A stretch of DNA of 45,415 nucleotides from Clostridiales bacterium DTU089 (GTDB lineage Bacteria > Bacillota > Clostridia > Oscillospirales > Acutalibacteraceae), in the NCBI GenBank assembly GCA_001513045.1, contig LFSB01000011.1, positions 10,402-55,816 on the forward strand, written 5' to 3'. The translations under genes were made by a program, and so were the position numbers. Positions 1 through 45,415 of this stretch are shown one piece after another; within the stretch, counting starts at the first letter, position 1, and every line of letters starts with the position of its first letter. A model generated the notes under the pieces. That model did not search any database, was not told the origin of the DNA, and saw nothing but the letters and a program-made list of their open reading frames with translations.

Positions 1-160
1 TTGATTGCGAATATATGGTATAGTTAATACAGTACCAATCACTTTGAACACAGCTTCCGGGCGGTTGATATAAGTCGAAGTTCCGGCGCAAAATAAGCAT
101 CAGGGTATGTTTGACCTTGTCGGGAAAAACGAAGCCCGAAATGACAAAGGAGAGAATAAA

Positions 161-667
161 ATGATACAGGCAATCGTTTACACATCAAACGCGGGAACAA
201 CCGAACAATATGCCAAGCTCATAGGGGAAAAGACCGGATTGCCGGTTTATCCGCTCGACAACGCTTCCGGTATAGCTCACGGAACCGAAATCATCTACCT
301 CGGCTGGCTTATGGCGGGAGTTGTAAAGGGATACAAGAAGGCAGCCAAGCTATTCAAAATATGCGCTCTTTGCGGCATCGGCATGGGCGAAACAGGTTCG
401 CAAATACCCGATGTCAGGAAGGCGAATAATGTTCCCGGAAGCTTGCCCGTCTTTACCATGCGCGGCGGATTTGACCTCACGAAGCTGCACGGGATGTATA
501 AATTCATGATGAGCACCATGAAAAAAACCGCGGGAAAAAAGCTGTCGGAGAAAACAGACCGCACGCCCGACGAGGATATTATGCTTGATATGATGCTGCA
601 CGGAGGCAACTATGTAAGCGTTGAAAATGCCGCCCCGCTGCTGGAGTGGTATCACAATGAACAGTGA
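161..667 (+). CDS. Flavodoxin-domain protein, hypothetical
   Basis: A 168-residue protein with a flavodoxin-like fold. The N-terminal strand followed by TSNAGTTEQYA (residues 8-18) matches the FMN-phosphate loop of flavodoxins, and residues 43-50 (IIYLGWLM) are the usual second core strand. The family would carry FMN for one- or two-electron transfer in the cytoplasm; the partner is not evident. The ATG at 161 is chosen because AAAGGAGAG lies 8-15 bases upstream; an in-frame ATG at 107 lacks such a site. The middle holds a CALCG Cys pair (about residues 67-71). It stands alone, followed by a palindromic repeat. Related flavodoxin_5-type proteins are the best family guess. The substrate or donor is unknown. 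Confidence 0.75.
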   Translation: MIQAIVYTSNAGTTEQYAKLIGEKTGLPVYPLDNASGIAHGTEIIYLGWLMAGVVKGYKKAAKLFKICALCGIGMGETGSQIPDVRKANNVPGSLPVFTMRGGFDLTKLHGMYKFMMSTMKKTAGKKLSEKTDRTPDEDIMLDMMLHGGNYVSVENAAPLLEWYHNEQ

Positions 668-738
668 AATCTGATAATCTTCGGCGGATACAAATCCGCT
701 GAATGATGCATAATGAATAATTGCGAAGCGCTGCAATT

Positions 739-790
739 AAAGGCTCCTTTCAAAAGGAGGCTTGCGATAGCCGTAAGCACTACGGGCTAC
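739..790. repeat. Palindromic intergenic repeat, double hairpin
   Basis: The intergenic DNA forms two adjacent hairpins. One pairs 742-750 (GGCTCCTTT) with 753-761 (AAAGGAGGC). The other pairs TAGCCGTA (768-775) with TACGGGCTA (781-789, one bulge). The layout resembles the element at 11838-11891: a CTCCTTT/AAAGGAG hairpin followed by a second stem containing AAGCAC. Such double-stem elements are typical interspersed repeats of Clostridia. There is no T-run, so it is not a simple terminator. Confidence 0.45.
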
Positions 791-883
791 AAGCTGCATT
801 TCCGTGCGCAGCGCCTGAAATTGCTGCTTTAAATATTTACGCAAACGGAACTTTTGTAATCTTCATATAAAAGAGGAAAGAAA

Positions 884-1897
884 ATGATTTTTGAGAAACA
901 AGTTATAAAAATGTACAAGGGCATGATGTATACCCGCTACGATGACACCGGAATCGCTTACTATTTCAGCTCGGATGATTTTGCAGGCCTGAAGAAGGAG
1001 CCGTATACATTTACAGCGTCCGCCGGCCATACACTGAAAGGCTATCTGTATCATTACGACAATTCCGCTCCCGGCAGAATAGTGGTGTTCGACCACGGCA
1101 TCGGCGGCGGTCACCGTTCATATATGAAAGAAATCGAAATGCTTTGCAGGCACGGCTATCCGGTGTTTGCCTACGACCATACCGGCTGTATGGAATCAGG
1201 CGGTGAGAACACTGGCGGAATGGCGCAATCTCTTTGCGACTTGAATGACTGTATCACGGCAATCAAGGCAAATCCCTGCTTTTCCGGTGTTGACATTTCG
1301 GTTATCGGTCACAGCTGGGGCGGATTTTCTGCTCTTAATATATCTGCATTACACCCGGATATATCACATATTGTTGTGTTGTCCGGCTTTGTGTCGGTTC
1401 AGGAGTGTATCAACTCCTTCTTCCCCGGAATATTGCGGGTTTACCGCAAGGCAATTATGGAAATTGAAAACAGCTCCAATCCGTATTATGTCAATTTCAA
1501 CGCGGTTAAGACGCTCTGCGAATCAAATGCTAAGGTTCTGCTGATTTATTCCGATAATGATATGAAATGCAGAAAAACGAATTTTGACATTCTTAATTCT
1601 GCTCTCAACAGCAAGGACAACATACGCTTTCTGCTTGTCAGCGGAAAAGGGCATAACCCCAACTACACCTCGGATGCTGTAAACTATCTCGGCAGCTACA
1701 TACGCGAGCTGCAAACACTGACACGTCAAAAAAGACTTGTAACACCGGCTCAAAAGGCGGATTTTATTGCTTCGTTTGACTGGGACAGAATGACCGCGCA
1801 GGATGAATCCGTATGGCAGGAAATATTCGCGTGTTTGACGGCTTCCGGAGATGAAGAAGACCCTCTTTCAAATAATTCCGGACAACTTTCTGAATAA
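884..1897 (+). CDS. Alpha/beta hydrolase, serine esterase/peptidase-like
   Basis: A 337-residue alpha/beta-hydrolase. The nucleophile elbow GHSWGG places Ser144 as the nucleophile. Asp224 or Asp226 (YSDND) and His257 (GKGHN) complete a likely triad, in the right order and spacing. An HG-type oxyanion motif (DHGIGGG) lies near residue 70. It has no signal peptide, so it is cytoplasmic. Residues 40-60 (TLKGYLYHYD) resemble the lead-in of BAAT/S9-like hydrolases. The start is supported by AAGAGGAAAG at 871-880. Its 3' end is followed 49 bases later by the isomerase/epimerase start, so the two may be co-transcribed. The last 45 residues extend past the usual fold. Substrate unknown; carbohydrate ester or small acyl ester is possible. 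Confidence 0.8.
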   Translation: MIFEKQVIKMYKGMMYTRYDDTGIAYYFSSDDFAGLKKEPYTFTASAGHTLKGYLYHYDNSAPGRIVVFDHGIGGGHRSYMKEIEMLCRHGYPVFAYDHTGCMESGGENTGGMAQSLCDLNDCITAIKANPCFSGVDISVIGHSWGGFSALNISALHPDISHIVVLSGFVSVQECINSFFPGILRVYRKAIMEIENSSNPYYVNFNAVKTLCESNAKVLLIYSDNDMKCRKTNFDILNSALNSKDNIRFLLVSGKGHNPNYTSDAVNYLGSYIRELQTLTRQKRLVTPAQKADFIASFDWDRMTAQDESVWQEIFACLTASGDEEDPLSNNSGQLSE

Positions 1898-1946
1898 TAT
1901 AAGCTCGAACGCAACGGCAAATTTGGAATCAAAAGGAATTTCGGAT

Positions 1947-2753
1947 ATGATAAAAACATCAATATTTTTTGAGCATCTGTATGACATTGCGGCGCAGACA
2001 GGCTGTACACCGGCGCAGGCGATGAAGGAAGCCAAAAAGCTCGGCATTGATTATGTTGAAGCGGATGCTTTCCGCGCAATGGAAAGCATTGATGAGCTTA
2101 AACGGCTTTTAAACAGTGCCGAATTGAAGGTCGGAGGGATGTTCGGATTTTTTGATTTCGCTCATGAAAAGCAACCGGAAAAGGTCAATGAACTTTTAGA
2201 TTGTGCGCAAGCGTTGAATGCGGCAAACATTATGCCGATTCCCGGATTTATCAATGAGGGCGAAGACCGTGCCGCCGCAATTGACTCGATGGTAAGAGAG
2301 TTGAACATTCTGTGCGATAAAGCACAAAAACGCGGCATTACTGTTACGCTTGAGGACTTCGACTCCGTGCGCGCTCCGTACGGCACTGCCGAAGAACTGG
2401 CGTATTTTTTAGAGCGTGTACCGGGGCTTTACTGCACCTTTGACACCGGAAACTTTATCGTGCGCGGTGATGACGTTCTCAGGGCATTTGACCTGCTCAA
2501 AAACCGCATTGCCCATGTACATATGAAGGACCGTGCGTTTGCCCCTGTTTGCGGCGAGGAACCGCTGATTTGCGAGGACGGCAAAAAGCTCTATCCCGCC
2601 CCTGTCGGAAGCGGAGATTTGCCCATGACGGAAATTGCAAACAGGCTTTGTGAGCACGGCTACAACGGAATATGCGCCATTGAGCATTTCGGAGCAAAAG
2701 ACCAACAGCTTTTTATGCACCGTTCCGCCCGGTGGCTGAAAATCGCAATCTGA
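1947..2753 (+). CDS. Sugar phosphate isomerase/epimerase (AP-endonuclease-2 TIM barrel)
   Basis: A 268-residue protein of the xylose-isomerase-like TIM-barrel family, which includes sugar isomerases, epimerases and IolE/IolI-type enzymes. Conserved metal-ligand positions are visible: Glu in TLEDFDS, Asp in CTFDTGNF, His in AHVHMKD and Glu in CAIEHF near the C-terminus. Length is normal for the family. The ATG at 1947 is preferred because AAGGA sits nine bases upstream (1933-1937); the longer reading from 1851 would overlap the hydrolase and has no such site. The paired hydrolase upstream suggests a small catabolic unit. The exact sugar cannot be told from sequence. A bidirectional terminator lies 278 bases downstream. 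Confidence 0.85.
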   Translation: MIKTSIFFEHLYDIAAQTGCTPAQAMKEAKKLGIDYVEADAFRAMESIDELKRLLNSAELKVGGMFGFFDFAHEKQPEKVNELLDCAQALNAANIMPIPGFINEGEDRAAAIDSMVRELNILCDKAQKRGITVTLEDFDSVRAPYGTAEELAYFLERVPGLYCTFDTGNFIVRGDDVLRAFDLLKNRIAHVHMKDRAFAPVCGEEPLICEDGKKLYPAPVGSGDLPMTEIANRLCEHGYNGICAIEHFGAKDQQLFMHRSARWLKIAI

Positions 2754-3030
2754 TACACACTAACGCAACGCGATTCTCCGGACACTCCCCCGGCGCACTA
2801 TTCGTGAGATATCGGGAAAAAACGTCTCAAACGCAATTATGCAAGCTGTGATTTGTTGAAAAGTCCGAAGCAGCGGCAAATTAAAAACTGCTCCAAGAGT
2901 GCTGTTTATTAAAAGAATGAGCATAACAGCAAATCTGATTCCGACCGGGAGGGCTTATGCCGAATACAAAAAAGATTTTTCAAAGGGTTTCAAGCTCTTT
3001 GTGTTCAGCTGAAAAATTAAATAAAATTAA
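2754..3030. other. Non-coding stretch, no gene seen
   Basis: No convincing gene or RNA was found. An ATG at 2957 has GGGAGG a few bases upstream, but its frame runs through the terminator and antisense to the methyltransferase gene, with no recognisable protein. It may be a decayed gene start. Confidence 0.5.
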
Positions 3031-3066
3031 GGGCTGTGACGGAACTCAAAACGCTCCTCACAGCCC
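3031..3066. terminator. Bidirectional rho-independent terminator
   Basis: A perfect 9-base stem, GGGCTGTGA (3031-3039) with TCACAGCCC (3058-3066), has T-rich sequence on the plus side (TAATCTTTTT) and an A/T tract on the other. It separates the convergent isomerase and methyltransferase-like genes. Confidence 0.8.
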
Positions 3067-3115
3067 TAATCTTTTTCTGTTGACAGTTCAACAAATTACT
3101 TTCATTTTCATCGTC

Positions 3116-3781
3116 TCACCATATAAACGGTATCATGCGGTATTTGACCTTTTTCATATATTCCTCATAGCCGTCAAGTCCTGTTTTGAGTACCTTCTCC
3201 TCGTTATGTATGCGCTTTGCGAGGATGAACGGCAGCGGAATCATAAAGGCAAGCGCAACCCAGGAGCCGAGGACGATAGGCATCATTGTGAAAAGCAACA
3301 GCGTCGCCGCATACATCGGATGGCGGACAATACCGTAAAGTCCCGTCGAGACAACCTTTTGATTTTCCTGCACCTCAACTGTTCTTGAAAGATACGCATT
3401 TTCCCTCATGACCTCGGCATAAAGCAAATACGCGCAGAAGAAAAGCACCGCCGCAATGATAACAACAGCCTTAGGTACATGAGTCCAGCCGCAACGGAAA
3501 TCGAACCCCGCCGAAATAAAGCAGCCGACAAATTCAACCGCAGATATAAGGACAACCACCTTTTGTGTTCCCTCTTTTTCCTTGCTGTTGAGCCTCTTGG
3601 AAAGCAGCTGCTTATCCTTCACGAACAGCACCGTACCGACAAACAGCATCGGTATGAACAGCAGCGCGCAAAACAGCAAGCCATTCGGGTATTTATACGT
3701 CCCTGCCGGAAGAAAAAGCAGCAACGCAATCGCCGCCATTCCGCCCAAAAGCTTTGCCAATGCCTGAAAAAACAATTTCAT
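3116..3781 (-). CDS. Isoprenylcysteine carboxyl methyltransferase-like membrane protein
   Basis: A 221-residue integral membrane protein with about five hydrophobic segments. The C-terminal half carries the ICMT/phospholipid-methyltransferase signature GLYGIVRHPMYAATLLL (Arg-His-Pro), and ends with the typical helix HNEEKVLKTGLDGYEEYMKK. In this superfamily these residues bind S-adenosylmethionine and the substrate headgroup. Bacterial members modify isoprenoid, lipid or unknown acceptors. The ATG at 3781 has AAGGGTGG upstream; a GTG at 3793 overlaps that site and is less likely. It is the third gene of a minus-strand unit after the GH78-like glycosidase and a small Cys-containing protein. 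The acceptor molecule is unknown. Confidence 0.82.
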   Translation of the reverse strand: MKLFFQALAKLLGGMAAIALLLFLPAGTYKYPNGLLFCALLFIPMLFVGTVLFVKDKQLLSKRLNSKEKEGTQKVVVLISAVEFVGCFISAGFDFRCGWTHVPKAVVIIAAVLFFCAYLLYAEVMRENAYLSRTVEVQENQKVVSTGLYGIVRHPMYAATLLLFTMMPIVLGSWVALAFMIPLPFILAKRIHNEEKVLKTGLDGYEEYMKKVKYRMIPFIW

Positions 3782-3833
3782 ATTTATGACCACCCTTTCA
3801 TGCCGCAGCGAAAGCCGTCGGCATATTCAGTAA

Positions 3834-4280
3834 TTACTTTATAACCACACGGAATCGGCATTCCTTCTCGCCGGTCAGGACTGAATGCAGCAATTCAACT
3901 GTAATGCTCCTGTCGGGCAGCAATGTTTCGAGCACGCACAACATACTTTGCCGAGAGCACTCACAATGCACGGACGATGCCGCCATTCCCGACGACACCA
4001 TGGGACATAAGCACTGTGCGGTGGGATATCCGATTTCATAAACATGTCCCTTTTCAATGATGTCCGCAAAGAAGTAGGGGCTTCTGCCGTACTTCTCATA
4101 CTGCAAATCAAGATTTTTACCGCACTCATCAAACTGACGCTGTTGCTCTGCAAGTACATAACGCTTTACGCAGCCTTCCGCACACGGGCGATACAGCTCC
4201 TCCCTGAGCGATTGCGGCAAACTGCCGATACTCCCCTCCAACGCGCGATAAAACTCCTTATTAAAAAGTTCGCTTTCCAT
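3834..4280 (-). CDS. Small Cys-rich protein of unknown function (DUF6144-like)
   Basis: A 148-residue soluble protein. The central segment has a conserved-looking Cys cluster: CAEGC near residue 35, then CLCP, VHCECSRQS and CVLE between residues about 89 and 115. It ends with a strand GEKECRFRVVI, which resembles the C-terminal Cys-containing strand of V4R/hydrocarbon-binding or related small-ligand domains. I think it belongs to an uncharacterised Clostridial family (possibly DUF6144), but cannot verify this. The Cys residues could bind zinc or an iron-sulfur cluster. It lies 22 bases after the glycosidase stop and upstream of the methyltransferase-like gene, so is probably co-transcribed with both. 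Confidence 0.6.
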   Translation of the reverse strand: MESELFNKEFYRALEGSIGSLPQSLREELYRPCAEGCVKRYVLAEQQRQFDECGKNLDLQYEKYGRSPYFFADIIEKGHVYEIGYPTAQCLCPMVSSGMAASSVHCECSRQSMLCVLETLLPDRSITVELLHSVLTGEKECRFRVVIK

Positions 4281-4302
4281 ATATTCATCCGTCCCCTCAT
4301 CA

Positions 4303-6462
4303 TTATAAAGTATTATCCGAAAATCTGCTCCGGCTCGTCTGTTCGAGCTTTATCCCCTCCGGAACCGTAATCCGCGGCTTTTCACCTTTTTTCAAGCTGC
4401 AATTTATTGTTCCGAGCGGAGTGGGTATGCTTACATCGGCACTCTCAAGACCGAGAAGCGACGGCGAAAGCGATACCTTTTTGTAGCCGGGTTCCTTTAT
4501 CTCAATGCCGGTGAGTGCCTTGGGAAGCGAATAAAGCGGCGTGCCGCCCCAGGCGTGACTGTGGTCAAAATAATATGACGGCTCCGGAGCTATAAAGCCT
4601 TCGACAAGACCCTTAGGGCATTCCCTCACAGGTGCTTTCCATGCATTTAGAATTTCCCGCGTATATTCATTGCGCAAACCGTTGCGATACACCGCCTCAA
4701 GCAAAAAATGCTTAAAGTACGGCTGACAGTCGCCGAGAGCCGAATCGGTCATCACTTTATTTATAAGAGCTTTTGCGCGTTCCCTGTCACAAACGCCGAA
4801 ATATGCTGCGAGGATGTTGGCATGAACGCGATAGTAGCGCTCGCTTACATTTTGCGGCATATATCCGTACAGCATGTTTTCCGGTGTGGGTGTATTCAGT
4901 CCCTCAAAATACATCTCCTTTTCACTGTCATACAGCTGTTCATTTATCGCCTCTTTGAGCCTTTGCGCCTCTGCCAGATATTTGTTTTGCAGCGCTGTCC
5001 GGTCAAGCTCGGCAAATATTTTCGACGCCGTTTCAAGAGCACCGAAATAAAACATCGAAAGACAGGTTTGCCCTAATGCCTTAGGCGGATGATGCAATGA
5101 AATTCCGTTTATGTAAATCCAATCAATAAACATATAGTTGGGCGGAGTTTCAATAATACCGTTTTCGCCGAGATAGGTTGAAAAGCGTTCAAGAAGCAGC
5201 AAGAGCGCATCCTTACAATCCCGGAGCAGCTGCTTGCTTCCGGTAAACATATATGTGTCATAAAGCATCTGAACCCATATAAGGCTGTAGGAGGTATGAA
5301 ACATTTCGCCCCCGTGATACCTTAAAAGCTCTGCCGTCCGCCTTATATCAAATTCCGCAAGTGCCATATCTCCGAAGGAAAACGCAGTCATAAGAGTTTC
5401 GATGTAGTAATCCCCCGTGCACGCAAGAGGCTCACTGTGCCTCGGACTGTCAAGGTGAATCGTCTGCCGGCAAATTTTTAATGTATGAGCGCAAACGTCA
5501 AGCACATCGTTGAACGCGCCGTCTGAGGTTCTTGTGTCTGCACAGGCAAAAACCGGATAATGAGTTGAAACCAGACCGGCCCGGATTTGCGCACCCTCAC
5601 CGGACAGATTTTGTACATTTATTCTTAATGCACCCGCACTGTGCAGCTGAAAGCCTCTGTAGTCGCAGTCTCCGTCAAAAATGAATTCCTCACGTGAACC
5701 TTCCTCGGTTGTTTCGGCGCAGTTGACCGTCACCTTTACGATTCCTTTGCATTTTATACTCAGCAAAACAAAGCCCGAGTATATCTTAGGAAACCCGGCA
5801 AGTACGGTTTTTCCTTCGTGCGGCAAAACGTCAAAGCTGCCGTTTTCGGGAAACAGTATTTCTTCCGTTCTCGGCGGAATCGGCGAGTCAACACAGTTCC
5901 ATATGTTGTTCACCGCAACCGCCCGTGTATATTCGCCCTGTTTTACAGTACCGTCAAATTTATACGGCGCAATAAATGACGCGTTTTTTCTGCACTCCCA
6001 TGTGTTGTCGGTGGAAATTATTATTTCGCTGCCGTCCTCAAGTGTTATGCAGCCGCCGAGCATAAGTCCGCCGTGACCTTTGGAATACTCGTTTATGCCG
6101 ACGGGCATGAGCTTTACGCGTACAAAGAAATCGAGTGTGTCGGAGTCCGGCTCAAGAGTAAGCAGTGTTGCGTAATGGGTAGGACGCGGTGAATCGTTAT
6201 AAAGAAAATCGCCGCCGACGCAGACGGGACCGGTCGCAACCGCATTACCGTTTACATACATAACGAATTCCGTGTCCGCGCTCAAGCGAAGGAAACAGCT
6301 TTTCACCGCGGAACCGAACGAGTACCTCCTCCTGAATTCTGCAACCGTGTAGTTACCGTTGTAGTCTTTTTGCTCGGAAAATCCGCTGTAAACGGTGGTC
6401 TGTGAGTCGGGATATGTCGTCTCGTCAAGCCATATCCATTTTTCGGGAAGATTTATGTTCAT
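4303..6462 (-). CDS. GH78-family alpha-L-rhamnosidase-like glycoside hydrolase
   Basis: A 719-residue cytoplasmic protein (no signal peptide) laid out like GH78 enzymes. The N-terminal beta-sandwich (residues 1-130) contains FVMYVNGNAVATGP; further beta domains run to about 320. The alpha/alpha-barrel (about 325-640) opens with HLDSPRHSEPLACTGDYY, which aligns with the catalytic-acid region D-P-R-x-E-x-GD of GH78. The barrel ends at DHSHAWGGTPLYSLP, and the C-terminal beta domain carries VSIPTPLGTINCS. Family members hydrolyse terminal alpha-L-rhamnose from plant or microbial glycans, inside the cell after oligosaccharide uptake when no signal is present. GAAAGGCGG precedes the ATG. A consensus promoter with an inverted repeat lies just upstream (6495-6524). 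Specificity for rhamnose is inferred from family only. Confidence 0.85.
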   Translation of the reverse strand: MNINLPEKWIWLDETTYPDSQTTVYSGFSEQKDYNGNYTVAEFRRRYSFGSAVKSCFLRLSADTEFVMYVNGNAVATGPVCVGGDFLYNDSPRPTHYATLLTLEPDSDTLDFFVRVKLMPVGINEYSKGHGGLMLGGCITLEDGSEIIISTDNTWECRKNASFIAPYKFDGTVKQGEYTRAVAVNNIWNCVDSPIPPRTEEILFPENGSFDVLPHEGKTVLAGFPKIYSGFVLLSIKCKGIVKVTVNCAETTEEGSREEFIFDGDCDYRGFQLHSAGALRINVQNLSGEGAQIRAGLVSTHYPVFACADTRTSDGAFNDVLDVCAHTLKICRQTIHLDSPRHSEPLACTGDYYIETLMTAFSFGDMALAEFDIRRTAELLRYHGGEMFHTSYSLIWVQMLYDTYMFTGSKQLLRDCKDALLLLLERFSTYLGENGIIETPPNYMFIDWIYINGISLHHPPKALGQTCLSMFYFGALETASKIFAELDRTALQNKYLAEAQRLKEAINEQLYDSEKEMYFEGLNTPTPENMLYGYMPQNVSERYYRVHANILAAYFGVCDRERAKALINKVMTDSALGDCQPYFKHFLLEAVYRNGLRNEYTREILNAWKAPVRECPKGLVEGFIAPEPSYYFDHSHAWGGTPLYSLPKALTGIEIKEPGYKKVSLSPSLLGLESADVSIPTPLGTINCSLKKGEKPRITVPEGIKLEQTSRSRFSDNTL

Positions 6463-6494
6463 AATCCGCCGCCTTTCAGCTTCTGAATATTTTT

Positions 6495-6524
6495 ATTATA
6501 CCGATTATTGACACAGGAGTCAAT
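6495..6524 (-). promoter_or_regulatory. Promoter of the GH78 unit with overlapping inverted repeat
   Basis: On the minus strand, TTGACT (-35, 6518-6523) and TATAAT (-10, 6495-6500) are 17 bases apart and face the glycosidase ATG at 6462. The inverted repeat ATTGAC-N6-GTCAAT (6507-6524) covers the -35 box and part of the spacer, a position where a repressor would block RNA polymerase. No regulator gene is adjacent. Confidence 0.7.
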
Positions 6525-6605
6525 GAAAAGGGCAATAATGTCTTCCGTTTTTGATGGCTTTGCGGTATAATGAGCTTATATACGGAATTAATGAAAGGCA
6601 AGCTT

Positions 6606-7148
6606 ATGAAACATACAGCCAACATAATAACCGCCGGGCGTGTTGCTTCGGCAATCCTGATGCTGTTCACACAGCCGCTGTCCTTGCCGTTCTTCGGACT
6701 TTACACTGTCGGCGGCGTGTCGGATATGATTGACGGTACAATTGCCCGCAGGCTCGGTACAGCCGGTAAATTCGGTGCTCGGCTCGACAGCGTTGCGGAT
6801 TTGCTGTTTCTCATGTCGGCAGCATATAAGCTGCTGCCTGCGTTGCGGGATTCACTGCCCGTTTATACGCTGTGGGCGGTCTGCGCAATCTCCGGAATCA
6901 AAATCATCACATGGGTTGCCGGCACCGTTAAATTCCGCAGACTGTGCTTTTTACACACATACATGAACAAGCTTACCGGCACTCTTGCTTTTCTTTTACC
7001 GTATTTCTTCCGCAGCGGAGTCTTCGCCGCCTTGGTATACACCGTGTGCATAATCGCCTTGCTTGCGGCGATTGAAGAATTTGTCTGCGTTGTAAAGATG
7101 AAAAAATACAACGCTGAGACAACCGGCTTTTTTAAGTTTTTTATTTAG
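6606..7148 (+). CDS. CDP-alcohol phosphatidyltransferase (PgsA-like)
   Basis: A 180-residue membrane protein with the complete CDP-alcohol phosphatidyltransferase signature D-x2-DG-x2-AR-x8-G-x3-D-x3-D at residues 40-65: Asp40, Asp43, Gly44, Ala47, Arg48, Gly57, Asp61 and Asp65. These enzymes move a phosphatidyl group from CDP-diacylglycerol to an alcohol such as glycerol-3-phosphate, making phospholipid in the membrane. About five transmembrane helices are visible, and the length is usual for the family. The ATG at 6606 is chosen for AAAGG seven bases upstream; a TATAAT at 6566-6571 could be its -10 box but the -35 is poor. It diverges from the glycosidase unit. The alcohol substrate is not determinable. 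Confidence 0.85.
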   Translation: MKHTANIITAGRVASAILMLFTQPLSLPFFGLYTVGGVSDMIDGTIARRLGTAGKFGARLDSVADLLFLMSAAYKLLPALRDSLPVYTLWAVCAISGIKIITWVAGTVKFRRLCFLHTYMNKLTGTLAFLLPYFFRSGVFAALVYTVCIIALLAAIEEFVCVVKMKKYNAETTGFFKFFI

Positions 7149-7225
7149 ACACACAAGCCCCGAAACGCTGCTGTTCACACGCTGCATCTTCACTTTTCAC
7201 AGTTGTTTTCACGCTGTTATCAGCG

Positions 7226-7699
7226 TTACACGATTTTGGTAAATTCTTCTATTTCGCTGTCGGTTGCGCGATTGAGAACCTTTCCGCTGATAAGCCGCGT
7301 GCTTGCGGAAACGCTCGGCTTGAGCTGCTCCGCCGACTTGCCGAGACCGCTCCCGCCGGAGGTGGCGAAAAGGACAATCGTCTTCCCGGAGAAATCCCCG
7401 CTTTCAAGAAAGCTGTTGATAATCGTCGGAGCGACATACCACCACACGGGAAAACCGATATATATGACATCGTAGCCGCTTGCATCGAAGTGCTTTTCGG
7501 CAAGCGCCGGACGGGAGCCTTTATCCTGCATTTCGAGCGTGGAACGGCTTTTTTTATTTGTCCAGTCCAGGTCGGCGGCTGTATACGGAACCTCCGGCTT
7601 GATTTCATGAATATCCGCACTTACCGCCGCTGCCAGCCTCTGCGCTGCCTTTGCCGTAACTCCGCTTGCTGAAAAATAGGCCACTAATTTTTTTGACAT
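7226..7699 (-). CDS. Flavodoxin
   Basis: A 157-residue flavodoxin. The N-terminal strand LVAYFSASGVTAKAA holds the FMN-phosphate loop. YDVIYIGFPVWW and LFATSGGSGLGKS supply the loops that cover the isoalloxazine ring. It shares PYTAADL, a downstream SR-T stretch, RPAL, and the FMN-loop motifs with the lipoprotein flavodoxin encoded just upstream, so the two are recent paralogues. GGAGG precedes the ATG. It is the last gene of the minus-strand redox operon headed by the iron-sulfur aldo/keto reductase, and probably exchanges electrons with it in the cytoplasm. Related members are often misnamed flavodoxin-like NADPH-dependent reductases. Confidence 0.88.
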   Translation of the reverse strand: MSKKLVAYFSASGVTAKAAQRLAAAVSADIHEIKPEVPYTAADLDWTNKKSRSTLEMQDKGSRPALAEKHFDASGYDVIYIGFPVWWYVAPTIINSFLESGDFSGKTIVLFATSGGSGLGKSAEQLKPSVSASTRLISGKVLNRATDSEIEEFTKIV

Positions 7700-7784
7700 C
7701 TCTCATTCCTCCGTTTTCAATTTACTTTTATTCATCTGTATTACCGGTTACTGCCGTTCGTCATGACGTCACTGACGAAAACGG

Positions 7785-8417
7785 TCAATCAATACAGCTT
7801 TCTGCCCATTCGGCAACCGCATCTTCAGCGGTACCCCCGGCAAATCGCTTTCCCTCTTTCCATGTTGCGCCCGATGCAAGCCCATGCAGTTCAATGTCAC
7901 TTGACCCGATTCCGCTTCCTCCGGAGGTGCAAAACGGTATGATTGTTTTTTCGTTTAAGTCATAACTTTCCATGAATGTGCTGATGATTCTCGGTGCCTG
8001 ACCGAACCAAATAGGATAGCCTATAAAAATTACATCATACGCTCCGATGTTCTCAACACTTCCGCTTATAGCAGGGCGGGCGGATTTATCCCTCTGTTCA
8101 CTTGTCGCCCGGCTGTTCGTATCAGAGTAATTCAGGTCTGCGGCGGTATACGGAGCAGACGGAATAATTTCATATATATCCGCTTGAACAGCCTCTTTTA
8201 TATATCCGGCAACGGCTTCTGTCGTACCGGTAGCGGAAAAATATGCAACCAGCACCTTGCCTGTCGTTGCCTTCACAGGGTCGGTACCGATGGTACTCAC
8301 ATCAATATTATTTGTTACGGATGTACTGCTTTTATTCTCAGCTTCAAAGCCGCACGATGCAAGAAGAAACACCGTCAGCAACGCCGACATAAAAGATAAA
8401 TATTTACGTAATTTCAT
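7785..8417 (-). CDS. Flavodoxin anchored as a lipoprotein
   Basis: A 210-residue flavodoxin with a bacterial lipoprotein signal: a basic n-region, a hydrophobic stretch and lipobox LASC with Cys22 as the lipidation site. A Ser/Thr/Asn-rich linker of about 30 residues precedes the flavodoxin domain (about 52-210), which has VAYFSATGTTEAVA, IFIGYPIWFGQAP and FCTSGGSGIGSS. It would therefore sit on the outer face of the membrane, unusual for a flavodoxin. The ATG at 8417 has AAGGAAGGAG upstream; the longer reading from 8453 would spoil the signal peptide. It lies 35 bases after the aldo/keto reductase stop. A role in extracytoplasmic electron transfer or quinone reduction is inferred. Confidence 0.85.
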   Translation of the reverse strand: MKLRKYLSFMSALLTVFLLASCGFEAENKSSTSVTNNIDVSTIGTDPVKATTGKVLVAYFSATGTTEAVAGYIKEAVQADIYEIIPSAPYTAADLNYSDTNSRATSEQRDKSARPAISGSVENIGAYDVIFIGYPIWFGQAPRIISTFMESYDLNEKTIIPFCTSGGSGIGSSDIELHGLASGATWKEGKRFAGGTAEDAVAEWAESCID

Positions 8418-8452
8418 TGAGCATGCTCCTTCCTTTGATTCCGTACAAAGCA

Positions 8453-9547
8453 TTATTTCCCGAAACAGCTTTCAATATCCTTCATCCTGTCCATCTGCTC
8501 AACGCCGAACGGACAACGACTTACGCAATGCCCGCAGGAAATACAATCACCTGCGTGTTTTTCAAGTCCGAAATAATGCTCCCCGGCCATTGCGTCACCG
8601 TTTTTCGCCAAATCGTAATACTTGTTTACAATACCTATGTTGATACCCGCCGGACACGGCTTGCAGTGATTGCAATAAACGCACTTGCCTACGGCATCGG
8701 CAGGCTTAAATGAGCCGATAACAGAATAATCCCGCTCCTCCTCAGGAAGCTCGAAGAATCGGAGAATATTTTCTACCTGCTCCGAAGTGGACATTCCCGG
8801 CAAAACCGTCACAACTCCCGGCTTGTCGAGCGCGTATTGGAGGCACTGATATATGGACAGCTTTTCGCCGAACGGAGAAAGCGAGGCATCCAACAGCTGT
8901 CCGCCCGAAAAGGGCTTCATTACCGAAATACCGATTCCATTTGCCTCACAGCGACGGTAAACCGCGCTTCGTTCGTCCACCGAACCGCGTGCATAGTCGC
9001 CCTCATGGTAATCGTATCCGGGGTTGACTGAAAACATCAGCATATCAATATCCGCCTCGTCAAGCACATGCTGAATAAGTGCGGGCGTATGCGAGGAAAG
9101 CCCGATATGGCGGACAACCCCCTGCTCTTTCATCTGCATTAAATATGCAAGTGCACCGTTCTCACGGTAATCGTCCCAATCAGAAAGCTCGTCCAGGCAA
9201 TGAATAAAGCCGTAGTCGATATAATCTGTTTTCAGCTCCATGAGCAGCCGTTCCGTATTCCGCTTTGTCACCTCGCCGTCCGTACTCCAGCCATAGGAGC
9301 CGGTGTCATAGTTTGCGCCGAAATGTATCTGATACATAATCTCTTTACGAACGCCGCCGAGCGCCTCACTGTAATACGGAAAACACTTTGACTCTGCGGC
9401 CGCAAGGTCATAGAAATTGATACCGGACTGATAAGCTTTTTCTATTGCCGCAATACCGACTCCGGCATTTGATTCCGAAATATAGCTTGAGCCGAAGCCG
9501 ATTACGCTGATTTTGTCCCCTGTTTTCTTGTTGATTCTGTATTCCAT
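8453..9547 (-). CDS. Aldo/keto reductase with C-terminal 4Fe-4S domain
   Basis: A 364-residue protein. Residues 1-~270 form an aldo/keto-reductase TIM barrel: FGSSYIS near the start, NFYDLAAAES holding the catalytic Asp/Tyr region, HCLDELSDWDD and GLSSHTP. The C-terminus adds a ferredoxin-like module, CVYCNHCKPCP followed by CISCGHCVSRCP, for one or two 4Fe-4S clusters. Family members reduce aldehydes or ketones using NAD(P)H, with clusters allowing electron input from flavodoxin or ferredoxin. The ATG at 9547 is preceded by GGAAGG; an upstream ATG at 9619 has no binding site. It is first in an operon with two flavodoxins, expressed from the MerR-type promoter at 9640-9670. The substrate is unknown. 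Confidence 0.9.
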   Translation of the reverse strand: MEYRINKKTGDKISVIGFGSSYISESNAGVGIAAIEKAYQSGINFYDLAAAESKCFPYYSEALGGVRKEIMYQIHFGANYDTGSYGWSTDGEVTKRNTERLLMELKTDYIDYGFIHCLDELSDWDDYRENGALAYLMQMKEQGVVRHIGLSSHTPALIQHVLDEADIDMLMFSVNPGYDYHEGDYARGSVDERSAVYRRCEANGIGISVMKPFSGGQLLDASLSPFGEKLSIYQCLQYALDKPGVVTVLPGMSTSEQVENILRFFELPEEERDYSVIGSFKPADAVGKCVYCNHCKPCPAGINIGIVNKYYDLAKNGDAMAGEHYFGLEKHAGDCISCGHCVSRCPFGVEQMDRMKDIESCFGK

Positions 9548-9639
9548 ACAACTACCTTCCGTGTTTACCACCATATTATTTTCGTCTGTTTCCTCATATT
9601 GACAGCCTATATGAAGCATGATATAATTTATGCATCTTG

Positions 9640-9670
9640 ATTATATAAGTTAAACTCGAGTTTAAGTCAA
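9640..9670 (-). promoter_or_regulatory. MerR-type promoter and operator
   Basis: On the minus strand, -35 TTGACT (9665-9670) and -10 TATAAT (9640-9645) are separated by 19 bases. The spacer region contains the perfect palindrome TTAAACTCGAGTTTAA (9650-9665). An over-long 19-base spacer with a central dyad is the hallmark of promoters that MerR proteins untwist and activate. It points at the aldo/keto reductase-flavodoxin operon, and the merR-type gene starts 38 bases beyond on the other strand. Confidence 0.88.
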
Positions 9671-9708
9671 GAGTTTTTTTAAAAATAATACATTTTCGGA
9701 GGCTGAAG

Positions 9709-10155
9709 ATGCTTTATACAATCGGTGAAATGGCAAAGACTCTCGGATTGCCGACCTCAACCCTGCGTTTTTATGACAAAAAGGGGCTTCTGCCATTCAT
9801 GGAGCGCTCAAGCGGCGGTATGCGCATGTTTTCCGACAAGGATATTGAGTGTCTGCGCATAGTTGAGTGCCTCAAGCAATCCGGATTGTCCCTTGATGAC
9901 ATCAGGCATTTTATACGCATGACCACAGAGGGCGACTCCACTATCGATGAGCGGCTTGCCATGTTTTTAAAGCGCAAATCGGAGGTTGAAGCACAAATTG
10001 AAGCCATGCAAAAAACACTCGAAACCATCAAATATAAATGCTGGTTCTATGAAACAGCAAAAGCTGCCGGAACAACATCTGTACCGGCAAGCATGGGCGT
10101 CGAGCAAATACCGCAGGAGTTTCGCAAAGCCAAAGAAAGACTGACCTGCAAATAA
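9709..10155 (+). CDS. MerR-family transcriptional regulator
   Basis: A 148-residue MerR-type activator. The winged helix-turn-helix spans residues 1-70, with TIGEMAKTLGLPTSTLRFYD as recognition region and GLLPFMERSSGGMRMF as wing. A long coiled-coil dimer helix (about 80-115) follows, then a short effector tail with one Cys (CWFYE) in the middle and another at the end (LTCK). This resembles the AdhR/NmlR-like branch that senses aldehydes or redox stress. It is divergent from the reductase-flavodoxin operon and should act on the 19-base-spacer promoter between them. GGAGG (9698-9702) precedes the ATG. The inducing signal is inferred, not shown. Confidence 0.92.
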   Translation: MLYTIGEMAKTLGLPTSTLRFYDKKGLLPFMERSSGGMRMFSDKDIECLRIVECLKQSGLSLDDIRHFIRMTTEGDSTIDERLAMFLKRKSEVEAQIEAMQKTLETIKYKCWFYETAKAAGTTSVPASMGVEQIPQEFRKAKERLTCK

Positions 10156-10262
10156 GCAATCCGGCTTTGTGCTCCGCAAAATAACGGGCGTTAGTATCTC
10201 TCCGATATCCTCGTGCATATTTTTTACCCCGTCCGGGAACAATTGACTGTTTAATTAACAAT

Positions 10263-11062
10263 TCATTTGTTATATCCCCATTTTTTTGCCCATTCGTCGT
10301 AAATTTCCTTGTATTCCTGTTCTCTGTAAACAGCCAATGACATTTTATGCGATTCTTCAAACTGCTGTCTGAATTTTTCAAACGCCTCGCTTTTTCCGCC
10401 CTCGTTTTCGTAAAACAACATGCCCTGCTTTACTGCATCAAGATATTTATCTGTATAAAACACGGTGTTCTGTCCGTAAACCTTTGCGGATTCAACACCG
10501 TTTTCTTTGTCACTTGCCTCATATTGAACACAGAAGCAGCCCTCCGGAGCCATTACATCGAACGAATTCCATCTTGCGGCCTTTTTCCACCTGCGTTTCG
10601 GTTCAACAAACTCATAAGCCTTAAGGCGGCGGGAGCCGAGCCCCATACGCCCAAAATACAGATATTTCCGCACACTCGTGCGTTTTTTGTCTTGCCATAC
10701 GAGAAGTATGCCCGCGCCAAAGAAACACCCGATTGCACGAAAACCTCGGCATTTTGGGTGCTTCGCAGTTTTGAAGGAGAGAATTGTTGTTCCTGCAAGG
10801 CGAAAACCGGAGAAATGCTGTCGCATTTCGAGGATTTTTAACGCAGCGGGGGCAAAAATTATCCGTTCAAAACCGTGTGGTGTTCGACTCCCGCCGCCTT
10901 AGTCAGAGTAATTCCGGTATTTTGCTCAAACACGCCCCACACAACATTCATTTCCTCCGGAGGCAAGGTTCCGTATCCGCTCGGCTCGGGTCTGTGCAAT
11001 GCCTTCAAAAATGAATTGACCATTCCCCTGTCAAGCAATACAAATTCAAAATCACAATTCAT
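10263..11062 (-). pseudogene. Hypothetical gene interrupted by a MITE-like insertion
   Basis: Two frames on the minus strand belong to one gene. The 5' part starts at ATG 11062 (AAGAAGG upstream) and reads into the insertion, stopping at about 10859. The 3' part resumes at 10621 with KAYEFVEPKRRW and ends in EWAKKWGYNK. Removing the element at 10624-10899 plus one TA copy (278 bases) joins the frames exactly: TLTK-AYEFVEP. This gives a 173-residue soluble protein, rich in charged and aromatic residues, with no family I recognise. A full-length product is not made from this allele; the 3' part could only be expressed from a fused start inside the element. The isochorismatase gene lies upstream on the same strand. 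Confidence 0.82.
10624..10899. mobile_element. 276-bp MITE-like element with terminal inverted repeats
   Basis: The ends are imperfect inverted repeats matching at 22 of 26 positions (10624-10649 against 10874-10899), each beginning AGGCGGCGGGAG. Both ends are flanked by TA (10622-10623 and 10900-10901), the duplication expected for IS630/Tc1-mariner-type transposition. It encodes no transposase, so it would be mobilised in trans. Excising it with one TA restores the host reading frame. Short frames inside it are probably not genes. I believe similar sequence recurs in gut Clostridia genomes but could not check. Confidence 0.85.
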
Positions 11063-11128
11063 GATATCATCCTTCTTAAATCTGTTTTACGCGCCGCTGC
11101 TTTGCTTTGTCCGTATCCCGCCCCGGCT

Positions 11129-11626
11129 TCAGTGCGCACCTATCACATCATTCAAGCGCGCCACTTTACAGCCCTTGCTTTCATAATATTGAAGCATTTC
11201 ATCGATTTTCCGCTTATCATAGCTTGTGATGCAATCCGATAAAACTGTGACGCCGTACCCCGCCTTACTCATGTTGTAGCAGGTTGATTTTACGCAGGCA
11301 ATGGCGTCCGCGCCCGCAATGTAAAAGTCGCTGATTTCATTTTCTTTTATAAACTCCGCAAACTCATTGCAGGTCAACGCGTTCCCCTTGGATTTCGTAA
11401 AGATGTTGTCGGATACGATTTTCATATCCGGCACAAGCTCGGCTCCGTGCGTGTCGGGCTTGAAGGTTCTCGTGCCGTCGGACAGGTTGTTGTGCTTGAT
11501 GTAAACCACATGAACAGCTTCGCTCTGCGCCCACTCGACGGCTCTGTTGATGTTGCCGATGACATCCTTATAGTTTTTTGTTATGTCATTTTGAATGTCG
11601 ATAACGACCAATGCCTTGTTTTTCAT
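11129..11626 (-). CDS. Isochorismatase-family cysteine hydrolase
   Basis: A 165-residue alpha/beta protein of the isochorismatase-like family. The Asp of VVIDIQND, a Lys in IFTKSKGNA and the Cys of AGADAIACVKST form the expected Asp-Lys-Cys catalytic triad, and the cis-peptide position precedes ACV. Members hydrolyse amides or vinyl ethers (nicotinamide, ureido compounds, isochorismate). The ATG at 11626 has GGAGGAGAT just upstream, so the 24 residues of the longer reading are dropped. It sits upstream of the MITE-broken gene on the same strand. No siderophore or NAD genes are nearby, so substrate remains open. Confidence 0.85.
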   Translation of the reverse strand: MKNKALVVIDIQNDITKNYKDVIGNINRAVEWAQSEAVHVVYIKHNNLSDGTRTFKPDTHGAELVPDMKIVSDNIFTKSKGNALTCNEFAEFIKENEISDFYIAGADAIACVKSTCYNMSKAGYGVTVLSDCITSYDKRKIDEMLQYYESKGCKVARLNDVIGAH

Positions 11627-11753
11627 AAAATCTCCTCCGTTTATTATACGCCGCAAACCGCTCGCTGAATTTTCATAGAGCCGCAGTTTTGAGGGCATGT
11701 AATTCTTTCAGCCTGTAGCTTATGGATAGTAACGCTTATGGCGGGCGCAAGCT

Positions 11754-11797
11754 TCCCTGTTTCTTCGCTCGCAATTCTCCCTGTTTCTTCACTCGCA
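11754..11797. repeat. Short tandem direct repeat
   Basis: TCCCTGTTTCTTC[G/A]CTCGCA occurs twice (11754-11773 and 11778-11797) with a 24-base period and one mismatch. It lies in intergenic DNA beside the palindromic repeat. No function is apparent. Confidence 0.5.
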
Positions 11798-11837
11798 CAC
11801 CTCGCTGCTTCCGCCTCCGGCGGCGTTTCGGCAAGCT

Positions 11838-11891
11838 AAAGCCTCCTTTGGCAAAGGAGGTGGCAGTGCGCAAGCACTGACGGAGGATTGT
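11838..11891. repeat. Interspersed palindromic repeat, double hairpin
   Basis: Two perfect stems lie in tandem: CCTCCTTTG (11842-11850) with CAAAGGAGG (11852-11860), and CAGTGC (11864-11869) with GCACTG (11874-11879). ACGGAGGATTGT follows. This CCTCC...GGAGGTGGC...GACGGAGG layout is, to my knowledge, a widespread intergenic repeat in Clostridia. A looser relative is at 739-790. The rest of the 250-base gap (11699-11951) holds no gene. Confidence 0.65.
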
Positions 11892-11951
11892 TGCTTGATT
11901 GGTTTTTGGGTTTGGTTGATTTTAGGCTTTGCGGTAAAATTTATCCGCTCA

Positions 11952-12512
11952 TCAATCCTCAGTCCGCTTCGCGGACTTTTCCGCCCACGCGTCCCTCGTC
12001 AGGCAGTTTACGTGAACCCTGCGTTTCTCGTGCATGAGAGGCACGTCCACATTATCCGTTGTCCGCTCATATTTGAACCCGCATTTTTCCTGAACCCGTT
12101 TTGACCTTTCATTTCCGTCATAATACGCGCACCACACCTTTTGCATACCGCAGTCCTCAAACGCATGGCGAAGCATTTCCCTTGCGGCTTCGGGCATAAT
12201 ACCCTGTCCCCAATAGGGAACACCCAGCCAGTAGCCCAGCTCGCACTCATCCGACGCTTCGGTAAGCTCCGTTGACTCGCCGAGCTTGAGCCCGACGCAT
12301 CCGACCGGAAGCCCGGTTTCCTTCAGAACAATTGCGAATGTTTCGGGTACAGCCAGCACCTCGCGGATAATCTGTCTGCTGTTCTCAATGTCGGTGTGAA
12401 CCGGCCATCCGGCTATCGGACCCACGCGGGGGTCTTTAGCATATCTGTAACACTCCTCCGCGTCCGATTCGGTCCACGGACGAAGTATCAGCCTTTCGGT
12501 TTTCAAAATCAT
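11952..12512 (-). CDS. GNAT acetyltransferase, RimJ/RimL type
   Basis: A 186-residue GNAT-fold acetyltransferase. The start TERLILRPWTESDAEEC is typical of the RimJ/RimL group. Motif A, GYWLGVPYWGQGIMPEA, forms the acetyl-CoA pyrophosphate loop, and NERSKRVQEKCGFKYE is the C-terminal helix-strand. Members acetylate N-termini of ribosomal proteins or small amines; Clostridial versions are mostly unassigned. The final KSAKRTED tail is highly charged. A second, unrelated GNAT gene lies just upstream on the same strand, 47 bases away. Confidence 0.88.
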   Translation of the reverse strand: MILKTERLILRPWTESDAEECYRYAKDPRVGPIAGWPVHTDIENSRQIIREVLAVPETFAIVLKETGLPVGCVGLKLGESTELTEASDECELGYWLGVPYWGQGIMPEAAREMLRHAFEDCGMQKVWCAYYDGNERSKRVQEKCGFKYERTTDNVDVPLMHEKRRVHVNCLTRDAWAEKSAKRTED

Positions 12513-12559
12513 ATATATTCCCCGATTTCATATAAAATATCGCAACAAAATGACCGAAA

Positions 12560-13039
12560 TCATTGTGCAAGCTCCGAGAGCGTCTCTCCCGCTATACGGA
12601 AAACCGTCCAGTCGGACATCGGCTCGGCACCGAGAGATAAATAAAAATCAATCCCCGGCTTGTTCCGGTCAAGGCACCACCATTCCAGACGTCCGCACCC
12701 GCGTTCAACTGCAATTGATGCAAGCCTTTTCAATATTGCCCTTCCGTAACCCTTACCGCGGAACTCCGGCTTTACATACAAATCCTCAAGATAAATTCCG
12801 GCTCTGCCGAGAAAGGTTGAAAAATTATGAAAGAAAAGCGCAAAACCTATTTCCTCTTCTCCGACAACGGCAAAAATAACTTCCGCCTTCTGTTTATCGA
12901 ATATCCATTCTCCGAGCAGTTTTTCATCGGCAACCACTTCATCAAGCAACTTTTCATAATCCGCAAGCTCCTTTATGAATTGCAAAATCAATGCGCAATC
13001 CTTTCTTTGTGCATATCTGAAGGTAATATCACTGTTCAT
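12560..13039 (-). CDS. GNAT acetyltransferase, diamine/spermidine acetyltransferase-like
   Basis: A 159-residue GNAT protein whose motif A (YLEDLYVKPEFRGKGYGRAIL) and following WWCLDRNKPGIDFYLSLGA closely follow the SSAT/diamine N-acetyltransferase group. That group transfers acetyl from acetyl-CoA to polyamines or related amines. The N-terminal FRYAQRKDCALILQFIKEL is also typical. GAGGA lies seven bases before the ATG at 13039. It may form a two-gene unit with the downstream RimJ-like gene. A thialysine or other amine substrate is equally possible. Confidence 0.85.
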   Translation of the reverse strand: MNSDITFRYAQRKDCALILQFIKELADYEKLLDEVVADEKLLGEWIFDKQKAEVIFAVVGEEEIGFALFFHNFSTFLGRAGIYLEDLYVKPEFRGKGYGRAILKRLASIAVERGCGRLEWWCLDRNKPGIDFYLSLGAEPMSDWTVFRIAGETLSELAQ

Positions 13040-13175
13040 ATAATGTCCTCTTTACATATTTTTCTCCGCAATGTGACTATGCCGCCGCATTGCAACGGAT
13101 AGTTACTTGATTTTTTTATGCACACACATTATAATACAGGCAGCACGGAACGGCAGGGTGCTTGCACCGCTGAAG

Positions 13176-13598
13176 CTACTGCTTTTCTCCCGTATAAGTA
13201 AATCTTGTGACTTTTCCGTCCGGAGTGTCAACCTCCTCCGACCACATTGACGCGGGACGCACCCACATTTCATGTTCGCCGTAAAGTGCCCTGTAAACCA
13301 CCATCGGCTCAAGCGTTTCTGAGTTCTTCGCCGTTCCGATAACCTCATATTCGTTGCCCTTGTAGTGACGGTAGACGCCGGGCTTGATGCAAGGCTCTGA
13401 TTTTTTAAAAATCACCGTCTGTGCCTTCATTGAGATTTTGCCGACATTGTAGCCGTATCCGGAAAGCTCCTTTTTAAAATTCAAAAAAGAGTGGTCGAGC
13501 GGAACTCCGCAGATGCGTCCGATTTCATCAAAGCTCAGCAGAAGCTCCGCTCTGCCGTCCTTTTGAATATACTCCCACAATGCGTCATATTTGCTCAT
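13176..13598 (-). CDS. DUF1653-domain protein
   Basis: A 140-residue protein with two parts. Residues 1-70 (YDALWEYIQKDG... to VIFKK) form a small helical domain found in many Clostridial hypothetical proteins, which may be DNA- or ligand-binding. Residues about 70-140 are DUF1653: KPGVYRHYKGNEYEV, VVYRALYGEHEMWVRPASM and the FTYTGEKQ tail. DUF1653 is a short beta domain of unknown function, often found alone or at protein termini. GGGGGGAG precedes the ATG. No neighbour hints at a pathway. Confidence 0.85.
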   Translation of the reverse strand: MSKYDALWEYIQKDGRAELLLSFDEIGRICGVPLDHSFLNFKKELSGYGYNVGKISMKAQTVIFKKSEPCIKPGVYRHYKGNEYEVIGTAKNSETLEPMVVYRALYGEHEMWVRPASMWSEEVDTPDGKVTRFTYTGEKQ

Positions 13599-13850
13599 GT
13601 TCTCCCCCCGTTACAATGTATCTTTCTTTTTTAACGCCTGCGCATCACTATGATGCTATAATATCACATGAAGTCATTTTCTTCAAGCACACTCAACTGT
13701 ATTCCGTATGATTTTCCCCCGCACGGACAAGCCGCGAGAGATTTGCGAAAGTCTTGCAAACCCTTGCTTTGTTATGACGATAACATTACCTCAGCTCATA
13801 TAAAAAACGGAAAGGGCGCTTTTCAATTGCAAAGGCCGCGGTGAAAATGT

Positions 13851-14378
13851 ATGATTATTATAATTACGGGCGCTTCCCATGCAGGAAAAACCGCCCTTGC
13901 ACAGAAGCTGCTTGAAAAATACAATTATCCCTACCTCTGCGTTGACCACCTGAAAATGGGTCTTATCCGCAGCGGATATACCGACCTTACACCGCTGAGC
14001 AATTGGGACGAGCTGACCGGATACCTGTGGCCGGTGGTAAGGGAAATGATAAAAACCGCAATTGAAAATGAACAGAACCTGATTGTCGAGGGCTGTTACA
14101 TTCCCTTTGACTGGGCGGCATCCTTCGAGCCGGTATATTTAAAGCAAATCCGTTACTTTTGTCTTGTAATGAGTGAGGACTACATAACAAGCCATTATGA
14201 TGATATCAAACGATTTTCCGGTGTTATAGAGCAGCGGCTTGATGATTCGGAGTGTACTCCCGATTTTCTGCTGAAGGAAAACAGGGCCGTAGCCGAAGGC
14301 TGCCGCCGCTACGGCATACAGCCGGTTGTAATTGACGGAGATTATTTTACAAGCATTTCGCAGTGCTGTGAAAAATAA
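13851..14378 (+). CDS. P-loop nucleotide kinase-like protein
   Basis: A 175-residue protein starting with a strand and a Walker A loop, ITGASHAGKTALA (residues 5-17). A DHLKMG segment follows near residue 35, where adenylate- and shikimate-kinase relatives bind the acceptor. EGCYIPF near 82-88 resembles a Walker B/acceptor strand. Most related proteins are unassigned AAA-type ATPases or 2-phosphoglycerate-kinase-like enzymes. It has no membrane segment. The site before ATG 13851 is a weak GGTGAAAA. It is followed closely by the glycerophosphodiesterase gene on the same strand. The phosphate acceptor is unknown. Confidence 0.75.
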   Translation: MIIIITGASHAGKTALAQKLLEKYNYPYLCVDHLKMGLIRSGYTDLTPLSNWDELTGYLWPVVREMIKTAIENEQNLIVEGCYIPFDWAASFEPVYLKQIRYFCLVMSEDYITSHYDDIKRFSGVIEQRLDDSECTPDFLLKENRAVAEGCRRYGIQPVVIDGDYFTSISQCCEK

Positions 14379-14428
14379 ATCGTCGGCAGTAAATGCACAG
14401 TCTCATTGAAAGGCGGGATTCAACCCAT

Positions 14429-15256
14429 ATGGACTTCAATAACAAACTTGAACGCAAAGCCTCTCAGCGCCCCCTTATAGCCGCTCACCGCGGTGTATCC
14501 GGGGCAAACATCCCATGCAATACGCTTGCGGCATACAACATCGCGCTTCTGCAGGGTGCGGACATTGTGGAGCTTGACGTAAGCAGAAGCAGAGACGGCG
14601 TGCTTTATGCCTTTCATCCCGGAATGGAGCATGCCCACCTGAAAAGCAAGAGGTTTATCGCCTCGCTTAACTCGCGGAGCGTCAACCGCATGCGCTTTGT
14701 AAATCTCGACAACGTAAAGACCCATTATCCCGTAAGCACCCTTGAAGAGGCGTTTGCGTTTCTCAAGGATAAATGCTACATAAATGTGGACAAGTTCTGG
14801 ACTTATCCCGCGGAGATAACCGCAATGATACGCAAGTGCGGAGTTGACAAGCAGGTAATAATAAAGACACCCGCCGAGGAAAAGCATTTTGCAAACGTTG
14901 AGAAATATGCTCCGGATTTGATGTATATGACAGTGATTTCCGAGGAGGACCGCTGCACGGACGCGCTTCTCAAGAGAAATATAAACTACATCGGTGCCGA
15001 GGTGCTGTTTTCACGAGAGGATTCTCCCGCAATATCAGAGGAATACATAAAACAAATGCACGACAAGGGTCTGCTCATCTTCGGCAACGCCATAGTCTAT
15101 AACGAGAAAGCGAACATCAGCGCCGGGCACACCGACGATGCCGCTCTGACGCAAGACATGAATGCCGGCTGGGGCTGGTTTGAGGACAAGGGCTTTGACA
15201 TCATACAAACCGACTGGGTGCAGATGCTTCGTGAATATCTTGAAAACAGAGGATAA
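14429..15256 (+). CDS. Glycerophosphodiester phosphodiesterase family protein
   Basis: A 275-residue GDPD-type TIM barrel. AAHRGVSGANIPCNTLAAY carries the first catalytic His and Arg. ADIVELDVSRSRDG supplies the metal-binding Glu and Asp, and AFHPGMEH the second catalytic His. The barrel ends with DIIQTDWVQML in place of the usual LLTDxP. Members split glycerophosphodiesters into an alcohol and glycerol-3-phosphate. The inserted HAHLKSKRFIASLNS segment departs from standard GlpQ, so specificity may differ. The ATG at 14429 is favoured, with AAAGGCGGG upstream, but a start at 14393 cannot be excluded. There is no signal peptide, so the protein is cytosolic. Confidence 0.85.
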   Translation: MDFNNKLERKASQRPLIAAHRGVSGANIPCNTLAAYNIALLQGADIVELDVSRSRDGVLYAFHPGMEHAHLKSKRFIASLNSRSVNRMRFVNLDNVKTHYPVSTLEEAFAFLKDKCYINVDKFWTYPAEITAMIRKCGVDKQVIIKTPAEEKHFANVEKYAPDLMYMTVISEEDRCTDALLKRNINYIGAEVLFSREDSPAISEEYIKQMHDKGLLIFGNAIVYNEKANISAGHTDDAALTQDMNAGWGWFEDKGFDIIQTDWVQMLREYLENRG

Positions 15257-15316
15257 AAGCGAAATGGTACATCTTGTATACTGTGACAACTCAAAATTAT
15301 GTACATCCGCCCAAGC

Positions 15317-15345
15317 TTGACTTTTGCCGTATTGCGCTGTAAAAT
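15317..15345 (+). promoter_or_regulatory. Promoter of the DMT transporter leader
   Basis: TTGACT (15317-15322) and TAAAAT (15340-15345) are 17 bases apart. Transcription should begin at about 15352, so that the RNA starts directly with the structured leader at 15352-15404. Confidence 0.75.
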
Positions 15346-15351
15346 ATAAAA

Positions 15352-15404
15352 AATCCGGGTGAGCACCTACCGACAGTCAGGCTGAAAATGCCCGGCTGTT
15401 TTTT
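15352..15404 (+). promoter_or_regulatory. Candidate riboswitch/attenuator leader
   Basis: The short leader can fold two ways. Terminator: CAGTCAGGC (15374-15382) pairs with GCCCGGCTG (15390-15398), one mismatch, followed by TTTTTT. Antiterminator: CCGGG (15355-15359), extended by two G-U pairs, pairs with CCCGG (15391-15395) inside the terminator's 3' arm. GGTGAGCACC (15358-15367) makes a third competing hairpin. Exclusive helices right after a promoter and 40 bases before a transporter gene are the mark of a transcriptional riboswitch. Class not identified; guanidine-IV is a guess. Confidence 0.6.
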
Positions 15405-15443
15405 CTTGCAACACAACTACAATAACATCAGAGGAGATTCTTT

Positions 15444-15866
15444 ATGTGGAGTTATATCTGGCCGATAGCACTTGTGGTGCTTGCAAACACCTTCTACAAC
15501 ATAATTACGAAATCAACCCCTTCGGACGTCAACGCCTTCCTTTCGCTGAGCATAACCTACATTGTTGCCGCGGCTGCCTCCTTTGCCGCCTACCTTCTCA
15601 CCGGCGGACACAAGCTCTCCGAGGAGCTGCCTAAGCTTAACTGGACGGCCTTCGCCCTCGGAATATGCATTATCGCTCTTGAGGTGGGATACATATACGT
15701 CTACCGCGCGGGTTGGAAGGTCAACACCGGCTCGTTGGCGGCAAACATTTCACTCGCCTGTGTGCTTGCGGTTGTGGGATTTTTACTGTATCGCGAGAGC
15801 CTCTCGTTCAAACAGGTTCTGGGTATGCTCCTGTGCACCGGAGGACTTGTGTTGATTACACTTTAA
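15444..15866 (+). CDS. Small DMT/EamA-type transporter
   Basis: A 140-residue membrane protein with five predicted helices (about 4-22, 30-53, 67-88, 97-115 and 121-139). The last two, with YRESLSFKQVLGMLLCTGG, match the conserved end of EamA/DMT transporter halves. The length corresponds to half of a ten-helix EamA protein, so it would act as a dimer, like small multidrug resistance transporters. GAGGAG (15431-15436) precedes the ATG. It has its own promoter and a leader that can fold into a terminator, which suggests it is switched on by a small molecule, perhaps its own efflux substrate. The substrate is unknown. Confidence 0.82.
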   Translation: MWSYIWPIALVVLANTFYNIITKSTPSDVNAFLSLSITYIVAAAASFAAYLLTGGHKLSEELPKLNWTAFALGICIIALEVGYIYVYRAGWKVNTGSLAANISLACVLAVVGFLLYRESLSFKQVLGMLLCTGGLVLITL

Positions 15867-15882
15867 GTAAAAAAAATTGATA

Positions 15883-15911
15883 TTGCTATTGCAACGGTGA
15901 AATGGTAATAT
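15883..15911 (+). promoter_or_regulatory. Possible promoter of the seven-gene operon
   Basis: TTGCTA (15883-15888) and TAATAT (15906-15911) are 17 bases apart, 40 bases before the GTG of the DUF2087 gene. The boxes are only moderate matches, but no better promoter lies between here and 22,799. Confidence 0.4.
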
Positions 15912-15951
15912 GTTTGTATACCGATGCGGCACGCAAAAGGACGGAGATATT

Positions 15952-16254
15952 GTGAATACAGAAAAACAGCTTTCAAACTTTCTTGATGCAAACGGACGTC
16001 TGTATGCTTTCCCGGCAAGACGTAAAATGAAAATTTGCTCCCTGATGTTTTTTTCGGAGAGCTTTGAAACCGGAAGGATTTATTCCGAACCCGAGGTCAA
16101 CGATATAATAAATTCACACAGCACCTTCAACGACCCCGCTACTGTAAGACGGGAGCTGTGCGCCTATGGCTTTTTAGAGCGCACAACCGACTGCAAAATT
16201 TACCGAAAGCCCGAGACTTGTCCTACTTTCAATACAACGGAGGAAGAGCATTGA
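15952..16254 (+). CDS. DUF2087-domain protein
   Basis: A 100-residue protein matching DUF2087 throughout: FLDANGRLYAFPARRKMKIC, SEPEVNDIINSH and the terminal RRELCAYGFLERT. The domain looks like a small winged-helix module and is often attached to ArsR-type regulators, so a DNA-binding role is plausible. The GTG at 15952 is preferred, with GGACGGAG five bases upstream. The reading from 15910 adds 14 residues without a good site. Its stop overlaps the TTG start of the next gene (TTGA), so the two are translationally coupled. It is the first gene of the operon ending at 22782 and might regulate it. Confidence 0.82.
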   Translation: MNTEKQLSNFLDANGRLYAFPARRKMKICSLMFFSESFETGRIYSEPEVNDIINSHSTFNDPATVRRELCAYGFLERTTDCKIYRKPETCPTFNTTEEEH

Positions 16255-17003
16255 ATATTATAACCTTAACTCGCGAAAACCTTGAAAAAGAACATATCTG
16301 CTGTGCCATCTCCAACAACAACGACTGTCAGGTCGCATCAAAAAAGGCATGGCTGGCAGAGCGCTTTGATGACGGACTTGTCTTCAAAAAGGGTGATGTC
16401 CGCGGAAAATGCTTTATTGAATACATCCCCGCCGAAAAGGCGTGGGCACCTATTGATGCCGACGGCTATATGTATATTGACTGCCTGTGGGTATCCGGTC
16501 AGTTCAAGGGGCAGGGCTTTTCCACCCTGTTGCTTGACGAATGCATACGCGACAGCAAGGAAAAAGGCAAAAAGGGCATTGTTGTGCTCTCCGCAAAAAA
16601 GAAAATGCCGTTTCTTTCCGACCCGAAATATCTTGAATACAAGGGCTTTTTAAAGGCGGACAGCGTACAGCCTCACTATGTACTGTATTATCTTCCGTTT
16701 GACTCCTCAGCCGAGGCGCCGTCCTTCAGGGCATGTGTAAAATGCCCCGAGGTTAAGGAAAACGGCTTTGTGCTTTATTACGCCCACCAATGCCCGTACA
16801 CGGCAAAGTATGTGCCGATAATTGAAGAAATCGCAAAGCAGCGCGGTGTTGCCTTTAAATCCGTTCTCTTTAAAAGCTGTGAGCAGGCGCAGGCATCCCC
16901 TGCCCCGTTTACATCTTACAGTCTGTTTCATAACGGCGAGTTTGTTACCAACGAAATACTCTCCGATAAAAAATTTATGAAAATGCTTGACGAGCTTTAT
17001 TGA
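16251..17003 (+). CDS. GNAT acetyltransferase with YoaP-like domain
   Basis: A 250-residue fusion. Residues about 1-140 form a GNAT acetyltransferase, with IDCLWVSGQFKGQGFSTLLL as the acetyl-CoA motif. Residues about 150-250 match the YoaP-like domain seen in Clostridial and Bacillus YoaP proteins, including YYAHQCPYTAKYVP, SYSLFHNGEFVTNEIL. The second domain has a thioredoxin-like strand pattern with a single Cys-Pro. The TTG at 16251 is chosen because GGAGGAAG lies six bases upstream; the longer reading overlaps the DUF2087 gene in another frame. Coupled to DUF2087 and followed 20 bases later by the PHP gene. The acetyl acceptor is unknown. Confidence 0.85.
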   Translation: MNIITLTRENLEKEHICCAISNNNDCQVASKKAWLAERFDDGLVFKKGDVRGKCFIEYIPAEKAWAPIDADGYMYIDCLWVSGQFKGQGFSTLLLDECIRDSKEKGKKGIVVLSAKKKMPFLSDPKYLEYKGFLKADSVQPHYVLYYLPFDSSAEAPSFRACVKCPEVKENGFVLYYAHQCPYTAKYVPIIEEIAKQRGVAFKSVLFKSCEQAQASPAPFTSYSLFHNGEFVTNEILSDKKFMKMLDELY

Positions 17004-17023
17004 ATCAACCGGAGGTCAGACAC

Positions 17024-18289
17024 ATGTCGACAACGAAATTCACGCACAAGATAAGCAGAAGCAGTCAGGGAAGCTATTACACCATACCCTTCACCGTTCC
17101 CGAAAACATCGTAAAGCTTACGGTAAGCTATGAATATTACCGTCCGACAAAAGGATTTCTTGCCGATTTAAAGCCCTCCAATACAATTGACATCGGACTG
17201 TCCGATGAAACAGGACGCTTTTTAGGCTGGTCCGGCAGTGCACACAGCAGCATATCCGTAGGCGAATACGGCTCCTCACACGGATATCTGTGCGAAAAAA
17301 TCAATCCCGGCGAATGGGGCATAATCGTAGGAGCATATCATGTTATGCCCGAGGGGGTTGAAGTAAAATACACCGTTGAATTTGAGGAGAAAAAGCCCTT
17401 GTGGCTTTTCGGCGACCTTCATGTTCATTCAAACGCCTCGGACGGCTCTCTCGACGCGCATGATATAGGCAAGCTTGCTCAAAAGGGACGACTGGATTTT
17501 ACCGCACTTGCCAATCACAATAACTTTGCAGAAAATCTTCATCTTCCGCATGAGGAGGATTTCACCTTTGTTCCCGCCGTTGAATGGACGCACTATAACG
17601 GTCACATGAACTTTTTCGGAGTCCCTGCACCGTTTGAAAACTCTTTCATTGCAAACACCGGCGAGGATATGAAAAAAATCATCGAACACGCCCGCTCGCT
17701 CGGTGCGGTTATAAGCGTAAACCATCCAAAATGCCGCTTCTGCCCCTACAAATGGGAGGACGAAGAGAGCTTTGACATGGTTGAAATATGGAACGGACCG
17801 ATGCGAAAAACCAACACCGACGGCATTGAGTGGTGGACCGGTCTGCTGAGAGCGGGCAGACGTCTTCCCGCCGTGGGAGGCAGTGATTTTCACGGTCCCG
17901 GCGGCATTCCCAAGCTCGGCAATCCGGTAACCGCTGTATTTTCCGCCTCAAGAAGTGCCGGCGACATCGTAAGTGCCATCAGTAAGGGGCACGCCTTCGT
18001 CACCTCCGGCATCAACGGCGTAAAGCTGAATTTAACCTATGGCGAGGCGGGACTCGGTGACGAAGCTCGCTACAATAAGGATACTCCGCTTAAAGTAAGC
18101 ATACATGCCGCGGGAGGCTCCGATATACTGCTTGTCACCGATAAAGATGAACAGCTGTTGAAAAAGAACGTCAAGGGTGATATTGTTTTTGAAGCACCTG
18201 TCGAAGAGACACGCTTTGCCTACATAAAGGCAGTCAGAGGTACAAGCGGCAAAATATGCGCCGTTACCAATCCGATATATTTCAAATAA
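17024..18289 (+). CDS. PHP-domain phosphoesterase, CehA/McbA family
   Basis: A 421-residue metallohydrolase. Residues 1-120 form a beta-sandwich of the kind that precedes PHP domains in CehA-type proteins. The PHP domain begins at WLFGDLHVHSNASDG (128-141), continues with ALANHNNF and VEWTHYNGHMNFFG, and ends with VNHPKCRF and VGGSDFHG, giving the His/Asp/Glu ligands of a two- or three-metal centre. A short C-terminal beta region follows. Members cleave phosphoesters or carbamate esters. There is no signal peptide, so the protein is intracellular. GGAGG (17011-17015) fixes ATG 17024. Third gene of the operon, directly before the sugar symporter, so it probably acts on an imported compound. 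Confidence 0.88.
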   Translation: MSTTKFTHKISRSSQGSYYTIPFTVPENIVKLTVSYEYYRPTKGFLADLKPSNTIDIGLSDETGRFLGWSGSAHSSISVGEYGSSHGYLCEKINPGEWGIIVGAYHVMPEGVEVKYTVEFEEKKPLWLFGDLHVHSNASDGSLDAHDIGKLAQKGRLDFTALANHNNFAENLHLPHEEDFTFVPAVEWTHYNGHMNFFGVPAPFENSFIANTGEDMKKIIEHARSLGAVISVNHPKCRFCPYKWEDEESFDMVEIWNGPMRKTNTDGIEWWTGLLRAGRRLPAVGGSDFHGPGGIPKLGNPVTAVFSASRSAGDIVSAISKGHAFVTSGINGVKLNLTYGEAGLGDEARYNKDTPLKVSIHAAGGSDILLVTDKDEQLLKKNVKGDIVFEAPVEETRFAYIKAVRGTSGKICAVTNPIYFK

Positions 18290-18308
18290 ACGACAAAGGA
18301 TGAGTACT

Positions 18309-19610
18309 GTGAAAACAACTGATTCCCTTCAGAAGAAAACCTCATCGTTCCGATACGGCTTCGGAATGCTCGGCACATCCATCCCCATAAACATGTTTAA
18401 ATCCTTTGCGGCGATTTTTTATGTGGATATGCTCGGACTTGACATGAAAAAATACTCCCTTGTGCTGCTCATTTACACCTTTGTCGATGCGGTGGATAAC
18501 CCCGTATACGGCTTCCTTTCCGATAGAACCAGAACAAAATGGGGCAGACGCAGACCCTGGCTTATGATAGGAACACCTCTCATGGTGCTCAGCTTTATTC
18601 TGTTCTTCAACGTCCCCGCGGTGGTTCAGTCCGAAAAGGGCATGTTGTTTATATACATGCTGCTTATGTACATCATGACAGGCACACTCGATTCGCTGAT
18701 GAACGCGAACTACGGTGCGCTTTTCCCCGAAATATTCACAACCGATGAGCAGCGTGCGAAAACCAACGGCTTCCGTCAGGTTTTCCAGCTCATTGCAATG
18801 GCAATAAGCATTGCGATGACACCCATCGTAGCAAAGGCCATCGGCTACAATCTCACATCACTCATATACGGTGTTGTCGCTCTGGCGGTTATGCTGTATT
18901 GCTTCCTCGGCTGCAAAGAAAGAATGGACTACGAGGACGACATAAAGCCCAAGCTTTTCGGCAGCATTTTCGATTTGCTGACCAACAGCAAATTCTGGAT
19001 ATTCGGCATTGCAAACGCACTTTATTCTGCGGCGTTTGCTCTCATCTCGCAGGCGATTCCGTTCTATGTTAAATACACCCTCAAGCTCGGCAGCGGCATG
19101 ACTACGGTCATGCTCGGAGTTGTTCTCGGAGTTGCTGTAATAGGTATACTTATCTGGTCTGTCGTGCTGAAAAAGGTTGCCGTCATGAAAATATGGCGTA
19201 TCGGCTTCATTATAATGGCTGTCGGATTCATACCGCTGTACTTTGCAACCTCTCTTGCCGTAGCCATAGCAATAGAATGCATTATGGGCTTCGGCGTTGC
19301 CGGTTGCCTTATCACAATGGACTGCATATCGGCAAAAATAGTTGACGATGATTTTGAACGCCACGGAATCAAGCGCGAGGGCATGATTTCAAGCCTTGTC
19401 GGTGTCATGAACCGTCTTAACGGACTGTTTACATCGCTTGCATTCTATGTAACATCTGAGGCCTTCGGCTTTGTTAACGGCGACAATCCCGGCGACAACC
19501 CCGGTGCGGCCGCAAAAATGCTGCTTTGCGTCTTCCCGGCTATTGCGATGATAATAGCATCGGTATTCACCTTCCTGCTCCACTTCAAAGACGAAAAATT
19601 CCATGGATAA
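18309..19610 (+). CDS. GPH-family sodium:sugar symporter (MFS_2)
   Basis: A 433-residue permease with twelve hydrophobic helices and the glycoside-pentoside-hexuronide signature DAVDNPVYGFLSDRTRTKWGRRRPW in helices 2-3. The family imports glycosides, oligosaccharides or uronides with sodium or protons. The GTG at 18309 is preferred because AAAGGA (18295-18300) is eight bases upstream; the ATG at 18300 would overlap that site. Its 3' end overlaps the deacetylase start by eight bases, so they are translationally coupled. It is the only transporter of the operon and sets its substrate class as a carbohydrate-like molecule. Confidence 0.9.
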   Translation: MKTTDSLQKKTSSFRYGFGMLGTSIPINMFKSFAAIFYVDMLGLDMKKYSLVLLIYTFVDAVDNPVYGFLSDRTRTKWGRRRPWLMIGTPLMVLSFILFFNVPAVVQSEKGMLFIYMLLMYIMTGTLDSLMNANYGALFPEIFTTDEQRAKTNGFRQVFQLIAMAISIAMTPIVAKAIGYNLTSLIYGVVALAVMLYCFLGCKERMDYEDDIKPKLFGSIFDLLTNSKFWIFGIANALYSAAFALISQAIPFYVKYTLKLGSGMTTVMLGVVLGVAVIGILIWSVVLKKVAVMKIWRIGFIIMAVGFIPLYFATSLAVAIAIECIMGFGVAGCLITMDCISAKIVDDDFERHGIKREGMISSLVGVMNRLNGLFTSLAFYVTSEAFGFVNGDNPGDNPGAAAKMLLCVFPAIAMIIASVFTFLLHFKDEKFHG

Positions 19611-20457
19611 ATACCTTATTATAAACGCAGATGATTTCGGCTATAACGAACAGCAAACCCGTGCAATAAGGGAGCTTTACACCGGCGGACTTATAACCTC
19701 CTGCTCACTTATGGCGGTGGCGCCCTGTGCAAAAAAAGCGGCGGAGCACTCCGCCCGGGACGGATTTCCCGTGGGAGTACACCTCACGATAAATTCGGAC
19801 GATGACTCCGCTCGTTGGCAGAGCATAAGCGGCGGCTCATCCTTGTCGGACGGTAAAGGCCTTTACTTCAAGCAGAGCGCCCTTGCGTTCAACGCAAAAA
19901 GGCGGGATGTCAGGCAAGAGCTTGAGGCTCAGTATTCGTTCATCTCACAGCTCGGTGCGAGCGTTGACCATGCCGACAACCACTGTGCAACTCTTTACGG
20001 CATAAACGGCAGACGCTTTTTCCTTGATGCCTATGATTTTTGCGCACGTCATTCTCTGCCCTACCGCTTCCCCAAGTGTCCGGATTTTCTTGAGCGTCAG
20101 CTGGGACGGCGGATTCCAAAGCCCCTGCTGCGCGCCCATGCGGCAATAGTAAACAGCGGTTTAAAAAGAGGAGTACGGCTTCTTGATGACCTTGTGTCAA
20201 ATCCGCAGTCAATCTCACAAATAGGTTCATATGAGGACTTACGGGATTATTACATAAACGCAGTAAGAGCCTGCAAACCCGGCATCACGGAAATGTTTCT
20301 GCATCCCGCATATGCGCTTGATGATTGCATAAGCGAATGGACTAAGCGTGTGTATGAATTTGAGCTTTTAAAAAGCGGTGACCTCATGTGCGAGGCCGAA
20401 AAAAACGGTGTACGGCTCGTATCGTGGTCGGTGTTTGATATGATTACCGGTCAATAA
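19603..20457 (+). CDS. ChbG/YdjC-family carbohydrate deacetylase
   Basis: A 284-residue YdjC-fold deacetylase. IINADDFGYNEQQT holds the catalytic and metal-binding Asp pair, VGVHLTIN the first His and DHADNHCATLYG the remaining His ligands; EMFLHPAY lies near the end. ChbG removes the N-acetyl group from diacetylchitobiose and similar sugars, using one metal ion. It is cytoplasmic and overlaps the symporter gene, implying that the imported molecule carries N-acetyl (or related) groups. HpnK/BtrD-like relatives act on other N-acylated compounds, so chito-oligosaccharide is only one possibility. Confidence 0.88.
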   Translation: MDKYLIINADDFGYNEQQTRAIRELYTGGLITSCSLMAVAPCAKKAAEHSARDGFPVGVHLTINSDDDSARWQSISGGSSLSDGKGLYFKQSALAFNAKRRDVRQELEAQYSFISQLGASVDHADNHCATLYGINGRRFFLDAYDFCARHSLPYRFPKCPDFLERQLGRRIPKPLLRAHAAIVNSGLKRGVRLLDDLVSNPQSISQIGSYEDLRDYYINAVRACKPGITEMFLHPAYALDDCISEWTKRVYEFELLKSGDLMCEAEKNGVRLVSWSVFDMITGQ

Positions 20458-20478
20458 CAGCAGGGAGGTAAGCGGCAA

Positions 20479-21681
20479 ATGGGTGACAATTGGGTACAGA
20501 CATGGGGACAATCGCATTCCGCGCTGTCTTTTTTCTACTATCCGTCTTGTAAAAAAACATATCGCCTTGTTATCAACACTGCGATATCCGGCGAAGGGGT
20601 TCGTGTTCGCTTTTCAAACAAGTGCGGAAAAAACGACGTGGTTATCGGCGGCGTTACAGCCTCGGCATGTGACGCGCAGGGAAACTGTCTGCCGAACTCC
20701 TGCACACCGCTGAGTGTTGCGGGCAAAAAAGCGTTTACTCTGAAAAAGGGCGAAGCTCTCACAAGCGATGAAGCTGATTTAAAGCTCTCTGCGGGGGATT
20801 TCTTCTGTGTAAGCGTATATGTCGAGAAAGGCTCGCTTACAAGCGGCAATCTTCTTAGCAACGTAAATCTCATAACTGCCTCCGGTGACCGAACCCGCGA
20901 TGAGGCCGTGCCGAATGAGCCGAGAACGCGTGACTCTGTCAGAAAGCTTGCGTGCAAGGTGCTCGGCATGTTTTTACATAAGCCCATACCCCTGTTCGAT
21001 TCGGTTGAGCTGCTTAACCGCGACAATGCAAAGGCAATCGTGGTTTTCGGAGACTCATTGAGCCAGCAGGGCTTCTGGACCAACGCCCTTGACGAGCGCA
21101 TACGCAAAAGCTATCCCGGAAAATATTCCGTAATCAATAAATCCATCATGGGAAACCGCGTCCTGCGGGACTACTCTCCGCGTTTTATATGCAAGGGGCT
21201 GTTCGGAGAGCGCGGAACCGCAAGAATCGAGTGCGATGTCTTTCCGTATTCCAATGTGGACTACGTCATCATAGACCTGGGTATAAATGATTTTTTGCAG
21301 TACGGAACCATAACCACGCCTAAATCCGAAAAGCCGGACCCCTATGAGGTGTGTAACGCGATAGCAAAGCTGACCCGGGAGCTTCAGGCGCGGGGAATAA
21401 AGGTTGTTGTGATGACCTTTATCGGCTTTGCGGCGTTTGCGGATTACACGCCCGAAAAGGATGTCCTCCGCAAGCAGGCAAACGAATGGCTGCGTGAAAA
21501 CCAACATCTTTTTGACGCATTTTATGATCAGGAGCAGGCATGCCGCGACGAAAAAAACGACTCCTTCACAAAAGGCGAGCTGCTCGGACCGGATAAGCTT
21601 CACCCGAACGAATACGGCGGAAAATTCATAGCGGATTCAATGGATATAAGCATTTTTGACGAAAGCATAAAACATTTATAA
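20479..21681 (+). CDS. SGNH/GDSL hydrolase with N-terminal beta domain
   Basis: A 400-residue esterase-like protein. Residues 1-~150 form a beta-rich accessory domain seen in GDSL hydrolases that act on carbohydrate esters. The catalytic domain has block I FGDSLS with Ser193, block III GINDF and block V DKLHPN with Asp372 and His375. No signal peptide is present, so the enzyme would work inside the cell on an imported ester. GGGAGG lies just upstream of ATG 20479. Together with the ChbG-like gene this gives both O- and N-deacylation within one operon. Acetylxylan- or rhamnogalacturonan-type esterase relatives are known, but specificity is not readable. Confidence 0.87.
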   Translation: MGDNWVQTWGQSHSALSFFYYPSCKKTYRLVINTAISGEGVRVRFSNKCGKNDVVIGGVTASACDAQGNCLPNSCTPLSVAGKKAFTLKKGEALTSDEADLKLSAGDFFCVSVYVEKGSLTSGNLLSNVNLITASGDRTRDEAVPNEPRTRDSVRKLACKVLGMFLHKPIPLFDSVELLNRDNAKAIVVFGDSLSQQGFWTNALDERIRKSYPGKYSVINKSIMGNRVLRDYSPRFICKGLFGERGTARIECDVFPYSNVDYVIIDLGINDFLQYGTITTPKSEKPDPYEVCNAIAKLTRELQARGIKVVVMTFIGFAAFADYTPEKDVLRKQANEWLRENQHLFDAFYDQEQACRDEKNDSFTKGELLGPDKLHPNEYGGKFIADSMDISIFDESIKHL

Positions 21682-21696
21682 GAACGGGGGATAAAA

Positions 21697-22782
21697 ATGT
21701 CAAAAGAAACCGAAAGAACCTATACACCGTGGCAAAAGTTTCCTCAGAAGAGCAAGCAGACAGAGTATACACAGCCCACAAAGCTGCTCGCCGATGACGG
21801 CACACTGCTTGCAAAGGGCTGGGCGCGCAGAAACATGTTTGAGTATGACCGCACCAAGGTGCAGCCTCAGATGCGAGGCAAGGAATGGGACTTTTATCAG
21901 ATTTCAGACGGCAACTACATGGTGCAGATAAGCTTCGCAAACATCTCAATAGGCGGCTACACCTCCGCTGTAATAATCGACCTCAAGCGCGGCAAGCAGA
22001 TAAAAAACAAAACTGCGCTTTTCCTCGGCGGCAAAAACAAATATATTCTGCCCCCTAAGGGTGATGTGCCCAATGTTGTGGATATTTCCGTCGGCGGAGC
22101 AAGATTTTTTGTCGATACCAAAGAAACCAGCCGTACCATACATTTTACGATGGGTGACGTCGTATGCGATTTTCAAATGGATATACCGGAAAATCTTGAA
22201 AACATCACAACCGTACTGCCCTTCAAGGATGAGCCTACGCGCTTTTTCATGACCACGAAGCAGAACTGCATGCCCTGCGAGGGTACATACAAAATCGGGG
22301 ACAAGGTATACGAATTAAAAAAGGACGACACCTTCTGCGCGCTTGACTGGGGACGCGTCAACACCAGACACAGCCTTGTGTGGTACTGGGGCAACGGCTC
22401 CTCATATCTTACCGATGCGGACGGTAAAAAGCATATCTTCGGCTTTGAAATAACCTGGGGCATCGGCGACGAGAGCAATGCCACGGAAACCTGCATTTTC
22501 TATGACGGAAAGGCACACAAGTTCGGCGCGGTTGATGTTGAGGTGTTCCCGAAGCCCGACAAATACATGCAGCCCTGGCACTTCATCTCCGAGGACGGCA
22601 GATTTGACATGACAATGAACCCGTTTTATGACAATTTCAGCGACCTTAACGCCCTTGTTATGCGCATGAACACCCATCAGGTGCACGGCCTCTGGAGCGG
22701 AACCGTCACACTTGACGACGGCACAAGGCTTGAAATAAAAGACATGTACGCCTTCTGCGAATATGTGGAAAACAAGTGGTAA
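21697..22782 (+). CDS. DUF2804-family protein
   Basis: A 361-residue protein matching DUF2804 along its length: LLADDGTLLAKGWAR, CALDWGRVNTRH, WYWGNGSSYL, FGFEITWGIGDES and LWSGTVTLDDG. The pattern is a two-lobed, lipocalin-like beta protein similar to the CrtC/hydroxyneurosporene-synthase family, which handles hydrophobic ligands. No function is established for DUF2804. It has no signal peptide. It is the last gene of the operon, 15 bases after the SGNH gene and 17 bases before a strong terminator. A lipid-binding or lipid-modifying role would suggest that the operon substrate is a glycolipid rather than a plain glycan. Confidence 0.87.
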   Translation: MSKETERTYTPWQKFPQKSKQTEYTQPTKLLADDGTLLAKGWARRNMFEYDRTKVQPQMRGKEWDFYQISDGNYMVQISFANISIGGYTSAVIIDLKRGKQIKNKTALFLGGKNKYILPPKGDVPNVVDISVGGARFFVDTKETSRTIHFTMGDVVCDFQMDIPENLENITTVLPFKDEPTRFFMTTKQNCMPCEGTYKIGDKVYELKKDDTFCALDWGRVNTRHSLVWYWGNGSSYLTDADGKKHIFGFEITWGIGDESNATETCIFYDGKAHKFGAVDVEVFPKPDKYMQPWHFISEDGRFDMTMNPFYDNFSDLNALVMRMNTHQVHGLWSGTVTLDDGTRLEIKDMYAFCEYVENKW

Positions 22783-22798
22783 AGTAAAATATTGTTGT

Positions 22799-22836
22799 AA
22801 GAAGCTCACCTGAAAACGGTGAGCTTCTTAGTTTTT
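22799..22836 (+). terminator. Strong rho-independent terminator
   Basis: A perfect 12-base stem, AAGAAGCTCACC (22799-22810) with GGTGAGCTTCTT (22818-22829), and a 7-base loop are followed by TTTTTT. It closes the operon that begins at 15952. Confidence 0.95.
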
Positions 22837-22940
22837 TATGTGTTTTCTGCGTCCGTATACACCCTGTCTCCGAAAAGGATTATAAAATAAAAATCTCAAA
22901 AGAGAAATCCGACATTTTTACGAAAATTTGTTGCATTGTG

Positions 22941-22969
22941 TTGACAAAATTACCAATAGTTGCTATACT
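22941..22969 (+). promoter_or_regulatory. Consensus promoter of the secreted protein gene
   Basis: TTGACA (22941-22946) is a perfect -35 box, with TATACT (22964-22969) 17 bases on. It lies 44 bases before ATG 23013 and shows no overlapping operator. Confidence 0.88.
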
Positions 22970-23012
22970 GATAATGTATTTTTGTGTATTTTTTATTGAA
23001 AGGGTGCTTCTT

Positions 23013-24686
23013 ATGACCAAGAAAATCCTCTCCGTTGTTCTCGCTGCACTGATGTGCCTGAGCATATTCCCTCTTACGGCGTTTGCTGCAGACAATTCGG
23101 GAATGCTCCGCGGCGAAATCCTCAGCGACGACAACTACTTCCACATGGAATATGTTGAAGACAACAACATGTTCAAGGATAAAATTGACCTCTATACAGC
23201 GCTCGGTCTTTATGACAACGCTTGGGACAATTATTTTACCGGTGCTGTCAACATAGACTACGCAAAGGCTGTTCTTCTCGGCGTAATTGAAAAGATTGAA
23301 GCGGACTATAAAAACCAGACCTATGAAGAGGTTCTTGCCGCTCTCGGAAAGGCCTCCGATGCACTCGAGGCAATTGAAACCGTCAACGGTTACATTGACG
23401 GCTTTACGGACGTTCTTGAGTTTACCGAATCAGCCGAGTGGGCAACCTCACTTTCAATTCTCAACACCGCACTTCAGGTTGCCAACTACGGCAACAGGAT
23501 ATATGAAGCCTATGTTGAAGGCTATGCCGCGATTCTTTCGGCAAAAGCCGCAAGCGTATATTACGGCAACTTCCTCACAGGCATAATCGACAACTGCGAA
23601 AATGACGCTGTTGTTGCCGCCGCAACGGAAATTGTAAAAACCATAGATGATGAAATGTCCGAAGCGGTCAAGCAGCTTGTTCTGAGTCTCACCGCCGACT
23701 GCGGCAAGGACGCGGCAAAGCTCGCTGCCAATATAGCTCTTGATTCCTACAGCGTAACAGCTGCAATAAAGAGCGGCTACAACGTTTCAGTCTCTGTTGC
23801 CGACAAGCTCTTCAACACTCAGGACAAATACGAATACATGATGTCCCTTGTTGAGGTTTATTGCATTGAAAAAGCCATTCCCGACTGGGCTGCCTCCGCT
23901 TTCAGAACCGGAGATGCTGAATATATCGACTTTGCCGAGGGCGCTTATATTACCCTTCGTGAAACCGGCGAAGCTCTTCTTGCAAACCTTGTAAACGCCA
24001 CTCAGACAGCGCTTATTGCTCTGGTTAAGGACTATGACCTTACAGAGGTTAAAATCAGAACCTCTGTTTCCGCTGCAAAGCTCGCTGTTCTCCGCGAAGT
24101 ACTTGCGAAGGACGCTGTCGGCGAAATTGCCTCCGGCTTTGCTCTTTACGGCGATGCAGACACAGTAATAACCGATATTTCCACCGGCAAGAGTGTTTCC
24201 GGCTTCCGCACAGTCCTTAAATCCGATTACATCGATTTCAATGACACCGGCGTTTTCGCCAACGTATATAACGAAACGCTTGACACCAATGTTAAGGTTG
24301 CATATCTTTATAAGAACTCCGATTATGATGTAACGTTCAACGGAATCAACTCCAACCCGATATATTTCCGTTTTGACTCCGCTTCCTCCGCCTCCGGTCT
24401 GAGCACCTTCTACGGCTCGGTATACATGAAGTCGGACAGAAGCGTCAAGCTCGGCAACGTGAACACCTGGAGAAACACAAAAATCACTCCCGAATATGAG
24501 GTATCCGTTGCGGGAGTACTCACAAAGATTGCCTCTCTCTCCCCTGATTTCTCAATATCCTACGACAACGTTGTTGCGTTTGACGCCGGAGATGACGCTG
24601 AAAATCTTTCAATAGGCGAGAGAATCAAACTGCTTTTCGACAAGCTTTTTGAACCGCTTCGCAAATTCTTCAATCTCTTCAAATAA
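23013..24686 (+). CDS. Secreted protein of unknown function
   Basis: A 557-residue exported protein. The signal peptide KKILSVVLAALMCLS... ends at LTAFA-AD (about residue 25). Residues about 30-410 are strongly alpha-helical and Ala/Glu/Lys rich, with repeated helices such as NVSVSVADKLF. Residues about 420-530 become beta-rich (YLYKNSDYDVTFNGI). The tail LLFDKLFEPLRKFFNLFK is an amphipathic helix seen at the end of many exported Clostridial proteins. AAAGGGTG precedes the ATG; the 25 upstream in-frame codons are leader. The gene has its own consensus promoter and a strong terminator, and its codons (GTT, GCT, CTT-rich) suggest high expression. I do not recognise a family. Confidence 0.8.
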   Translation: MTKKILSVVLAALMCLSIFPLTAFAADNSGMLRGEILSDDNYFHMEYVEDNNMFKDKIDLYTALGLYDNAWDNYFTGAVNIDYAKAVLLGVIEKIEADYKNQTYEEVLAALGKASDALEAIETVNGYIDGFTDVLEFTESAEWATSLSILNTALQVANYGNRIYEAYVEGYAAILSAKAASVYYGNFLTGIIDNCENDAVVAAATEIVKTIDDEMSEAVKQLVLSLTADCGKDAAKLAANIALDSYSVTAAIKSGYNVSVSVADKLFNTQDKYEYMMSLVEVYCIEKAIPDWAASAFRTGDAEYIDFAEGAYITLRETGEALLANLVNATQTALIALVKDYDLTEVKIRTSVSAAKLAVLREVLAKDAVGEIASGFALYGDADTVITDISTGKSVSGFRTVLKSDYIDFNDTGVFANVYNETLDTNVKVAYLYKNSDYDVTFNGINSNPIYFRFDSASSASGLSTFYGSVYMKSDRSVKLGNVNTWRNTKITPEYEVSVAGVLTKIASLSPDFSISYDNVVAFDAGDDAENLSIGERIKLLFDKLFEPLRKFFNLFK

Positions 24687-24698
24687 GCACACCGAAGC

Positions 24699-24731
24699 AA
24701 AGGCTGCCGTTAAATTAACGGCAGCCTTTTT
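24699..24731. terminator. Bidirectional terminator
   Basis: AAAGGCTGCCGTT (24699-24711) pairs with AACGGCAGCCTTT (24717-24729), and T-runs can follow on both strands. It serves the secreted protein gene and, from the other side, the convergent lipid kinase gene. Confidence 0.92.
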
Positions 24732-24750
24732 AATGTTATTATGAAGTGAA

Positions 24751-25683
24751 TTACAGCTTCTTTTCGGCTCTGTCCTTTATGTAGGTTGAGGTGGACGGAA
24801 TTACAAATTTTGCACCCTTTTCGATTATCTCCATTGTGCTTTCCGTGGTGTAATGCGTCTCTCCGTCCACATTTACGGCTGCCGGAACAGCACTCTTTAT
24901 GCTGATTTTTTTACCGCGCTTAAATGTGGTGATATCCCACGAGAGATGCCTTCCCGCTTTGTATTCGTTAATGAGTCCGAGCAGCTTTATTCTTGAAACC
25001 GCCTTGCGAACCACTACAAAATCAAGCAGCCCGTCATCCGGAAGCGCAAGCGGAGCCGCCATATATCCGCCGCCGTACCAACGTGAGTTACCCGCCACGC
25101 AGAACAGAACGTCTGCCGAAAACGGCTCATCATCATCTATTTTAATTGTGAAATGACTTTTCATCTTACCTATGAAGCAGCTCAGGAGTGCCGCCGTATA
25201 AGCCGCCTCGCCGTTGAGAAGCGGAAGCTTTTTAAACGATGCCTGAGAGGCGCAAACCTCGGCGTCCAGACCCATTGAGCACTGGTTTATTGCTATCTCG
25301 TTGCCGCACTTGATAACATCAAGCTCTATCGCCGTGCCGTTGACCTGCGCGTCTATATCGCAAAACTGCTCCCGTGTTCCGAAAAGACGGACAAAGTCAT
25401 TTCCGGAGCCGAGCGGGATTGAAGCAAGCTCCACATTCTTATAGCCGTAGGTTCCGTTGACCGCCTCATAAAGCGTGCCGTCGCCGCCGCAGGCGTATAT
25501 GCGCACATCCTCCCCTGTCTGGGCGAGCTTTTTTGAGTATTCCAAAGCGTCTCCCGGCGCACTCGTGAGATGTATGGTGTAATCGAGCTTATACTTTTCG
25601 GCGCATCGCTCAATCTGCGGACCTATGAGCGCCGCTGTTTTGCCCTTGCCCGCCATGGGGTTTATAATAAAAACATGCTTCAT
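24751..25683 (-). CDS. Diacylglycerol kinase family lipid kinase (YegS/BmrU type)
   Basis: A 310-residue lipid kinase. IINPMAGKGKT (residues 6-16), GGDGT (66-70, the catalytic ATP-binding motif), ASIPLGSGNDFVR and INQCSMGLDAEV follow the DAGK catalytic domain. WYGGGYMAAPLALPDDGLLDF is the accessory-domain strand block. The family phosphorylates diacylglycerol or related lipids with ATP at the membrane surface. The length is standard. The ATG at 25683 follows a GAGGGGA site. It is monocistronic and convergent with the secreted protein gene. The exact lipid is unknown. Confidence 0.9.
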   Translation of the reverse strand: MKHVFIINPMAGKGKTAALIGPQIERCAEKYKLDYTIHLTSAPGDALEYSKKLAQTGEDVRIYACGGDGTLYEAVNGTYGYKNVELASIPLGSGNDFVRLFGTREQFCDIDAQVNGTAIELDVIKCGNEIAINQCSMGLDAEVCASQASFKKLPLLNGEAAYTAALLSCFIGKMKSHFTIKIDDDEPFSADVLFCVAGNSRWYGGGYMAAPLALPDDGLLDFVVVRKAVSRIKLLGLINEYKAGRHLSWDITTFKRGKKISIKSAVPAAVNVDGETHYTTESTMEIIEKGAKFVIPSTSTYIKDRAEKKL

Positions 25684-25824
25684 TCTGCAAATCCCCTCTC
25701 ATTATTTGAGCTTATTTTATCACACCTGTTTTAATTTTACAATTAAAAATGACATGCCGGTGTATAATTTACAAATTTGTAAAATTTACATGCCCGTAAA
25801 GGGGCGTTTTTGCTTTTTATTCGG

Positions 25825-25853
25825 TTGAATTTTTTTATTATCTGTGTTATACT
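25825..25853 (+). promoter_or_regulatory. Promoter of the pyrB-like gene
   Basis: TTGAAT (25825-25830) and TATACT (25848-25853) are 17 bases apart. Only about 32 bases of untranslated leader follow, too short for a PyrR attenuator, and no pyr attenuator structure is visible. Confidence 0.8.
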
Positions 25854-25891
25854 TACACGGATTATAGTATTCTGAAACGGGGAGCTGCAAA

Positions 25892-26968
25892 ATGGAAGTC
25901 AAAAAGCTTATAAATCTGTCCGAGCTTTCGCGCGAGGAGCTTATGGATATCATCAAGCTTTCGGGTGTTATCCGTGACAATTCGGCGTACTACATGGACG
26001 ATTGCCACGGCAAAATCATGGCGACGCTCTTTTATGAGCCGTCGACCCGAACCCAGATGTCCTTCCAGACCGCCATGCTGCGTCTCGGCGGTAAAATAAT
26101 AGGCTTCGACAATCCGCAGAATTCATCCGTTTCAAAGGGCGAAAGCCTCAAGGACACAATCCGTGTCATGAGCGGCTATGCGGATATTATTGTAATACGC
26201 CATCCGCTTGAGGGTGCGGCTTACGCCGCCTCGCTTTATTCAAAATGTCCCGTAATCAACGCCGGAGACGGCGGACATCTCCATCCGACGCAGACCCTTA
26301 CAGACGTCGTTACGCTGTGGTATGAGCGCCATCATCTTTCAAACCAGACCATCGGCTGCTGCGGAGATATGAAAAACGGAAGAACCGTGCACTCTCTTAT
26401 CCGCTGCCTTTCCTCGTATAAGGGAAACCGCTTCGTTTTCATCTCCACACCGGAGCTTCAGATGCCGGACTACATAACCGAGGAGCTGACCGAAAAGGGT
26501 GTGGAATTCAGCTTTTCCAACAGTCTTGAGGAATCCATTCCCGAGCTTGACATGCTCTATATGACACGCATTCAGCGTGAGCGCTTCCCCTCTCAGGAGG
26601 AATACGAGCGTCAAAAGGGCGTTTTCGTGCTTGATGAGGCCAAGCTGTCCCTTGCAAAGGATGACCTTGTTGTGATGCATCCGCTGCCCAGAGTGGACGA
26701 AATAGCGGTCGAGGTTGACGATGACCCGCGGGCGAAATACTTCGAGCAGGCAGAGTACGGAATATACGCAAGAATGTCACTGATTATCAAAATGATAAAA
26801 GGCTCATCAAAGAAAGAGCTTCCGGAGGTTCCTGAGTCCACACACGATTTCAAATGCGGGAATCCCCGCTGCATAACACAGACCGAGCAATATCTCCCCT
26901 CACTCTTTGACGAAAGAGGTGACGAGCTTGTCTGCAGATATTGTGAACACACCTTCGTACAACATTAA
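25892..26968 (+). CDS. pyrB: Aspartate carbamoyltransferase with PyrI-like zinc knuckle
   Basis: A 358-residue protein. Residues 1-~305 are a full ATCase catalytic chain: EPSTRTQMSF (51-55 is STRTQ where most have STRTR), SSVSKGESLKD, HPTQTLTD, TRIQRERF and HPLPRVDEI. It joins carbamoyl phosphate to aspartate in pyrimidine synthesis. The last ~40 residues carry Cys322, Cys327, Cys348 and Cys351 (C-x4-C ... C-x2-C, with RCITQTE and CRYCEH), matching the zinc domain of the separate regulatory chain PyrI but without its nucleotide-binding domain. No pyrI or other pyr gene is adjacent. The 3' end overlaps the FMN reductase gene. Confidence 0.93.
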   Translation: MEVKKLINLSELSREELMDIIKLSGVIRDNSAYYMDDCHGKIMATLFYEPSTRTQMSFQTAMLRLGGKIIGFDNPQNSSVSKGESLKDTIRVMSGYADIIVIRHPLEGAAYAASLYSKCPVINAGDGGHLHPTQTLTDVVTLWYERHHLSNQTIGCCGDMKNGRTVHSLIRCLSSYKGNRFVFISTPELQMPDYITEELTEKGVEFSFSNSLEESIPELDMLYMTRIQRERFPSQEEYERQKGVFVLDEAKLSLAKDDLVVMHPLPRVDEIAVEVDDDPRAKYFEQAEYGIYARMSLIIKMIKGSSKKELPEVPESTHDFKCGNPRCITQTEQYLPSLFDERGDELVCRYCEHTFVQH

Positions 26969-27539
26969 GAACGCGCTGGTAATCTATGCCTCACCGCGAA
27001 GCAACGGTGCAACGCGCGCGATGCTCAATGCGTTCCTTTCGGGTATTCCCGGGAACGTCAGCGTGAAAACAGTTGACGTGTATGCTTTGAATCCCTCGCC
27101 GTGTGTTGCATGCAACCGCTGTGAAACCGACTTTTCCGATAAGCCGTTGTGCGCTTATAACGACCTGGATGAATTTTTTGAAGACTTTGAACGCTCCGGG
27201 CTTGTAATTATTGCAACACCTGCGTATAACGCCTCGTTCCCCGCTCCTCTCAAGGCGCTTTTTGACAGATTCCAGCGCTACTATTCGGCATATTTTGCTC
27301 TCGGACGAATTCAGCCCTTAAAGAGCCACCGCAACGCCGTTCTGCTTGTAAGTGCGGGTCATGACGGAAAATACGCACTTGAGGTCATGACGCACCAATG
27401 TGAATCCTCTTTTTCCGTAATGAACACAACGCTTACCGGCTGTGTGCTTGCCGCGGATACCGACCTGCATGAGATATCGGACTCCGTTATCAGCGAAGCA
27501 ACGGCTCTCGCTCAAAAAGTATCAAAGGAAGTGTTTTAA
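26928..27539 (+). CDS. NADPH-dependent FMN reductase / flavodoxin-fold protein
   Basis: A protein of about 203 residues with a flavodoxin fold of the FMN-reductase type. ALVIYASPRSNGATRAML is the FMN-phosphate loop, and IIATPAYNASFPAPLKALFDRFQRYY is the dimer and flavin-covering segment. CVACNRC (near residue 50) is the Cys motif common in the IsfI/WrbA-like Clostridial branch that may bind an iron-sulfur cluster. The start is uncertain: TTG 26928 has AAAGAGGTG eight bases upstream, and lies inside the pyrB-like gene. It is followed directly by thioredoxin, so a shared redox role is likely. Confidence 0.82.
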   Translation: MSADIVNTPSYNIKNALVIYASPRSNGATRAMLNAFLSGIPGNVSVKTVDVYALNPSPCVACNRCETDFSDKPLCAYNDLDEFFEDFERSGLVIIATPAYNASFPAPLKALFDRFQRYYSAYFALGRIQPLKSHRNAVLLVSAGHDGKYALEVMTHQCESSFSVMNTTLTGCVLAADTDLHEISDSVISEATALAQKVSKEVF

Positions 27540-27860
27540 ATGCCGGATATAATTAACTCCGCGACATTCCCACAGGAGGTTCTGCAATCGGACAAGCCCG
27601 TGCTTGTTGACTTTTTTGCCGACTGGTGCGGTCCGTGCAAAATGGTTGCTCCCATTCTTGAGGAGATTTCTCTTGAGAACGCAGACACCTTGAAAATTTG
27701 CAAAATAAATGTTGATGATTCACCCGATATTGCCGGAATGTTCGGTATAATGAGCATACCCACGCTCATGCTTTTCAAAGACGGCAAAGAGGTTGAGCGA
27801 ATAGTAGGAGCTTATCCCAAGGATGAAATAATGGCTTTTTTAAACAAGGAGGCTTTTTAA
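27540..27860 (+). CDS. Thioredoxin
   Basis: A 106-residue thioredoxin with active site WCGPCK (Cys30 and Cys33), cis-Pro IPTLMLF near residue 75 and the usual core strands. It reduces protein disulfides in the cytoplasm, with electrons from thioredoxin reductase. The ATG follows the FMN reductase stop directly, and its stop shares a base with the next ATG, so the three genes are translationally coupled. No thioredoxin reductase gene is in the window. The symbol trxA is withheld because genomes of this group hold several copies. Confidence 0.95.
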   Translation: MPDIINSATFPQEVLQSDKPVLVDFFADWCGPCKMVAPILEEISLENADTLKICKINVDDSPDIAGMFGIMSIPTLMLFKDGKEVERIVGAYPKDEIMAFLNKEAF

Positions 27861-28609
27861 TGGCAAAGGTAATTGCTCACCGCGGCGCAAGCAAGGTGTG
27901 TCCGCAAAACACCATTCCCGCATTCAAAAAGGCTGTGGAAATGGGGGCGGACGGCTTTGAGAATGATGTGCATCTGACCAAGGACGGTCGCATAGTCGTG
28001 TGCCACAACTACAATATTGATGACACCTCAAACGGCTCGGGTTACATAAATGACCTGACCTTCGACGAGCTTCGCTCATACGATTTCGGCTCTTATTTTT
28101 CCGCCGATTTTGCCGGTACACAAATCCCCACGCTTGAGGAGTTTCTTGATGTTGCGCGCGACGGCGATATTGAAGTTATCAATATCGAAATAAAGGGTCC
28201 GCGTGACGGCAATCTTGAGATTGTTAAAAAAACAATAGACATGGTTAAGGATTTCGGGCTTTTCGACAGACTGCTTATTTCAAGCTTTGACGATAAATCC
28301 CTGCTCGCATGCAAACAAATCGACCCGCGCACACAGACAGGGCTTCTGTACTCCCCCGACAGCCCCATCATTGAGCGGATATTCGATGACCAGCTCGGCT
28401 TTGCCGAAAGTCTCGGCTGCGATGCAGTCCATCCGCTGTTTTTCTATGTTGACGAGGATTATGTGGCGGACAGCCACAAGCGCGGAATGAAGGTCAACCC
28501 CTGGACAACGGACACCGAAATGATAATCAACGGCATGCTTGACTGCGGATGTGACGGGCTTATAACCGACTATCCGGACCTTGCGCGCAAAATAATTGCC
28601 GAGAGATAA
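27860..28609 (+). CDS. Glycerophosphodiester phosphodiesterase (GlpQ-like)
   Basis: A 249-residue cytosolic GDPD. IAHRGASKVCPQNTIPAF (catalytic His and Arg), FENDVHLTKDG (metal-binding Glu/Asp), VVCHNYNIDDTSNG (second His) and INIEIKGP follow the family closely, and the C-terminal DGLITDYPD is canonical. It splits glycerophosphodiesters to glycerol-3-phosphate and an alcohol. Its start overlaps the thioredoxin stop by one base, so it is coupled. It is a more typical GlpQ than the one at 14429. The link with pyrB and thioredoxin genes is probably operon convenience. Confidence 0.93.
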   Translation: MAKVIAHRGASKVCPQNTIPAFKKAVEMGADGFENDVHLTKDGRIVVCHNYNIDDTSNGSGYINDLTFDELRSYDFGSYFSADFAGTQIPTLEEFLDVARDGDIEVINIEIKGPRDGNLEIVKKTIDMVKDFGLFDRLLISSFDDKSLLACKQIDPRTQTGLLYSPDSPIIERIFDDQLGFAESLGCDAVHPLFFYVDEDYVADSHKRGMKVNPWTTDTEMIINGMLDCGCDGLITDYPDLARKIIAER

Positions 28610-28684
28610 TCTGCGCTTACAATTGTTTCCTCTTGCAGCGTACGACGCTGTTGTGATACTATAAATATATACTGCTTATACTCC

Positions 28685-28777
28685 GGTGCCGATAAAAAAG
28701 GTACCCGAATAAAGAAAGGGCAGCGATACAGTACACCCCTTGCCGTCTTTCGGCATATTGTGTGATTCCGGTATCGC
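28685..28777 (+). promoter_or_regulatory. Structured 5' leader of the PPC-repeat gene
   Basis: Three stems are visible before ATG 28790: GGTGCC (28685-28690) with GGTACC (28700-28705), TGCCG (28741-28745) with CGGCA (28751-28755), and an enclosing stem GCGATAC (28723-28729) with GTATCGC (28771-28777) that ends just before the GGTGA binding site. Leader-level control is possible. No known class was recognised and no clear promoter was found in the 180-base gap. Confidence 0.35.
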
Positions 28778-28789
28778 ATGGTGATTTTT

Positions 28790-30583
28790 ATGAGGCGAAA
28801 AGCATTGCGTTTCCTGCTTATTCTCTGTGCTGTTGCGGCGCTCGGAGCGTCCGCCTGTGTCTCGGCGTCCGCCGTTGACGCAAAGGTGGTATCCGCACCG
28901 TCAACGATGATTGTCAACACTCCGGTAAGCGGAGCGCTGACCTCTGAAACCGATTACGAGGAATACGTGTTTTCACTCACACAGCCCGGAGTGGTTCAGC
29001 TCTCATTTGCACATTCAACAATTGAGCAGAACGCCTCAATCGGCTGGAAAATCACACTTTATGAGCAATACAGCCCCGACGGACTCGGCATCACGCTTGA
29101 ATACCGTGAAATAACCTATAATTTCTCTGGCTGGAGCGATGAGATGAGCCTTTCAAACAATGTAGGCCTCATGCCCGGCAATTACAAGGTGAAAATCGAA
29201 GCCGCCCAGAATTTCACGGGCTATGAATACACCTTTAATGTCAAATTCACACCCTCAACCGAATGGGAGGACGAGTTTAACGACTCCTTCAGCCGCTATA
29301 CCGAGCTTACCATTGACCCCGACGCCTCTTCACCCGAAAACGGAGCGGCAAGAATTTTCGGCTCCTCCTCACAACGCAACGACGGAACCTCCGACAGCGA
29401 CTATTTTATGTTCGAGCTCGATTCGGACAAGGAGGTAAATGTCACCTTCTCGCATGAAAACCTTTCAACCGAAAGAATGGTCGGATGGAAAATTTCAGTC
29501 TTTGACGAAAGCTTCAATGAAATAGCGGAGGTTGACTCCGGCTGGACCGCCACCTCCGTAAGCACAGGACCTCTCGGTCTTCCTAAAGGTCATTACTACA
29601 TTCATGTTGCTTCCCACATCTACTCCGGCTCGGACTATATGCTGCTTGTGACCGCCGCCCCCCTGTCCGGATGGGAAACAGAAATAAATGACACCGTGCT
29701 TCAGGCGAATGCTCTGCCCGCACCCGGCTCGGTTTCGGGCGCGCTTTCACCGAGGGACCTCGGCTTTGATAAGGATTATTACAAGGTCACCGTTGAGCGC
29801 GACGGCTGCTTCACCCTGAAATTCAGTCACGCCAACCTCGGCGAGGTCAAGGCAGGCTGGAACATCGTGCTTATGGACGAGAACAGCGTAGCGATACACA
29901 AAATGGTGTCCTATTGGAATGTCGCCGAAATTACGTCACCGAAAATCGGTCTTCCCGCCGGCACCTACTACATACGCATAGACAGCGACAGCCGCTCCTT
30001 CAACTCCGAAAAGTACCTTCTGACATGTGACTTCCTTGAGGCGGATGACTGGGAGACGGAAAACAACAACTCTCCCGTCGAGGCGGATGCCCTTGTGCTC
30101 AACAAGTCATATAACGGAACCTTAATAGAAAACGACGTTGAATACGATAAGGACTATTACAAGTTCACTATTTCCGGTTACTCCGATGTAAGGCTGATGT
30201 TTATGCACCAGAACCTGAATCTCAAGCAGGAGGGCTGGGTAATAAGCATTCTCAACGACAACTCCGAAAACTTTATAACCGTATCCTCCTCGTGGGACCA
30301 GCCCCTGACCTACTCAAAAACAATAACGCTCTCCCCCGGCACATACTATATATGCGTTGATACGGGCATGTACTACAACTCTGCGACCTATTCGCTTACG
30401 CTCGTTGATATCACTCCTCCCGTAACCGGGCAGTCGGTCAAATCGTCCGCAAACGAACCCGAGGAGATAGTATATACAACGCCGGTTGAGCCATCTCCGG
30501 CATCGGGACTTTCCCCGGCGTGCCGCGTATGCCCTGCTTGCGTAACAGCTCTCCCTCCCGAAAAAGACGAGAGCATAAAATAA
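28790..30583 (+). CDS. Secreted protein with four PPC-like beta repeats
   Basis: A 597-residue exported protein with a signal peptide (FLLILCAVAALGASACVSASA). Four repeats of about 105-115 residues follow. Each has a D-x-DYYKF or DYEEYVF start, an F-x-H-x-N/T strand pair, GW-x-I, and ends in GLPAGTYYIRI-type strands, matching bacterial pre-peptidase C-terminal (PPC) domains. PPC domains are extracellular binding modules, usually next to proteases, but no catalytic domain is present. The C-terminus has three Cys (PACRVCPACV), with no sortase motif or membrane anchor. ATG 28790 has GGTGA upstream. The zinc-type ABC importer genes begin 39 bases later on the same strand. Confidence 0.82.
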   Translation: MRRKALRFLLILCAVAALGASACVSASAVDAKVVSAPSTMIVNTPVSGALTSETDYEEYVFSLTQPGVVQLSFAHSTIEQNASIGWKITLYEQYSPDGLGITLEYREITYNFSGWSDEMSLSNNVGLMPGNYKVKIEAAQNFTGYEYTFNVKFTPSTEWEDEFNDSFSRYTELTIDPDASSPENGAARIFGSSSQRNDGTSDSDYFMFELDSDKEVNVTFSHENLSTERMVGWKISVFDESFNEIAEVDSGWTATSVSTGPLGLPKGHYYIHVASHIYSGSDYMLLVTAAPLSGWETEINDTVLQANALPAPGSVSGALSPRDLGFDKDYYKVTVERDGCFTLKFSHANLGEVKAGWNIVLMDENSVAIHKMVSYWNVAEITSPKIGLPAGTYYIRIDSDSRSFNSEKYLLTCDFLEADDWETENNNSPVEADALVLNKSYNGTLIENDVEYDKDYYKFTISGYSDVRLMFMHQNLNLKQEGWVISILNDNSENFITVSSSWDQPLTYSKTITLSPGTYYICVDTGMYYNSATYSLTLVDITPPVTGQSVKSSANEPEEIVYTTPVEPSPASGLSPACRVCPACVTALPPEKDESIK

Positions 30584-30622
30584 TACAGAATTTTACCGAT
30601 TTCTAAAGGAATGGACATAAAC

Positions 30623-31522
30623 ATGAAACGCTTTTTTTGCATCCTGCTCTGTATTTCCCTTTTATTTCTCTCCTCCTGCGCCTCTGGAAATACAAAAAAC
30701 AGCACAGATATAGTTGCATCATTTTATCCGGTATATATTTTCACCATCAACCTCACCGACGGCGTTGAAAACGTGAGCGTTTCAAACATGAGTGAGCAGA
30801 ACACCTCCGGCTGTCTGCACGACTATCAGCTGACGACAAAAGATATGAAGCTGCTCAGCAATGCGGATTTGTTCGTCATGAACGGGGCGGGAATGGAGAA
30901 CGGCTTCATTTCAAAGGTACTCGAACAGTTCCCCAAGCTGAAAACCGTTGACTCCTCGGAGAATATTCCCGTAATTCACGAGGGTGACCTTTTGCCGCAC
31001 TCAGACCAAACCCATTCCAACTCTCATATATGGATGTCAATCGACAACGCTATAATACAGGTCAACAACATCGCCTCCTCGCTTAAAACACTGCTCCCGG
31101 AAAGCACAGATAAAATCGAAGCCAACCGCGCCGCGTACGTTGCAAGGCTCTCGGCTCTCATAGCCGAGCTTGAGCCGATGGCTGAAAAAATACACACAAA
31201 GCCGATAATCACCTTCCATGAGGCCTACGATTATCTCGCATCGGAGTTTTCATTGAATGTAATCGAAAGCATAGAAAGTGATGAAGGCGGAGACCCCACA
31301 ACGGCCAAGCTTGCCGAGCTTACAAAAACCATACTTGACAACGGCGTTACCGCCCTGTTCGTTGAGCCGGCATATTCCGGCTCGGCAGCTACCACTCTTG
31401 CCAATGAAACAGGTGCAAAAATTTATACTCTTAACCCGATTACAAGCGGCGAGAAGCTTCTCACCGCCTATGAGGATATTATGCGCGCAAACTTCAACAC
31501 TCTCGTGGAGGCGATTGGCTGA
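30623..31522 (+). CDS. Zinc/manganese ABC transporter substrate-binding lipoprotein
   Basis: A 299-residue lipoprotein of the ZnuA/TroA family. The signal ends at lipobox LSSC (Cys about 19). Metal ligands are visible as His in CLHDYQLT, His in NSHIWMS, His in ITFHEAYDY and an acidic residue near VEPAYSG. A short His-rich loop (HSDQTHSNSH) precedes the second ligand, favouring zinc. It captures the metal outside the membrane and passes it to the permease. ATG 30623 is chosen for a proper signal; ATG 30611 lies against the AAAGGA site. It overlaps the ATPase gene by one base. Confidence 0.92.
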   Translation: MKRFFCILLCISLLFLSSCASGNTKNSTDIVASFYPVYIFTINLTDGVENVSVSNMSEQNTSGCLHDYQLTTKDMKLLSNADLFVMNGAGMENGFISKVLEQFPKLKTVDSSENIPVIHEGDLLPHSDQTHSNSHIWMSIDNAIIQVNNIASSLKTLLPESTDKIEANRAAYVARLSALIAELEPMAEKIHTKPIITFHEAYDYLASEFSLNVIESIESDEGGDPTTAKLAELTKTILDNGVTALFVEPAYSGSAATTLANETGAKIYTLNPITSGEKLLTAYEDIMRANFNTLVEAIG

Positions 31523-32262
31523 TGGCAGAGGCAAACGGCTGCGGACTGTGTAAAATCAAAGTAAACAACATATCCGTAAAAAAGGGCTCGGACGTTTTGC
31601 TCCGGGACGTCTCCTTTGAACTCCACTGCGGTGAGCTTACTGCGCTCATAGGTGTAAACGGAGCCGGAAAAACCACTCTGCTGCGCGCAATACTCGGCGA
31701 AATACACCACTCCGGAAACGTAACCTATGAATCACATGACGGCAAAACCCTCGAACGTGTCACCATAGGCTATGTTCCGCAATTCCTTGACTTTGACCGC
31801 AGCACGCCGGTCAGCGTCAGGGACTTTTTGCTTTGCGGAAGGACGGGTGAGCCGGTATGTCTGCGCCGACCCAAGGCTCTTTGCGCCGAGGTTGAAAAGG
31901 CGCTGGCGGCTGTCGGAGCCGCCGAGCTTGCGTCACGGCGTCTGGGCGAGCTTTCGGGCGGAGAAATGCAGCGAGTCATGCTTGCAAGCGCCCTCTACCC
32001 CGTACCGGAGCTTTTGATACTCGATGAGCCGGTTTCCGGAGTTGATACTCTCGGCTCCGAGCGCTTTTACGAGAGCATATCCGAGCTTCGCAAAAACTAT
32101 CACATGTCCATTGTCATGGTCTCACACGACCTTCAGCTTGTCCGCCGTCACGCCGATAAGGTTCTGCTGATAAACCGTCAGGTGCTGTGTCACGGCGATG
32201 TCGATTACGTATACTCATCAAAGGAATTCCGCACCGCCTTCACCGGCGGAGCGCTTGAATAG
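31522..32262 (+). CDS. Zinc/manganese ABC transporter ATP-binding protein
   Basis: A 246-residue ABC ATPase of the ZnuC group. Walker A GVNGAGKTT, Q-loop VPQFLDF, signature LSGGE, Walker B LLILDEP and H-loop VSHD are all intact, so it should be active. It drives metal import through the adjacent permease. The start overlaps the binding-protein stop by one base. The N-terminus carries GCGLCKIKV, a Cys pair before the first strand that ZnuC proteins do not usually have. No Zur box was recognised upstream of the operon. Confidence 0.93.
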   Translation: MAEANGCGLCKIKVNNISVKKGSDVLLRDVSFELHCGELTALIGVNGAGKTTLLRAILGEIHHSGNVTYESHDGKTLERVTIGYVPQFLDFDRSTPVSVRDFLLCGRTGEPVCLRRPKALCAEVEKALAAVGAAELASRRLGELSGGEMQRVMLASALYPVPELLILDEPVSGVDTLGSERFYESISELRKNYHMSIVMVSHDLQLVRRHADKVLLINRQVLCHGDVDYVYSSKEFRTAFTGGALE

Positions 32263-32271
32263 GGAGGACTT

Positions 32272-33105
32272 ATGAACACCTTGTATTCAATTTTAGACTC
32301 CCTGCTGCCGTTCGACTGGCTCGGCTATAATTTCATGAAGAATGCCTTCATTGCAATCCTGCTTATAGCTCCCCTGCTGGGTATACTCGGCACCATGGCG
32401 GTAAACAATAAAATGGCGTTCTTTTCCGACGCGCTCGGACATTCCGCGCTTACGGGCGTAGCTCTCGGCGTTGTGCTCGGCGTTGAAAACGAGATAATCT
32501 CGATGGTCGCCTTCGGAGTGCTGCTTGCACTTATCATAGCGAAGGTGAAAAAAGCAAAAACCGCGTCCTCGGACACGGTAATAAGCGTTTTTTCCTCGGC
32601 ATCCATAGCGCTCGGACTGGTCATTCTTTCAGCCGGAGGCGGCTTTCAGAAATATTCGCAGTACCTAATAGGTGATATCCTCAGCATATCCGCGTCCGAA
32701 ATCGCCATGCTGGCAGCAGCATTTGTCGCGGTAATTGCGGTATGGGCGCTTATCTTCAACAAGCTGCTCTTGCTCAGCATTAACCGCGAGCTCGCCGCCA
32801 GCCGCGGAGTGAAAACCTCACTTATAGAAAACATTTTCGTCGTGCTCGTTGCGGTAGTGGTTATGCTCTCTATAAAATGGATAGGCGTACTGCTTATAAA
32901 TTCGCTGCTCATTCTTCCCGCGGCAGCTGCGCGCAACGTTGCAAGAAATTCGCGCCAATATCTTGCGTTTTCGGTACTGATTTCGCTCGTATGCGGAATT
33001 TCCGGACTTATCTTTGCGTATTACGCGGACACCTCGGCGGGCGCGACAATCGTACTGATATGCTCCGCGGTATTCTTTATCACATATCTTTTCAGGCGCA
33101 AATAA
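32272..33105 (+). CDS. Zinc/manganese ABC transporter permease
   Basis: A 277-residue membrane protein of the ZnuB/MntB family with about eight hydrophobic helices. Family features are FFSDALGHSALTGVALG near residue 45 and VLLINSLLILPAAAAR near 205. It forms the membrane channel of the importer with the two proteins encoded upstream. GGGAGG lies just before ATG 32272. The three transporter genes plus DUF2156 are tightly spaced and probably form one transcript, possibly with the PPC-repeat gene. Confidence 0.93.
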   Translation: MNTLYSILDSLLPFDWLGYNFMKNAFIAILLIAPLLGILGTMAVNNKMAFFSDALGHSALTGVALGVVLGVENEIISMVAFGVLLALIIAKVKKAKTASSDTVISVFSSASIALGLVILSAGGGFQKYSQYLIGDILSISASEIAMLAAAFVAVIAVWALIFNKLLLLSINRELAASRGVKTSLIENIFVVLVAVVVMLSIKWIGVLLINSLLILPAAAARNVARNSRQYLAFSVLISLVCGISGLIFAYYADTSAGATIVLICSAVFFITYLFRRK

Positions 33106-33116
33106 TCGGAGGTTTT

Positions 33117-33998
33117 ATGGATTTTAAAAAGCTGACCCTCGGCGACATTGCCACTGTTCGTCCGTTTATGCTTGAAAATCCCGACAGGCTTTGTGACGTC
33201 ACTGTCGGAGGCACCTTCATGTGGCGAGACTATTTTAAAACGGAATACACTGTCGCTTGCGGCTCACTTATTTTCAGAATAATGCACATCAACGGCAAGC
33301 CTGCGTTTTCGCTGCCGTTGGGCGGTGACTTCGACGGCGCCTTGTCGATGCTTTATGACTTCTCGCGTTCATGCTCCTCCGAGCTTTACTTCGCAACTGT
33401 TTCGGCTGCCGATCTGGCGGCTCTGAAAAATAAATTCCCGGACATACAGGCGGTTCCCGAAAGAAACTGGTACGATTACCTGTATCTTGCCGAGGATTTT
33501 GCAAGCTTTTCCGGCAGACGCTTCAGCGGTCAGCGCAACCATATGAATCACTTTAAAAGAGCATACCCGGATTTTTCGTTTTCCCTCTTTACGCCTCAGG
33601 ATGCGCCGGAGGTGCGTGAATTCCTCTGCGAGCATGCACGTGTATCTCAAAAGGACTCCCCGATAGCTATTGCCGAACAGGAAGCCGTGCTTGAGGTTAT
33701 GGACAATTTTGAGCTTTACGGGATGTCTGCCGGTGTTCTTCGCGCAAACAATAAGATTATCGGCTTTACCGCCGGAGAACGCACCGGTGACACCGTATAT
33801 GTTCATATAGAGAAGGCAAACACGGATTTTCAGGGTGCTTATCAGGTGCTTTCAAACGAATATGCCAAGCTGTGCGTAAATCAGGGAGCGGTGTATATAA
33901 ACCGTGAGGACGACTCCGGAGATGAGGGACTGCGAACCTCAAAGCTTTCCTACCATCCTGTTGAGCTGCTTGAAAAATACACTGTAAAAATAAATTAG
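33117..33998 (+). CDS. DUF2156-domain protein (lysylphosphatidylglycerol synthase C-terminal-like)
   Basis: A 293-residue protein matching DUF2156: FMWRDYFKTEYTV, FSGRRFSGQRNHMNHFKRAYP, and the GNAT-like end GAYQVLSNEYAKLC, VYINREDDSGDEGLR. Related domains form the aminoacyl-transferase half of MprF, but soluble stand-alone versions have no settled function. No membrane segment is visible. ATG 33117, with GGAGG upstream, follows the permease stop by 11 bases, so it is likely co-transcribed with the zinc importer. A terminator overlaps the last codon. Confidence 0.85.
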   Translation: MDFKKLTLGDIATVRPFMLENPDRLCDVTVGGTFMWRDYFKTEYTVACGSLIFRIMHINGKPAFSLPLGGDFDGALSMLYDFSRSCSSELYFATVSAADLAALKNKFPDIQAVPERNWYDYLYLAEDFASFSGRRFSGQRNHMNHFKRAYPDFSFSLFTPQDAPEVREFLCEHARVSQKDSPIAIAEQEAVLEVMDNFELYGMSAGVLRANNKIIGFTAGERTGDTVYVHIEKANTDFQGAYQVLSNEYAKLCVNQGAVYINREDDSGDEGLRTSKLSYHPVELLEKYTVKIN

Positions 33999-34025
33999 GA
34001 GCCGGCATTTAATCAGCCGACTCCT
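33997..34025. terminator. Bidirectional terminator between convergent genes
   Basis: AGGAGCCGGC (33997-34006) pairs with GCCGACTCCT (34016-34025) with a single C/A mismatch that is a G-U pair on the minus strand. TTTTTCTTTTT follows on the plus side. It overlaps the stop codons of both flanking genes. Confidence 0.85.
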
Positions 34026-35664
34026 TTTTCTTTTTCAATGTCACAAGCACCACGGGAGCCGCAAGCGCTGCAGCTATAATCAGAGAAGCTGCCACAATAC
34101 CGATATTCCCGGTCCCGCCTGTGTCTGCGGAGAAATTTTCACAATACAGCACGTAGCTTCCCGGAACACGGCTTGTAAAGGAAAGTCCCCCGTTTATATA
34201 CTGTGTTTTTACAAGCACCTGATTTGCGCCGCCTTCCGATATACGGTAAAGACTGCACGAGCCGGCGCTCACGCCCTCCGGTAACGGTATGTGCACCGTC
34301 ACCGTGTCCGACGGAACAACCTCCTTGCCCGCGTCTGTCAGATTCAAATCGTATATGCTTATATCCGAGCGTAAGAGCGCCGCTTTCTTCGCCGCGGAAT
34401 ACAGCTTACCCTTCTTGATTTTTTCAACCTTCAACGACGTCGTTTCGGGAACGCTCCCGATTGGGGCGATTATTTTTATGCCCGTGGAAGCATCGGTGTA
34501 TACGGCATCCGGCACACACACTATATTGTTTTCCGCGCAAAAGCCGTATGCGGCGGAATCCTTTGTGCAATGAACTGAAAAGCCCTCGGATACGGTAAAC
34601 ATATTATCTCCCCGGCCTACCGTGAAGCCGAAGGCGTACTCGCCGATATCCGTAACCGTTTGTGCAACCTCAATATCCGTAAGCTTTGCCGAAAGGCATG
34701 CTCCCGGAAACAGCTTTTCTGTTACATCGGGAACGGTAAAGAAAACCTCTTTATAATCAGCCGGTATACATACGAGACTTTTCATGTCTTTTGTGTAAAG
34801 CACGCCGTCAACATCTGTAAAAAACATACTCTCTGGCTCAACAGCTATGCGTTCCAGCCTTGAACAGCCCGCAAAAACAAAATCGCCTATACTTTCAAGC
34901 GATGCGGGAAGATAAATATCTTTTATTCCCGTACAGCTCATAAAGGCATAGGAGCCTATTGATTCAAGCCCCGACGGAAAAACGATTTCATCGAGAGCCT
35001 CGCAGCCGGAGAAGGCAAGAAAGCCTATACTTTTGAGTGTTTCCGGAAGCTTTACGGAGGTGAGCTTGGCGCAGTTGCCGAAGGCTCTGTCGGCTATGCA
35101 AACCGTTTCCGGCGCAATTTCCATACCTATATCCTGCGATATTCCGCCTTTATATGTGTAAAAAACCTTGTCCGCATAAACAGGACCGTTCCGCTTGTCA
35201 TTGAACCAATAGGTGTTGTAAAACGCCTCCTCGCCGAGCTGTGTTAACGAATCCGGCAGCTTTACGGAATACAGACCCGTACAGCCGTAAAAAGCACCCG
35301 TTTTTATGGATTTTACTCCCTCCGGTACGGTCAGCGTACGCAAACGTGTGCATCCGCGAAAGGCATAATGCCCTATGTACTCAAGCGTGTCCGGCAGATT
35401 GAGCGAGGAAAAGCTGCGACAATTCTCAAACGCCTGAACGCCTATTCCCACAACGGTTTTTCCGTCTATATCAGACGGTATGTCGAGTGTGAGGGATGTG
35501 TTTCCGGTCCACTTCGTAATTTCGAGTCTGCCATCCGATATTTCCTCATACACAAAGGGAAGCTTTTGCTCCGCGGCAAGCACAGCCGGAGCTGAAAAAG
35601 CAAGCAACAGAAGCATACACAAAAAGGCACCGCATATTTTTATTGAAAAAAACCGCAATTTCAC
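34009..35664 (-). CDS. BspA-type leucine-rich-repeat surface protein
   Basis: A 551-residue exported protein. The signal peptide FSIKICGAFLCMLLLLAFSAPAVLA is followed by a short strand region and then about six LRR_5 units of the form SIG-x2-AF-x-GC-x2-L-x3-x-LP-x-L (about residues 70-330), a fold used for adhesion and protein binding. A Cys-containing beta region follows, then a C-terminal helix (GIVAASLIIAAALAAPVVLV) with KKKKE, a membrane anchor lacking an LPXTG motif. The GTG at 35664 is favoured with GAGGTG nine bases upstream; starts at 35673 and 35676 overlap that site. The partner is unknown; host surface or other bacteria are possible. Confidence 0.9.
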   Translation of the reverse strand: MKLRFFSIKICGAFLCMLLLLAFSAPAVLAAEQKLPFVYEEISDGRLEITKWTGNTSLTLDIPSDIDGKTVVGIGVQAFENCRSFSSLNLPDTLEYIGHYAFRGCTRLRTLTVPEGVKSIKTGAFYGCTGLYSVKLPDSLTQLGEEAFYNTYWFNDKRNGPVYADKVFYTYKGGISQDIGMEIAPETVCIADRAFGNCAKLTSVKLPETLKSIGFLAFSGCEALDEIVFPSGLESIGSYAFMSCTGIKDIYLPASLESIGDFVFAGCSRLERIAVEPESMFFTDVDGVLYTKDMKSLVCIPADYKEVFFTVPDVTEKLFPGACLSAKLTDIEVAQTVTDIGEYAFGFTVGRGDNMFTVSEGFSVHCTKDSAAYGFCAENNIVCVPDAVYTDASTGIKIIAPIGSVPETTSLKVEKIKKGKLYSAAKKAALLRSDISIYDLNLTDAGKEVVPSDTVTVHIPLPEGVSAGSCSLYRISEGGANQVLVKTQYINGGLSFTSRVPGSYVLYCENFSADTGGTGNIGIVAASLIIAAALAAPVVLVTLKKKKESAD

Positions 35665-35756
35665 GGTAATCATCACCTCGTTCTATCAACCTTATCAAAC
35701 TCTTCGTCTTTTGTCAATAAAACGCCAAAAAGTTTTACAGTTTTGTCCTTTATGAC

Positions 35757-35785
35757 TTGATAAAACATTTTCACTCGTATATAAT
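35757..35785 (+). promoter_or_regulatory. Promoter of the COG2509-type flavoprotein
   Basis: TTGATA (35757-35762) and TATAAT (35780-35785) are 17 bases apart. Transcription would start at about 35792, leaving a 72-base leader. Confidence 0.82.
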
Positions 35786-35819
35786 GTATAAGTTGCGAAA
35801 CAATATATGCGATGCGTGT

Positions 35820-35850
35820 AAAGCCCGTCCGGCTTTCTCGCCGAGAAGGA
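35820..35850 (+). promoter_or_regulatory. Overlapping leader hairpins covering the ribosome site
   Basis: AAAGCC (35820-35825) pairs with GGCTTT (35831-35836). TTCTC (35835-35839) pairs with GAGAA (35843-35847), part of the GAGAAGGA ribosome binding site. The two stems share bases 35835-35836, so they exclude each other; translational control is possible but unproven. Confidence 0.3.
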
Positions 35851-35863
35851 AACGGTCATAAAC

Positions 35864-37297
35864 ATGGAAAATTACGACATCATAATAATAGGAGCCGGTC
35901 CCGCCGGAATATTCACGGCTCTTGAGCTTTATAAAAAATGCCCGCCTTCGCTGAAGGTGCTCATTGTAGACGAGGGCATAAATATCGACAGCAGACGCTG
36001 CCCCGCACGCAAAAACGGCGTATGCGCAAGATGTAATCCCTGCCACATTATGAGCGGCTGGGCGGGAGCAGGTGCGTTTTCCGACGGAAAGCTGTCCCTT
36101 TCGGAGGAGGTCGGGGGAAATCTTACCGACTATTTCTCCGTATCACAGGCGCGCGAGCTGATAAAGTATACCGATTCGATATATCTCGACTTCGGAGCAC
36201 CTGTTGAGGTGTTCGGTCTTAACGACAAGAAAACCGAGGAAATCGCCTACGAGTGCAGCAAATACAACATTCATCTGGTGCCCTGCCCCGTAAGACATCT
36301 CGGCACCGAGTATGCCTACAAGGGTCTCAAGGCGATGTACGACCATCTTTCCTCAATAGAAGGGTTTACCTTCCTTGAGCGCACACACGCCGACCCCGTA
36401 ATACGCGACGGAAAGGTCTGCGGAGCAACCCTCACGCTCAAAGACGGCTCCGTTCAGGAGGTTTCCGCCGGATTCGTTGTTGCCGCGCCGGGCAGAGGCG
36501 GAGCCGAATGGCTCACCGGAATAGCCCGTAAAAGCGGTATTGAAACCCGCAACAACGAGGTCGATATCGGCGTTCGTGTAGAGGTTCCGAACTCGGTTAT
36601 GGACCATCTCACCAAGCACCTGTATGAGGCTAAAATGGTGTATTATTCCGATACCTTTGAAAACAAGGTTCGCACCTTTTGCATGAATCCGGGAGGAATT
36701 GTCAGCGAGGAGCATTACAACGCCGGCTTTAACAACACCTTCGACACAAGCATCGCCGTGGTTAACGGTCACAGCTATGCGGACGAAAGTCTGCACACCG
36801 AAAACACAAATTTCGCGCTGCTTGTTTCAACAAAATTCACGCAGCCCTTCAATCAGCCCACCGAATACGGCAGATATATCGCTCAGCTCGGCAACATGCT
36901 TACCGGCGGAGGAATTATAGTTCAGCGTCTCGGCGACCTGCTTATGGGCAGACGCACCGACACGTCCAGGCTCAAAAAATCCACCACTCGCGCAACCCTC
37001 ACGACCGCGGTGCCGGGCGACCTGTCCTTTGTGCTTCCGCACCGCCATCTCATGAGCATAATTGAGGCACTTAAAGCCTTTGACAAGGTGGCGCCGGGGC
37101 TTTATTCAAAAAACACCCTGCTTTACGGTGTTGAAGTCAAGTTCTATTCCTCAAAGATTGAGGTTGACAATAATTTCCGCACAGCAATAGACGGCTTTTA
37201 CGCCATCGGCGACGGCGCGGGAATCACACGCGGACTTATGCAGGCCTCCGTTACCGGAGTAGTCGTTGCAAGAGACATCGCCGAAAAGCTTGAGTAA
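35864..37297 (+). CDS. FAD-dependent dehydrogenase, COG2509-like
   Basis: A 477-residue flavoprotein. DIIIIGAGPAGIFTALEL is the FAD-binding Rossmann motif, and the C-terminal FYAIGDGAGITRGLMQAS the second FAD segment. Residues about 45-75 have CPARKNGVCARCNPC followed by GWAGAGAFSDGKL, a Cys-rich insertion typical of the uncharacterised COG2509 dehydrogenases. The Cys may bind an iron-sulfur cluster or act as redox pair. It is cytoplasmic. It has its own promoter and possible leader hairpins, and is followed by the radical SAM gene with a separate promoter. The substrate is unknown. Confidence 0.88.
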   Translation: MENYDIIIIGAGPAGIFTALELYKKCPPSLKVLIVDEGINIDSRRCPARKNGVCARCNPCHIMSGWAGAGAFSDGKLSLSEEVGGNLTDYFSVSQARELIKYTDSIYLDFGAPVEVFGLNDKKTEEIAYECSKYNIHLVPCPVRHLGTEYAYKGLKAMYDHLSSIEGFTFLERTHADPVIRDGKVCGATLTLKDGSVQEVSAGFVVAAPGRGGAEWLTGIARKSGIETRNNEVDIGVRVEVPNSVMDHLTKHLYEAKMVYYSDTFENKVRTFCMNPGGIVSEEHYNAGFNNTFDTSIAVVNGHSYADESLHTENTNFALLVSTKFTQPFNQPTEYGRYIAQLGNMLTGGGIIVQRLGDLLMGRRTDTSRLKKSTTRATLTTAVPGDLSFVLPHRHLMSIIEALKAFDKVAPGLYSKNTLLYGVEVKFYSSKIEVDNNFRTAIDGFYAIGDGAGITRGLMQASVTGVVVARDIAEKLE

Positions 37298-37328
37298 ATC
37301 ACAAAAAAAGTGAGAGAATAATTTTTGG

Positions 37329-37357
37329 TTTACAATCCACGCCCGATATGTTATTAT
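37329..37357 (+). promoter_or_regulatory. Promoter of the radical SAM gene
   Basis: TTTACA (37329-37334) and TATTAT (37352-37357) are 17 bases apart. The likely start of RNA is near 37363, so an ATG at 37373 would be almost leaderless, supporting the TTG at 37394. Confidence 0.65.
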
Positions 37358-37393
37358 AGGCGGGTATTTTATATGAAGGGAGGGACACATGCT

Positions 37394-38827
37394 TTGTCTT
37401 TAAACTATAAATTCAAGCGAAAAGCCGCACAGATTGCCATAAACCGGACGCTGAAATATGTGGGGAAAAATCCGGAAGAAAACTTTCAGAAGCTTGCGGG
37501 AAAAGCCGAAAAGCTTTTCGGGGGCATGTTCCCGTCCGATAACTTTGAAAAAATAAAACAGGGCGCGGCAGACCCGGAAAACACATACACACGCCTTGGA
37601 AAAAGTATACTTTCGGACATTGATGAAAACATTATTCGCACAATGCTGCTTGCCCTCGGCTTCGACGCGGCATATTGCGGAACAAAAAAAGCACGTGCAA
37701 ACCGCGAAAAGCTCAATTGCAATATTCCGTGGGTTATCCTGATGGACCCCACAAGCGCATGCAATCTCAAATGCAAGGGCTGCTGGGCGGCGGAATATGA
37801 CCGCCAGCAAAGTCTCACAAACGATGAGCTTCAAAGCATCATCACTCAGGGCAAGGCTCTCGGAGTGAACTTCTATATGTACACCGGCGGTGAGCCGCTT
37901 ATACGCAAAAAAGATATCATAAAAATATGCGAGGACAATCCCGACTGCGGATTTTTAATATACACCAACGCCACTCTTATCGACAGGGATTTCTGCCGCG
38001 AAATGAAGCGGGTCGGAAATATCGGTCTTGCCATCTCCATTGAAGGCACAGAGGAAAGCAACGACTTCCGCAGAGGCGAAGGCTCGTATTCACAGGTAAT
38101 AAAGGCAATGGAGCTGCTCAAGGAGGAAAGATGTCTGTTCGGCATCTCCGTTTGCTATACGCGTAAAAATCTTGAGGCTGTAACCTCGGATGAATTCATG
38201 GATAAAATGATATCTCTCGGCAGCAAATACGCATGGTATTTTAACTATATGCCTGTCGGTCAGGGTGCCGACCCGGAGCTTATCCCCTCTCCCGCGCAGC
38301 GCAAATTTATGTATTCTTGGGTAAGGCGTATGCGAAGCTCAAAAACCGGCAAGCCCATGTTCGTCATTGATTTTCAGGATGACGGTGAATTTGTGGGCGG
38401 CTGCATCGCCGGAGGCAGAAACTATTTCCATGTCAACTCTGCCGGTGATATCGAGCCTTGCGTATTCATTCATTTTTCGGATTCAAACATTCGTACTCAC
38501 ACCCTGCTTGAGGCGCTGCAAAATCCGCTGTTTCAGGCATACAGGCACAATCAGCCCTTTAATGACAACCATCTGCGTCCCTGTCCGATGCTTGAAAATC
38601 CCGAATATTTGCGCCGCATGATAAATGAAACCGGTGCAAAATCGACGAATCTTCTCGCTCCCGAGGACGTTGAAACCCTGTGCTCACGCTGTGATAAGTT
38701 TGCCGCAGAATGGGCACCTCAGGCGGACGAGCTGTGGAAAAACACTCCGCATAAAAAGACATACACACAATACTACCGCGACACGCCGGAGGGCATTGCG
38801 GAAAGCAAAAATAAAAATAAAATATAA
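37394..38827 (+). CDS. Radical SAM protein with SPASM-like C-terminus
   Basis: A protein of about 477 residues. An alpha-helical N-terminal part (to about 110) precedes DPTSACNLKCKGCWAAEY, the C-x3-C-x2-C motif binding the SAM-cleaving 4Fe-4S cluster, then MYTGGEPLIRKKD and LAISIEGTEESND of the radical SAM barrel. The C-terminus has further Cys (GDIEPCVF, RPCPML, CSRC) that may bind auxiliary clusters, as in SPASM proteins. The TTG at 37394 has AAGGGAGGG nine bases upstream. No precursor peptide or partner is adjacent, so the substrate is unknown. Confidence 0.9.
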   Translation: MSLNYKFKRKAAQIAINRTLKYVGKNPEENFQKLAGKAEKLFGGMFPSDNFEKIKQGAADPENTYTRLGKSILSDIDENIIRTMLLALGFDAAYCGTKKARANREKLNCNIPWVILMDPTSACNLKCKGCWAAEYDRQQSLTNDELQSIITQGKALGVNFYMYTGGEPLIRKKDIIKICEDNPDCGFLIYTNATLIDRDFCREMKRVGNIGLAISIEGTEESNDFRRGEGSYSQVIKAMELLKEERCLFGISVCYTRKNLEAVTSDEFMDKMISLGSKYAWYFNYMPVGQGADPELIPSPAQRKFMYSWVRRMRSSKTGKPMFVIDFQDDGEFVGGCIAGGRNYFHVNSAGDIEPCVFIHFSDSNIRTHTLLEALQNPLFQAYRHNQPFNDNHLRPCPMLENPEYLRRMINETGAKSTNLLAPEDVETLCSRCDKFAAEWAPQADELWKNTPHKKTYTQYYRDTPEGIAESKNKNKI

Positions 38828-38836
38828 AAATTATAT

Positions 38837-38874
38837 GCAAAAGAGCCGACGCTGTTACGCGCCGGCTCTTTTGC
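38837..38874. terminator. Bidirectional terminator
   Basis: A perfect 12-base stem, GCAAAAGAGCCG (38837-38848) with CGGCTCTTTTGC (38863-38874), separates the convergent radical SAM and noc-type genes. The T-rich arms serve as poly-U on either strand. Confidence 0.92.
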
Positions 38875-38945
38875 TGTGGATGTGGGGTGTGAAAGAGAAA
38901 GATATGGATATATGCCGTATGGGGGATACGGTATATATTTCTGTT

Positions 38946-39797
38946 TTATCCTACCTCATCGTAGGACGGCGGAGGAACCTCTCTTATGCCCTTGTCCTCC
39001 GGCTTGGGAATACGCACGATATACTCTATATATTCTTCGGTTTCACTTTTGGCAGAGTCCGCCTCTATACCGGCGCGCCGCATAGTGTCAACCGCATGAT
39101 TGAGCGTGTTTATGAATATACGCACATCCCTGAACACTTTTATAGGAGGCTTCTTTTCGCTGTGCGTACGCCGCAGCATCTGATTTATAAGCTTTTCGCT
39201 TTCAGCCACATTGAGATGCCGCTCCGTCATTATTCCGAGAGCTCTCGCACGAAGTGTGTTGTCCTCAAGCCTGAGAAGTGCGCGGGCGTGACGCTCGGTG
39301 AGTCCCGCGGCGGTTATCTGCTCACGCATGGACTCCGTAAGGCGCAAAAGCCTAAGCTTGTTTGAAATTGCCGACTGCGACTTGCCGAGCTTCTTCGCCA
39401 TTTCCTCCTGGCTCATTGAAAACTCGGACATAAGCCGCTCTATACCGACTGCTTCCTCAAAAAAGTCAAGATTCTCACGCTGTATGTTTTCAATGAGTGC
39501 AAACAATGCGGATTTCTGCTCGCTTGCCTCCATTATTATGCACGGCACACACGACATGCCCACCAGCCTTGCGGCTCTGAGGCGGCGTTCTCCGGAGATA
39601 AGCTCATAATGCTCCGGGTCGAGCATACGCACATTTATCGGCTGGAGCATACCGCTTGAGCGTATGGACTGTGCAAGACCCTCAAGCTCATCGTAATCGA
39701 ATCTGCGTCGGGGCTGATTCGGATTCGGTGCAATACTCTCATGCGGAATAAGAACTATTTGTCCGCCCGTCTTTAATTTGTTCGATGCTTTAAGCAC
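38946..39797 (-). CDS. noc: ParB/Spo0J-family protein, Noc-like
   Basis: A 283-residue ParB-type CTP-switch DNA-binding protein. IAPNPNQPRRRFD, LISGERRLRAARLVG (CTP-binding patch) and ALIENIQRENL form the N-terminal domain. FSMSQEEMAKKLGKSQSAISN is the helix-turn-helix and AAGLTERHARALL follows. The C-terminal dimer region is about 200-283. Its place directly after rsmG is that of noc in Bacillus, and no parA is adjacent, so nucleoid occlusion is more likely than partition. GTG at 39797 has GGGAGG seven bases upstream. A ParB role (parS binding) remains possible. Confidence 0.88.
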   Translation of the reverse strand: MLKASNKLKTGGQIVLIPHESIAPNPNQPRRRFDYDELEGLAQSIRSSGMLQPINVRMLDPEHYELISGERRLRAARLVGMSCVPCIIMEASEQKSALFALIENIQRENLDFFEEAVGIERLMSEFSMSQEEMAKKLGKSQSAISNKLRLLRLTESMREQITAAGLTERHARALLRLEDNTLRARALGIMTERHLNVAESEKLINQMLRRTHSEKKPPIKVFRDVRIFINTLNHAVDTMRRAGIEADSAKSETEEYIEYIVRIPKPEDKGIREVPPPSYDEVG

Positions 39798-39915
39798 ACA
39801 AAAACCTCCCTGATGCTTGTCCTGTTGTCTTGAATACAGGATAGCATGCGGGAGGAAAATTGTAAAGTATTTTCGCTCGTGGAAATATGAGCGTTTTCGC
39901 CGTTTTATTTCACAA

Positions 39916-40626
39916 TCAGAGCGGTCTTTTTGCGATTTGTGCCGAAGGACGCGGATATCTTGGCGGAGTTTGCGAAATCTTTTTTATGTTTATTACGCAT
40001 CTTTCGCCGCATTCGGGCAAATTAAAGCATTCACAGGCGGCGATTTCTCCTCCGAGCAGCTTTAAGGCACCTCTTGCAAGCTTTAGCTCGTCCTCGCCCG
40101 CGGCGCCCTTCATCGGTGCAAAGGTGCCGCCGATGCGCACAAAGGGCATACAGTATTCGCACAGCTCATTGAGAGAGGCTACCGCGCGCGCAGTTGCAAC
40201 ATCAAATTTTTCACGAAAATCCGCGGACTGCCCCGCCTCCTCCGCTCGTACATGCACAACCTCGGCATCAAGCCCCAGTTCATTCAGCAGCATCCTTACA
40301 AAATCAAGCTTTTTGCCGGTTCCGTCAATAGCGGTAAGCTTTATGTCGTTTCGCGCTATGAGCAACGCAACCCCGGGAAAGCCCGCACCTGTACCGACAT
40401 CTATAAGCTTTGCGCCTTGGGGCACGTCAATATACTTCAGCAGCATAAGGCTGTCCGCAAAGTGCTTAACGGCAACCGCGGATGGCTCCGTAATGGCGGT
40501 CAGATTAAATTTTTTGTTCCACTGCGAGAGAAGTGACGCGTAAATTTCAAACCGCTCACAAGCCCTCACATCAAGTGTGAGAGCGTCGCCGAGCGTATTC
40601 AGAAGTACATCCGTCACAATAGACAT
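39916..40626 (-). CDS. rsmG: 16S rRNA (guanine-N7) methyltransferase RsmG
   Basis: A 236-residue methyltransferase with the RsmG signatures WNKKFNLTAIT, HFADSLML, LIDVGTGAGFPGV (SAM loop) and TARAVASL. It methylates N7 of G527 in 16S rRNA. ATG 40626 lies just outside the exonuclease stop (40631-40633), and the TTG at 40638 is an alternative, so the junction is coupled. The C-terminal ~40 residues after CVINIKKI are basic and Pro-rich, slightly longer than usual. It is followed by noc, the classical arrangement. Confidence 0.95.
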   Translation of the reverse strand: MSIVTDVLLNTLGDALTLDVRACERFEIYASLLSQWNKKFNLTAITEPSAVAVKHFADSLMLLKYIDVPQGAKLIDVGTGAGFPGVALLIARNDIKLTAIDGTGKKLDFVRMLLNELGLDAEVVHVRAEEAGQSADFREKFDVATARAVASLNELCEYCMPFVRIGGTFAPMKGAAGEDELKLARGALKLLGGEIAACECFNLPECGERCVINIKKISQTPPRYPRPSAQIAKRPL

Positions 40627-40630
40627 AATA

Positions 40631-41386
40631 TCACTCAATCACAAGCTCCACCGGACAATGGTCGGAGCCGAATATTTCGGGGTGTATGCACGCAGAGACA
40701 AGCCGCGGCACAAGCGCATCGGAGACTATAAAGTAATCTATACGCCATCCCGCATTGTTTGCGCGCGCGTTGTAGCGGTAGGACCACCACGAATACGCGC
40801 CCTCAAGCTCGGGATAAAAATACCGGAAGGTGTCTGTAAAGCCCGCGTCGAGCAGCTTTGTCATCTCGCCGCGCTCCTCGTCGGTAAAGCCCGCCTTGCC
40901 GCGGTTCGGCTTCGGATTTTTCAAATCTATTTCCTTATGGGCGACGTTCAGGTCACCGCAAAATACGACAGGCTTCTTTTCGGAAAGCGTACAGACATAC
41001 TCGCGGAACGCTTTCTCCCACTCCACGCGAAAAGCAAGCCTTGAAAGGTCCTCCTTGGCATTGGGGGTGTATACGGTTATAAAGTAATAGCCGTCAAATT
41101 CAAGCGTTATCGTCCTGCCCTCTGAATCACCCTCCGGCACTCCGATACCCATACTGACGCTCAAAGGCTCCTCGCGTGTGAACACAGCTGTTCCGGAATA
41201 GCCCTTGCGCTCCGCATAGTTCCAATACTGGTGATAGCCGGGCACGTCCACGACCGCCTGCCCCTGCTGCATTTTTGTTTCCTGCATACAGAAAATGTCG
41301 GCGTCAAGCTGCTTTATTATGTCAACAAGACCCTTGCCGAGCACGGCACGGACGCCGTTGACATTCCATGAGACAAATCTTTTCAT
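40631..41386 (-). CDS. xth: Exodeoxyribonuclease III (ExoA/XthA)
   Basis: A 251-residue AP endonuclease/3'-exonuclease of DNA base-excision repair. SWNVNGVRAVL holds the first Asn, FCMQETKMQQ the metal-binding Glu, FCGDLNVAH the Asp/Asn pair, GWRIDYF the late Asp and GSDHCPV the catalytic His. Length and motifs are canonical. It starts three bases before the preceding gene's end (41390) on the minus strand, and nearly overlaps rsmG, inside the rpsU-led operon. Confidence 0.96.
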   Translation of the reverse strand: MKRFVSWNVNGVRAVLGKGLVDIIKQLDADIFCMQETKMQQGQAVVDVPGYHQYWNYAERKGYSGTAVFTREEPLSVSMGIGVPEGDSEGRTITLEFDGYYFITVYTPNAKEDLSRLAFRVEWEKAFREYVCTLSEKKPVVFCGDLNVAHKEIDLKNPKPNRGKAGFTDEERGEMTKLLDAGFTDTFRYFYPELEGAYSWWSYRYNARANNAGWRIDYFIVSDALVPRLVSACIHPEIFGSDHCPVELVIE

Positions 41387-41389
41387 CTG

Positions 41390-42571
41390 TTATTCCGTGG
41401 CAAAGTTTGTGAAGTAGCCCTTGATGAAAACCACAGGTGTTCCCCGGTCTCCGCTGCCGGAAACGAGGTCGCAAAGGCTGCCCACAAGGTCGGAAAGTCT
41501 TCTCGGGGTTGTTCCCTGAGAGTTCATGTTGCCGACCAGACTGCCGTCCTTCTCTTTTATCTTTTCACGCATGGCCTCGGCGAGAGCGTCACCGGAAAGG
41601 CTCGCAAACTCGTTGTCGGCAAAGTACTTCATTTTAAGCTCGTTGGGAGTTCCCGCAAGGCGCGCCGTATGAGAGGGGGAAACCACCGGGTCTGCAAGCT
41701 CCCATATTCCTCCTACCGGGTCCTTGAAGCCGCCGTCTCCGTAGACGAGCACCTCAAGGGATTTTCCGGTTGCGTCCTTGATTGCCGCAAAGAGGTCTGC
41801 GACAAACTTATCGGTATCCTTGGGGAAAAGCTTTACCTTGTCCTCGGTAGCCTTGTTTGAGCCGAGTATGCCGTAGCTCGGATTAAAGCCGCTGCCGTCA
41901 ATACTTTGCGTAAGTATCTCATCCATGCGGAATGAGCGCTCAACGCCCGCCGCCTTCAGAAGCTTCTGGGTGCGGAAACGCGAATGTATGTCGCAATTGA
42001 GCACATTTTTTGTGTAATTGAGTATGTAAGCCGGGTCATTCGAGAAGATTATCTCGATGTTATTTCCGAAGCTCTTATAGTACTCTATATAGTCCACGCC
42101 TGTAAACGGATGCACCGTGTCATATCCGAATTTCGCACGGAATTCCTTCTCGTTAAAGCTGTCCGAATAGGGATTCACGCCCTTGTCATCAAGCAGCTCC
42201 TTTTTGAAAAGACCGTTGCCGACCTCATCCGTCGGGTATGAGAGCTGAATATACAGCTTCTCGGTAGACATGGCCATTGCTTTAAGAAGTATGGCAAAGC
42301 GGTTGCGGCTGAGTATGGGGAAAATTATACCCATATCCTTGCCGCCGAACTTGTTTTTCAGGTCCTTGGCTATTTGCTCGCAGGTTGCGTAGTTCCCCTG
42401 CGTTCTTGCAACCACCGCCTCGGTGACACCCACAATGTCTCCGTCCTCAATGGGGAAGCCCTCGTTTTCCGATGCCGCAACGAGCGAAGCGCAGACCTCT
42501 TTTACAAGGTCATCGCCCTGCTTGAAGATGGGGGTGATTATTCCTCTTGCCGTTACTCCTGTTGAACGCAT
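41390..42571 (-). CDS. CofE-like coenzyme F420-0:L-glutamate ligase family protein
   Basis: A 393-residue protein of the F420 gamma-glutamyl ligase family. The N-terminus ([30 protein letters not shown]) matches the CofE fold start, [16 protein letters not shown] follows, and [21 protein letters not shown] with the [12 protein letters not shown] end belong to the long Clostridial branch. Archaeal CofE adds glutamates to F420-0. No F420 genes (cofC, cofD, fbiC) occur here and Clostridia of this kind are not known F420 producers, so another gamma-glutamylated product is likely. ATG 42571 has AAGGAAAG six bases upstream. It is embedded in a housekeeping operon. Confidence 0.85.
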
Positions 42572-42636
42572 TGCTATCTTTCCTTTCTTTTCGCTGAAAT
42601 ACATTATTTCCGAGACTTATTCTATCACTTTCGGGA

Positions 42637-43716
42637 TTACAATACAATAAGCTGTTTTGGCGCAAGTGTGAGATTTTCACAGCCGTCCGCCGTAACCGAA
42701 ACCATGTCCTCAATTCTCACGCCGAAGCGACCGGGAAGATATATTCCCGGCTCAACCGTAACCACATTGCCGCAATGCAGTATTTCATCCGAGGTATACG
42801 ACACTCTCGGCTGCTCGTGAATTTCAATGCCGACCCCGTGCCCGGTTCCGTGACCGAAAAACTCGCCGAAGCCGGCGGATTTTATCACATCACGCGCCGC
42901 CGCGTCGGCGTCAACGCATGAAACTCCGTCTCTCACAGCTGATATCGCGGCAAGCTGCGCCTCAAGCACGGTGTCATAGACATGCCTTTGCTCATCACTC
43001 ACAGCACCGACGGCAACAGTTCGCGTCATATCGCTGTGATAGCCTCCGATTACCGCACCGAAATCCATGGTTACGAAATCTCCGTTTTCAATCCTTTTAT
43101 CCGACGGAACCCCGTGCGGCATTGAGGAGTTTTTGCCGCTGACGGCTATGGTCTCAAAGGATATCCCCTGAGCGCCGTCCTTCAGCATGTGATAATCAAG
43201 CTCCAGAGCAATCTCGCGCTCGGTGACGCCGGGCTTAATGAACCCGAGTATATGCTCAAACGCCCTCTCCGCACACCTCTGAGCAAGGACAATCAGCTCT
43301 TTTTCGCCGTCGGATTTCACCGTGCGAAGGTCGTTTATTATGCCGTCAAGCGCTTCTGTCTCAAAGCGGAATCCGGGCAAAATTTCTTTTATTTTTTTTA
43401 ATTCCGATATCGAGGTGTGCTGCGCCTCAATTGCCGCGCAGCCATAGCCGAATGCCTTCAGCTCGCCCGGAAGCTCCTGCGAAAGCTTCTTCAACAGCCT
43501 TACATCACACGCCGTAACACACCGCTGAGCCGCCTCCGTATAGCGGCTGTCGGTAAGAAAAACACATCCGTTTGCTCCGGCAATAAGCACACCGTCCGAA
43601 GCGTTGAAGCCCGTAAAATAAAAACGGTTCTCCGGCGAAAATATCAATGCGCAATCCACGCCCTCCGGCAGGTTTTCAACAAGACCCGCAAGCCTTTTTT
43701 CGTTGTCATCCGTCAT
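42637..43716 (-). CDS. M24-family metallopeptidase (Xaa-Pro aminopeptidase-like)
   Basis: A 359-residue pita-bread peptidase. The N-terminal creatinase-like domain (1-~125) contains [12 protein letters not shown]. The catalytic domain has [16 protein letters not shown] (two Asp), [16 protein letters not shown] (His) and [17 protein letters not shown] (two Glu), completing the five metal ligands. It removes N-terminal residues before proline from peptides in the cytoplasm. ATG 43716, with GGGAGG upstream, overlaps the YqeG stop by 11 bases. This gene commonly sits in such a housekeeping string in Bacillota. Confidence 0.93.
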
Positions 43717-44221
43717 ACGCCAGACCTCCCTGAAGCTCGGCAAGCGCCTGTGCCTCCCGTTTACGGCGAGGCGCATAATACGCATACGTCCATGTCTCCG
43801 TTTTATAGAAATCCACAAACACCGATATTGCACCTGCACGGTTTGCGGCCTCCACATCTGCAAAAAGCTGGTCACCTATCATTGCAAAATTCTCAACGCT
43901 TACTCCGAGTCTGTGTGCCGCCTCGAGAACGGCATCCGGTTTCGGTTTTTTTGAAAACGCTATGTAATCGGTACCTATTTTTTTTGAAATGCATTTTGCA
44001 CGAAATGTGTTAGTGTTTGAAACAAGTATTACGGGTATTCCCGACGCCTTTATACGGCTTATCCACTCACACGCTCCGGGAATGAAGCGCTTATATGAGC
44101 TGTCGATTATTATTGTGTTATCCGCGTCCACACCCACGGCGGATGCCCCCATTTTTTTAAGCATTTCCGGCGTAATGTCGGTTATGCGGCGAAAATGGAA
44201 GCGAGGTAAATATTCCTTCAT
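43706..44221 (-). CDS. yqeG: YqeG-family HAD phosphatase
   Basis: A 171-residue HAD-fold phosphatase. VGVDADNTIIID is motif I (Asp nucleophile and acid/base Asp), VILVSNTNTF motif II, a KKP stretch motif III and MIGDQLFADVEAANRAG motif IV. The YqeG family occurs in most Bacillota near ribosome- and replication-related genes; related enzymes dephosphorylate phosphatidylglycerophosphate, but this role is not shown here. ATG 44221 has AAAGGA seven bases upstream. It follows rpsU across a stable hairpin. Confidence 0.93.
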   Translation of the reverse strand: MKEYLPRFHFRRITDITPEMLKKMGASAVGVDADNTIIIDSSYKRFIPGACEWISRIKASGIPVILVSNTNTFRAKCISKKIGTDYIAFSKKPKPDAVLEAAHRLGVSVENFAMIGDQLFADVEAANRAGAISVFVDFYKTETWTYAYYAPRRKREAQALAELQGGLAYDG

Positions 44222-44246
44222 TTGGTTTTCCTTTCCGGACAAAGCA

Positions 44247-44270
44247 GAAGCGGGCACTTCTGCCCGCTTC
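44247..44270 (-). terminator. Hairpin between rpsU and yqeG
   Basis: A perfect 10-base stem, GAAGCGGGCA (44247-44256) with TGCCCGCTTC (44261-44270), and 4-base loop begins eight bases after the rpsU stop. The following minus-strand sequence has only a weak T-run, so it probably attenuates read-through or is an RNA-processing site that lets rpsU be made in excess. Confidence 0.5.
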
Positions 44271-44277
44271 ATGACTT

Positions 44278-44454
44278 TTAATAAAACTTACGCTTACGAG
44301 CCGCCTCTGACTTCTTCTTTCTTTTGACAGAAGGCTTCTCATAATGCTCCCTTTTACGAACTTCCTGGATAACACCATCACGGGAAGTCTGCCTTTTGAA
44401 GCGCCTGAGGGCACTGTCAAGGGACTCGTTCTCTTTTACTCTTACCTGACTCAT
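44278..44454 (-). CDS. rpsU: 30S ribosomal protein S21
   Basis: A 58-residue basic protein: [37 protein letters not shown] and ending RKRKFY, the full length and sequence of bacterial S21. It joins the 30S subunit near the anti-Shine-Dalgarno of 16S rRNA. ATG 44454 is preceded by GGAGGGAGG. A consensus promoter lies 53 bases upstream, making this the first gene of the minus-strand housekeeping operon. Not reported by a long-frame search because it is short. Confidence 0.97.
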
Positions 44455-44471
44455 TACATTCCCTCCCTCCG

Positions 44472-44535
44472 ATTACCACAGAGGTAATTTTCCGGTATAC
44501 TGTGTCATTATACAACGGAAAATCCGAGGTGTCAA
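44472..44535 (-). promoter_or_regulatory. rpsU promoter and leader hairpin
   Basis: On the minus strand TTGACA (44530-44535) and TATAAT (44507-44512), both perfect, are 17 bases apart. The leader RNA contains ATTACC/GGTAAT (44472-44477 with 44483-44488), a short hairpin just before the GGAGG site of rpsU. The arrangement suits a strong promoter with translational fine control. Confidence 0.88.
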
Positions 44536-44686
44536 CAGTAAATGGAAAATTTTTAAAAGTTCCGGAATTTATTTTCGGAATTTAATTATTCGGAACAGGC
44601 AAAAGGGAATTCACATTACGGCATTATTACCTTATCCGCAAATCCTCCGGCACCTTTTCCGTACGGACATTCAAAACCGACAAAAC

Positions 44687-44716
44687 GAGCAGGGAAACTT
44701 GAAAGCTTCCCTGCTC
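44687..44716 (-). terminator. Terminator of the SCP2-like gene
   Basis: GAGCAGGGAA (44687-44696) pairs perfectly with TTCCCTGCTC (44707-44716). On the minus strand the hairpin is followed by GTTTTG. It lies 25 bases after the stop codon at 44741. The rest of the 286 bases between rpsU and 44741 holds no gene. Confidence 0.75.
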
Positions 44717-44740
44717 CTCTGACTGTTTTTGGCTTTACGC

Positions 44741-45395
44741 TCAGCCCTGTGCGAGCGCTCCGACGAGCATCATGTACTCGCCTATCTGCGCGCCGAATTC
44801 GGGTGCGCCGTCCATCATGAGCTTGCCTGCCTTCATTGAGGCGAGCATGTCATCTGTGGAAAGCAGAATACCCAAGGCGCTGTCAAGGTTGTTAAAGCGC
44901 AGCGTAAAGAAAGGCATTGCGCGCTTGTATTCGCCTCTGCCGGCACGGGATTTGCCCGCCTTTATACGGAGATATGCCGATATCTGAGGATAACCGTCAA
45001 CTGCCCACGCGTATACGCGGTCGGGGCTCTTAGCCGCCCAGCCGTGAACTCCCTCGTGACCGTTCTTGTTGAGCTGGCTTATGCCGCTCGAAAGAAGGTA
45101 GAAGAAGCATTTAACCATAAGCTCCTTGGACTCGGCATCCTCCGGAGGCTGCTTCGCACTCAGAAGCGAGGACATTTTAAGCAGCACCTGCATGAACGAT
45201 ACAAAAACGCCCGTGTGCTTGAGGACTCCCCTCATCTTAGGAAGCGTGGCAGGGCCTATTTTGCCCTTGAAAAACGCGTTCATTGTGGGAATGTCCTTGA
45301 ATTCAAGCTCGATGTGCGGGTCACGTGTAACCTTGTCGTTATGGACAAGCCACTCTCCGCTGTTTACAACGAAATGTGTTGCAACCTTTCCGTCG
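44741..45395 (-). CDS. SCP2-like sterol-carrier family protein, N-terminus missing
   Basis: 218 residues remain; the start lies beyond the contig edge. PHIELEFKDIPTMNAFFKGKIG and later FTLRFNNLDSALGILL... with STDDMLASMKAGKLMMDGAP and GEYMMLVGALA resemble two SCP2-type halves, a fold that binds lipids and acyl-CoA. The midsection is helical with several Lys/Glu. In Clostridia such proteins have no assigned role. An apparent start reading MCIRDS is not real: it is adapter sequence. The actual biological sequence begins at DGKVATHF. Confidence 0.7.
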
Positions 45396-45415
45396 CTGTC
45401 TCTTATACACATCTG
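45396..45415. other. Nextera transposon adapter (assembly artefact)
   Basis: CTGTCTCTTATACACATCT (45396-45414) is the 19-base Tn5 mosaic end used in Nextera sequencing libraries. Translated on the minus strand it gives MCIRDS, a familiar artefact. These bases are not genomic and mark an untrimmed contig end. Confidence 0.97.

Follow-up and report, generated by a model that had tools for sequence, protein, structure and literature searches.

In the guanidine-IV riboswitches (GGAM-1, or mepA motif), as described in the portion of PMC7736828 at hand, loop 1 pairs with bases conserved within the terminator hairpin and the element is an ON switch of efflux genes, including SugE and PnuC genes. The class is also treated in the available parts of PMC11611296 and PMC12186494, and in the C. 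botulinum representative the kissing pair C30-G71 joins bases 41 nt apart. Gd4v, a variant of guanidine-IV, consists according to the accessible text of PMC9788692 of a hairpin and a terminator joined by a pseudoknot; it is a proposed ON switch without known ligand, gut-enriched, associated with GNAT and MATE genes, and found upstream of a PRK07324 transaminase in more than 50% of cases. A third relevant system is subtype 2d of ykkC, an orphan variant of the guanidine-I (ykkC) fold that lies upstream of EamA genes (PMC7266159, in the part available).

The stretch analyzed here (the window, 45,415 nucleotides from Clostridiales bacterium DTU089) contains a leader resembling ykkC subtype 2d in being a candidate orphan riboswitch 5′ of EamA genes. 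The guanidine-I model RF00442, which may not cover subtype 2d, matches the SMR control loci L033 and L046 and not the window leader. Thirty SMR loci were found, the upstream stretches of 29 were inspected, and Rfam was run on 5. Ahead of the SMR genes of three Bacillota genomes (L047, L050, and L038) are leaders that combine a GCCG loop and an AGGCC loop with a terminator, and to which Rfam assigns no family; these leaders are possibly guanidine-IV or another SMR-associated motif. Rfam 15, which may lack a guanidine-IV model, gave no match in the window at gathering score and none in 15250-15500 at E up to 5, nor any at the leaders of L004, L016, and L030. No description of this leader was found in the open-licence literature.

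The leader and its conserved core

The leader (15350-15405) lies between a glycerophosphodiester-phosphodiesterase-like gene, which ends at 15256, and the EamA gene, which starts at 15444. Transcription would start near 15352, and the leader measures about 53 nt to the end of the T-run. The earlier note had described here a good promoter, a terminator, complementary CCGGG and CCCGG strands that would form an antiterminator, and a half-size DMT gene, and direct reading finds all of these in place (Table 1). The window sequence alone is insufficient to lift the leader above chance. The promoter is a good match to consensus but not better than shuffled sequence provides (3 promoter-like sites in 2.8 kb, both strands, where shuffles average 3.5), and the terminator has its stem and T-run but such sites are no commoner than in shuffles (5 against a mean of 3.5, same 2.8 kb and both strands). 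The fold of the leader has a z of -1.87, with 14 of 200 shuffles equally stable. It is conservation in relatives that raises the leader above chance. For example, 25 of 46 leaders have a -10-like box 6-30 bases 5′ of the core, against a mean of 8.2 in shuffles (sd 2.5, maximum 17).

Table 1. Features of the leader region, in window coordinates.
Feature	Position	Strand	Basis or remark
Sigma-70-like promoter TTGACT-17-TAAAAT	15317..15345	+	10/12 consensus match; alone not above chance
-35 box TTGACT	15317..15322	+	Sequence; 17-base spacer to -10 box
-10 box TAAAAT	15340..15345	+	Sequence
Strand CCGGG	15355..15359	+	Complementary to CCCGG 15391-15395; antiterminator of the earlier note; 1/36 terminator-type leaders
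Aptamer-like core, P1 hairpin and pseudoknot (28 bases)	15356..15383	+	Alignment A3, 27 rows
P1 5′ strand CGG	15356..15358	+	Alignment; pairs C15356-G15372, G15357-C15371, G15358-C15370
Pseudoknot 5′ strand AGC, in P1 loop	15362..15364	+	Paired in 100% of cells, 25 distinct rows; pairs A15362-U15383, G15363-C15382, C15364-G15381
P1 3′ strand CCG	15370..15372	+	In many relatives partly in terminator or anti-Shine-Dalgarno helix
Intrinsic terminator	15373..15404	+	Stem about 15373-15399, then T15399-15404
Terminator pairing		+	Fold; 15373-15378 with 15394-15399; 15380-15382 with 15390-15392; loop 15383-15389
Pseudoknot 3′ strand GCU	15381..15383	+	G15381 and C15382 reused in window terminator
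Shine-Dalgarno-like AGAGGAG	15430..15436	+	Direct reading
Half-size EamA/DMT transporter, 140 aa	15444..15866	+	PF00892, E 1.2e-08, 35.8 bits, cut-off 28.2

A pattern scan of named genomes gave at least 118 loci. Of these, 37 were retained (26 of 80 and 11 of 38) and 81 taken as chance; retention was decided by eye, for loci in an intergenic position that are followed by a gene and show either a terminator or a start signal. These 37 (among the matches listed), the window, and nine leaders from other genomes make up the 47 leaders tabulated. Alignment A3 (27 rows) defines a shared 28-base pseudoknot core, CGGGUGNGCACCUACCG-N(4-8)-AGGCN′, in which P1 is a 3-bp hairpin and its loop bases NGC pair with GCN′ 3′ of P1. 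The model R2 scores the window core at 47.3 bits (E 6.7e-09), the window row being itself in the training set of R2. Positions U5, GCACCUACC (8-16), and GGC are invariant in A3, and the rest of the first 17 positions, N excepted, reach 90% conservation or more. Part of the loop's near-invariance is built in, because the patterns behind most rows prescribe it: 22 of the 27 come from a pattern fixing GGUGNGCACCUACCG and AGGC, and four from a 25-base pattern. L250, which was found by model, has an altered loop base and keeps the pseudoknot through wobble pairs.

The first pseudoknot pair covaries, and this covariation is not built in, because N and the base after AGGC were left free in the named-genome pattern. 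In the first 26 named leaders, N and N′ form 25 Watson-Crick pairs and one G-U, a result never equaled in 100,000 permutations; among the chance hits of the same pattern (54, all from the first batch), N and N′ pair in 17. The 25 distinct rows of the alignment have A-U in 14, G-C in 8, C-G in 2, and U-G in 1, and slid versions of the pairing perform far worse. Mapped on a tree of 32 half-size EamA proteins, the four pair types require three changes, which is the minimum for that number. Within the leaders of GNAT, full-size EamA, and MATE genes, one finds C-G, U-G, G-C, and A-U. The spacing of the inner pseudoknot pair is 15-19 nt across leaders. For P1 itself, covariation support is modest: across the 25 distinct rows, a double change from C-G to U-A is seen once and a single mismatch twice. 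The helix has just 3-4 bp, most of whose bases were fixed by the search patterns.

Terminators and a putative translational platform

A terminator is present in 36 of the 47 leaders and absent from 11. The strict rule (a hairpin with 8 bp or more, then a T-rich run) recognizes 34 of the 47, to which two were added by hand: L129, with four T, and the window, where the A15379/C15393 mismatch interrupts the stem. Above this mismatch a top GGC-UGAAAAU-GCC is possible, and many other leaders have a single unbroken stem. Over all 47 leaders, the arms of the terminator form on average 10.0 bp with their own partners versus 7.2 when partners are swapped (sd 0.26; maximum of 2000 swaps, 8.23). The same comparison on 34 selected leaders (11.4 versus 7.9) is biased through selection, and the test on all 47 was used instead. 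The stem sequences differ between groups, with ACAGUC in many EamA leaders and UAUGC-type stems in five of the six MATE leaders. Since own arms beat swapped ones and the UAUGC-type stems are still complementary, terminator complementarity outlasts replacement of the stem.

Terminator and core make use of the same bases. In 24 of the 34 strictly scored leaders, the terminator stem extends into the 3′ strand of the pseudoknot; it takes up at least two of the three bases of the P1 3′ strand in 17, and at least its G in 32. The pseudoknot strand, two or more P1 3′ bases, or both are in the stem of 32 of the 34, the exceptions being L152 and L250. Hence, terminator and core are mutually exclusive in nearly all of them. 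The two mutually exclusive folds of the earlier note thus stand with the P1/pseudoknot core as the alternative to the terminator, but not with the helix that it had named: at least five Watson-Crick pairs of CCGGG:CCCGG occur in 1 of the 36 terminator-type leaders, the window alone. This helix was rejected as a conserved switch, and it may help locally in the window. Covariation in homologues, set beforehand as the test of the proposal, is found in the pseudoknot and in the terminator stem, but not in the CCGGG:CCCGG helix.

The 11 leaders without terminator have a Shine-Dalgarno sequence 11-16 bases 3′ of the core, and the loop/P1 strand CACCUACCGNN is complementary, to a variable extent, to the Shine-Dalgarno region. 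The duplex is strongest in L138, at -15.8 kcal/mol for 11 bp and a single bulge, and in L139 and L142 (-15.6), and weak in L176 and L027 (-5.7). Its mean energy is -10.6 kcal/mol (n = 11) versus -5.9 for shuffled and -9.4 for swapped sequences, with 1 of 500 swaps as strong. By this comparison, much of the strength of the duplex is that of a conserved loop matching any Shine-Dalgarno sequence. In 4 of the 11 (L138, L139, L142, and L176), the Shine-Dalgarno is paired to the loop/P1 strand in the best fold predicted; in the remaining best folds it is paired with coding bases or open. The first pseudoknot pair is G-C in all 11 non-terminator leaders versus none of the 36 with a terminator. This link between G-C and platform rests on few events, because one change is enough for the G-C rows on the half-size EamA tree. 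An aptamer-like core with a mutually exclusive platform can thus be recognized in the leader sequences, more weakly so for the group that would act on translation. In eight non-terminator EamA leaders (L097, L118, L138, L162, L208, L027, L028, and L249), AGGCC is complementary to UGGCC in early Trp-Pro codons. The pairing is predicted in seven of the eight (not in L138) and could be part of a translational switch.

Downstream genes, proposed mechanism, and alternative readings

The gene after the window leader is, as the earlier note had it, a half-size DMT gene with a single EamA domain; its 140-aa product matches no PDB chain by sequence at E up to 1. The genes after the 47 leaders are half-size EamA (33), MATE (6), full-size EamA (3), GNAT (2), and three others. 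The last are L176 (cut two codons into the gene), L191 (a broken frame that begins EamA-like), and L025 (a UvrD-like helicase), the assignments of L191 and L025 being made by reading. EamA-domain genes thus follow 36 of the 47 leaders. Among ten representatives, Pfam upholds the MATE, EamA, and GNAT assignments, and half-size EamA has no NCBIfam match. The description of the leader as riboswitch-like and unassigned has held: Rfam 15 does not match it, its pseudoknot covaries, and several gene families lie downstream.

Within the window, DUF2087 and GNAT/YoaP-like genes (15910-17003) follow EamA in the same orientation, 43 bases further on and without predicted terminator, and the leader may control the acetyltransferase as well. 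Relatives of these two genes were not found after the other leaders, many of whose loci end within about 1.5 kb. At L025, a leader copy with 3 mismatches (1501-1525) keeps its terminator 5′ of the helicase gene, a context that does not fit efflux. About 150 bases with an inverted repeat separate the leader of L191 from its broken EamA start, and in L029 (identical in DNA to L187) the leader is separated from the gene by a repeated stretch of GTCGGGGTCCCC type.

The evidence supports a conserved regulatory RNA well, and we regard it as highly probable. That it is a riboswitch binding a ligand is, from the comparison of sequences, quite probable as well. We favor, as rather likely, the reading of the leader as an orphan ON riboswitch of a compact pseudoknot class that is probably not yet described. 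In the absence of ligand, the nascent RNA would form the terminator, which would take the pseudoknot 3′ strand, the P1 3′ strand, or both, and transcription would halt 5′ of the transporter gene. A ligand bound on P1 and the NGC:GCN′ pseudoknot would withhold these strands from the terminator; RNA polymerase would continue and the exporter would be produced. In the second group, the loop/P1 strand would pair with the Shine-Dalgarno region, and the same core would act on translation. The core, its covarying pseudoknot, the mutually exclusive partners, and the gene contexts can be read in the sequences, and from them we infer ligand binding and the direction of the switch. Because DMT and MATE exporters and GNAT acetyltransferases lie downstream, the likely ligand would be a toxic organic cation or amine of small size. 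We give even chances to the fuller proposal of a new riboswitch class with a pseudoknot aptamer of about 28 nt, among the smallest, for a toxic metabolite common in the guts of animals, with strands that would either block the terminator or free the Shine-Dalgarno.

If the class is new, the identity of its ligand would hint at what the half-size DMT exporter and the MATE and GNAT genes under this control act on, and would give a substrate to the half-size EamA exporters, whose function is uncharacterized. Such a tiny core, with apparent transcription and translation platforms, would be a good object for the function of small aptamers and for how guanidine-IV-like designs arise.

Whether the class is undescribed, set apart from guanidine-IV and Gd4v by their published descriptions, is finely balanced. 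Membership in Gd4v, or a place as a compact subset of it, is possible though unlikely; it overlaps with the favored reading, because a leader belonging to Gd4v would be an orphan ON riboswitch too and the class assignment alone would differ. By the part of PMC9788692 available, Gd4v and the leaders have in common the hairpin joined to a terminator by a pseudoknot, the gut bacteria, and GNAT and MATE genes (2 and 6 of the 47 here). However, transaminase genes dominate there and EamA genes here, and no PRK07324 transaminase follows any of the 47 leaders (44 genes assigned to other families, 3 by reading). R2 finds nothing better than E 0.54 over 30 SMR loci and 30 loci of the PRK07324 model, 2 of the latter 30 being above cut-off and none shown to carry a Gd4v leader. 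Of 26 PRK07324-model loci taken further, L224 and L235 yielded no gene; such a leader was also not seen in the stretches upstream of the other 24, a few of whose starts are maybe too far upstream, and a PRK07324 search in 131 genomes of the order of genome G567 gave none at E up to 1e-70. Within the accessible text of PMC9788692, Gd4v constructs measure 95-105 nt, against about 53 nt for the leader here, and loop 2 has a conserved G57/U58, whereas the leaders have no invariant GU, though most EamA leaders have one. The same portion makes no mention of EamA or DMT. Neither it nor the part of PMC7736828 at hand describes leaders without terminator, unlike the set found here.

An attenuator bound by a protein, or one independent of metabolites, would use the conserved RNA site to control termination or ribosome access. 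The small, strongly conserved loop suits it, and a dedicated protein-bound attenuator is possible because 36 of the 47 leaders precede EamA-domain genes. However, several gene families, two platforms, and a conserved pseudoknot are more riboswitch-like, and we consider this reading improbable. Slightly more doubtful still is a diverged guanidine-IV riboswitch sensing guanidine. As far as the available text of its sources goes, the design is the same, a pseudoknot between the P1 loop and bases conserved in the terminator hairpin, and efflux genes of the MATE class are common to both. However, sugE, its commonest gene there, is not seen after the 47 leaders, and neither is PnuC; the best R2 match in the 30 SMR loci has E 3.8. 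The kissing pair of C. botulinum, 41 nt apart, contrasts with an inner pair 15-19 nt apart in the leaders, and two separate hairpins there contrast with a tight pseudoknot here, in a comparison made by text only. A chance fold before a constitutive gene, which the weak single-sequence statistics would allow, is contradicted by covariation and recurrence and can be dismissed as extremely improbable.

Distribution among genomes

The candidate riboswitch is unevenly distributed among the relatives of its gene. The window EamA protein has matches in 20 of 150 genomes of the family, its own included, and 13 further EamA matches are close orthologs (E 2.1e-32 or better, 43-65% identity). Relatives thus keep the transporter, but R2 finds the core in just 3 of these 13 (L004, L012, and L016) and not in the other ten; the DNA of L004 and L012 is also among the rows of R2 or duplicates of these. 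Such a patchy core fits gain or loss by lineage, and it makes a strict tie between leader and gene less convincing. Of 394 genomes of the order, 8 (the window's own among them) contain the 25-base leader pattern with at most 3 mismatches, and none contains its reversed control; seven of the eight matches (the window included) are 5′ of an EamA ortholog, and the eighth, L025, is 5′ of a helicase-like gene. A nucleotide search with the leader among relatives found just itself (1 of 60).

At larger distances, in a set of 398 genomes from the phylum, model R1 has matches in 37 (E up to 0.05), the clear ones being its own, L063, and L064 (E 1.7e-4 or better); nine further R1 matches were inspected and taken as chance by score. 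R2 gives 4 matches among 140 genomes from the class to which G567 belongs; we take this class to be Negativicutes because G936, of the same family, shares DNA with the named Selenomonas locus L113. L006 has GAGCACCU and AGGCU, a poor P1, and no R2 match; it was omitted as a possible degenerate copy. A GNAT search in 111 genomes, run with no positive control, gave none. The leader pattern has no match in viral contigs, and the leader DNA has partial matches alone in plasmids and phages, at E 1 or worse. Seven plasmid regions (one SMR, five MATE, and one EamA) contain no leader of this type; the leader of the SMR region is guanidine-I-like by eye.

As far as titles and lineages tell, all 37 retained leaders (among the matches listed) are from Bacillota. 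Many of these loci come, by title, from rumen or from goat, sheep, deer, or chicken gut samples; the guts of livestock, poultry, and people are the source of many of the carriers. Cultured carriers include Evtepia gabavorous, Oscillibacter sp. PC13, [Clostridium] citroniae, and Pseudoflavonifractor capillosus. Three EamA orthologs that lack the core (L005, L007, and L008) have other short terminator-like hairpins directly 5′ of the Shine-Dalgarno, which are perhaps other attenuators or the ends of upstream genes.
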